39,406 nucleotides of DNA from Candidatus Caenarcanales bacterium (GTDB lineage: Bacteria; Cyanobacteriota; Vampirovibrionia; LMEP-6097), in contig CANHDW010000008.1 of NCBI GenBank assembly GCA_947459525.1, forward strand, positions 1 to 39,406, in the 5' to 3' direction. Positions 1-39,406 of this stretch are shown here, in pieces. Position 1 is the stretch's first letter. Every line of letters begins with the position of its first letter. The position numbers and the translations under genes are program-made. The notes beneath the pieces were generated by a model. The model saw only the letters and a list, made by a program, of their open reading frames with translations, did not search any database and was not told the origin of the DNA.

Positions 1-66
1 GCTGAAAATTAACATCGCCTCTATCTTTTGACGCATTGCTTCTGTGATATGGTTATATTTGCTCAT
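1..66 (-). CDS. Partial 5' end of a possible IS30-type transposase
   Basis: An open frame enters from the left edge on the minus strand. It begins at an ATG whose complement is at 64-66 and gives 22 residues, MSKYNHITEAMRQKIEAMLI followed by FS. The pattern Y-x-H-[IL]-T-x3-R-x2-I-E-x-[ML]-L resembles the N-terminal helix-turn-helix of IS30-family transposases. Only this fragment is visible, so the DDE catalytic domain and the terminal inverted repeats cannot be checked. It could also be another HTH protein. The family assignment is inference from a short motif. Confidence 0.4.
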   Translation of the reverse strand, partial: MSKYNHITEAMRQKIEAMLIFS

Positions 67-190
67 TGTTTTAGGTTACTTTTTACTATTGAAACCTTTA
101 TACAATGAGCTTCTTTTTCTTAATTTAACTTCAGGCTAGATTCTAGGGTATTGTTTAAAGCGAGTAGTAGAAGATATCAGCTTTTCTGGG

Positions 191-196
191 TATTAT
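191..196 (+). promoter_or_regulatory. -10 box of the SDR gene (leaderless type)
   Basis: TATTAT lies exactly six bases before the ATG at 203, so a start site seven bases downstream of the box would fall on the start codon. No good -35 hexamer stands at 17 bases and no Shine-Dalgarno sequence precedes the ATG. This fits a leaderless transcript but is prediction only. Confidence 0.45.
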
Positions 197-202
197 GTCA
201 TT

Positions 203-1021
203 ATGACTAAGCTTTTAGAAAATAAGACAGCAGTAGTAACTGGGGCGGGAAGAGGTATCGGTAAGGCCACGGCACTTCTGTATGCCGAGCATGGTGCGAA
301 TCTGGTTTTAGTAGATATAGATGAGGCTCCGTTAAAAGAAGTTTTAGAAGAGCTTACAGCAAAGGGTTACAAAGCTGTTTATAAAACGGCGAACATAACT
401 AAGGAAGCTGACTGTAAAGATGTCTTTAGCAAGGCTTTAGAATTTTCTCCAAGTGGAGTAGATATTTTAGCCAATATCGCTGGAATCACTAGAGATGCGG
501 TAATTCATAAGATGACAGCGGATGAATGGAACTTCGTTATAGATGTAAATCTTAAAGGCACTTATAACATGATTCAGGCAAGCGTTCCAGCTATGCGTGA
601 TAAGGCTAAAGATGAAGGCGTAGCCGCTACTAGATCTATTATTAATATTTCATCTACTTCTGGGGTGAAAGGGAACGCTGGGCAGATTAATTATGCTGCT
701 GCTAAAGCTGGTATTAATGGTATAACCCGCACTGTAGCTAAAGAATGGGCGAGGTTTAATATTAGATGTAATTCTATAGCACCTGGTTTTATTGAAACTA
801 GGCTGACTACCGCTCCCTCCGATGATCCTAAATTAGGTATCCCCGAGCAGCAGATGCAGATGATTCAGATGCTTTACTCTCAGACTGGACTTCAGCGTAA
901 AGAAGGTATGGGTAAGCCTCAGGATATCGCTAACATAGCACTTTTCTTTGCTTCAGATTTATCTAGTTATGTGAGCGGGCAGGTTTTAATCGCTGCTGGG
1001 GCGATGATAGATACGTACTAG
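203..1021 (+). CDS. Short-chain dehydrogenase/reductase (FabG-like)
   Basis: This 272-residue protein is a classical NAD(P)-dependent short-chain dehydrogenase. The nucleotide-binding glycine motif TGAGRGIG is at residues 13-20, the NIAG motif starts at N91, and the catalytic set is S150, Y164 and K168 (YAAAK). The length and order match 3-oxoacyl-[ACP] reductase FabG and related alcohol or hydroxyacyl dehydrogenases. A stretch near residues 133-145 (KAKDEGVAATRS), before the catalytic serine, is longer than in compact FabG proteins. No fatty-acid synthesis gene (acpP, fabD, fabF) is adjacent, so the substrate cannot be assigned from context. The gene stands alone and its 3' end faces the DUF2442 gene with a gap of 12 bases. 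The family is certain; the exact reaction is not. Confidence 0.85.
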   Translation: MTKLLENKTAVVTGAGRGIGKATALLYAEHGANLVLVDIDEAPLKEVLEELTAKGYKAVYKTANITKEADCKDVFSKALEFSPSGVDILANIAGITRDAVIHKMTADEWNFVIDVNLKGTYNMIQASVPAMRDKAKDEGVAATRSIINISSTSGVKGNAGQINYAAAKAGINGITRTVAKEWARFNIRCNSIAPGFIETRLTTAPSDDPKLGIPEQQMQMIQMLYSQTGLQRKEGMGKPQDIANIALFFASDLSSYVSGQVLIAAGAMIDTY

Positions 1022-1033
1022 ATTGGATGCATA

Positions 1034-1303
1034 TTAAACCACATTCTTAAATGAAAGTGGATAAGTAGCAGGGTTTTTAATCGAATCCAGCTCTAGGTCG
1101 ATGTCTAAGGATTCCCAATAAAGATGGTGGGAGTTTAAGAGTTTAACGTTTAATATTTCTTCACCTGAAGCGTTTTTAAACCAAGGGTATTCAGTAAAAT
1201 TTAGTAAATATTTTTCATTATCTAAAAATAGTGAAAAGCCAGTTTTAGAGATATTTTCGATCTTAAGAGCAGAAGTATTTTTGCCATTTTTCTTTGATTT
1301 CAT
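1034..1303 (-). CDS. DUF2442 protein, partner of the DUF4160 protein
   Basis: This 89-residue protein matches the DUF2442 pattern: a short beta-rich domain containing YPWF and, near the C-terminus, LYWESLDIDLELDSI with an I-x-x-P-x-x-YPL ending. DUF2442 genes commonly sit next to DUF4160 genes in an arrangement resembling toxin-antitoxin pairs, and here the two overlap by 41 bases on the same strand, DUF4160 first. The overlap implies translational coupling. DUF2442 has been proposed as a DNA-binding or antitoxin-like partner, but I see no helix-turn-helix I could defend. The ATG at 1303 is the track start; no other start fits the conserved N-terminal region better. Confidence 0.7.
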   Translation of the reverse strand: MKSKKNGKNTSALKIENISKTGFSLFLDNEKYLLNFTEYPWFKNASGEEILNVKLLNSHHLYWESLDIDLELDSIKNPATYPLSFKNVV

Positions 1304-1502
1304 AAAGTCTTTCCTCTATTAATTGCTCTAGTATTTTTATTTCTTTACTGTTTAAATTATACCCGTAAACTAATTCTACTTTAGGTTCAAGCCAGAATTT
1401 AGCTTCGCTGTCATTACTACATACATGGATATGTACTCGATATTCTTCTTTTGAGAAGAAAAAGAAGCGGTAATTTTTATATCTAAAAATTGTGGGACTC
1501 AC
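1263..1502 (-). CDS. DUF4160 protein (toxin-antitoxin-like pair)
   Basis: This 79-residue protein begins at a GTG codon (complement 1500-1502) and opens with MSPTIFRYKNYRFFFFS. That is the usual DUF4160 start, in which a P-T-I-x-R motif leads into two beta strands and a conserved H-x-H (VHIHV, about residues 23-27). The C-terminal half is helical (KILEQLIEERLYEIKEKW). DUF4160 is a small domain of unknown function, usually encoded beside DUF2442, as here. The pair looks like a two-gene accessory module: tiny proteins, overlapping frames, and a position next to repeats and small orphan genes. Toxicity is not shown by the sequence. Confidence 0.7.
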   Translation of the reverse strand: MSPTIFRYKNYRFFFFSKEEYRVHIHVCSNDSEAKFWLEPKVELVYGYNLNSKEIKILEQLIEERLYEIKEKWQKYFCS

Positions 1503-1554
1503 AGCTCTAAGCTTAAAATTTAGCGAAGCGTGATTTAGACTTTAGGGGATTTTT

Positions 1555-1618
1555 ACTGTTGCCGAATATGCAAGTTCAAGGCTGGGCGAAAATGCAGAAA
1601 TTAAAGTTCGGCAACAGT
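1555..1618 (+). repeat. Hairpin repeat element E1 (GCAGAAATT family)
   Basis: A perfect 12-base inverted repeat (ACTGTTGCCGAA at 1555-1566, TTCGGCAACAGT at 1607-1618) encloses a 40-base loop. The loop contains GCAAGTTCAAGGCTG near the 5' side and TGCAGAAATTAAAG against the 3' arm. The same loop motifs recur in four other intergenic hairpins of this window with unrelated arms. No U-tract follows, so it is not a classical terminator. Confidence 0.75.
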
Positions 1619-1636
1619 GCCTTTTACTGATTTAGA

Positions 1637-1681
1637 CTAGAAAGAGAAAACCCCGTTTGTGGCGGGGTTTTCTCTTTCTAG
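1637..1681. terminator. Bidirectional intrinsic terminator-like palindrome
   Basis: A perfect 19-base inverted repeat (arms 1637-1655 and 1663-1681, loop TTTGTGG) has a GC core, CCCCG/CGGGG, flanked by A and T runs (GAAAACCCCG, CGGGGTTTTC). The T run therefore follows the GC stem in both directions. It lies 69 bases past the stop of the 40-residue minus-strand gene and probably ends its transcript. Confidence 0.7.
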
Positions 1682-1750
1682 TTATTTAAACTTAGGGTTA
1701 CTAAGTTGTTTTATGCATCGTTGCAGGGAATTAGAAATTTCTGCGATTAG

Positions 1751-1873
1751 TTAAACTAAAGATCCTGCTTTTGATCTGTTGTCAACTGGAATTTTAGGTG
1801 GATCGTTGCTAATTACTGTTGCTTTTGGTATTGTGATTGTAGGTGCTGGTGATCCTTTGATTCCGTCTATCAT
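1751..1873 (-). CDS. Small proline-rich protein, 40 residues
   Basis: This ORF is too short for the track. It starts at the ATG whose complement is 1871-1873 and opens with MIDGIKGSPAPTITIPKATV. An AAGGAG sequence lies ten bases upstream and is the best ribosome site in this neighbourhood. A second ATG closer to the site opens only a 22-codon frame that reads NYDRRNQ and stops. The protein has no hydrophobic segment, is rich in P, I, K and S, and resembles no family I know. A strong palindromic terminator (1637-1681) follows. The combination of a good ribosome site, a clean frame and a terminator favours a real small gene. Confidence 0.45.
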   Translation of the reverse strand: MIDGIKGSPAPTITIPKATVISNDPPKIPVDNRSKAGSLV

Positions 1874-1913
1874 AATTCATTTTCTCCTTGATTAATTTGT
1901 ACTTACGTACTCG

Positions 1914-1952
1914 ACTTATATTTAAGATATTAACAAATATAAAAATATAAGT
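1914..1952. repeat. AT-rich inverted repeat upstream of the 40-residue gene
   Basis: ACTTATATTT (1914-1923) and AAATATAAGT (1943-1952) form a perfect 10-base inverted repeat with a 19-base spacer, about 40 bases upstream of the small gene's start. On the plus strand a run of seven T follows closely. It may be an operator for the minus-strand gene or a weak plus-strand terminator; the sequence does not decide. The rest of 1874-2116 shows no gene I can support. Confidence 0.35.
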
Positions 1953-2116
1953 AAAGTTTTTTTGTTCGAAAAAAATATTTTTCAATTAAATTTTAACTGC
2001 TATCGTTTACAGTGCAGAATTCATGTTTCTGAACTTGGTTTAGAGTTTTTAGACTTAATATCAAAATACTATTTCAATCTGGAAATTTTTTCATATCCCT
2101 TGTGTAGTCCTAATTT

Positions 2117-2220
2117 CGGAAAAGAACCCCGTGAATGTCGGGGTTTAGAGGTATGCGACATTAAAAAGCGCTAGGGAAGCTTGTTGTATCTATATGAGCG
2201 GTGTTTTAGGCATTGCAGCT
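2117..2220 (-). pseudogene. Decayed copy of the 46-residue membrane-protein gene
   Basis: This stretch is a diverged direct repeat of 2632-2733. Both read, on the minus strand, ATGCCTAAAACAC followed by near-identical sequence, including AAGCTTGTTGTAT on the plus strand. In this copy the frame from the ATG at 2213 meets TAG after seven codons (MPKTPLI*) and later TAA, and two extra bases relative to the intact copy shift the distal frame. It therefore looks like the remnant of a tandem duplication of the small-gene module. Confidence 0.6.
2125..2145 (-). terminator. Possible terminator of the small membrane-protein operon
   Basis: AACCCCG and CGGGGTT form a perfect 7-base stem with a 7-base loop. 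On the minus strand the stem is followed by CTTTTCC, downstream of the last intact small gene (which ends at 2279). The equivalent position of the other repeat copy (about 2640-2658) no longer pairs. The U-tract is short, so termination is only plausible. Confidence 0.4.
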
Positions 2221-2278
2221 TTCGTCTCTGATCACCTACAGCAGATTGTTCTCCAATAAATGAACATAAAAAATGGAG

Positions 2279-2458
2279 TCATTTTTCCTCAGACTTCTTT
2301 TTCCTAATCCCAAGAAAAACCTTTGCTAATGTGGGCTTTACTGCATTTTTATCGCCACATTCTAAATCAATTTTATAAAACCCATAATGCAAGCGATAAA
2401 TTAAAAGAAAAAATAGGACGGTAATAGCAGACATAGTAAAAAAATAATCCCAAGCCAT
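2279..2458 (-). CDS. Small membrane protein, 59 residues
   Basis: This ORF is absent from the track. It begins MAWDYFFTMSAITVLFFLLI, giving one strong transmembrane segment (about residues 5-21), followed by a basic, soluble tail ending in KKKSEEK. A textbook ribosome site (GGGAGGAT) sits seven bases before the ATG, inside the end of the preceding small frame. The tail contains NAVKPTLAKVFLGI, which resembles NAVKGTIALLLLFCGI in the 38-residue protein upstream, so the two are probably related by duplication. I do not recognise a family. The strong ribosome site and the packed arrangement make it the most credible of the small genes here. Confidence 0.6.
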   Translation of the reverse strand: MAWDYFFTMSAITVLFFLLIYRLHYGFYKIDLECGDKNAVKPTLAKVFLGIRKKKSEEK

Positions 2459-2461
2459 ATT

Positions 2462-2584
2462 CTAATCCTCCCAGCGTCTTATTTTATGGTAACTCATTAA
2501 AAGCATTATGTAAGCTCCATAAGCAAATAAGAATCCGAAGACTAGACCTATTATCGTAAAAGATTTTCCAAAATAGTTTTTAAT
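2462..2584 (-). CDS. Possible small membrane protein with non-standard start
   Basis: An open frame ends in TAG three bases before the next gene's ATG. It encodes a convincing transmembrane protein: YFGKSFTIIGLVFGFLFAYG, then a short tail ending HKIRRWED. The size and the aromatic-hydrophobic segment followed by arginines recall CcmD-like peptides, but this is only a resemblance. No ATG, GTG or TTG precedes the membrane segment in this frame. The only nearby candidate is an ATT at 2584, one base after the stop of the upstream 46-residue gene. A frameshift from that gene, or gene decay, is the alternative. The coordinates given assume the ATT. Confidence 0.35.
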   Translation of the reverse strand: MKNYFGKSFTIIGLVFGFLFAYGAYIMLLMSYHKIRRWED

Positions 2585-2585
2585 A

Positions 2586-2726
2586 TTATGGCTGTGTAAT
2601 TTTTTTAGTTTTTTTATCTTTGGAACGATCTCTGAAAAGAACCCAGTGAATGCCGATGTAGAGACACGCGACGTTGAAAAGCACTAGTGAAGCTTGTTGT
2701 ATTTCTATAAGCAGTGTTTTAGGCAT
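2586..2726 (-). CDS. Small membrane-associated protein, 46 residues
   Basis: This ORF begins MPKTLLIEIQQASLVLFNVA, continues with CLYIGIHWVLFRD, and ends in a lysine-rich tail. The middle is hydrophobic enough for one membrane helix (about residues 12-31). Its ATG overlaps the end of the 38-residue gene by eight bases, which suggests translational coupling. A broken copy of the same gene lies at 2117-2220. No family is recognised. The overlap with its upstream neighbour and the presence of a duplicate support a real gene, but the region is diverging, so the reading frame could itself be partly degenerate. Confidence 0.45.
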   Translation of the reverse strand: MPKTLLIEIQQASLVLFNVACLYIGIHWVLFRDRSKDKKTKKITQP

Positions 2727-2835
2727 TGCAGTTTTTCTCTTTATCAAGCTCTTTATTTATTTCATAAGCTTTATCTAAGCATTTTATCCCACAAAACAGT
2801 AGCAGTAAAGCTATCGTGCCTTTTACTGCATTCAT
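2719..2835 (-). CDS. Small membrane protein, 38 residues
   Basis: This ORF begins MNAVKGTIALLLLFCGIKCL and ends in a charged tail (NKELDKEKNCNA). It has one transmembrane segment at about residues 5-20. It is the first of the packed small genes on the minus strand, and its stop overlaps the start of the 46-residue gene. The frame is open further upstream (LFLFDDTKLFQE precedes the ATG, with a TTG available earlier). The protein might therefore be longer, or be the remnant of a larger relative of the 59-residue protein, with which it shares an NAVK-x-T segment. The ribosome site is weak. Confidence 0.4.
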   Translation of the reverse strand: MNAVKGTIALLLLFCGIKCLDKAYEINKELDKEKNCNA

Positions 2836-2969
2836 TTCTTGAAATAATTTAGTATCATCAAATAAAAACAAGGGGTCGTTTTTCCTCAAAGATAAATGGT
2901 CACCAAGAATGAAAGAAAATGGAGCTGTGAATTGGTTTCACTTTGCGTAAATTTAAATAAAATGCTTCA

Positions 2970-3449
2970 TTAGGCTGGGTTTGCAGCAGGAGTTGGAGTG
3001 TTTGCTGGATTAGAACTTGCTTGGGATAAAGCTTGTAGCACTGGTTTAACAGTGGCTGCTAGTTCTTTTAAATTTAATTCAGGTAAAACGCTTTTAACTA
3101 GATCTTTGAAAGCCGAAAGTATAGGCTTTAAAGTCTCTACAGCTTTCTGAGAAATTTCTAATTTAATTGCGGGGGCAGCTTCTCCTTGCTGTTTAATTGC
3201 ATTCAAAGGCTCTGCTTTATTGTCTTGTAGAACTTCAGGTGTTATTGCTGCTGTGCTAGGGGCTGTTGTTTCCGCTGGTGCTGCATGTAATTGATTTAGC
3301 TCTTGTGGGTTTGTTTCACGAACAGCAGCATTAACTTGCTCAAGGGCTGGTTTTTCTTCTACCCCTATCTTCTGTATAGTCGCTGGCTGCTCAGAAGCTC
3401 CAGTATTACCTAAAAATTTTGCTGCTAGATTTAAGAAATTCAAACCCAT
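2970..3449 (-). CDS. Alanine/proline-rich protein of unknown function
   Basis: The track begins this frame at 3485, but those first 12 codons lie inside a 12-base inverted repeat. The ATG at 3449 (MGLNFLNLAAKF) follows an AAGGTG ribosome site, so I take 159 residues. Residues 20-95 are low-complexity (A, P, Q, E, T). The region at about 100-140 contains two amphipathic stretches (KAVETLKPILSAFKDLVKSV and LKELAATVKPVLQAL), and the tail is SNPANTPTPAANPA. There is no signal peptide or membrane helix, and no family is recognised. It is separated from aldolase by 69 bases and probably has its own promoter. The hairpin covering its ribosome site suggests control of translation. Confidence 0.6.
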   Translation of the reverse strand: MGLNFLNLAAKFLGNTGASEQPATIQKIGVEEKPALEQVNAAVRETNPQELNQLHAAPAETTAPSTAAITPEVLQDNKAEPLNAIKQQGEAAPAIKLEISQKAVETLKPILSAFKDLVKSVLPELNLKELAATVKPVLQALSQASSNPANTPTPAANPA

Positions 3450-3452
3450 AAT

Positions 3453-3494
3453 AAAATCACCTTGAAATATATTAACATATTCCAAGGTGATTTT
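3453..3494 (-). promoter_or_regulatory. 12-base inverted repeat covering the ribosome site
   Basis: AAAATCACCTTG (3453-3464) and CAAGGTGATTTT (3483-3494) are perfect inverted repeats with an 18-base AT-rich spacer. On the mRNA the 3' arm contains the AAGGTG ribosome site of the gene starting at 3449, so folding would hide it. As DNA it is also a plausible operator. Which applies cannot be decided here. Confidence 0.5.
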
Positions 3495-3518
3495 GTATTA
3501 TTTTTTAATAATTTGAAA

Positions 3519-4556
3519 CTAAGCCGTAACTAAAGATTTATAAATCGATTTACCAGAAGATTTAAGATCTGCACAAGCTTGGCTAATTCTAGCTGCCATG
3601 CCTTCTTCAGCTTTCTTTAAGTAAGATCTAGGATCATAAACTTTTTTATTACCTACTTCGCCTTCGATTTTAAGAACGCCATCATAGTTCTTGAACATAT
3701 GCTCCACTATAGGTCTAGTGAAAGCGTACTGTGTATCAGTATCGATATTCATTTTAATAACGCCATATTCTAAAGTTTCGTGAATATCACTTAAGTCAGA
3801 ACCAGAGCCACCATGGAACACTAGTAAATGTTCTTTAGCGAATTTAGCTTTAACTGCTGCTTGACCTTCTTTAAGAATGCTAGGTGTAAGTTTTACGTTA
3901 CCTGGTTTATAGACACCATGCACGTTTCCGAAAGTAGCGGCTAGCATAAATCTTTCGTTAATTGGGCTTAATTCTTCCCAAACGTAAAGCATGTCTTCTG
4001 GTGTCGTATAAAGCTTTTCATTAGAATGACCAGAGTTATCCACTCCATCTTCCTCGCCGCCGACTACACCCGTTTCTACTTCTAAAATAATTTCGTTATC
4101 GTTACAGAGTTTAATAAGCTCTTTGGCGATAGCCATATTCTCTTTAGTCGAAAGTTCAGAACCATCAAACATATGAGAGTTAAATAAATTAGGTAAACCC
4201 TTAGCTTTTCTTTCTGCTGTTTTTGCGATAAGTGGCTTTAAGAAAGAATCTACTTTTCCTGGCTGACAGTGGTCAGTGTGGATAGCGACTAAAATATCAT
4301 ATTTTTCAGCTAAAGTATGAATAGCTTCAGCGAGCACAGTAGCTCCTAAAACCATATTCTTTTGTGCTAGACCTGAAGCGAATTCAGCTCCACCAGTGGA
4401 AACTTGGATGATACCATCAGACTTAGCATCAGCAAAAGCTTTTAAAGTCGCACTGATAGTGGCAAGTGAAGTTATATTTACCGCAGGATATGCGTATTTA
4501 TCTTTTTTCGCTCTATCGAGCATTTCAACGTATTGTTTATAGTTAGCTACAGGCAT
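3519..4556 (-). CDS. fba: Fructose-bisphosphate aldolase, class II
   Basis: This 345-residue enzyme cleaves fructose 1,6-bisphosphate into glyceraldehyde 3-phosphate and dihydroxyacetone phosphate in glycolysis and runs the reverse step in gluconeogenesis. Class II features are visible: the metal and catalytic motif HTDHC (about residues 93-97, with D95 and H96), the metal-binding VETGVVGGEEDGVD loop, ATFGNVHGVYKPGNV carrying another zinc histidine, and the phosphate-binding FHGGSGS. The length suits the longer class IIA group. A strong ribosome site (GAGGAG, eight bases before ATG) fixes the start. Two hairpin repeat elements (E2, E3) fill the 162 bases between it and rnj upstream, so it is probably transcribed separately. 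Confidence 0.95.
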   Translation of the reverse strand: MPVANYKQYVEMLDRAKKDKYAYPAVNITSLATISATLKAFADAKSDGIIQVSTGGAEFASGLAQKNMVLGATVLAEAIHTLAEKYDILVAIHTDHCQPGKVDSFLKPLIAKTAERKAKGLPNLFNSHMFDGSELSTKENMAIAKELIKLCNDNEIILEVETGVVGGEEDGVDNSGHSNEKLYTTPEDMLYVWEELSPINERFMLAATFGNVHGVYKPGNVKLTPSILKEGQAAVKAKFAKEHLLVFHGGSGSDLSDIHETLEYGVIKMNIDTDTQYAFTRPIVEHMFKNYDGVLKIEGEVGNKKVYDPRSYLKKAEEGMAARISQACADLKSSGKSIYKSLVTA

Positions 4557-4589
4557 TAGTTTTACTCCTCAAAAGCCTAATTTTAGCAT

Positions 4590-4657
4590 GGTATTATCAC
4601 TGAACGCAGAAATTGAGGACGACGAAAACGCAGAAATTGAAATTCGGTAATAGTACC
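4590..4657 (+). repeat. Hairpin repeat element E2 (two loop motifs)
   Basis: Arms GGTATTATCACTGAA (4590-4604) and TTCGGTAATAGTACC (4643-4657) pair over 15 positions with two G-U wobbles and one mismatch. The 38-base loop holds two copies of CGCAGAAATTGA joined by GGACGACGAAAA. It lies between fba and rnj, five bases from element E3. Confidence 0.7.
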
Positions 4658-4662
4658 CGAAG

Positions 4663-4719
4663 GGGACTGCTCACAAACGTGCAAGGGAAACGCAGAAATT
4701 GAAGTTTGCGAGCAGTCCC
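4663..4719 (+). repeat. Hairpin repeat element E3 at the rnj stop codon
   Basis: GGGACTGCTCACAAAC (4663-4678) pairs with GTTTGCGAGCAGTCCC (4704-4719) over 16 positions with a single mismatch, around a 25-base loop containing AAACGCAGAAATTGAA. Its outer arm ends on the last base of the rnj stop codon. No U-tract follows on the minus strand, so a protective 3' end structure is more likely than a standard terminator. Confidence 0.7.
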
Positions 4720-6551
4720 TAATTTAAACCAGCAACTACGGGCTTCACTGCACCATGATTACTGAGTACTACTACCTCCAGCAGTGGATATCTGCGGGTT
4801 CTATTATCAAGGAAATTATAAATTTTAGAAGAAATAACGCTCTGTAGTTGCAGGGAAAATTTATCTAAATTCTCGATGGAGACAGGCTTCTCTTTCTGTA
4901 CAATGCTTTCAAGTGCTTCGTGAGTTAAGCTGATCAGTTCTTTTTTAAAGCTCTTTTCGTCAAAACCTAGTGGCAGTAATATACCTTTAGTGTTTAATTT
5001 AGGCTCAGCACTATACTGTCCGTAAGCGTTAATGTTAACGACGATTAATATAAAACCATCACTTAATATCATTTTTCTTTCTAGGATTATGTCCTCATCC
5101 AGCCTGCCGACATTGTCGTTATCGACCAGAACTATACCAGAGTCAACTCTCTCATTAATAGAACATTTACCATCCTGCATTTCAAGAATGTCGCCATTAT
5201 CAAGTACGAAGATATTGTCTGGATTGACTCCACATTTCATCCCCGTTTCCCCATGCTTAAGCAGCATTCGATATTCACCGTGACAAGGCATAAAGTTAAC
5301 TGGTTTACAGAGATTTAAAAGCATTTTCTGCTCTTCTTGACTAGCGTGCCCAGAGACGTGAATAGTTTGACCTAATCCATAAATAACATCAGCACCACGA
5401 GCAAATAAACTGTCTATTAGATGATTAACTGATTTTTCATTTCCTGGTATAGGTGAAGCACTGATCAGTACTTGATCTCCAGCCTGTATTTTCACGTATT
5501 TATGTTCGTTACGGGCGATACGAGACAGGGCTGCGAACTGCTCTCCCTGACTGCCTGTCGTTAAGATAACGAGATCCTCTGGAGGGATTTTATTAACTTC
5601 TTCTTGTTTGATTATAAAATTATCAGGTATGGAGATGAAACCCAGTTCCTTAGAGATATTCGCTAAATTAACCATCGATCTACCAAATATGGTTACTTTT
5701 TTATTAGCTTGCAGAGCAAGCTGTAAGACGATTTTCACACGACTTACTTGGCTAGCAAAGGTAGTGATAAATAATTTCTTTTTAGAATTAAAGATCATTT
5801 CTTTAAGCTTAGGTATAACAGCTTTTTCTGATGGTGTATAGCCAGCTCGTTCTGCATTAGTGCTGTCGCTTATAAGCAGGTCTACACCAGATTCTCCAGC
5901 AGCAGCTAAGCTGCGAATGTCGAAATACTGGTTCTCTACTGGGCTATGGTCGAATTTAAAATCACCACTATGTACGATTCTGCCTGCTGGTGTATCGATG
6001 ATTAGGCAGTAGCTATCTGCAATACTATGATTATTTCTTATATATTGAACTGAAAAATGTTGACCAATCTGTACTCGATCTCTAGCTTTAGTCCAGACCA
6101 TCTTTTGGTGTAATACATTCGCTTCTTTGAGTTTACTTTGAATTAAAGCATAAGCTAGTCCTGGTGCATAAATAATCGGAATATTAATTTCCCTGAGCAT
6201 CGGCACTATACCGCCAATATGATCTTCATGACCATGGGTCACTATCATGCCTCTGATGCGATCTTTGTTCGCAACTAAATAATTAATTTTAGGAAGTACT
6301 ATATCTACTCCTATCATGCTTGCTGTCGGGAAGGCGAGTCCAGCATCGACAAGCATAATATCGTCACCACATTCAAATATCCAAGTATTTTTTCCGATTT
6401 CAAATAAACCACCAAGGGCAATTACTTTTACTTTTTTGCTTGGATCATAAGTTATTTGACTAGAGTCGTGCTTAATCGTCTTAGTAACGGTTTTGATTTC
6501 ACCGTTGCTAGATTTAAGAATTCTTCTTGTTTGGTTGGTTATTTTACTCAG
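4719..6551 (-). CDS. rnj: Ribonuclease J, probably starting at CTG
   Basis: RNase J is a metallo-beta-lactamase/beta-CASP enzyme with 5' exonuclease and endonuclease activity in mRNA decay and rRNA processing. The track starts at the ATG at 6356, but conserved family sequence continues upstream in the same frame (VIALGGLFEIGKNTWIFECG), so that start would remove the first core strands. No ATG, GTG or TTG occurs upstream within the gene's span. A CTG at 6551 overlaps the dapA stop as CTGA, the counterpart of the usual ATGA coupling, and gives a 610-residue protein, normal for the family. Metal ligands are in THGHEDH (H106, H108, D110 and H111 in this numbering). The N-terminal 40 residues are basic and non-conserved. 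The order asd-dapA-rnj is the cyanobacterial one. Confidence 0.9.
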   Translation of the reverse strand: MSKITNQTRRILKSSNGEIKTVTKTIKHDSSQITYDPSKKVKVIALGGLFEIGKNTWIFECGDDIMLVDAGLAFPTASMIGVDIVLPKINYLVANKDRIRGMIVTHGHEDHIGGIVPMLREINIPIIYAPGLAYALIQSKLKEANVLHQKMVWTKARDRVQIGQHFSVQYIRNNHSIADSYCLIIDTPAGRIVHSGDFKFDHSPVENQYFDIRSLAAAGESGVDLLISDSTNAERAGYTPSEKAVIPKLKEMIFNSKKKLFITTFASQVSRVKIVLQLALQANKKVTIFGRSMVNLANISKELGFISIPDNFIIKQEEVNKIPPEDLVILTTGSQGEQFAALSRIARNEHKYVKIQAGDQVLISASPIPGNEKSVNHLIDSLFARGADVIYGLGQTIHVSGHASQEEQKMLLNLCKPVNFMPCHGEYRMLLKHGETGMKCGVNPDNIFVLDNGDILEMQDGKCSINERVDSGIVLVDNDNVGRLDEDIILERKMILSDGFILIVVNINAYGQYSAEPKLNTKGILLPLGFDEKSFKKELISLTHEALESIVQKEKPVSIENLDKFSLQLQSVISSKIYNFLDNRTRRYPLLEVVVLSNHGAVKPVVAGLN

Positions 6552-7468
6552 ACTAAATCTGCCTCTGCTACTTCTAAAACTTCTTTAATTAATTTACTAT
6601 ACTCAAGCTGTTTTTCTTTCGGTAAAGAAACCATCGGGCTTCTTAACTCTGCTGAACACAGTTCCATGCCAGCTAATGCAGCTTTAATACCAATCGGATT
6701 AGTATCTGAGAATATCGCTTTCATGACAGGGAAAATTCTTAAATGAATTCGCTTAGCTAGTTCATTATTCCCGCTTTGGAAAGCGAGTATCATATCTTTC
6801 ATCTGTCTCCCCACTACGTGTGAACATACCGATATAATGCCATCTGCGCCGATGCTCATCATGGGTAAAATTAAAGTATCTTCACCTGAATAAATTTTTA
6901 AGGCGTTAGAAGAGAATTTCTGTCTTACAGTACTGATTAAATCAAAATTACTGCTAGCTTCTTTCAGTGCAATGATATTAGGATTACTAGAAACCAATTC
7001 GATAATTGATTCTGCGGTGAGGCTCACTACTGATCTTGCTGGGACATTATAGAGAATAATGGGTAAGTCTGTGCTAGAAGATATTTCATTAAAATGTTTA
7101 ATAAGTCCTTCTTGGTTAGGCTTATTGTAATAAGGTACTACGAGTAATATACCGTCTGCACCAAGTTCTTTAGCTCGTTTCGCAGAATGAACCGCTGTTT
7201 TAGTACAGTTAGAACCAGCTCCGAATATAACCTTAGTGCCCTGATCAAGTTCTTTTACTTTTTTTAAAGTGAAATCAAGAAAATCTTCTTCTTCTTGATG
7301 GGTGAGCGTCGGTCTTTCACCAGTAGTACCAGAGATGATTATCGAATCAGTACCAGTTTTTACTAAGTGTGTGATTATATTTTCAGCAGCGATATAATCT
7401 ATGCGATTAATATCATCTTCCTTAAAGGGAGTTACCATTGCTGTAATTAGTGAGCCGAAATTAATCAT
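6548..7468 (-). CDS. dapA: 4-Hydroxy-tetrahydrodipicolinate synthase
   Basis: This 306-residue enzyme condenses pyruvate with aspartate semialdehyde in the lysine/diaminopimelate pathway. It is a TIM-barrel class I aldolase. The GTTGERPTL motif (about residues 47-55) carries the catalytic threonines, YYNKPNQEG is the conserved tyrosine loop, LYNVPARS follows, and ALKEASSN contains the Schiff-base lysine. It follows asd with a gap of 32 bases, supplying two consecutive steps from one operon, and its TGA overlaps the CTG start of rnj. There is no clear ribosome site. A TATAAA 14 bases before the ATG could be an internal promoter. Confidence 0.95.
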   Translation of the reverse strand: MINFGSLITAMVTPFKEDDINRIDYIAAENIITHLVKTGTDSIIISGTTGERPTLTHQEEEDFLDFTLKKVKELDQGTKVIFGAGSNCTKTAVHSAKRAKELGADGILLVVPYYNKPNQEGLIKHFNEISSSTDLPIILYNVPARSVVSLTAESIIELVSSNPNIIALKEASSNFDLISTVRQKFSSNALKIYSGEDTLILPMMSIGADGIISVCSHVVGRQMKDMILAFQSGNNELAKRIHLRIFPVMKAIFSDTNPIGIKAALAGMELCSAELRSPMVSLPKEKQLEYSKLIKEVLEVAEADLV

Positions 7469-7500
7469 TAACTTAAGTCTACTTTATAAAACCTGAATTT

Positions 7501-8523
7501 CTATATTATACCTTGTTTTATCATGGATTCTGCGATTTGTACTGTATTTAAGGCAGCCCCCTTACGTAAATTATCAGAGACTAACCAAATATTAAAAGTA
7601 TTTTCTCTACTTTCGTCTTTTCTAATCCTACCGACAAAAGTAGAATCTTTCCCCTGAGCTAATATCGGCATAGGATAAATTTTCTCATCAGGACTGTCAA
7701 TGACTTTTATATTAGGGTTTTTAGAAATAACTTCTTTAAACTCCTTTATGTCAGAGCTTTTCTTGAGTTCTATATTAATGCTTTCGCTGTGGCATATTAA
7801 AACGGGGACTCTGACTGCTGTGCAAGTGATTTTAAGTTCTGGTAATTCTAGGATTTTTCTACTCTCTAGGATTACTTTCATTTCTTCTTTGGTGTAACCG
7901 TTATCTAAAAAAACATCTATTTGAGGAATTAAATTAAAGGCAAGTTTTTGATTGATAGTTATATTTTCAAAAGGTTCTTTATTAATAGCCTTCTGTGTAG
8001 TCTCTATTAACTCTTCCATGGCTGCTTTTCCAGCGCCAGAGATGCTCTGGTAAGTGCTTACTACTACTCTTTCTATGCCGTAGTAATCCTGTAGTGGTTT
8101 TAAGACACAGACGAGTGGGGCTGTGGAACAATTAGGATTTGCGATAATTCCTTGATGCAGTTTTAAAGCTTCAGGATTCACTTCTGGTACTACGAGTGGT
8201 ACATTTTCATCCATTCTAAAGGCACTGGAGTTGTCGATTAAAACAGCACCAGCCTTCACTATATCTTCTGAAAATTGCTTGCTAATAGAAGATCCCGCGG
8301 ATGCAAGTACTATGTCGATTCCAGTAAAAGAATTAGAATGAACGACTTCAACAGTGTAATCTATGCCATTGCGGCCTTGAATGACTGTTCCAGCTGATCT
8401 TTCGCTAGCTAATAATTTGAGCTCATTAAAAGGGAAATCTCTTTTAATTAAAATATCTAACAGAAGCCTCCCAACATTACCTGTGGCTCCTAGTATCGCT
8501 ACGTTATATTTTTTATTATTCAT
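7501..8523 (-). CDS. asd: Aspartate-semialdehyde dehydrogenase
   Basis: This 340-residue enzyme reduces aspartyl phosphate to aspartate semialdehyde, the branch point to lysine, threonine and methionine. The NADP-binding motif GATGNVGRLLL is at about residues 12-22. NPNCSTAPL holds the catalytic cysteine (about residue 132), and the C-terminal region carries VGRIRKDES and NIWLVSDNLRKGAA, all typical of the bacterial enzyme. Its ATG lies one base after the gltX stop (TGA-T-ATG), so translation is coupled to gltX. It is the second gene of gltX-asd-dapA-rnj and feeds DapA directly. Confidence 0.95.
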   Translation of the reverse strand: MNNKKYNVAILGATGNVGRLLLDILIKRDFPFNELKLLASERSAGTVIQGRNGIDYTVEVVHSNSFTGIDIVLASAGSSISKQFSEDIVKAGAVLIDNSSAFRMDENVPLVVPEVNPEALKLHQGIIANPNCSTAPLVCVLKPLQDYYGIERVVVSTYQSISGAGKAAMEELIETTQKAINKEPFENITINQKLAFNLIPQIDVFLDNGYTKEEMKVILESRKILELPELKITCTAVRVPVLICHSESINIELKKSSDIKEFKEVISKNPNIKVIDSPDEKIYPMPILAQGKDSTFVGRIRKDESRENTFNIWLVSDNLRKGAALNTVQIAESMIKQGII

Positions 8524-8524
8524 A

Positions 8525-10045
8525 TCAGTGTCTGTGAGAGGTTTTCAATAAAGCTGAATTTAATCTTTCGATAATTTTCTCTTTACCTAAAAGTACTGCA
8601 ATAAACCCTAGCTCAGGCCCACTAGTTTTAGCACTAATGGCTACACGAATTGGGAAAAACAGTTTCTTACCTTTCATGTTTAATTTCTCACCAATAGAAT
8701 TAATACCATTTTTAATTGAGTTTTGATCAGTAAAATCTAGAGAACCACTTCCGATAAGAGATATAAATTCTAGAATAACTTCTTTACCTTCATCGATGAT
8801 CTTAACTAGTTCACTGTCATCAAGTTTAAAATCTTCAAAAAAATAGTTAATGTGTTCATCTATTTGTTCGAATTTGTCAAGACTTTCTTTAATAGATTCA
8901 ATTATTAATTGGATTTGAGATGGGTTGAATAGAGAGTTATTCTCTAAATCGAATCTTGAAAATCTCGAAACATAAGTTAATATTTCTTGGTAGTTTAGTT
9001 TACTTATGTAGTCACGGTTGTACCAATTTAATTTTTGAATATCATAGATAGCTGGGCTTTTACTAACGCTAGCTATCTGAAAATCTTCAGCAGCTTCAGC
9101 GATGGTAAATATTTCACCATACTTAGCTGAATTATAACTAGTACCTAAAAGGTAATTAACTAATGCCTTAGCTAAATAGCCTTGAGTTTTATAAGTGTTA
9201 ACCGAAGCGATATCACCATGCTTACGTTTGGAAAGTTTCTGTTTATCCTTCGTGAAAATTAAAGGTAGGTGCCCGAACTCGGGAATCGGAAAACCTAAAG
9301 CTTCATAAATAGCGATCTGTTTGGCGGTATTACTTATATGATCTTCTCCTCTCAGAATGTGTGAAATCTGCATTTCATAATCATCTATCACTACTGCAAA
9401 ATTATAGAGAACCTGCCCTGTAGATTTCTGAATAACTGGGTCTCCGCCAAGGTCTTTAGTATTAATGGATACTTCACCTCTGATTAAATCCAGCCAAGTG
9501 ATAATGTGATCTTCACCTAGATTAAGTCTTACTACATAGGGTTTACCTTCTCCAATTAATTTTTCTGCATCATCTTTGGAAATAGCTCTTGAGCGATTAT
9601 CATATTTTTCTATCTCTTTACGAGCTTTCTGAGCTTCACGCATAGCCTCTAATTCTTCTACTGTCGCAAAACATCTATAAGCTTTACCTTCATTAATTAA
9701 TCTTTCTATATAACTGCTATGCACGGCTTCTCTGAGGGATTGTCTGACTATCCCATCTTCACCTAAACCTACGAGAGTTTCTGGGGCGTGTGTTCGTTCG
9801 GCTACGTGCCCTTCTGGCGTATCCCAAGAGATATTTAACCATTTAAACCCTTCTAATATTTCTTGAGTAAACTGTTCTTCGCTTCTTTGTCTATCAGTAT
9901 CTTCTAGTCTAAAGAAAAACTCACCTTGGTGTTTTTTAGCGAAAAGTACATTATAGAGAGCTGTTCTGACGGTACCTAAGTGAAGGTTACCTGTTGGGCT
10001 AGGTGCTATTCTGGTTTTCACTTTAGTAAAGGCATTTGAATGCAT
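8525..10045 (-). CDS. gltX: Glutamyl-tRNA synthetase
   Basis: This 506-residue class I aminoacyl-tRNA synthetase charges tRNA-Glu. The HIGH-type motif appears as PSPTGNLHLGT (about residues 15-25), and the KMSKS loop as KLSKRKHGD (about residue 269). LEDTDRQRS near the N-terminus binds glutamate. The C-terminal helical anticodon-binding domain ends in a variable tail. A TAGAAT -10 box lies 14 bases before the ATG and there is no ribosome site, so the leader would be very short. The gene heads the gltX-asd-dapA-rnj run. The sequence does not show whether it is the discriminating or the non-discriminating (Gln-misacylating) type. Confidence 0.95.
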   Translation of the reverse strand: MHSNAFTKVKTRIAPSPTGNLHLGTVRTALYNVLFAKKHQGEFFFRLEDTDRQRSEEQFTQEILEGFKWLNISWDTPEGHVAERTHAPETLVGLGEDGIVRQSLREAVHSSYIERLINEGKAYRCFATVEELEAMREAQKARKEIEKYDNRSRAISKDDAEKLIGEGKPYVVRLNLGEDHIITWLDLIRGEVSINTKDLGGDPVIQKSTGQVLYNFAVVIDDYEMQISHILRGEDHISNTAKQIAIYEALGFPIPEFGHLPLIFTKDKQKLSKRKHGDIASVNTYKTQGYLAKALVNYLLGTSYNSAKYGEIFTIAEAAEDFQIASVSKSPAIYDIQKLNWYNRDYISKLNYQEILTYVSRFSRFDLENNSLFNPSQIQLIIESIKESLDKFEQIDEHINYFFEDFKLDDSELVKIIDEGKEVILEFISLIGSGSLDFTDQNSIKNGINSIGEKLNMKGKKLFFPIRVAISAKTSGPELGFIAVLLGKEKIIERLNSALLKTSHRH

Positions 10046-10059
10046 AATCTCTGGGTTAC

Positions 10060-10065
10060 ATTCTA
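10060..10065 (-). promoter_or_regulatory. -10 box before gltX
   Basis: On the minus strand TAGAAT stands 14 bases upstream of the gltX ATG, with a TTAATT at 16 bases upstream as a weak -35. The implied leader is about seven bases and no Shine-Dalgarno sequence is present. Confidence 0.35.
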
Positions 10066-10083
10066 GCGTGAACTAATAGATAA

Positions 10084-11592
10084 TTAATGAGTTCTTAATG
10101 ATTTCTGAATTAGGGTATTGTTTATATATTTTGAATTAGCTTTAGGAAAATCACTGCGAAAATGACAGCCTCTACTTTCTTCACGCTTAAGAGCAGATTC
10201 GAAGGCTAATTCTGCGACTACTCTTGCTTTACTCGCTTCAGTGCAGTGTTTTAGATCATTCAAGCAGCTTTTTAATTCACCTGCATTTCTTTCTATACCA
10301 AGGCCTTTGGCCATAATGTTTTGAATGTTTTTCAGGTTTTCTTGTTCAGCATTGATTTCACAATAGCTTAGCGCAGCATTTATGTCTTCGCAGGGTTCCC
10401 CTGGCTTATTAGATTGAGTGAATTCGGTACCTAGAATGGAATTGGCTAAAAATTCAGGCATTACTATGCATTCAAGTAATGAATTACTCGCTAGTCGATT
10501 AGCTCCATGTAAGCCAGTATAGGCACATTCGCCAATAGCATAAAGGCCTTTTACATTAGTTCTGCCATGCATATCAGTCTTGATGCCTCCGATACAGTAG
10601 TGGGCTGCTGGCCGTACGGGTAGAAGATCTTCGCTAAGATCATAACCACTTATTTCACAGTGATGGTAGATATTCGGGAATTTTTCTTCTAAATCTTTTT
10701 TAGACCAGCAAGTCATGTCTAAATATACATAATCAGCTTCAGTCTTTTTCATTTCTTCGGCTATTGCCCTACTGACTATATCTCTTGTTGCAAGTTCAGC
10801 TTTAATGTCATAGGCTTCCATAAAGCTCTGTTTAAAGATGTTTTTAAGTACAGCCCCAGCTCCTCTTACGACTTCTGAAATTAAAAATGGCTTAGAGCCA
10901 TTAAAGAAAACAGTCGGATGGAACTGTATAAACTCTAAGTTCTCCAGGGCTGCTCCGGCAGAGTAAGCTAGCGCAAGACCATCTCCGGTTAAAATACGAG
11001 GTGTAGTGTGATCTTTATATAGAGAGGCAAAGCCACCAGTGGCTAAAATGGTTTGAGCTGCGTTTATGTCGAAAAGTTCTCCGGAAATAGTCTTTAGCCT
11101 AGCGCCGACTACTTCATCACCGTTTTTTAAAAGTGAAATAGCTTCAGTTCCTTGGGAAATCGCTATATTAAGATTACAAGAGACATTATCTAATAAAGGC
11201 TTTAATAACGCTCTGCCAGTAGCATCAGCTACATGTAAAACCCTTTTAAAGCTGTGAGATCCTTCTAAATAGAAATCTTTATCGAATTTAACTCCTAAAC
11301 CAATAAATTCTTCTACTCGCTCCCAAGCATTGCTTAGAACAGCTTCCACTATTTTAGAATCACACAGACCTTTTCCAGCACTTAAAGTGTCTTGAATATG
11401 ACTTTCAAGTTTATCTTCTGGATTCCATGGACTAACTACAGCTACGCCACCTTGTGCATATTTACTAGAACCCTCTGTTACTGCTTCTTTTGAGCATACA
11501 AAAACTGTCTGCCCTGCTTGTGCAAGCTTCCTTGCAAGATTAAGCCCTGCAATACCTGAACCGATGATTAGTGCATCGAAATAAGCTGACAT
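10084..11592 (-). CDS. nadB: L-aspartate oxidase
   Basis: This 502-residue flavoprotein oxidises L-aspartate to iminoaspartate, the first step of de novo NAD synthesis. The FAD-binding dinucleotide motif GSGIAGL is at residues 11-17, and SSKYAQGGVAVV (about residues 42-53) is a hallmark of the succinate dehydrogenase/aspartate oxidase family. HVADATGRALL, EFIQFHPTVF, the catalytic R-containing EVVRGAGAVLKN, RPAAHYCIGGI and GLHGANRLASNSLLE follow in order. The C-terminal helical domain is somewhat short. nadA and nadC are not in the window. The gene stands alone, 38 bases upstream of gltX, and is followed across a 108-base gap by the amidase gene's start in the same direction on its other side. 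Confidence 0.93.
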   Translation of the reverse strand: MSAYFDALIIGSGIAGLNLARKLAQAGQTVFVCSKEAVTEGSSKYAQGGVAVVSPWNPEDKLESHIQDTLSAGKGLCDSKIVEAVLSNAWERVEEFIGLGVKFDKDFYLEGSHSFKRVLHVADATGRALLKPLLDNVSCNLNIAISQGTEAISLLKNGDEVVGARLKTISGELFDINAAQTILATGGFASLYKDHTTPRILTGDGLALAYSAGAALENLEFIQFHPTVFFNGSKPFLISEVVRGAGAVLKNIFKQSFMEAYDIKAELATRDIVSRAIAEEMKKTEADYVYLDMTCWSKKDLEEKFPNIYHHCEISGYDLSEDLLPVRPAAHYCIGGIKTDMHGRTNVKGLYAIGECAYTGLHGANRLASNSLLECIVMPEFLANSILGTEFTQSNKPGEPCEDINAALSYCEINAEQENLKNIQNIMAKGLGIERNAGELKSCLNDLKHCTEASKARVVAELAFESALKREESRGCHFRSDFPKANSKYINNTLIQKSLRTH

Positions 11593-11700
11593 GATATATT
11601 ATTACTATTTTACAATACGCTAGTGACTTAAACGTTTTTTTATTTAATAGTGAAGATTTTATGTTTTTAAAGCGTTAATTGATGATTCATGAAGAAAGCT

Positions 11701-12891
11701 TTAGCTTCTACCGAATTCCAATAAAGCCTTCGCTAATATTCGAGCAGTTTTAGTTTGAAAGCTTTTTTTGCAAAGTAAGTCTGATTCTAGTGGATGGATA
11801 AGATATCCAAGCTCGATTAAAACACTTAGGGTGTCAGGGTTTTCTCTAAGTACGTGAAGGTTTTGTTTATAAATTCCGGCGAAATCTTGTTTAGATGAGG
11901 CTTTAAGTTTAAGAGAGATAAAATTAGCGAGATCGAAACTATGCTCATGAAAATAATGACAGGAAAACCCACTCTCTTTATTTGGATCCCTAGCGTCTGG
12001 TAGGGCATTATGATGCAAGGAAATAAATAAACCACATTTATTTTTTTTGGAGATTTTTATGCGTTCACTTAAACTCAGCTCAGCATCATTATCTCTGGTA
12101 AGTATAGTTTTTATACCTCTTTGATTTAATTCACTTGCAAGTTTTATTGCTAGGCTTAAATTTAAATCTTTTTCAAATATGCCTTTCGGGGAGATAGCTC
12201 CAAATTGAGAACCGCCGTGGCCAGGATCTATGCAAACTAAAAGATTCCTAAGAGATACTTCCTTAAAGGTGAATGAGATATTAAGTACTTGATTCTTGAA
12301 TTTAATTTTATGATTTATTACGGGCTTTTGAAATTTAATATCGAAGATAGTATCTGAGATTTTTTCTATTTTTATTTCAGGATTTAAATCTGAATAGTGA
12401 ATCCAATCTAAATCTTGTTCGATGATACCTAAATCCAATTTATAGTGGTAAGCATTAATTTTTTCTAGTGTGTAGTCTGGGAGTGAATTTAATGGAATGG
12501 ATATATCACTATTACTTACTAAAATGCTCCGTAGAATATTTTTCGAACTTGCGAGTTTGTTAATAGCTCCTTGAGTAGAGGGTTTTATAGTTTTATGATT
12601 CTTGTATTCTGAATTTGCTGTGTTGAAGGCTTGGTAAGGACGAGCATAAGCTATAGGGTTTGGATTGTTATTAGCATTAGGAATAGCATAAATAGTACGA
12701 GTAAAGGATTTTCCGTCGATATTGATTTGTATTTTATTTTCACCAAGCTTAAGTTGGATTAATTTACAGAAATTACCATTCCGCTCAAGCCTAATATTAG
12801 AATCATTTATTAGGCAAGATGAGTTAGCAGAGCCAAGTACGAAAATTCTCTTGCTATCAGTTTCATGTCCTTCTGGAGGATAGACTAGCAT
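11701..12891 (-). CDS. N-acetylmuramoyl-L-alanine amidase (Amidase_3)
   Basis: This 396-residue protein cleaves the bond between muramic acid and the peptide stem of peptidoglycan. The catalytic domain (about residues 213-396) has the zinc and catalytic motifs CIDPGHGG, FEKDLNL, ISLHHNA and LIELGY in the usual order. The N-terminal part (about residues 1-75) is a beta-domain starting MLVYPPEGH. It resembles the leading domain of cyanobacterial and other amidases, where a YPP/YPPDGH-type opening is common. A signal peptide is not visible at the annotated ATG, which is unusual for a wall enzyme; the true export route or start is unclear. The gene follows the coiled-coil gene by 15 bases and is probably cotranscribed with it. 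Confidence 0.88.
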   Translation of the reverse strand: MLVYPPEGHETDSKRIFVLGSANSSCLINDSNIRLERNGNFCKLIQLKLGENKIQINIDGKSFTRTIYAIPNANNNPNPIAYARPYQAFNTANSEYKNHKTIKPSTQGAINKLASSKNILRSILVSNSDISIPLNSLPDYTLEKINAYHYKLDLGIIEQDLDWIHYSDLNPEIKIEKISDTIFDIKFQKPVINHKIKFKNQVLNISFTFKEVSLRNLLVCIDPGHGGSQFGAISPKGIFEKDLNLSLAIKLASELNQRGIKTILTRDNDAELSLSERIKISKKNKCGLFISLHHNALPDARDPNKESGFSCHYFHEHSFDLANFISLKLKASSKQDFAGIYKQNLHVLRENPDTLSVLIELGYLIHPLESDLLCKKSFQTKTARILAKALLEFGRS

Positions 12892-12906
12892 TTGCAGGCT
12901 AAGTAT

Positions 12907-13746
12907 TTAAAGCCTGAAAGCTCCCCATTTGAATTTCTTAGCAGTCTCGTCATCGTCAGCACTATTACCATAAGTGCTTTCTGAATTGGCACTTGCGGAC
13001 GGGGAATTACCCATCCCTTTTAAAACACTATTGATATCGTTGATTGAGCTATGACCGTTAGCTTGAGCAGTCTGTCTAACAAGCTGTTCGATAAGAGCGT
13101 TTTTGTAACTAGCTTCTCTTTCTCTGAGTTCAAGCTGCTCTTTGAGTTCTTGAATGATTTTTTGGTCTTCCCTGAGGCTTCTTTCAGCTGTCTGTTTTTC
13201 GATTAAATTTTCTTGTTGAAGTTGCTTAATTTTGTGATTATATTCAACAAGCTCAGCCTTCATATCATTACAAAGCTGCTCAGTAGTCTCTTTCCAAGTC
13301 ATTAAATCTTTTATTTTCCTGAGTAAAGCTTCTTTCTCATTTTGCAAAGAATCGGATTTATCTTGAAAGTCTTGCTTAGTGTGATCGAAATCTCTTTTGA
13401 ATTTAGATAGCTCTAATTCAGACAGTTTCAAAGCTTCACGCACTGAATCAAGGTCAGAGCCGAGTTGGCGATTTTGTGCTTTCTGTGTTTTTAGTTCTAG
13501 TTTAAGTTCTTCATAGTGATTTTCCACATGTTGATATTTAACTCTTAACGTCTCACTCTCATTGGCTTTGATAACATAGCCATCCATTAAGGCACTAAAT
13601 TCTGGAGAAACTTTATGTTCCTGTTTTTCCGCTAAAACTTTAAGCTCCGATTTAATATCCCCCAAAAGGCTTGAGAATATTTCTTTACTTTCTTGGGCTT
13701 CATTGGATAAATAAAGCTGGCTGGTGTTGTGATCTTCAAGAGTCAT
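12907..13746 (-). CDS. Long coiled-coil protein of unknown function
   Basis: This 279-residue protein is dominated by heptad-like coiled coil from about residue 60 to 225 (for example EEALLRKIKDL and ELKEQLELRERE), rich in E, K, Q and L. The last 45 residues are low-complexity (N, S, G, D), with a conserved-looking end, KKFKWGAFRL. There is no membrane segment or signal. It is encoded 15 bases upstream of the wall amidase in the same direction and divergent from a second small coiled-coil gene. This suggests a scaffold or regulator tied to wall growth or division, but that is only neighbourhood inference. Confidence 0.6.
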   Translation of the reverse strand: MTLEDHNTSQLYLSNEAQESKEIFSSLLGDIKSELKVLAEKQEHKVSPEFSALMDGYVIKANESETLRVKYQHVENHYEELKLELKTQKAQNRQLGSDLDSVREALKLSELELSKFKRDFDHTKQDFQDKSDSLQNEKEALLRKIKDLMTWKETTEQLCNDMKAELVEYNHKIKQLQQENLIEKQTAERSLREDQKIIQELKEQLELREREASYKNALIEQLVRQTAQANGHSSINDINSVLKGMGNSPSASANSESTYGNSADDDETAKKFKWGAFRL

Positions 13747-13754
13747 ACTCAGAA

Positions 13755-13783
13755 ATTTTAATTGATCTCTTAATATTTAGCAA
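13755..13783 (-). promoter_or_regulatory. Promoter of the coiled-coil/amidase operon
   Basis: On the minus strand TTGCTA (complement 13778-13783) and TAAAAT (complement 13755-13760) are separated by exactly 17 bases, with the -10 box eight bases before the ATG at 13746. The leader would be one or two bases. It is back-to-back with the promoter of the 107-residue gene. Confidence 0.55.
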
Positions 13784-13803
13784 GAAAACTACTAGCTTAA
13801 ATT

Positions 13804-13812
13804 TGTTAAGAT
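13804..13812 (+). promoter_or_regulatory. Extended -10 of the 107-residue gene
   Basis: TGTTAAGAT is an extended -10 (TGn plus TAAGAT) ending nine bases before the GTG start at 13822. The same nine bases precede rpmI. No -35 is visible, as expected for extended -10 promoters. Confidence 0.45.
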
Positions 13813-13821
13813 TCTGAAATA

Positions 13822-14145
13822 GTGAAAATTGGTGATGATTTTGATGACTTAAGCGGTTTTTCTGGCCTCTTTTCTTCTTCTTATGAAGACACGACTAGAT
13901 TTATTACAGAGCTTAAAGATGATCCAAGCTTTGCAAAACATTCAAGAAATATTGAGTTTCTTGAAATTTCAGTTAAGAATTTACAGTTTGAAAATGAGAA
14001 GAATCACAATCGCATAAAAGATCTTGAGCTAGAGTTGGATCAGCTTTATAAAGAAGCAGAAGCTTCTATAAACTTAAATAAAAAGCTTTTACAGCAGGTC
14101 GAGAAATATAAATCTTTAGCCAAGAACTTCCTTAATGAAAAATAA
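13822..14145 (+). CDS. Small coiled-coil protein of unknown function
   Basis: This 107-residue acidic protein starts at GTG. The first 40 residues (DDFDDLSGFSGLFSSSYEDT) look disordered, and residues 42-100 form a continuous coiled coil (ENEKNHNRIKDLELELDQLY). It is divergently transcribed from the 279-residue coiled-coil gene across a 75-base promoter region. The two may therefore be co-regulated partners, which is inference. No family is recognised. Just downstream, rpmE has its own promoter. Confidence 0.55.
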   Translation: MKIGDDFDDLSGFSGLFSSSYEDTTRFITELKDDPSFAKHSRNIEFLEISVKNLQFENEKNHNRIKDLELELDQLYKEAEASINLNKKLLQQVEKYKSLAKNFLNEK

Positions 14146-14151
14146 AACTAA

Positions 14152-14180
14152 TTGAGTTTAGTATATTTGCGTGTTAAAAT
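14152..14180 (+). promoter_or_regulatory. rpmE promoter
   Basis: TTGAGT (14152-14157), a 17-base spacer and an extended -10, TGTTAAAAT (14172-14180), precede the rpmE ATG by ten bases. The predicted leader is about four bases, without a ribosome site. Confidence 0.6.
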
Positions 14181-14190
14181 CTAAAGTCCT

Positions 14191-14403
14191 ATGAAGCAAA
14201 ACATACACCCAGAGACCCATGTTATCGTTGCTACTTGTACCTGTGGTGCTGAGTTTTTAGTGGAGTCTACTGAACCATCTCTAAGAGTTGAAGTTTGTAG
14301 TAACTGTCACCCTTTTTACGCAGGTACTAATAAGATTATAGATGCTGCCGGTAGAATAGATACATTTACTAAGAAATACGCAAAGAAAAAAGTCGCTCAA
14401 TAG
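14191..14403 (+). CDS. rpmE: Ribosomal protein L31 (zinc-binding form)
   Basis: This 70-residue protein of the large ribosomal subunit starts MKQNIHPE, the family signature. It has the four cysteines of the C+ zinc-binding type: C16 and C18 in TCTCG, C36 and C39 in VCSNCHPFY. The basic tail FTKKYAKKK is typical. L31 helps hold the two subunits together. The gene is monocistronic here, with its own promoter, and is followed by 80 AT-rich bases without a stem and then hairpin element E4. Confidence 0.96.
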   Translation: MKQNIHPETHVIVATCTCGAEFLVESTEPSLRVEVCSNCHPFYAGTNKIIDAAGRIDTFTKKYAKKKVAQ

Positions 14404-14483
14404 TTTTTCTTGATTTATTTATAATCTGGTGGTTTTTTCTTAACTTAACCTTTATTTTCTTTTGATACCTTTAAGCCTAAGGT

Positions 14484-14527
14484 GAGATTGTTTTTAAACG
14501 CAGAAATTGCAGTTTGAAAACAGTCTC
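14484..14527 (+). repeat. Hairpin repeat element E4 (minimal form)
   Basis: GAGATTGTTTTTAAAC (14484-14499) and GTTTGAAAACAGTCTC (14512-14527) pair along all 16 positions, two of them G-U wobbles. The loop is only GCAGAAATTGCA. This is the shortest member of the family and shows that the loop motif is the conserved core. It lies between rpmE and the next unknown gene, and could end the rpmE mRNA. Confidence 0.72.
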
Positions 14528-14542
14528 AAGAGCTGTTTTCTT

Positions 14543-14917
14543 ATGGTTTATGTCAACAATTCTACTATAAATCAATATCAAGGAATTCCTTCTGATTCGG
14601 AGTCTGGCGAGTTCGGATTTATAAATATTGAGGATTTTAGAGAAGACTTATCTCCAGAGCAGAGGGACAGATTAATTAATTTTTTTAGTGAAGCTGTTCG
14701 TAGTGAAAATAAAGATGAGGCGTTGGCTAGGCGCAGTGAGTTAAAAGCTCTAAGGGATATGAGTAAGTTTAAGCGAGATGTGTCCTTAAACGCTATGCTT
14801 ACTTCTGCTGGATATGATTCCATAAGGCATTCTCAGAATTACGAGGAAAGTTCGACGGCATATTTGGCTTTTGATAATTTAATTTCTGATCTAGAAAGTG
14901 TATTAGGATCTAAGTAA
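14543..14917 (+). CDS. Acidic protein of unknown function
   Basis: The track starts this frame at a TTG inside hairpin E4. The ATG at 14543 (MVYVNNSTINQYQG) is more likely and leaves 124 residues. The protein is soluble, mostly helical and acidic (LSPEQRDRLINFFSEAVRSE, NKDEALARRSELKALRDM), with no membrane segment and no recognised domain. No clear ribosome site or -10 box precedes it. It lies alone between rpmE and rluD, and the shadow frame on the other strand has no merit. Gene status rests on length and composition. Confidence 0.5.
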   Translation: MVYVNNSTINQYQGIPSDSESGEFGFINIEDFREDLSPEQRDRLINFFSEAVRSENKDEALARRSELKALRDMSKFKRDVSLNAMLTSAGYDSIRHSQNYEESSTAYLAFDNLISDLESVLGSK

Positions 14918-14993
14918 TTTTTAAAAATTTTAGTATTGAGATAATCATGCTTTTCGTGAAGTGAAGATTTGTTAGTGCTGGATTGATATGAAA

Positions 14994-15002
14994 TGCTAGA
15001 AT
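14994..15002 (+). promoter_or_regulatory. Extended -10 before rluD
   Basis: TGCTAGAAT (TGn plus TAGAAT) ends 14 bases before the rluD ATG. There is no Shine-Dalgarno sequence in the short predicted leader. Confidence 0.4.
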
Positions 15003-15016
15003 CAGCTTGCTAGCGG

Positions 15017-15982
15017 ATGTCTAACAGTCTTGATAATCAGATAAATATAATAGTTTCAGAATTACCTGCAGCTGTTAGGCTTGATGTTTATTTAGCGGGG
15101 CTGGAATCTCTCAATTTAACTAGATCCTTTATTGGGACTTTGATTGAGGGTGGGGAAATTTTACTGAACGCTAAGTCTGTAAAGGCTTCTCATAAAGTTA
15201 AGAACAGCGATGCGATATCTATCAATCTGCCACCGCCAAGGATTTTAGATATATTGCCAGAGGCTATTCCTTTGGATATTATCTTTGAAGATGAGTATCT
15301 TTTAGTTTTAAATAAGCAGGCTGGTTTAGTGGTGCATCCCTCTGCTAATACTGTGAATGGTACTTTAGTAAATGCTCTTTTGTATCACTGTAAGGATAGT
15401 CTATCCCAAATTAATGGTGTTTTAAGACCTGGTATAGTACACCGTCTTGATAAAGATACCACTGGCTTGATGCTTGCTTGTAAAAATGATTTAGCCCACA
15501 GGCGCTTAGCAGAACAGATTAAGAGTCGGGAAGTAGAAAGATATTATCAGGCTTTAGTTTTAGGAAACTTAAAAGAAACTAGCGGCTCAGTGATTAAACC
15601 TATTGGGCGTGATCCTAACGATAGAAAACGCATGCGTACTTTTGAAACGCTAGAACACGCTAGGTATGCGAAAACTAACTGGCAGCTATTAAAAAGATAT
15701 AGATATAAAGCTTCCCAAGATCCTTTTACACTGCTTGAATGTAAGTTAGATACAGGTAGAACTCATCAAATTCGTGTTCATATGAATTATATAAAACATC
15801 CCATTATCGGTGATGCTGTTTACGGTATAGAGAAAAATAAACTAAAAGCATATAGACCGCTTTTGCATTCATATAAGTTAGAGTTTACTCATCCTATTAC
15901 AGAGGAAAGACTTAAATTCGAAATAGATCTGCCTGAAGATTTTAAAATTTCACTGAGTTTTCTTGAAGAAAATCTACACTAA
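15017..15982 (+). CDS. rluD: Large-subunit pseudouridine synthase, RluD type
   Basis: This 321-residue protein has an N-terminal S4 RNA-binding domain (about residues 20-80, RLDVYLAGL... and EGGEILLNAKSVKAS). The RsuA/RluA-family catalytic domain follows. HRLDKDTTGL (about residues 143-152) carries the catalytic aspartate, YQALVLG and GRTHQIRVHM complete the core. RluD makes pseudouridines in helix 69 of 23S rRNA. Among RluA-type paralogues (RluC, RluD, YlyB) the sequence alone does not settle the site specificity; S4 plus this length fits RluD/YlyB best. Downstream it converges on rplY, with hairpin element E5 between. Confidence 0.85.
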   Translation: MSNSLDNQINIIVSELPAAVRLDVYLAGLESLNLTRSFIGTLIEGGEILLNAKSVKASHKVKNSDAISINLPPPRILDILPEAIPLDIIFEDEYLLVLNKQAGLVVHPSANTVNGTLVNALLYHCKDSLSQINGVLRPGIVHRLDKDTTGLMLACKNDLAHRRLAEQIKSREVERYYQALVLGNLKETSGSVIKPIGRDPNDRKRMRTFETLEHARYAKTNWQLLKRYRYKASQDPFTLLECKLDTGRTHQIRVHMNYIKHPIIGDAVYGIEKNKLKAYRPLLHSYKLEFTHPITEERLKFEIDLPEDFKISLSFLEENLH

Positions 15983-16024
15983 TAGCAAGCTTAGAAATAA
16001 ACATCCAAAACGCAGCTCTATGAT

Positions 16025-16138
16025 GGGCGTGTAGCCGAGCGAACAAGTTCAAGACTGAGGAGGGACGAATGACCGCAGTGTACTCGAAGTACATGAGGAT
16101 CATGTACTTCGCAGAAATTGGAGTTCCGCTACTCGCCC
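16025..16138 (+). repeat. Hairpin repeat element E5 with a nested stem
   Basis: The outer arms GGGCG-T-GTAGC...GAAC (16025-16044) and GTTCCGCTACTCGCCC (16123-16138) pair with one mismatch and a small bulge. The loop starts AAGTTCAAGACTGAGG, like E1, and ends CGCAGAAATTGGA like the others. Inside it a perfect 12-base stem with a GGA loop (16085-16111) is inserted. The element fills the gap between the convergent ends of rluD and rplY. Confidence 0.7.
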
Positions 16139-16143
16139 CTTGA

Positions 16144-16725
16144 TTATTTTTGGGCTTCAGCAGCACTCTCAGTTATAGCTCCTCTTTTCGCTACAACTTT
16201 AACAATAATTTCACCGCTAGGATCTAAAAGTTCTAATTTATCACCTAAATTTAGATCACCAAAATTGATCATATCCGCAGGTTTTTTTAAAACAGAAATA
16301 TCTACTTCGAAATCCTCTGGAATGTCTCTTGGTAAGCATCTAACGTTCATTTCAGTGAACTGAGTTACTATGTCACAGCCCATTTTAGCTGCTGGTGAAT
16401 CACCGACAAATCTTAAGGCTACTTTCGTATTAAGCTTATTACCACTCTTAACTTTATAAAATTCAATATTTAAGATTTCGCCAGTGACGAAATCTTTCTG
16501 TATATTACGAATTAGAGTTTCATATAAAGTTTCATCATCTTTAAGTTCGATTAAATGTTTATAGTCTTTAAAACTTACTTTTTTAAAATCCTTACCGTTT
16601 ACTTGGATGTCAATAGCACTCTCTAATTCTGGCCCGTAAATCGTAGCTGGAATTAAGCCTTCTCTCCTAAGAGCTCTTGGTTTACTATTTTCTTTACGCT
16701 TTTCAATTTTAAGTTCTGTAGCCAT
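16144..16725 (-). CDS. rplY: Ribosomal protein L25, general stress type (Ctc/TL5)
   Basis: The track starts at a TTG (16758) that overlaps an extended -10 box. The ATG at 16725 begins MATELKIEKRKENSKPRALR, which is the canonical L25 start, and is preceded by an AGGAAA ribosome site. The resulting 193-residue protein is the long Ctc form: an N-terminal 5S-rRNA-binding L25 domain (about 1-90, with ALRREGLIPATIYG) and a C-terminal TL5 beta-domain (about 95-185). It binds 5S rRNA in the central protuberance. Its 3' end converges on rluD across element E5. Confidence 0.95.
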   Translation of the reverse strand: MATELKIEKRKENSKPRALRREGLIPATIYGPELESAIDIQVNGKDFKKVSFKDYKHLIELKDDETLYETLIRNIQKDFVTGEILNIEFYKVKSGNKLNTKVALRFVGDSPAAKMGCDIVTQFTEMNVRCLPRDIPEDFEVDISVLKKPADMINFGDLNLGDKLELLDPSGEIIVKVVAKRGAITESAAEAQK

Positions 16726-16748
16726 GTCTTGATTTCCTGAACTTATAG

Positions 16749-16757
16749 ATAATAGCA
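16749..16757 (-). promoter_or_regulatory. Extended -10 of rplY
   Basis: On the minus strand TGCTATTAT (TGn plus TATTAT) lies 23 bases before the rplY ATG. Unlike most genes here, this gives a leader with a usable ribosome site (AGGAAA). It also argues against the upstream TTG start. Confidence 0.45.
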
Positions 16758-16810
16758 AAATATAGTCTGTTTTATCTAGTAAATTTTAGTTAGTTTGGGG
16801 GATATTTTAA

Positions 16811-17326
16811 GTGATGGTCTTGAATGCGCTGAGCTCTACCAATACGGGAAATGATTTAGGCATTAGGGCTGGCCTTGGTAATTTAGCGGATAAATTAGTT
16901 ACCCCTAGTAATTCTAAAGTTAATGCTAAATCTGTTAATACTGAGTTAATTAACAATACCCAACAAGTGAATTTTGAAGGATTTATTGCTCATCAATTAA
17001 ATGCAGATAAATTAAAAAATTTAAAAACTGATGATTTTAGAAATCAGCTTGCTGACATTAAAAAATTAGGCGGGGCGGTAAAAAAATATTTCACACCAGG
17101 AGTTATGACTGATTATCTGACAGCTGTACATTCTTTTCTAACAGATATTAAGGATAAGGCTTATGAAGGGGAAAATTCGGAAGATGGTTTTTTTGAAAGA
17201 ATTAAAATCGTAGATGAAGAATTGGATCAAATAGCGAAAGATTATTTTAAAGATCAATCAGGCGAGCTAAAGGTTGCAGCATCTTTGGATTTAGTTGAGG
17301 GTATGCTGGTTGATTTGATAGCATAG
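16811..17326 (+). CDS. YaaR-like protein (DUF327), flagellum-associated family
   Basis: This 171-residue protein (GTG start, or ATG one codon later) has the DUF327/YaaR architecture. The first 50 residues are variable and disordered. A helical region follows (LADIKKLGGAVKKYFTPGVM... YLTAVHSFLTDI), and the conserved end is KIVDEELDQIAKDYF... LDLVEGMLVDLIA, in which the final G-M-L-V-D-L is the family signature. YaaR-type proteins are widespread in flagellated bacteria and often neighbour flagellar genes; their exact role is unknown. Only putA separates it from the flagellin gene. A GGGGGATA sequence precedes it, as it does the flagellin gene. Confidence 0.7.
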   Translation: MMVLNALSSTNTGNDLGIRAGLGNLADKLVTPSNSKVNAKSVNTELINNTQQVNFEGFIAHQLNADKLKNLKTDDFRNQLADIKKLGGAVKKYFTPGVMTDYLTAVHSFLTDIKDKAYEGENSEDGFFERIKIVDEELDQIAKDYFKDQSGELKVAASLDLVEGMLVDLIA

Positions 17327-17338
17327 TCAGCTTATAAT
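17310..17338 (+). promoter_or_regulatory. putA promoter, leaderless
   Basis: TTGATT (17310-17315), exactly 17 bases of spacer and a consensus TATAAT (17333-17338) place the predicted transcription start on the G of the GTG codon at 17345. The -35 lies inside the last codons of the upstream gene. This is the clearest sigma70 promoter in the window. Confidence 0.7.
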
Positions 17339-17344
17339 ACAGTT

Positions 17345-20245
17345 GTGGACTTGGACCCAGTTTATTTAAAAGCTAAAGAATTATTAGAATTTCATAAGGA
17401 AGAGCTTAAGAAAATCAAGCTCTTGGATTTATCTTGGTGGAGTCAGCAGGTTCTTATATTTTCTTCTAAAAACCCACGCTTGCAAAAACAGTTATTTAAG
17501 TTTGTTGATTTATATCCAAGTTTGAAGACACCTGAAATGGTAGCTAAGTATCTCTTGGAATACATGAGGGAAGAGGATTTATTTCTTGGTGATTTAGTTT
17601 ATATCGGGACTCGCTTTCCGCTAGGAGCTTCTCTGGTAGATCGTTTTACTAGATTCGGTGTTAAGTCTCTCGCTAAGAATTTTATTGTTGATAATGATGA
17701 GCAGAAATTATCTAAGAAAATAGAGGAGCTTAGCCTTTCTGGATTGGATTGTACTTTAGATATTTTAGGCGAGCTTGCTATTAGTCAAGAAGAGTCAGAA
17801 AAATATTTGCAAACATACTTAGACTTACTTGAAACCAAGCCGGGTATTGCTTTATCTGTTAAATTATCAAGTCTCTGCTCGCAGATGAAAGCTAGTGCCT
17901 ATGAGCTAAACAAGAAAACGTTAAAAGATAATTTAGCAAAAATTTTCCGCGCTGCTTTGGATAATGGCTCTGAAATAACTATAGATAGTGAGCATTACGA
18001 TACTAAAACATTATTTTTCGATACGGTAAAAGAACTTTTATTGACTGAAGAATTTAAAAACTGGTCTGGTGCAGGAGTCGTTATACAAGCGTATTTAAAG
18101 GAAAGTAGAAGCGATTTGATTTCTTTTATAGAGTTTTCGCAAAAGAGAAAAGTTTCTTTAAAAATCAGATTGGTTAAAGGTGCTTATTGGGACTATGAAA
18201 GAGCAGTTGCAATTCAGAATAATTGGAATGTTCCCGTTTATGAAAGAAAGGTAGAGACTGATAAGAACTATGAAGACTTACTGGAATTACTTTTTAAAAA
18301 TCATAAATATATTTTCCCTGCGATAGCTAGTCATAATATTCGCTCTATTGCTCTAACAATGGAGCTTGCGAAGCTATATAAAGTAGATAAAGATAGATAT
18401 GAGTTTCAGTTCCTTTATGGAATGCTAGATCATATGAAATTATTCTTGAGTGAGCGTTCTTATGGCGTGAGAGTTTATCTTCCGTGTGGTGATTTAGTAG
18501 AAGGCATGGCGTATTTAGTTAGAAGGCTTTTAGAGAATACTGCAAATGATTCATTCTTATTTCAGAGTTTCAGTGATGATAATTTAGACAAGCTTATTCA
18601 AAAGCCAGCATTAAATAATGTTTTATCAACTAAGTTTGATGACTATGGTAGCAAAGAGTTTACGAATTCGCCGCTTTTAGATTTTTCTAAAATTAGAACA
18701 CGTTTTGAAATGCAGTTTGCTGTTGAGCAACTTATGAAGCAGATTAATCAGCGTCCATTAGAGGTCTACTCGATTATAAATGGCAAGGATGTTCTTTTAA
18801 GAAAGACTTTCACCTCGATTAATCCTTCTCAGAAAAGTCAAGTAGTGGCTTATGCTCATGCTGCTGAGACTAGTGATGTGAATTTTGCGGTTAATAGTTC
18901 TAAACAAGCTTTTATGTGGTGGTCACATTTACCTGCGCAGAGAAGAATTAATATTATGAAAGCTTTTGCAAGGCTTTTGGAGCGAAAGCGACAAGATTAT
19001 GCAGCTCTCCTGATTTTAGAGGTGGCTAAGACTTGGAATGAGGCTAATGCTGAATTATCAGAGGCTATTGATTTTATATATTATTATGCAGAGCAGGCAG
19101 AGAGCTTATTTGCGGAGAATAAATTAAGATCGCTACCTGGTGAAGCTAATAGTAATGTCTATAAGGCTTTAGGAGTAACTGCTGTGATTTCTCCTTGGAA
19201 TTTCCCTTTAGCTATATTACTTGGGATGACTTCAGCTGCTTTACTTGCTGGGAATACAGTTATTATTAAGCCTTCTGAGGAAGCACCAGCTATCGCATAT
19301 AAACTCGTTACCGATTTAAATAAGATTATTCGTGATTCTTTTCCTTTTAAAGATACTAAATACGCTGAATCTGTGACTCAGTTGCTATTAGGTTCGGGAA
19401 GTGAAATAGGTGCGGAACTTGCTCGCCATAAAGATATTAATCTTATTACTTTTACGGGGTCTTGTGAAACAGGTATGCAGATTAATAAGAGTTTAAATGA
19501 GCATCCTCATTTAAAGAAAAAATTAATCGCTGAGATGGGTGGTAAAAACGCTATTGTTGCAGATGAAACTGCTGATCTTGATCAGTTAATTCCAGCTGTT
19601 TTAAAATCTGCATTTTCTTTTTCAGGTCAGAAGTGTTCGGCTTGTTCAAGATTAATTTTAGTTAGTAGTATCTATGGAAAAGTTAAAGAGAGATTAGTAG
19701 CTGCGGTGGGAGCGATTAATATAGGACCTGCTTATTTAGCTGAGTCTGATATGACTTCCTTGATTAATGAAAAGGCTTTTAAAAAATTTGAAGCATACTT
19801 TAATTTAGCTAAACGAGAGGCCTCCATTGTGATTGGGAATTGCTCAGTGGATAAAGACTCTTTTAAAGCTGCTCCAGTAATTGTTGAAAATGTTTCTCCG
19901 CGCAGTGCTTTGGCTCAAGATGAAATCTTCGCACCGATTTTATGCTTGTTTGTGGTAGATGATTTTAATTCTGCCGTTGACCTAGCGAATGATTCTAAAT
20001 ATGGTCTTACTGGAGCTGTTTTCTCAAGAAGTCCTAAAAATATTGATTATGCTAAGGAGCATTTTAAGGTAGGTAATTTATATATAAATCAAGCTTGCAC
20101 CGGGGCGATAGTTAGCAGGCAGGCTTTTGGGGGTACTAAACTTTCTAGTATTGGCTATAAAGCAGGTGGCTCAAATTATCTATTACAGTTTTTAGAAGAA
20201 AAAACTATTACGGAAAATACCATGCGTCACGGCATGATAGTTTAA
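17345..20245 (+). CDS. putA: Bifunctional proline dehydrogenase / P5C dehydrogenase
   Basis: This 966-residue enzyme oxidises proline to glutamate in two steps. The N-terminal FAD-dependent proline dehydrogenase barrel (about residues 75-430) shows IDSEHYDTK, IRLVKGAYWDYE, ASHNIRSIALTMEL and QFLYGMLDHMK, and ends YGVRVYLPCGDLVEGMAYLVRRLLEN. The aldehyde dehydrogenase domain (about residues 490-960) has ISPWNFPLA, KPSEEAP, ITFTGSCETG, AEMGGKNAIV and the catalytic cysteine C764 in GQKCSACSR. It lacks the N-terminal DNA-binding domain of enterobacterial PutA, so it is an enzyme only. It starts at GTG, directly at the predicted transcript end. It channels glutamate semialdehyde internally and points to amino-acid catabolism. 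Confidence 0.96.
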   Translation: MDLDPVYLKAKELLEFHKEELKKIKLLDLSWWSQQVLIFSSKNPRLQKQLFKFVDLYPSLKTPEMVAKYLLEYMREEDLFLGDLVYIGTRFPLGASLVDRFTRFGVKSLAKNFIVDNDEQKLSKKIEELSLSGLDCTLDILGELAISQEESEKYLQTYLDLLETKPGIALSVKLSSLCSQMKASAYELNKKTLKDNLAKIFRAALDNGSEITIDSEHYDTKTLFFDTVKELLLTEEFKNWSGAGVVIQAYLKESRSDLISFIEFSQKRKVSLKIRLVKGAYWDYERAVAIQNNWNVPVYERKVETDKNYEDLLELLFKNHKYIFPAIASHNIRSIALTMELAKLYKVDKDRYEFQFLYGMLDHMKLFLSERSYGVRVYLPCGDLVEGMAYLVRRLLENTANDSFLFQSFSDDNLDKLIQKPALNNVLSTKFDDYGSKEFTNSPLLDFSKIRTRFEMQFAVEQLMKQINQRPLEVYSIINGKDVLLRKTFTSINPSQKSQVVAYAHAAETSDVNFAVNSSKQAFMWWSHLPAQRRINIMKAFARLLERKRQDYAALLILEVAKTWNEANAELSEAIDFIYYYAEQAESLFAENKLRSLPGEANSNVYKALGVTAVISPWNFPLAILLGMTSAALLAGNTVIIKPSEEAPAIAYKLVTDLNKIIRDSFPFKDTKYAESVTQLLLGSGSEIGAELARHKDINLITFTGSCETGMQINKSLNEHPHLKKKLIAEMGGKNAIVADETADLDQLIPAVLKSAFSFSGQKCSACSRLILVSSIYGKVKERLVAAVGAINIGPAYLAESDMTSLINEKAFKKFEAYFNLAKREASIVIGNCSVDKDSFKAAPVIVENVSPRSALAQDEIFAPILCLFVVDDFNSAVDLANDSKYGLTGAVFSRSPKNIDYAKEHFKVGNLYINQACTGAIVSRQAFGGTKLSSIGYKAGGSNYLLQFLEEKTITENTMRHGMIV

Positions 20246-20300
20246 AACACGAATAAAAGTGGAATAATGACTTAGTAATCTACTAATTATCGGGGGATAA

Positions 20301-22364
20301 ATGGGTATACCTAGTTCTGGTTCTAATCCTTTTTATTTAAGGGCTTCATCGGTAGAAGCTGCTTTTGAGGCTGTGAATAGTAATTTTTTTAATAGAAATA
20401 AAGACAAATTAGAAGGTGGAACGAAAGAGCAGTCCATTACTAGGACTATTGGTGCAGATTCTTATGCTTATAAAGCTCAAGGCATGGGTCATGTTAAAGA
20501 TGGATTGGCTGAATCTTTAAGTAAACTGCAAGATTCGAAGAGTAGTTTTGATCAAGTTAAATCTAATGTCGATCGAATTAAGAAAATAATAGGCGATGCT
20601 AGTAATGGTACTATCGTGGGTTCAGCTTTAGATGATGCTCAAGATGAAATTAATTCTTTAGTCGCTGAAATTAATGGCATAACCGCAAATGCTAAATACG
20701 GAGATAAACTTCTTTTTGATGGTAATTTCAAAGAATCTATGATGACGGGATTGAATCCGTCTAATAATTTAAAGCTTGATTTTACTCCTGGAACGGCTTC
20801 TAGGACGATTACTCCAGCCTTAGTTCAGACTTTTAATAATGTAGGTGGTGCAGCCTGGGATCAATATGAGGTTAAGTATGCGGATGATAAATATATAGTA
20901 GCTACTGCAAGATATAGAGAAGATCCAAATAATGCTTATATACAGAATGGTACGAATGTAGCTAACTCTACTGCTGATGGAGCTGTTTTTGTATATGATT
21001 CTCAGACTAGAGCACTTATAAAGCAAATTGATCCAGTGCGTAAAGATGTATTGAATCAACAGTTCGGTTCCTCGGTATCTGTGCAAGGAGATAAGTTAAT
21101 TGTAGGAGCGAATCCAGCACAGGTAAATGCTAATGTTCAAGACGATTTTTTCGGTGGAGAAGCTTATATGTTTGATTTAACTGACCTTAATAACCCTACT
21201 ACTGGTGGTTTATTAACTACATTTACGCATTCTGATATTAAGGGAGAGCAGTTTAATGGTGGTACTAGACCCTCTGGTTTTGGGAGCAGTGTGCAAATAC
21301 AAGGCGATAAAGTATTTGTTGTTGGTGGTTGGCATGATGATCCTGCTAATAATCGTACAGGTGCTATTTGGGAATTTAATCTTGATGGTAGTTTCGTGAA
21401 AAAGTACGACAATTTACCTAATACTTTTGGTTTTGGTGACACTCTTGGAACTTTTGAAGTTAATGATAATTACATAGTAGGGTCTCAGATTTATAAAAAT
21501 GATGGTAGTGGCAGGATGTTCGTTCTGGATAGAAATACTGGTGGCATGTCGTATATAGATCCGCCGAGTAGCTTCGCTGGACAGTTTTATGGTTCTGATT
21601 TTTCTGTTTTTGGAGATAAATTATTAGTAGGTGCTAGTGGTCTTGAGGGAGGCATGTTCTATGGTTTAGGTGGCACTGCTTATACAGGAAAAGCTTATCT
21701 ATATGATATTTCCACATCAAATTTCGGAACATTGCTGCACGAATTTAGTGGCGATGTGACTTTGAATGATCGTGATAGATTCGGTTCAACGGTTAAACTC
21801 ACTGGTGGCTATGTACTAGTAGGAGCTCACGGAGATGATACTGCGGGTACTAATACTGGTGCTACTTATCTTTTTGATGCTAACTCTTTTGATCTTGTGG
21901 CGAAGTCTACGGATTTTGCTGGATCAGATTTAGCTGGTCCAAAATTATTCGCTTCGGATCCAGCTTTTAATAGTTATATTGGTGTGGCTCGTGAATATGA
22001 TTTCCTTTCAAGTATTAAACCCTCTGGTACTTCTATTAATTTAAACACCGATACCGTACGTACGGGTTCCATGGGAAATGCTTCATTGGCTTCATTAGAT
22101 CAGTTATCGGTTTCTTTGACTAATGCTTCACTCGGCAATGTTACAGGACTTGTTAATAGCAACACTGTCTATAACATTAATACTATCGCCGACAATATGA
22201 CTAGAATGGAGGTTATTTTTAATTCAGCTCTTTCTAGGGTAGGGAATGAATATAAGAGAGCGGATCAATTGCAAAAAAAATATTTTGATGCTTCTAAGTT
22301 TATTGGGAATTTAGGCGTGCAGAGTAATGCAAATCCGAATACAGTTTCAAGTTTACTGCCATAG
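20301..22364 (+). CDS. Flagellin with an inserted beta-propeller domain
   Basis: This 687-residue protein has flagellin ends. Residues 45-145 form the N-terminal D0/D1 coiled region, including the family motif GDKLLFDG (135-142). Residues 585-687 form the C-terminal D1/D0 helices (NINTIADNMTRMEVIFNSAL... VGNEYKRADQLQKK). Between them, in place of D2/D3, about 400 residues form six or seven FG-GAP-like blades: FGSSVSVQGDKLIVGA (255-270), FGSSVQIQGDKVFVVGG (327-343), VNDNYIVGS (387-395), FSVFGDKLLVGAS (434-446) and FGSTVKLTGGYVLVGAH (494-510), each followed by a G-x-[AV]-x-[VL]-[FY]-[DE] strand. No export signal is expected, since flagellins leave through the flagellar type III system. A hook-associated FlgL-like role is possible. 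GGGGG four bases before the ATG may be the ribosome site. Confidence 0.78.
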   Translation: MGIPSSGSNPFYLRASSVEAAFEAVNSNFFNRNKDKLEGGTKEQSITRTIGADSYAYKAQGMGHVKDGLAESLSKLQDSKSSFDQVKSNVDRIKKIIGDASNGTIVGSALDDAQDEINSLVAEINGITANAKYGDKLLFDGNFKESMMTGLNPSNNLKLDFTPGTASRTITPALVQTFNNVGGAAWDQYEVKYADDKYIVATARYREDPNNAYIQNGTNVANSTADGAVFVYDSQTRALIKQIDPVRKDVLNQQFGSSVSVQGDKLIVGANPAQVNANVQDDFFGGEAYMFDLTDLNNPTTGGLLTTFTHSDIKGEQFNGGTRPSGFGSSVQIQGDKVFVVGGWHDDPANNRTGAIWEFNLDGSFVKKYDNLPNTFGFGDTLGTFEVNDNYIVGSQIYKNDGSGRMFVLDRNTGGMSYIDPPSSFAGQFYGSDFSVFGDKLLVGASGLEGGMFYGLGGTAYTGKAYLYDISTSNFGTLLHEFSGDVTLNDRDRFGSTVKLTGGYVLVGAHGDDTAGTNTGATYLFDANSFDLVAKSTDFAGSDLAGPKLFASDPAFNSYIGVAREYDFLSSIKPSGTSINLNTDTVRTGSMGNASLASLDQLSVSLTNASLGNVTGLVNSNTVYNINTIADNMTRMEVIFNSALSRVGNEYKRADQLQKKYFDASKFIGNLGVQSNANPNTVSSLLP

Positions 22365-22413
22365 TTAAAGAGAATTACATACTTAATGCAATTAATGGAG
22401 GGGGGATGCGTTC

Positions 22414-22419
22414 TATAAT
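22414..22419 (+). promoter_or_regulatory. -10 box of tldD-pmbA
   Basis: A consensus TATAAT ends 13 bases before the tldD ATG. The predicted leader is about seven bases. The -35 region is poor (TTAATG at 16 bases). Confidence 0.45.
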
Positions 22420-22432
22420 ATGATTAAGACTT

Positions 22433-23821
22433 ATGGAACCTCTTTTAGATCCTAAAATCGCAGAGAATCTTATTAATCATGCGTTGAGGCAGGGAGCTGA
22501 TTTCTGTGATATTTTTATAGAAAGAAAAAATCATTTAACTTTTAAGCAGGCTTCTAAGCAGCTAGATTCGATTAACTCTGGTATAGATTTTGGTTTAGGT
22601 ATACGCCTGATTTATGGTTCTGAAGTTTATTACGGTACAGCTAGTACTTTAGATGAGCTAGAGCTGTTAAAAATAGTTTCTAATCTTAGGTCTACTGCTA
22701 ATCCCTCTAAAGAAAAGCTTGCGTTGCCATTTACTAAAACCTTTTTGGGGAGTGATTTAAGTTCTGGTTTAAAGAATGAGGACTGGCAAGAAAAAATCGA
22801 ATTTTTATTAAGTATGGACAGGCAGATGCGTTCTTTGAGTGAGAAGCTTATTCAGGTAAATTTAAATCTCGCACAAAGCAGGCAGGAAGTGCAGATATAT
22901 AATTCAGAAGGTTTAAATATTTCTGATATTCGTAATTATATTCGCCTCAGCGTAACGGCTATCGCTGAGGACGGTAATTTAAGAGAGGATGCTTATGAAG
23001 CTCCGGGAGCTACTATGGATATGGATTTTATTCGTCAGTTAGATTCTGAGAGTCTTGGAGAGAAAGTCGTTTCAAGAGCATTAAGAAAGCTTTCTGCGAT
23101 AGCCTGCCCAGCTGGGAAAATGCCAGTTATTTTAGAAAATGCTTTTGGTGGTGTTATTTTTCATGAAGCCTGCGGGCATCTTTTAGAGACTACTAGTGTC
23201 CAAAGGCGTTCTAGTGTTTTTTGGGATAAGATGAATCAGCAGATCGCAAATCCAGCTGTTACCGCTGTAGATGACGGTACTATCGCTGATAAGTGGGGCA
23301 GCATCAGAATCGATGATGAGGGGCGTCAAACCAAGCGTACTGATTTAATTTTAAATGGGGTTTTAAAAAATTTCCTAGTTGATTATGTCGGGCATTTAAA
23401 AACTCAGTATCCACTGAGTGCCTCTGCTAGACGTGAAAGCTATCGTTATGCACCAGCTTCACGTATGCGTAATACTTTTATTTGCCCAGGTGATTTTTCT
23501 CGAGATGAATTAATTTCTTCTATAGATTATGGTCTCTACGCTGAGAGCCTTGGTGGTGGTAGTGTGATCCCTGGTACTGGTGAGTTTAATTTCGCTGTGA
23601 ATAGTGGTTATTTAATCGAAAATGGTAAACTGACTAGACCCGTTAAGGGAGCGACTTTAATCGGTACTGGCCCTGAAATATTACAGAGAATCTCCATGGT
23701 GGGTAAAGAGTTAGAGCTTGCCGCAGGAATGTGTGGTTCAGTCAGTGGTTCTGTTCCAGTAACTGTAGGACAGCCGCCTCTTAAGGTTGATGAGATATTA
23801 GTTGGTGGGGAGCTTTCATAA
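22433..23821 (+). CDS. tldD: TldD metalloprotease subunit
   Basis: This 462-residue protein is the active subunit of the TldD/TldE (PmbA) protease, which degrades unfolded peptides and trims modified peptides such as microcin precursors. The zinc motif HEACGH (residues 244-249) is intact, with the later conserved RMRNTFICPGD and GGGSVIPGTGEFNF segments. The start is an ATG just after a consensus -10 box. It overlaps the next gene by one base (TAATG), so the two subunits are translationally coupled, as expected for a heterodimer. No peptide substrate gene is evident nearby. Confidence 0.93.
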   Translation: MEPLLDPKIAENLINHALRQGADFCDIFIERKNHLTFKQASKQLDSINSGIDFGLGIRLIYGSEVYYGTASTLDELELLKIVSNLRSTANPSKEKLALPFTKTFLGSDLSSGLKNEDWQEKIEFLLSMDRQMRSLSEKLIQVNLNLAQSRQEVQIYNSEGLNISDIRNYIRLSVTAIAEDGNLREDAYEAPGATMDMDFIRQLDSESLGEKVVSRALRKLSAIACPAGKMPVILENAFGGVIFHEACGHLLETTSVQRRSSVFWDKMNQQIANPAVTAVDDGTIADKWGSIRIDDEGRQTKRTDLILNGVLKNFLVDYVGHLKTQYPLSASARRESYRYAPASRMRNTFICPGDFSRDELISSIDYGLYAESLGGGSVIPGTGEFNFAVNSGYLIENGKLTRPVKGATLIGTGPEILQRISMVGKELELAAGMCGSVSGSVPVTVGQPPLKVDEILVGGELS

Positions 23822-25164
23822 TGACTGACAGAAAAGTAGATTTAGTTTTAGAGGAAATTTCGACTAATTGTAAGCAGCTTGGCGTGAATGATTATGAGAT
23901 ACTGATGAAAGATTCTAATTCTGAAATTTATTCTCATGATAAAGGAAAAGTTTTAGAGCAGAAAGTTACTCAGAATCAGGTACTTGGGCTGAGATTATTT
24001 TTAGATGGAAAAGTGGGAATGAGCTATACCGAAGCTTTAGATTCAGAATCTTTAAAAGCTGTCTGTGAGCAAGCTATGCTTAGTCTTAAATTTTCCACAC
24101 CTAACCCTAAGCAACTTTTAGCTCTAGAAACTATTAATGTAATAGATGATAATGCAGAATTTAATCAGGAATTAAATATCTCTATAGAAGAAAAATTAGC
24201 TTTAGCTAGAGAATTAGAAAATGAAGTTTTTAGTTTATCTGATCGAGTAAAATCTGTTCCCTATAATGGTTTAGCATTTTCTAATGCAAGAACTTTTATC
24301 AGAAATTCTAAAGGCGTAAATTCTGAGCTATCGCGCAAGCAAGTCAGGGCCACTAGTTCATGTTTACTTGAGCATGAAAATAAGCAGGCTTTTGATTACA
24401 TTAGTTATAGCTATTCTAATGTAGATGAAATTAATCCTCGTGAAATGGCTAAAAAAGTTTACGAAGAAAGTTTAGCTATGCTTGAGGCTGGGCCATTAAG
24501 TAATGGACGCTATGACGTGGTTTTTAATCCTGAAACTTTTGAAGAGCTGTTTCATACTTTTAGTGTGATTTTTTCTTCAGAAGCTGCTCGTAAAGAGCTT
24601 AATCCATTATGGAAACAGCGAAATTCTTTGATAGCCTCACCTTTGCTTAGTGCCTATGATAGACCTAGAGCTGCTTATGGGCTGGGACGTCTTTTAATTG
24701 ATGATGAGGGCGTGGCTACAGCTAATCGTACTCTTATTGAAAATGGATATTTTATTGATGGTATCTATAATTCATATACGGCTAATTTTTTTGGAACTAA
24801 AAGCTCTGGCCATGCTAAAAGAAGTCCTAAGTCATCTTTAGATGTGCAGTTACATCAAGCGGAAATTGCTGCTGGTTTGAGTTCTAAAGATGAGATTTAT
24901 AAAGGACGGCTGCTCTATGTTACAAGATTAGATGGTCTTCATTCTGGTGCTAATTTAATTTCGGGAGATTTCTCGTTCGGTGTCGCTGGCTATGTTTTAG
25001 AGGACGGAGCTAAACAGCTTAGCTTTAAAGAGACGACGGTGAAGGGTAATTTTTATCAGATGCTGAAAGATATTATGCTTATTGGCTCTGAGATAAAGCC
25101 CTCTAATTCGGGTGATTTTTTTGCTCCAGAGATTCGCTTTGGTGAACTGTCGTTTGCTGCCTGA
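23821..25164 (+). CDS. pmbA: PmbA/TldE metalloprotease partner subunit
   Basis: This 447-residue protein is the non-metal partner of TldD. It shares the fold but has no HExxxH; the equivalent region reads FEELFHTFSVIF. Conserved PmbA features include the YDRPRAAYGLGRLLIDDEG segment, GTKSSGHAKR and SGDFSFGVAGY near the C-terminus. Together with TldD it forms the active protease. Its start overlaps the tldD stop by one base. The gene is followed by a convergent tRNA-Pro gene. Confidence 0.93.
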   Translation: MTDRKVDLVLEEISTNCKQLGVNDYEILMKDSNSEIYSHDKGKVLEQKVTQNQVLGLRLFLDGKVGMSYTEALDSESLKAVCEQAMLSLKFSTPNPKQLLALETINVIDDNAEFNQELNISIEEKLALARELENEVFSLSDRVKSVPYNGLAFSNARTFIRNSKGVNSELSRKQVRATSSCLLEHENKQAFDYISYSYSNVDEINPREMAKKVYEESLAMLEAGPLSNGRYDVVFNPETFEELFHTFSVIFSSEAARKELNPLWKQRNSLIASPLLSAYDRPRAAYGLGRLLIDDEGVATANRTLIENGYFIDGIYNSYTANFFGTKSSGHAKRSPKSSLDVQLHQAEIAAGLSSKDEIYKGRLLYVTRLDGLHSGANLISGDFSFGVAGYVLEDGAKQLSFKETTVKGNFYQMLKDIMLIGSEIKPSNSGDFFAPEIRFGELSFAA

Positions 25165-25185
25165 GTTCGCTTTAATTAATAAAAA

Positions 25186-25262
25186 TGGTCGGGACAGCAG
25201 GATTTGAACCTGCGACCTCTTCGTCCCAAGCGAAGCGCTCTACCAAGCTGAGCCATGTCCCG
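25186..25262 (-). tRNA. tRNA-Pro (anticodon TGG)
   Basis: On the minus strand a full cloverleaf is visible. The acceptor stem is CGGGACA/TGTCCCG, the D arm contains GGCTCAGCTTGGTAGAGC, and the anticodon stem CTTCG/CGAAG encloses the loop CTTGGGA (anticodon TGG). The T arm is GCAGG-TTCAAAT-CCTGC. The 3' CCA is encoded (complement 25186-25188). A run of five T follows and may terminate transcription. It stands alone between pmbA and birA. Confidence 0.95.
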
Positions 25263-25329
25263 TCTCAGATCGAGTTTAAATTATAAAATGCTTTTAAAAA
25301 TAATTCTTGTATTTTTTATAAATGAAACA

Positions 25330-25971
25330 TTAATATTCTTGTGTGGGTAAATAAAAGTATTTTGAAAAGTTCTCAGATAAGTCATTTAATAAGGATTTTG
25401 CTAAGTTCTGAGTGATGTTAATGCTAGTAATCTCCTCTAGGCTGATAGGCATTGCCTTCGGTATATCAAGAGAACTTTCTTTTAACTGATAACTACTTTT
25501 GTAAAGATTAATGCCTATGCCTACTGTATGGTATTCAGTATCTTTAAAAAAGAATCTTTCTAGAAGTATCCCAGCTAGCTTGCAGTTATTAACGTATATG
25601 TCATTAAGTGGTTTTAGTTTAAATTCTGGAGATGGCTCTATAGCTGCTTTTTCAGTGCTTTCTTTTAAAGACTGCTGCGAAACTCGCTTTAGACCTTCTT
25701 TTAATGATCTAATACAGAGTTCAGTCGCTAATATCGATGAGTTCTCTGCTGGAATTTTAAGATCGCTGACTAAAGATACATAGAGACCAGCACCACGTGG
25801 CGAGGCCCAGCTTTTACCATGCTGACCGCGTCCCTGTGATTGAAAATCAGCACTTATACAGATTATCGAGCCTGGTTTATATTCAGAACTCTCTTTGATA
25901 AGCCTTTTGGCTTCGTTCATGGTGGAATCCAGATCTAGATAGTGTTTAAAGGAGATTGTTGCTTGAGACAT
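25330..25971 (-). CDS. birA: Biotin-protein ligase (BirA catalytic domain only)
   Basis: This 213-residue enzyme attaches biotin to the acetyl-CoA carboxylase carrier protein. The biotinoyl-AMP motif appears as GRGQHGKSW (about residues 48-56), followed by GAGLYVSLV, and KPLNDIYVNNCKLAGILLE replaces the usual KWPNDI...KKLGGIL. The PLND in place of WPND is a mild deviation. It lacks the N-terminal DNA-binding domain of E. coli BirA, so it should be a ligase without repressor function. The C-terminal cap domain is absent or very short. The gene is monocistronic. Confidence 0.85.
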   Translation of the reverse strand: MSQATISFKHYLDLDSTMNEAKRLIKESSEYKPGSIICISADFQSQGRGQHGKSWASPRGAGLYVSLVSDLKIPAENSSILATELCIRSLKEGLKRVSQQSLKESTEKAAIEPSPEFKLKPLNDIYVNNCKLAGILLERFFFKDTEYHTVGIGINLYKSSYQLKESSLDIPKAMPISLEEITSINITQNLAKSLLNDLSENFSKYFYLPTQEY

Positions 25972-26044
25972 CTATGTAGTACCGAGTTGATATGAGCATA
26001 ATAAATTATATATATGATCTAAATATTGTTTTAATATAAATTAT

Positions 26045-26074
26045 CTGACTTTTCTCTATAAAACTTGTTAAGAT
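26045..26074 (+). promoter_or_regulatory. rpmI-rplT promoter with extended -10
   Basis: CTGACT (26045-26050) and the extended -10 TGTTAAGAT (26066-26074) are spaced by 18 bases. The -10 ends 12 bases before the rpmI ATG, predicting a leader of about six bases. There is no long leader, so the rpmI-rplT attenuation structures known from E. coli or B. subtilis are not apparent. Confidence 0.5.
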
Positions 26075-26086
26075 TTTATTCTCAGT

Positions 26087-26299
26087 ATGTCAAAGCGTAA
26101 GACTAATAAATCGGCAAAGAAAAGATTCAAGTTAACTGGCACAGGTAAGCTAACTTTTAAGAAAGGTGGTATCAGCCATTTGAATACAGGTATGTCTGCT
26201 AAGCATAAAAGACGCCTAAGAAAGCCAGAGGGCGAAGTACATGAGTCTCAAATGGAGAGAATTATGTCTATGTTCCCATATACTAAGTACGCGAGATAG
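26087..26299 (+). CDS. rpmI: Ribosomal protein L35
   Basis: This 70-residue basic protein of the large subunit starts MSKRKTNKSAKKRFKLTGTG and continues with the GKLTFKK, HLNT and KHKRRLRKP segments typical of L35. It is followed 46 bases later by rplT, the usual partner. infC, commonly the first gene of this operon, is not adjacent, and a promoter stands directly before rpmI. Confidence 0.96.
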   Translation: MSKRKTNKSAKKRFKLTGTGKLTFKKGGISHLNTGMSAKHKRRLRKPEGEVHESQMERIMSMFPYTKYAR

Positions 26300-26345
26300 T
26301 TTTAAGTAAAAGAATTTAGGAATTTTATTTTTCAAGAGGTAAGTC

Positions 26346-26711
26346 ATGAGAGTCACAAGAGGTAATGTAAATAGAAAAAAACATAAGAAGGTATTAAAAC
26401 TTACCAAAGGTTATGCTGGTAGCAGAAGTAAGATCTTCGTTGCTGCTATGCAGTCTATGATGAAAGGTCTTAAGAAGGCTTACATCGGTAGAAAGCTTAA
26501 GAAAAGAGATTTCAGAGGACTTTGGATTCAGAGGATTAATGCTGCTGCAAGAGAGCTAGGTATTTCTTATAGTCAGTTTATTAATGGTTTGGCTAAGGCT
26601 AATATAATTATCAACAGAAAAATGCTTGCAGATATCGCTGTTAATGATAAGATCGCTTTTGCTAAATTGGTTGATCAAGCTAAAGCTGCTATTATCTCAG
26701 TTGCTGCTTAG
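26346..26711 (+). CDS. rplT: Ribosomal protein L20
   Basis: This 121-residue protein binds 23S rRNA early in assembly of the large subunit. It starts [20 protein letters not shown] and contains [10 protein letters not shown], the [16 protein letters not shown] signature and the NGL...[10 protein letters not shown]-terminal region. A ribosome site (AGAGG) lies six bases before the ATG. Its stop codon overlaps the stop of the convergent dnaG gene by four bases, leaving no room for a terminator between them. Confidence 0.97.
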
Positions 26712-28615
26712 GAAGATTCTTTTAAGAGCTGCTGAATTTCTCTAAGTAGTCTTTGGGTATTTTCTTCATCTTTATTTTTTTCTGCTTCCTGTAATTCTTT
26801 ATCTAACTTACGTTTGAGAATTTCTGATTTTTGTTTTCTTAAAACTGAAATTATTTCATTAAAACGGGTTAAATACTGTTTTTTATCAGATTCTAATTCC
26901 ATGGCTATCTCAGCTAAGTCACTAGAGTACTTAAGGTCTTCAAGTGATTCATGATTTTTAAGTTTTTTAAATTTACTATTCGTGTCATCATCGGGATTTT
27001 CAAAGCTTACATCTACTAAAGCTGAAAGTATCATTTGATGTTCTTCTTTATTTAAGCTATATTCATTTGCCATAAACTCTTCTAGAAGTCTTCTGTCGTC
27101 AAGCATAATAGCTAAAAGCTCTATATCAAATCTGCTTAATGGATCTAAGTTGATCGAAGACTGCTTCTTGGAATTTTGGATTCGTGGCGTGAAGGGCTGA
27201 TTAGTATTAGCTTCTGTAGGCTTATTTGAGTGAATAAAAGCAGCTGAATTACTACTGTTATTAGTTCCAGTTACTGCAAATTCTCTAGAAAGGTTTTTAA
27301 ATTCTTTTCTTATCTGTTCTTCAAGAATACTACTACTGAGATCCAGTCTTGCAGCTAGTTTCTGTATATAAGCGTTTAGTTCAATTTTATTATTAATAAA
27401 ATACAGGAAACGAGACATTTTAGAAATGAAATTAGCTTTTTCTCTAGGTCCAAATTCTTCTTTTTTAAATTCTGATATTAATTTATCTGTTTTATAATCG
27501 ATAAACGATTTAGCATTTTTAATTTCAAGCTCAAAATTATTACTGCCAAAGAGTTTTATAAAATCATCAGGGTCTTTAGCTGTTTGTAAATCTATGACTT
27601 TGATTTCAGGATTCAGTTCAGCTGCGATTTGCATGATAACTTCAAAAGCCCTTTCCTTGGCTAATTCACCAGCCTTATCACTATCTAAGCAGAGATAAAT
27701 ACTTTTACTAGAAGAATACTTTAGTAAAAGCTTAGCTTGTTTAGGTGTGAGTGCTGTTCCCTGATTGGCGACTGTATTCTTAAAGCCCTCTTTATAAAGT
27801 GCTATTTGATCGAAGTAGCCTTCAACTAAAATGACGAAATCCTTTTCCTTAATAGCTTTCTTCGCAAGCGAGAGACCAAATAATTCATCACCTTTATGAT
27901 ATATATCAGTTTCAGGTGAATTAATATATTTAGGAGCATCTGCTTTATCCTCTAAAATCCTTGCCCCAAAGCCAATAATGTCATCCTTCTCATTAGTAAT
28001 GGGGATCATCAGTCTATCTCTGAATCGATCATAATATTTCCCTGATTTTTCATGATGAATAGCAAGCCCAGACTTGAAAATCGCCTCTTCGCTGATTTTT
28101 AATTTCCCAGTTAAGTGTTTAACCAAAAATCCCCAATCATCTTTAGATGTCGGTGAATAACCGATTCTGAAATTCTTAATCGTATTTAAATCTATCTGCC
28201 TTTCACTGAGATAATTCCTGCACAGTTCAGCGGCTTCAGCACCTAAAAGTTTTTCATGATAATAATCGGCTGTTACAGAATAAATTTCTAAATATTCATT
28301 CTGTAGTTTTTGTTTACCGATATTCTCTGGATGCTGATTTAAAGTTACTCCATATTTTAAGGCTAAGTCTTTTAGAGTTTCAGAAAAATCCTTATTATGG
28401 TATTCAGACCAGAACTTGAAAACGTCTCCTCCTGCACCACAGGCAAAGCATTTATATATGCCTTTTTGTGAGCTGATATGCATTGAAGGTTTGGTGTCAT
28501 TGTGAAAAGGGCATTTGGCGACATAGCTAGCTCCAGCTCTTTTCACTGGAATATGATCAGCGATAAGTTCTACTATGTCAGCTTTCTCTTTAATTTCATT
28601 GATTGGCGATGACAT
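26708..28615 (-). CDS. dnaG: DNA primase
   Basis: This 635-residue enzyme makes RNA primers for replication. The N-terminal CHC2 zinc domain has C35, H38, C56 and C59 (CPFH and CFACG). The catalytic core includes DRLMIPI and the Toprim motifs LVEGYFDQ and LDSDKAG. A variable linker (about residues 445-490, rich in N, S and T) leads to a C-terminal helicase-interacting region that is rich in coiled coil. The 3' end overlaps the convergent rplT. The gene follows the Lpt permease by 25 bases, with an extended -10 box in between. Confidence 0.96.
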
Positions 28616-28625
28616 TAGATTGTCT

Positions 28626-28634
28626 ATGATAGCA
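28626..28634 (-). promoter_or_regulatory. Extended -10 before dnaG
   Basis: On the minus strand TGCTATCAT (TGn plus TATCAT) ends ten bases before the dnaG ATG, within the short gap after the Lpt permease gene. It may give dnaG its own nearly leaderless transcript. Confidence 0.35.
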
Positions 28635-28640
28635 ATTGAT

Positions 28641-29783
28641 TTACTTACTGGTTTTAAAATAGGAAATTAATATGGCGACTAGTGATAATAGAAAATTTGG
28701 AAACCACATCGCAACTATAGCGGGCATTCTACCCGAATCTCCGAAAGATGTAAAAATAGCCTGGAACATAAAAAAAGAAAATACTATTAGTCCGAGAGTT
28801 ATATAGTTCCAGTTACGTGACTCTCTTCTAGAGCTAAAGCCTAAGAGGGCACCAATAAAAGCAAGTATCAGAGCTGTAAATGGATATGCAAAACGCTGCT
28901 GGAAATTAGTTTTCAGAGAATTAAGACCACTAGTTTCAATATTATTCTTTTCATGCAGCTTGATGAGTTCCCATACTTCAAGAATATTTAGAGTCTGTAT
29001 TCTTTTATAAATATGAATTAAATCAAGAGGGTTAATTTCGCTTTCTACAAATTTAGTTTTAAAATTTGAGACCATGTGATTAAAACCTTCATTTCCGTCC
29101 ATCGCTGCACGATCAATAAAGCTAGAATTTCCTTTCTCTAAATTCCAGCCATGTCCTTCTGCATCCCACTTGGCATTTTTAGCAAGGTGTATATTAATTA
29201 AACCCTTGTGATTAAAATCAACCATAACTAAATTGCTAAGCAGGTCTTCTTTAATTGATTTAACATAAAATATTTGCTGGACTTCTTGATTCGGGTAATG
29301 CTTAGTGTAAGTGAAACTTTTGATTTCTTTAGTATCCCTGTTTTTTTTTGCAGATTTAAAAATATTATCGTTAAGGGGAGCAGTTATAGGAATTAAAATC
29401 TCCGCTATGATAAAACAACTCAGTACACCGATTAAACCAAAGATCATAACAGCCTTTAATATTCGTAAGTAGCTAGCCCCCGCAGCTTTCATCGCGGTGA
29501 ACTCAGCTTGAATTGAGAGTTTCTGGAAGCTAAGAAAGCAGGCAAGTAAAATACAGATCGGTAAAATATTTAAGGCGATTTTTGGAATATCCAAAACTAA
29601 TATGAGAAAACCAGTGTACCAAGGGTAATCACCGCTAGCTAGTAGTTTAAATATTTGCTTAAATCGATCTATTCCTAGCCAAACCCCAGCTATGATGCCC
29701 CCTGCACTTAAGAAAGGTAAAACGAATTCACTAAATATATAGGTGTCAATTCGTTTGAGGTACCTAGTCGTTAAAGGCTGCAA
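28641..29783 (-). CDS. LptF/LptG family permease
   Basis: This 380-residue membrane protein belongs to the YjgP/YjgQ family, which extracts lipopolysaccharide from the inner membrane with LptB and passes it to LptC. The N-terminal half has three transmembrane segments (about residues 15-40, 58-85 and 105-130), including YIFSEFVLPFL and the FTAMKAAGASYLRILK coupling helix that contacts LptB. A periplasmic beta-domain follows (about 135-285), then three more helices (about 290-380). It starts at TTG in the track; no better start is seen. Cyanobacteria-type genomes often carry a single such permease, so LptF versus LptG is left open. It implies a lipopolysaccharide-bearing outer membrane. Confidence 0.85.
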   Translation of the reverse strand: MQPLTTRYLKRIDTYIFSEFVLPFLSAGGIIAGVWLGIDRFKQIFKLLASGDYPWYTGFLILVLDIPKIALNILPICILLACFLSFQKLSIQAEFTAMKAAGASYLRILKAVMIFGLIGVLSCFIIAEILIPITAPLNDNIFKSAKKNRDTKEIKSFTYTKHYPNQEVQQIFYVKSIKEDLLSNLVMVDFNHKGLINIHLAKNAKWDAEGHGWNLEKGNSSFIDRAAMDGNEGFNHMVSNFKTKFVESEINPLDLIHIYKRIQTLNILEVWELIKLHEKNNIETSGLNSLKTNFQQRFAYPFTALILAFIGALLGFSSRRESRNWNYITLGLIVFSFFMFQAIFTSFGDSGRMPAIVAMWFPNFLLSLVAILISYFKTSK

Positions 29784-29811
29784 AATTATTATCTTTTATA
29801 AGCTAGATTTA

Positions 29812-30606
29812 TTAATTTAAGATTAGTTCTTGTTCTTGAAGAGTTCTTTCGATCTGAGTTATAGAAAGCGATTCTTGAAGACGTCTAACAGAAGCTAACA
29901 TTTCTAGTTCTGATTCAAGTTTGTTAATGTATTTACCTACTCCAATACCATGAGCACCAGCTGTAATAGCAAGAGCAGCTGTATCAGGGCTTATACCAGA
30001 AGCTGTAAGTATAAAAGTCTTCTTAAGATTTTTACTAAGCTCAATAGTATTAGAAAGCGTTAGCATAACTTTCTGAAGGACACCAAGAGTATTAGAGCTA
30101 TTAGCGTCTGTCGGTAAAGATCCTTCAGTCTGAATGATCTCTACTCCTAAATTCTCTAAATCTCTAGCTAATTTAACTTGCTCATTAATATTTAAATGAC
30201 CTGGAACAGTTATGGAAAGCATAGTTCCTTCTGTTTTAATTTCGCTAAGTTCTTTAGCTAGCGAAAGAACTTCAGCTGCTGATAAATAAATACCTTCTTC
30301 ATAAAGAGCTTCGAAATTACCTAGTTCAAGTATGTCAGCCCCAAGCTCCTGAGCTCTTCTTAGTTCTTCTACTTTAACTGATGAAACTACAAGAGCTGTA
30401 TCTTTTAAAAGTTCTCTAACTGCGATGATGATATCCTCCCTTGCGGAAATATCTATAGCTGTGGCATTAGCAGCTTTTACAGCACGAGCTACTTTTAAAA
30501 CTTTTTCTTTATCAAAATTATTTATACCAGAGATTATCTTTAAGAATGATCTAGTCTCAAGTGACTCTCTGATTAGGTTGTATCTAAAATTCTTTTGGCT
30601 TAGCAT
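29812..30606 (-). CDS. ycf23: Ycf23 family protein (DUF561)
   Basis: This 264-residue TIM-barrel-like protein matches the Ycf23 family of cyanobacteria and algal plastids. KIISGINNFD (about residues 23-32) leads the first strand. AIDISA, VVSSVK and ILELGNFEALYEEG follow, then SITVPGHL, EIIQTEG, ILTASGIS and HGIGVGKYINKLESELEM. The function of Ycf23 is unknown; the fold and phosphate-binding-like loops suggest a barrel enzyme. Its near-exclusive distribution makes it the strongest lineage marker here. The start is directly preceded by a perfect extended -10 box. Confidence 0.88.
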   Translation of the reverse strand: MLSQKNFRYNLIRESLETRSFLKIISGINNFDKEKVLKVARAVKAANATAIDISAREDIIIAVRELLKDTALVVSSVKVEELRRAQELGADILELGNFEALYEEGIYLSAAEVLSLAKELSEIKTEGTMLSITVPGHLNINEQVKLARDLENLGVEIIQTEGSLPTDANSSNTLGVLQKVMLTLSNTIELSKNLKKTFILTASGISPDTAALAITAGAHGIGVGKYINKLESELEMLASVRRLQESLSITQIERTLQEQELILN

Positions 30607-30612
30607 GGAAAA

Positions 30613-30621
30613 ATTATATCA
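30613..30621 (-). promoter_or_regulatory. Perfect extended -10 of ycf23 (leaderless)
   Basis: On the minus strand TGATATAAT (TGn plus consensus TATAAT) ends six bases before the ycf23 ATG, which places the predicted transcription start on the start codon. The -35 is unremarkable, as is common with extended -10 promoters. Confidence 0.6.
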
Positions 30622-30639
30622 CAGGGGAAAAGGGTGTCT

Positions 30640-31563
30640 TTAAAAATATCCTTCTTTCTTTTTATCTTCCATCGAGCTGTCTGAACCTAAGTCTATGACA
30701 CGATTTTCACGTTCGGATTTCTTGGCTATTTTAGCTTCATCTATGATTCCATCTATGTCAATCGCAGATGATTCTATGGCTCCAGTACAAGGCATGCAGC
30801 CAAGTGAGCGAAATCTGCATTTTAAAACTTTAACCTCTTCACCAGCACGAGGTTTTAAATATTCATGGCTATAATCTACAGGTATAATAATGCCGTTACG
30901 AATAACTACCTCTCTTTCTTGAGCGTAATAAATAGGGACTATCGGAATATTTTCAAGTTTAATATATTCCCATACATCAAGCTCAGTCCAGTTAGATAGA
31001 GGAAATACTCGAATACTTTCTCCAGGGCTGATTCTTGCATTATAAATATTCCATAATTCAGGGCGTTGATTCTTAGGATCCCACTGTCCGAAACCATCTC
31101 TAAAGGAGTAGACCCTTTCTTTCGCTCTGGATTTCTCTTCATCTCTACGCGCTCCCCCAAAAGCAGCATCAAAGCCATGTTTATTTAATCCGTCTAAAAG
31201 CCCACCAGTTTTCAGTGCACCGCAGCACGTAGTAGTCCCATATTTAAAGGGGTTCATGTTATTTGCGATAGCATCTTCATTACGATTAATAATTAACCTA
31301 GCACCTAATTCTTTAGCAAAGGAATCTCTAAATTCATACATTTCTTTGAATTTATAACCAGTGTCTATGTGCATTAATGGGAATGGAATAGCTGCTGGAT
31401 AAAAAGCTTTACGAGCTAGATGCAGCATGACCGATGAATCTTTACCTACTGAATAAAGCATTACAGGGTTTTTAAATTCTGCGACTACTTCCCTAATGAT
31501 ATGTATGCTTTCAGCTTCGAGTTGTTCAAAGTGGCTGAGAATTTTGGGTTCCATAGTTTGCAT
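30640..31563 (-). CDS. cysD: Sulfate adenylyltransferase subunit 2
   Basis: This 307-residue enzyme makes adenylyl sulfate from ATP and sulfate in assimilatory sulfate activation. It belongs to the PP-loop ATP pyrophosphatases, with the loop [10 protein letters not shown] (about residues 37-46). [16 protein letters not shown], the [10 protein letters not shown] segment, [16 protein letters not shown] and [13 protein letters not shown] are all characteristic of CysD. The C-terminal region includes [13 protein letters not shown] and a short acidic tail. Its GTPase partner CysN is expected but is not in the window. A second ATG three codons in (MEPK) is possible. Confidence 0.93.
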
Positions 31564-31570
31564 GGGTGCT

Positions 31571-31579
31571 ATTTTATCA
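31571..31579 (-). promoter_or_regulatory. Extended -10 of cysD
   Basis: On the minus strand TGATAAAAT (TGn plus TAAAAT) ends seven bases before the cysD ATG, inside the 26-base gap after the fic gene. It predicts a leaderless transcript separate from fic. Confidence 0.5.
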
Positions 31580-31589
31580 TGAGAAGGAT

Positions 31590-32663
31590 TTATTTCACTA
31601 GTTCAGTAAGCTTGTAGTAAGTAGCCGGCCCTTTGCCTAGTCTTTTGATTAGATCTAACTGTATTAATTTTTGAAAATCTAAACTGCGAGTAGCTTTAGC
31701 CCTTTCTGTAAGTGAGCTATAAATTTTATCGGTGATAAAGCCATGTTTATTAATGTAATCGAGAATTTTTTTATCATGCTTTTCTAGAGTATTTTTAGGA
31801 TTTATGGATTCTTGTTTGATAAGAGGCTTTACCCTGAGTAGTTCGTCTATGATTCCACCACTGAAATATTCTAGCCATTCAGAGAAGTCTAATTTTTTAT
31901 ATAAATCATAATAATTTCCCCTAATACCTACTAGCTGAAAATATTGAGAGACGTTTTGGTTATAATAATTCTCAAAACTAAATAGGTGAAAGGTATTTAG
32001 ACCTAAGTTAGCAAGCAGATGTTTCGTTAAAAGGCGCGTGCAACGTCCATTTCCGTCTATGAAAGGATGGATTATTACGAACTGCTTATGGAAAAGACCA
32101 GCTAGTATCACTGGATCTAGGATATCTATATTTTTAGTAGTGAAATTTATAAGTTCGTTTACTAGCTTGGGTACATCATGGTGATCTGGCGGCCAGTAGA
32201 TGGTTTTACCTGTTTGAGGATTATTTACAAAAACAGGTTCCTTCCGTAATTTACCAAGCTTGGCTTTAGGTAATAGCTTGAGCATAACTATTTTCTGAAT
32301 GTCTAGAATTAGTTTTAAATTGATGGATGTTTTTTCTTTAGCGGAGGAGCTTATTCTAGGTATTTTACTGTAATTTTTTAAATAAATTAAAGCCTCATTA
32401 TAGTTTGTAATTTCTTGTTCGGTATCCCTGAGCTTATTTGGTTGATTTTTTAAAATTTTTTTGACGACAGTTAAAGGTAATGGATTCCCTTCTATTGCGG
32501 TAGAGGAGTGAGTAGATACCTGTCTAGCATTTTCTTCCAAGCTTAATAACACTAGGCGTGTGAGATTAGCATGGTTTAATTCATTAATTAATAGAGTTAT
32601 CTGTTTTATATTTTCTAATAATTTAGGACTAATAGAATATATTGGATTAAAGTCACTGGTCAT
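31590..32663 (-). CDS. Fic family protein (AMP-transferase type) with winged helix
   Basis: This 357-residue protein has the catalytic Fic motif [12 protein letters not shown] (residues 199-210), complete with the histidine that transfers AMP or a related nucleotide to target hydroxyls. An N-terminal inhibitory motif of the S-x3-E-G type is present (STAIEG, S54 to G59), so it belongs to the self-inhibited class with the helix before the core. The C-terminal region (about 290-355) looks like a winged helix ([20 protein letters not shown]). Such Fic proteins often bind their own promoter, and three 11-base repeats stand just upstream. Targets are unknown. Confidence 0.88.
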
Positions 32664-32669
32664 GGTTTA

Positions 32670-32675
32670 ATCATA
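32670..32675 (-). promoter_or_regulatory. -10 box of fic
   Basis: On the minus strand TATGAT ends six bases before the fic ATG, again a leaderless arrangement. The bases at the -35 position (GTCTAA) are the end of the proximal 11-base repeat. Confidence 0.45.
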
Positions 32676-32692
32676 CCCAATAATTTACAATT

Positions 32693-32725
32693 TTAGACGA
32701 TTAATGGACGATTATTAGACGATTA
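32693..32725. repeat. Three tandem 11-base repeats upstream of fic
   Basis: TTAGACGATTA, ATGGACGATTA and TTAGACGATTA follow one another without gaps. GACGATTA begins at 32696, 32707 and 32718, one helical turn apart. The repeats lie between the stop of the MBL gene and the -10 box of fic and cover its -35 region. This is the layout of an operator array, possibly for the winged helix of the Fic protein itself. Confidence 0.6.
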
Positions 32726-32735
32726 TTGGCTGTGA

Positions 32736-33404
32736 TTATCTCGGTAGTCTTCTGTTAATAAAGCTGTGCAGATTATCCATCTGCATATATGGATTAGTCT
32801 TTTTCTGATTACAGAGCTCATCACAGTGTAGATGATGGTAGTTATGACCAGGAAATATCATGGTGTGGTCTGGTAATTTCATTAGTTTATGATGGATAGT
32901 ATCGAACATCGTTTCGACATCTCCACCGGGTAGGTCACATCTGCCACAGCCATCTAAAAATAATGTATCTCCAGCTACTAAATTACCATTTACTAGGAAA
33001 CACTGAGAACCTGGTGTGTGACCAGGTGTATGTAAGAAATCTATATGAATATTCCCTATATCTAGATTAAAAGTCGCATCGACTTCTACAATATTCTCTC
33101 CAATTGGTTTATAAAAGCTAGCTTCTGCTTTAGATACATAGACTGGTATATCATGAGTTTCTAAAAGTTTATTAATACCGTTAGTATGATCAGGGTGACC
33201 ATGAGTGATTAGAACCCCTGTAATAGTTAAACCAGCTTCTTTAGCTTTATCTCGGATGAAGTTCACATCCCAAGCAGGGTCTACTACGACTATCTCTTTA
33301 GTTTCTTTATCGCCGATAAAATAGATGTAATTAGCCATAGGACCTAATTCAAACTGTTCAATCAATAGGGGGCTTGCTTTGCTCAGGGTATTTAATTCTG
33401 TCAT
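32736..33404 (-). CDS. Metallo-beta-lactamase-fold hydrolase (glyoxalase II-like)
   Basis: This 222-residue protein has the metal-binding motifs of the glyoxalase II branch: THGHPDH (67-73), HTPGHTPGS, AGDTLFLDGCGRCDL and FPGHNYH. The GRCDLPGGD segment resembles persulfide dioxygenase (ETHE1) and other MBL hydrolases active on glutathione-type thioesters, so the substrate is left open. The frame overlaps the end of pgpH by 47 bases from the ATG at 33404. A TTG nearer the pgpH stop (starting IEQFELGPMANYIYF) would reduce the overlap to eight bases and is an alternative start. The gene is likely cotranscribed with pgpH. Confidence 0.85.
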   Translation of the reverse strand: MTELNTLSKASPLLIEQFELGPMANYIYFIGDKETKEIVVVDPAWDVNFIRDKAKEAGLTITGVLITHGHPDHTNGINKLLETHDIPVYVSKAEASFYKPIGENIVEVDATFNLDIGNIHIDFLHTPGHTPGSQCFLVNGNLVAGDTLFLDGCGRCDLPGGDVETMFDTIHHKLMKLPDHTMIFPGHNYHHLHCDELCNQKKTNPYMQMDNLHSFINRRLPR

Positions 33405-35634
33405 GATTTCTGCTTTTCCAAACTTTTATGAATGAATCTTTTATTAATTCTAATTCCTCTAGTTTTAGATTAGAATTTCGAAGTTCACCTTCATTAACTC
33501 TAGCACTGATGATCTTCGCGATTTTTTCTCTAACATCATTTTCACTGTTAAGTTCTTTTTCACTTTTCAATGCTGCTTCCGCAGAATCTGCGATCATCGC
33601 GATACCAGCTTCTCTAGAGTTAGGAACGGGGCCTGGGTATTTAAAATCCATTATATTAATATTAGATTTTCCGTATTTCTCTAAAGCTTTCACGTAGAAA
33701 TAGTTAGTAACAGTAGTTCCCTGGTGCATAGGAATGAAGTCGATAATGGCTTCTGGTAATTTATGTTTTTTAGCAAGTTTAATTCCCTCTGGTACATGAG
33801 CGATAATTATTTCAGCTGATTTTTTAGGATCATCTAATGTCGTATGGGGATTAGGTTTTCCAAGGTTATTTTCTATAAAATAGTCGGGATTATAAGTTTT
33901 ACCAATATCGTGATAAAGAAGTCCAACTCTAATTAATTCAGTATTAGCTCCTATAGCATTAGATGCTTCTTCAGCGTATCGAGAGACATTTAGTGAATGC
34001 TCATAAGTACCAGGTGCTTCTTCTTTGAGTTTTTTGAGTAGTGCTTGATTTGGATTAGATAATTCAGAGAGGCGAAATGGGGTTAACAATCTGAATGTAA
34101 ATTCTAGGTAAGGTAATACAGCTAAAGCTATAAGCCCAGAGAGGATTCCACTTAAAGCATATAATGCTGTTATGACAAGAACTGTACTTACGCTAAAGTT
34201 CTTTACAGCTATTAAGACCGAGAACAAGAATACCAAACCCTGACAGAGGGCAATTTTGGTACCAGCATTAGCTAAATCTTCCCTTTGGTGAGAATGTTTG
34301 GTTAAATATATGGCATAGATAGACCCTGCTAAGAGAGGGAGGACTTGCCAGAAATTTAAATCAAAACTATACATAAGGAAAAAATTTATTAATAGAGAGC
34401 TGAATAGAGCAAGTTTTGGTAGGTAGAAGACAGTTAGTAGTATCGGTATTAAAGAAATGGGAATTACAGCTAATTTATTTATCCCCCATAAAGAGATTGC
34501 TGAGATTATCGCTTGGGAGCCTAGTACTACTGTAAATATCATGGCGAGTCTTTGTACACTATATTTTCGTTTTTCTATTAAAAAAATATATAGGCTCATT
34601 AAGAATACTGCTGTATAGGTGATACAGAGGTATTTTATTTCTAAACTCCAGTCAGCTTCTGGTCTGAGCAAGTTTAAATTTTTCATATAGTAATAGTTTT
34701 TCTCTGAGATTTTTTTACCTTTCTCAGCTAAAACAGTTCCAGTGGGTAATTTTACGTAAATATCTGCAACTGATGCTAAGGCTCGATTTTCAAGATCCTC
34801 AACTTTTTTCCAGTCTATTTTTATATTAGGACTGGTGGTATTAAGAATAATTTTTTTAGTTAAATCAAGCTCTAGCCCTCTTAAGCTTGGAAAAAGTATT
34901 TCTATATTTTTGGTGATTTTAGATTTTGGGAGACCATTTACTATACCGATATTTAAAAGTTTTTTCTGTATGATGAAAAGTCTAAAAAGAAATTCTTTCT
35001 TGTCTGTTATTTTTTGTAGGTCAAGAAAAAAATTAGCACCAAGATTTTTAATTACTTTTTTTTCATTTTTAAATTCAAGGCGGAAACGCTCTATCTCTTT
35101 TAAAAAGTAATTTTTTTCAAAGCTACTAAGATTACTAATCGCAAGAATTATTTTTTCATAATCCGAATTAATAAATTCACCAGCAGAGTTGTTGCCATCG
35201 AGAACGGTTTGAATTTCTTTGAATTTATGATCGTTTAATTGTATTAAAGTCATCTGCATATGAATACCTATTCTGTTTATAATCGGCATTTCATAAGATT
35301 TTTGTCCGCTTAATGTTGCTTGTATGACTTTTACGTAAGTTTTTAACTCTTCTAAACTCCTCTGAGTTGCTGTATCATCTACCGTTAAAACCTCTTGATT
35401 GTTAAGGTTGTAGATGGATTTAGTCTTAGTTTCTTCCTTAAGCTGGTTTGTGGCTACTTCATCAAGAACTCTTGCATCTTTTTCTAAAACTACACTTACA
35501 GGGCTTACTTCTTTTATTGAAAGTAATGGCTTATACCAAGATCTGACACCTACTAGTGAGGTGAAAATTAATGAACCAAGCAGTATAATCAATACTTTGA
35601 AAAAAAGGCTAGGGAGATTTTGTTTTAATGGCAT
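33358..35634 (-). CDS. pgpH: Cyclic-di-AMP phosphodiesterase, 7TM-HD family
   Basis: This 758-residue protein (ATG at 35634; the track adds one TTG codon) has the PgpH/YqfF layout. A first transmembrane helix (about 12-30) is followed by an extracytoplasmic 7TMR-HDED domain (about 45-330), seven membrane helices (about 335-520) and a cytoplasmic HD domain. The HD domain has EAPGTYEHSLNVSRYAEEA and LLYHDIGKTYNPDYF, with the metal-binding HD pair. The family degrades c-di-AMP, which controls potassium and osmotic balance. In cyanobacteria and Firmicutes ybeY usually follows; here an MBL hydrolase does. Its 5' end overlaps the divergent miaA by seven bases. Confidence 0.93.
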   Translation of the reverse strand: MPLKQNLPSLFFKVLIILLGSLIFTSLVGVRSWYKPLLSIKEVSPVSVVLEKDARVLDEVATNQLKEETKTKSIYNLNNQEVLTVDDTATQRSLEELKTYVKVIQATLSGQKSYEMPIINRIGIHMQMTLIQLNDHKFKEIQTVLDGNNSAGEFINSDYEKIILAISNLSSFEKNYFLKEIERFRLEFKNEKKVIKNLGANFFLDLQKITDKKEFLFRLFIIQKKLLNIGIVNGLPKSKITKNIEILFPSLRGLELDLTKKIILNTTSPNIKIDWKKVEDLENRALASVADIYVKLPTGTVLAEKGKKISEKNYYYMKNLNLLRPEADWSLEIKYLCITYTAVFLMSLYIFLIEKRKYSVQRLAMIFTVVLGSQAIISAISLWGINKLAVIPISLIPILLTVFYLPKLALFSSLLINFFLMYSFDLNFWQVLPLLAGSIYAIYLTKHSHQREDLANAGTKIALCQGLVFLFSVLIAVKNFSVSTVLVITALYALSGILSGLIALAVLPYLEFTFRLLTPFRLSELSNPNQALLKKLKEEAPGTYEHSLNVSRYAEEASNAIGANTELIRVGLLYHDIGKTYNPDYFIENNLGKPNPHTTLDDPKKSAEIIIAHVPEGIKLAKKHKLPEAIIDFIPMHQGTTVTNYFYVKALEKYGKSNINIMDFKYPGPVPNSREAGIAMIADSAEAALKSEKELNSENDVREKIAKIISARVNEGELRNSNLKLEELELIKDSFIKVWKSRNHDRIKYPEQSKPPID
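35561..35589 (+). promoter_or_regulatory. Putative miaA promoter inside pgpH
   Basis: GTGAAA (35561-35566), a 17-base spacer and a consensus TATAAT (35584-35589) lie inside the 5' end of pgpH and point towards miaA. The leader would be about 32 bases and contains GGGAG, which is rather far (13 bases) from the ATG. Confidence 0.4.
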
Positions 35635-36530
35635 CAATTATAGACTCAATTCTCAATTATATTGATACTAGCCCAAAAAAGCTAATTACAATTCTTGGAC
35701 CTACCTGTACTGGGAAAACTGATATAGCTATAGAGCTTGCAAAAAAATTTAAGACAGAGATTATTAATGCTGATAGTCGCCTAATTTTCAAGGAAATGGA
35801 TATAGGTACGGCTAAGCCTTCTTTTGATGAACTAAAGAGAGTAAAGCATCATTTGGTGAACTTTAAATCGATGACAGAAGCTTATTCGGCTGGTGATTAT
35901 CAAAAAGATTTTGATAATGTAGTCAAAAATATATGGAATCTAGATTTAGACAAGAAAATTATACTAGTGGGCGGCACTGGTCTATATATTAAAGCTGCTT
36001 TAGAAAATTTAGAAATGCCCGCGGTGAATACTAATCAAGCTTTAAGAGATGAGCTTAATCAAAAATCTTTAGAAGAGCTTTTATTAATGCTTCAAGAAAA
36101 GGATTCAGGTGCTTTAGCCTTAATAGATATTCAGAATAAAGTACGGGTGATTAGAGCTTTAGAGTTAGTTATTAGTACGGGAAAGCCTTTAAGGGAGCTG
36201 AGAACTAAAAGCCAAGAACCTCGCTATGATTCTCTCTATGTAGGTCTAGATTTTAAGAGGCGAGAAGATCTCTATGATCTAATCAATGCAAGGGTTTTAC
36301 GCATGATAGAAAGAGGTTTAGTTGATGAAGTTAAGGCTTTAATTAATAAATACGGCAGAGTAAAGACTATAGATAGCACTATCGGCTATAGAGAGGTCGC
36401 TGATTATCTTTCAGGGATTCTAAGTTTAGATGAAGCTATAAACCAAATACAGTTAAGAACTAGAAGGTATGCAAAGAGGCAGATGACTTGGTTTAGAGCT
36501 AATCCAGAGATTCAGTGGTTTTATCGTTAA
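35628..36530 (+). CDS. miaA: tRNA dimethylallyltransferase
   Basis: This 300-residue enzyme transfers a dimethylallyl group to A37 of tRNAs that read codons starting with U. The P-loop GPTCTGKT (24-31), the substrate segment INADSRLIFKEMDIGTAKP, VGGTGLYIKA, and the RTRRYAKRQMTWFR segment near the C-terminus are all typical. Compared with most MiaA proteins, the second residue after DSR is L rather than Q (DSRLIF for DSRQVY), a small deviation. ATG 35628 is the only usable start before the P-loop, so the overlap with the divergent pgpH start is real if pgpH begins at 35634. Confidence 0.95.
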   Translation: MASIIDSILNYIDTSPKKLITILGPTCTGKTDIAIELAKKFKTEIINADSRLIFKEMDIGTAKPSFDELKRVKHHLVNFKSMTEAYSAGDYQKDFDNVVKNIWNLDLDKKIILVGGTGLYIKAALENLEMPAVNTNQALRDELNQKSLEELLLMLQEKDSGALALIDIQNKVRVIRALELVISTGKPLRELRTKSQEPRYDSLYVGLDFKRREDLYDLINARVLRMIERGLVDEVKALINKYGRVKTIDSTIGYREVADYLSGILSLDEAINQIQLRTRRYAKRQMTWFRANPEIQWFYR

Positions 36531-36560
36531 GGATGATGTGTGATTTTATTTTTTGCGTTA

Positions 36561-37964
36561 TTACACGCTTGGTATTAGTCTTTGAAAAATCTGAATATAG
36601 TAATCATCTTTGATGAAAACATAACGATTGTAAATTAAGCTTTTACCGCCTGGGCTCCAGTGTACGCCATTGATTGGCGCTTCTCTTTCACTGTATCTCT
36701 CGCCAATGCTAGTAGTACTACCATCTTGCACCTTAACCAAATATATCTGATTATTAGACACTACTGAAATGTATTTATCATCAGGGCTGAGATTGAATTG
36801 TGACTGAACTGAGTATTTAAAATCTGTTATTTGTTTAAGGGACTGAGTTGTGATTGTATTTTTAGTATTCTCAGCACTGCTCACTGAGTAGATTTGAACG
36901 ATACCATTATCATCTTTCATTAGAAAATAAATCAGGCTTCCATCTGCTGAACTGCGTAACCTGAAACGTGGTCCCTGAAGCCCAGGGTGTTTTCTATCTG
37001 TAGTAAAAGTAATTCTTCTTTGTGTGAATCCTCCTGGTACATTGGGTCTCGTACTTAAAGTTCCCTCTAGTGGCTTACCTGCAAGTGACTGCGTTATATC
37101 ATTTGGGATATCTGCTATAAAAACTTCTGTAACTAAAGTCCCATCTAGTGAGCGGATATTTCCTTGAAAGGCTATGGCTCGTGTCTGCTGTGAAGCATTA
37201 TGAACAGTGCTATCGTCTTTCGTGTAACCATTTTTACCCAGCCAGCACTCATCGAAAGCTCGCTCTATTTCATCGCTACCGAATTTAGGATTTTCTGTAA
37301 CTTGAGCTGTGATTACCGCAAAGTAAGTTCCTCTAAAATTTTCTGCGTTTTCACCCGCCTTATGATCCTCATGAATATTCTCTATCATCGTCATCACGCC
37401 GATAGTTCTCAAGTCTTTTCTTTCACTTAAAGTCTTTTTTTCTAAATATTCCATAAGATAATCGTTATAAGTAAAGCTAATCCATTTGCCATCAGCACTC
37501 CAAGTATGAGCATGGGTTCCACCTCTTAAAGCTCCTTTGGTAAGGGGTTCTTGAATATTCCTACCTTCGGCAGCAGTGCCATTGTGAGATGATTGCGGAA
37601 CTCCAATTTTTGCATTTTCGCGCGCCTCATGATTCCCTGAAATAATCGCCCCAAACCTTCTAGTGAAGCTATAAGGTTTTTCTTCATCACAATTTAAAAG
37701 ACCGTGAATGAAAATGATGCTGTCATTCACTGGATTCCAAGCTGCTGCCCCTACCCCTGGTCCATAAATACTTTGATTTTTAGTTTTATACAGCTCTACA
37801 ATTTCTTTAGTCGCAATGTTTAACTTACAGATACTCCCAGTGCGGCTTATATGAGTGTCATCGTTGCGGGTGTCGAAGACTAGCCACTTGCCGTCTGGGG
37901 AGAAGATTTGTGTGGCATTGAGAGTGTGACCGTGTTTCCCGTTTGTTAATTGTATTTCGTGCAT
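36561..37964 (-). CDS. DUF3748 (YidR-like) beta-propeller protein
   Basis: This 467-residue protein resembles E. coli YidR and the DUF3748 family, TolB-like WD propellers of unknown function. It opens with HEIQLTNGKHGHTLNATQIF and SPDGKWLVFDTR. It continues with blades marked by AAWNPVNDSIIFIHG, HTWSADGKWISFTYND, LRSSADGSLIYFLM, NLSPDDKYISVVSNNQIYLV and VHWSPGGKSLIYNRY. No signal peptide is visible, unlike TolB. It lies 16 bases downstream of the kinase-like gene in the same direction, so they may form an operon. Its 3' end converges on miaA with a 30-base gap. Confidence 0.82.
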   Translation of the reverse strand: MHEIQLTNGKHGHTLNATQIFSPDGKWLVFDTRNDDTHISRTGSICKLNIATKEIVELYKTKNQSIYGPGVGAAAWNPVNDSIIFIHGLLNCDEEKPYSFTRRFGAIISGNHEARENAKIGVPQSSHNGTAAEGRNIQEPLTKGALRGGTHAHTWSADGKWISFTYNDYLMEYLEKKTLSERKDLRTIGVMTMIENIHEDHKAGENAENFRGTYFAVITAQVTENPKFGSDEIERAFDECWLGKNGYTKDDSTVHNASQQTRAIAFQGNIRSLDGTLVTEVFIADIPNDITQSLAGKPLEGTLSTRPNVPGGFTQRRITFTTDRKHPGLQGPRFRLRSSADGSLIYFLMKDDNGIVQIYSVSSAENTKNTITTQSLKQITDFKYSVQSQFNLSPDDKYISVVSNNQIYLVKVQDGSTTSIGERYSEREAPINGVHWSPGGKSLIYNRYVFIKDDYYIQIFQRLIPSV

Positions 37965-37980
37965 TGCTTTTTTAGGAAGT

Positions 37981-39198
37981 TTATATATTCTTGAAGGATT
38001 CTAACACTTTGATTCCATCTTTAGAAATAATTGGAATTAAATGATTAATCTCTTTTAAATAATTAATAGCTTGCTGAAGTTCTGTCTTAGTGAAAGAACC
38101 TTCTCTTACACTTCTTCCGATAATTCTTCTTAATTGAATTTCGTTTTGTAATCTTAAATCAAGTATGGGTTTGTTATTGGGATTTATTTTCTCATTAACG
38201 CTATGAATTATTTTATTTTTAAGATCTGCTCCTACATCTTGTTGAAACATTGGAAGTTTAGTCAGGCTAAATTCTAAGGCAGCTGCAATTCTTCTAATTT
38301 TTGTAAAAGTATTGAATCCCAAGTCATTAGAGGATTTTGAGACTAAATCAAAAATCTTATTACCTGATAAGTTTGAAGCTTGCATCTCAAGTAATTTTTC
38401 TTTATAAGTGTCAGAAAAGATTAATTGATATAAATCACCTGAATTTTTTAAATGCGGATCTAAGTCAATTATTGTAGGTCTATATCTGAGACCATCTTGT
38501 TTTACTAAGGTATTTTGTAATCCACCAGCGTCAGTTAATTGAACCCCAGCACCAGCTATGGACATTACATCGTGGAAAATCTTGTAAATGTCTTCATCTG
38601 CAAAAATGGGAAGTTTATTAGTTTCTATGAAAGTTGTTAAATGATTTATCAGTTTTTCTACTGCAGTGGTTTTGAGAGAGGTTATAGAATTTATCGTACT
38701 AATACTTAAGGAATCAACGCCAAACAATACTTTTGCAAGGGTGCCATCATTTTCTGTATATTCTGAATTTATAGAATGCTCACCAGATAAAGCTTCTTGC
38801 TGCCAGTATTCTGGATGTATGATTTGTTTGGCGGAGAGTTGTTTTATGGTTGCTAAATTTCTTTTCTCATTCTCTACTCCAGCAAGCAATTTTAATATTT
38901 GGGGATCTGAATTTTTATGCAAAAAAGGTAATTTGACAATGATTTGATTATTATGATTTAAATCTCTTACCTTTAAAATCAATGCAGTAGTAGCTCCATT
39001 TAACCTTTGAATTTCTACTCCTTTAGGCATGACTTCATTTTCTAAACGAAGAAAAAATCTATTTAGATCTTTTGCTGATTTTATGGAAAGGCAAGGATTT
39101 ACAACCTCTTCTGCCCATAATCTATTAATTAAAATAGAGGCATGGTGCAAATTTTCTTGATTTAGTGTGGGGTTTGATAAGTTGTTATTTATTTGCAC
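37981..39198 (-). CDS. Divergent kinase-fold protein (tentative)
   Basis: This 405-residue soluble protein (GTG start) belongs to no family I recognise, but the order of motifs suggests a protein-kinase or aminoglycoside-phosphotransferase fold. IIVKL (K89) would be the beta3 lysine and VENEKRNL (E109 or E111) the helix C glutamate. TDAGGLQNTLVKQDG (D223, N229) would be the catalytic loop, and PTIIDLDP (D245, D247) the metal-binding motif. The C-terminal 150 residues are helical with no recognised domain. There is no membrane segment. It is followed 16 bases later by the DUF3748 gene. The kinase reading is inference and needs structure comparison. Confidence 0.5.
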   Translation of the reverse strand: MQINNNLSNPTLNQENLHHASILINRLWAEEVVNPCLSIKSAKDLNRFFLRLENEVMPKGVEIQRLNGATTALILKVRDLNHNNQIIVKLPFLHKNSDPQILKLLAGVENEKRNLATIKQLSAKQIIHPEYWQQEALSGEHSINSEYTENDGTLAKVLFGVDSLSISTINSITSLKTTAVEKLINHLTTFIETNKLPIFADEDIYKIFHDVMSIAGAGVQLTDAGGLQNTLVKQDGLRYRPTIIDLDPHLKNSGDLYQLIFSDTYKEKLLEMQASNLSGNKIFDLVSKSSNDLGFNTFTKIRRIAAALEFSLTKLPMFQQDVGADLKNKIIHSVNEKINPNNKPILDLRLQNEIQLRRIIGRSVREGSFTKTELQQAINYLKEINHLIPIISKDGIKVLESFKNI

Positions 39199-39220
39199 GG
39201 TGCTTGTATTGTCTTGACTT

Positions 39221-39226
39221 ATTATA
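39221..39226 (-). promoter_or_regulatory. -10 box of the kinase-like gene
   Basis: On the minus strand a consensus TATAAT ends 22 bases before the GTG start at 39198, giving a leader of about 16 bases. There is no clear -35 at the right spacing. Confidence 0.35.
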
Positions 39227-39302
39227 GCTCAAGATAATGCAATGTATTCTTAATTTAACAGCAAAAATTCCTAAAGAAAATCTAAAGGAAGGTAGTGGAA
39301 TA

Positions 39303-39406
39303 TTAGCTAGGCTTAGGTATTAAGGAGTTAGAGGTAGGATCGTAGATATATTCTCTCGGTGGGCTAGTGAGATAAGTAATCAAATCCTGCCATGAATTAA
39401 AGAGTA
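39303..39406 (-). CDS. 3' end of an unknown gene (partial)
   Basis: A frame enters from the right edge on the minus strand and ends in TAA at 39303. The 33 visible residues include FNSWQDLITYLTSPPREYIY and end DPTSNSLIPKPS. Composition is protein-like, and the other frames are interrupted. No family can be assigned from this fragment. The 104 bases between its stop and the kinase-like gene carry that gene's -10 box. Confidence 0.4.
   Translation of the reverse strand, partial: LFNSWQDLITYLTSPPREYIYDPTSNSLIPKPS

Follow-up and report, generated by a model that had tools for sequence, protein, structure and literature searches.

The window analysed here, a stretch of 39,406 nucleotides from a Candidatus Caenarcanales bacterium, encodes a 687-residue protein that is best read as a flagellin-derived fusion, in which the helical D1 domain is kept and a closed FG-GAP propeller of seven blades stands in for its hypervariable apex loop. 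We hold this reading, taken jointly with the export and flagellar decoration proposed below, with about even confidence. The open reading frame (20301-22364, forward strand) is intact and has the coordinates given in an initial annotation made from the DNA letters. In Pfam, the protein is matched by FG-GAP_2 over four stretches (E 3.5e-15; 56.3 bits against a curated cut-off of 23) and by Flagellin_N over residues 52-143 (E 6.5e-10, above cut-off), the latter match being partial (profile positions 47-138 of 139). An FDG motif lies at residues 139-141. The features are as follows.

20301..22364, +, propeller-bearing flagellin homologue, 687 aa (ATG behind a gggggataa Shine-Dalgarno-like stretch; Pfam; full-length homologues in two other assemblies)
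20301..20450, +, N-terminal ~50 residues, occupying the D0-N position (of preserved length but lacking the flagellin signature; the canonical-flagellin profile begins only at residue 58)
20454..20729, +, N-terminal half of D1, with helices 43-101 and 108-130, hairpin and FDG (Flagellin_N; canonical profile E 9.3e-15; model helices)
20796..22034, +, insert at the D1 apex, residues 166-578, 413 aa (empty-site alignment with the canonical 305-309-aa flagellins of G001, G002 and G006)
20817..20837, +, putative Velcro strand that closes the ring, residues 173-179, completing blade 7 as its fourth strand (DSSP of the model; strand order)
20865..21029, +, predicted blade 1, residues 189-243 (four model strands)
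21057..21224, +, predicted blade 2, residues 253-308 (model; FG-GAP_2 match above cut-off)
21279..21407, +, predicted blade 3, residues 327-369 (model; FG-GAP_2 below cut-off, E 4.4e-4)
21453..21557, +, predicted blade 4, residues 385-419 (model; without its own Pfam match)
21582..21749, +, predicted blade 5, residues 428-483 (model; weak FG-GAP_2, E 0.24)
21780..21911, +, predicted blade 6, residues 494-537 (model; best FG-GAP repeat, FG-GAP_2 E 1.3e-9)
21921..22001, +, predicted blade 7, inner three strands, residues 541-567 (model)
22056..22310, +, C-terminal half of D1, including long helix 620-670 (canonical flagellin C-profile over residues 586-652, E 9.5e-5; model helix)
22311..22361, +, C-terminal tail where D0-C would be (no recognisable D0 helix; alignments; Flagellin_C unmatched)
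16811..17326, +, neighbouring DUF327 (YaaR-like) gene (DUF327 E 8.5e-13)

Flagellin ends and the inserted propeller

The flagellin parentage was assessed with profiles whose sole input was canonical flagellins from related genomes, D0 signature included, which avoids circularity. These match the window protein over residues 58-163 and 586-652, with the E-values listed above, and reach 1.7e-18 (N profile) and 3.3e-10 (C profile) in the related propeller proteins. Since the best E-values among about 200 shuffled copies were 0.05 and 1.1, respectively, both flagellin halves of the window protein exceed chance.

The part that is missing is D0. In nearly all family members, the match to the N-terminal profile starts at position 53 or later (only in G006f does it reach back to 26), and the match to the C-terminal profile ends before position 90. 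Residues 1-57 and 653-687 of the window protein have no match to the canonical profiles, except for a sub-threshold one on the last 14 residues, where the end of the tail (NPNTVSSLLP) resembles that of canonical flagellins (SPQLALSLIP). Flagellin_C has no match to the window open reading frame at E ≤ 10, and none in any member of the propeller family. The stretch that follows the C-terminal match is ~11-22 residues shorter than in canonical flagellins in most members, and longer in G006c. At the level of sequence, most members thus have no recognisable D0, the filament core, at either end; a structural equivalent of it may be present.

The position of the insert is defined by comparison with propeller-free flagellins of related genomes. 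When the joined flanks are aligned with the canonical flagellins of G001, G002 and G006, the insert falls between LDFTPGT and INLNTDTV, where canonical flagellins have few residues; the insertion point is thereby fixed, give or take a few residues, at the apex of D1. The 413 residues of the window insert compare with 387-495 in the four relatives that were measured.

An AlphaFold model of the window protein, computed from an alignment of five sequences with the other DT_14 copies left out (pLDDT 65, pTM 0.56), has helices 43-101 and 108-130 and then a hairpin. Next come 28 strands, the first of them at 173-179, and after these a helix of 51 residues at 620-670. Grouped in fours, the 28 strands would form, with modest confidence, seven blades, the first strand closing the ring; the evidence for a closed ring and for the packing of D1 is the order of the strands together with the fold matches, rather than the model coordinates. 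A second member of the family gave a similar layout at lower confidence. When the model was compared with PDB folds, an integrin alpha-subunit came first (E 5.8e-10), and the best matches are mostly integrin alpha-subunits. The insert is therefore predicted, again with modest confidence, to be a closed seven-bladed, integrin-like propeller. In a PDB sequence search, the top entry was 3k8w, and the flagellin homologues 3k8v, 3k8w and 2zbi lead over the N-terminal half of D1 (E 5e-13); they resemble the window protein in that D1 sequence but have no propeller.

Most of what the initial annotation said of this architecture holds. The FDG motif, given as part of GDKLLFDG, is in place; the insert of about 400 residues, described as six or seven FG-GAP blades, has seven in the modest-confidence model; its assignment to the hypervariable position of flagellin is borne out by the empty-site alignment, and the proposed integrin-like nature by the fold matches. 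The terminal regions 45-145 and 585-687, which had been called D0/D1 ends, correspond to D1, but not to a recognisable D0. The structure prediction that had been put forward as a check returns the strands and the D1 helices, residues 1-48 being modelled at pLDDT < 50 with a possible helix at 16-38.

Distribution and genomic setting

The window assembly is fragmented (54.5% complete, 1.02 Mb). It encodes at least four canonical flagellins, one FlgL and FlhA, and the window protein is the only FG-GAP_2 protein found in it. Among 146 related genomes, full-length homologues occur only in LMEP_6097 (G001, same genus) and DT_14 (G006, same family). The architecture was not seen in G002, a genome of the same genus that is 93% complete, and its full form did not turn up again among 382 genomes from the class or 386 from the phylum. 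LMEP_6097 carries one such gene and Caenarcanales DT_14 six, all with D1 and FG-GAP repeats; DT_14 also has one possibly related gene without a Pfam match and one 192-residue, relict-like gene without a propeller. Scanning GTDB genome contigs with a single sequence gave no match; an alignment-based scan, with one genome per species, recovered both relatives. Those of its other matches that were checked look like ordinary FG-GAP proteins, aligned over the propeller part only. A search of plasmids gave separate FG-GAP and flagellin matches and no fusion.

In DT_14, two copies adjoin a canonical flagellin gene and point away from it; the genes flanking this flagellin were identified by eye, from their sequences, as HPF-, PdxA- and PanD-like. 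Further copies form a tandem group downstream of flhA (FHIPEP E 1.9e-227), and another is beside fliM and fliL. The window and LMEP_6097 copies are surrounded by housekeeping genes. A regular-expression search upstream of the family genes gave no match to a sigma-28-type promoter. In a D1 tree of 57 proteins, arbitrarily rooted and with FlgL left out, a single branch with support 100/98 sets the eight propeller proteins apart from the rest, and this clade adjoins the canonical flagellin of G001, G002 and G006. For the tandem pair d and e of DT_14, dN/dS across the propeller is about 0.2, at a nearly saturated dS.

Several further observations concern flagellin-like genes in these genomes. DT_14 has an unusually large flagellin gene set, with 32 Flagellin_C matches at E ≤ 10 spread over many contigs, some of them fragments. 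Downstream of its flhA, L043:4209-6734 encodes an 841-residue protein without a Pfam match, which has [ST]GR[EKA]-type repeats and whose last residues resemble a flagellin-like end, and L043:6788-7366 encodes a 192-residue protein resembling copies d and e minus their middle. Elsewhere in the class, Flagellin-N-like matches occur in open frames of 3249, 2238 and 1244 residues (G160:C28:23090-23458, G185:C16:37127-37405 and G333:C29:662-1150, respectively).

Relation to known flagellins and propellers

The sialidase domain is itself a propeller fold. A 2017 survey of 26,587 flagellins counts 61 types of insert domain, including metallopeptidases, vWFA, Peptidase_M26 and sialidase, the last in 10 flagellins; FG-GAP may or may not be among the 61 (PMC5595980). 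Foreign folds at the variable position of flagellin are thus not new in kind, and the window protein resembles flagellinolysin and other insert-bearing flagellins in having a foreign folded domain in place of the hypervariable region (PMC5595980). It differs from them in that its insert is an FG-GAP propeller, predicted to be seven-bladed, without known enzyme motifs, and in its unrecognisable D0. With the propellers of integrin alpha-subunits, it shares FG-GAP_2 repeats, the predicted seven blades and the top PDB fold match; unlike them, its propeller is embedded in a flagellin D1, and the protein lacks a Sec-type N-terminus. Our search of the literature for flagellins with FG-GAP or beta-propeller domains retrieved no relevant paper. 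The earlier view that the architecture is unusual stands: in the class and phylum samples it is confined to the window genome, LMEP_6097 and DT_14. A foreign insert as such is already documented by the survey (PMC5595980).

Another comparison is offered by flagellins of the same class (L083, L101 and L103) that, with ~600-640 residues and a repeat domain in the variable region, resemble the window protein; they differ in carrying GLUG repeats and nearly full-length Flagellin_N and Flagellin_C. GLUG flagellins of ~510-640 residues were noticed in another family of the class at L083:1468-3348, L101:1-1911 (-) and L103:109-1920 (-), with similar ones, by eye, at L085, L089 and L094. Their variable region also matches Peptidase_M26_N weakly.

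Proposed role and neighbouring genes

In flagellin, D0 is the filament core and is needed for canonical polymerisation, and D1 is the part that touches neighbouring subunits. We propose that the propeller flagellin is probably exported by the flagellar type III system, with no need of a signal peptide; its D1 contacts would put it in, or onto, the flagellum, where the propeller would face outward as an adhesin or ligand-capture module, and the main filament would be built by the canonical flagellins of the same genome. An outward binding role is suggested by FG-GAP propellers elsewhere, which are often binding modules, as in integrins, and by the N-termini of the propeller flagellins. In a crude hydropathy test, these are less hydrophobic than the N-termini of the six secreted-type FG-GAP proteins measured, which come from other bacteria; this is consistent with flagellar rather than Sec export. 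Overall, the best explanation is an adhesin or ligand-binding protein that leaves the cell by the flagellar route and decorates the flagellum through D1, and we give it roughly even chances. It is favoured by the matches to both D1 halves, the DT_14 copies next to flagellar genes, the presence of FlhA in the window genome and the low dN/dS of the tandem pair; against it, the window copy sits among housekeeping genes, where no neighbour is proven to be flagellar. Because D0 is degenerate, the protein is most likely a minor component, co-assembled or at a specialised position, rather than the main filament subunit.

The initial annotation had pictured a filament displaying thousands of propellers. 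This is unproven, and it is weakened because D0, which forms the filament core, is unrecognisable at either end; moreover, with at least four canonical flagellins encoded in the genome, a filament can be built without the propeller protein. A full filament subunit, polymerising alone or with canonical flagellin and carrying propellers along the filament, would require D0 to have diverged in sequence only. The near-canonical length ahead of D1, the possible helix at 16-38 and the flagellin-like last residues speak for it. We nevertheless consider it unlikely, as a D0 signature is absent from both ends of the window protein and of most relatives, no member has Flagellin_C, and the C-terminal D0 segment is shortened in most. 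Nor does an insert as such cost D0, since the GLUG-insert flagellins of the same class keep Flagellin_N and Flagellin_C nearly complete. Loss of a recognisable D0 would also suit a soluble or cell-surface protein, a secreted receptor or adhesin that uses flagellar type III export and never joins the flagellum, and the top PDB sequence match, 3k8w, is a solved flagellin homologue, a Sphingomonas protein reported as a cell-surface alginate-binding protein. Yet the conserved part is D1, which contacts neighbouring subunits, and the DT_14 copies cluster with flagellar structural genes; we regard this possibility as quite unlikely.

FlgL and flagellin have their N-terminal fold in common, and some HAP3 models weakly match two relatives (E 4.5e-5 and 1.4e-4), as might be expected of a hook-filament junction protein (FlgL/HAP3-like) with a propeller. 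Flagellin models outscore the HAP3 models, however; TIGR02550 does not match the window protein at E ≤ 10, while it finds the FlgL of the same genome at 5.8e-24, and the nearest flagellins on D1 are the canonical Caenarcanales ones, in the tree without FlgL. This makes a junction protein very improbable. The fragmented, incomplete assembly might have pointed to a chimera or a decaying pseudogene, which is ruled out by relatives of the same architecture: two other assemblies hold seven further genes without internal stops, the closest four relatives are 29-40% identical, and one tandem pair has the low dN/dS given above.

Returning to the D1-based decoration, we tentatively suggest, as a rather speculative extension, that the protein represents a flagellar component of a new class, namely a flagellin without the D0 core in which D1 alone docks an integrin-like receptor propeller on the flagellum; the expansion to six copies in DT_14 would then provide different binding specificities. 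If assembled in this way, the flagellum would be decorated with integrin-type propellers. It would be a natural scaffold for display, and non-photosynthetic cyanobacteria might use it as an organelle of attachment. Since D0 cannot be recognised, it is directly testable whether D1 contacts alone place a subunit on the flagellar filament.

As for the neighbouring genes, the nearby YaaR-like gene that had been described as flagellar is real, as the DUF327 match attests, but nothing we found marks it as flagellar, and the titles and abstracts listed for DUF327 yielded no flagellar link. The window further encodes a Fic/DOC domain protein at 31590-32663 (-; E 5.9e-16) and, at 36561-37964 (-), a DUF3748 protein with WD40-like propeller repeats (PD40 E 6.1e-8), a second propeller-type protein that is unrelated to flagellin.
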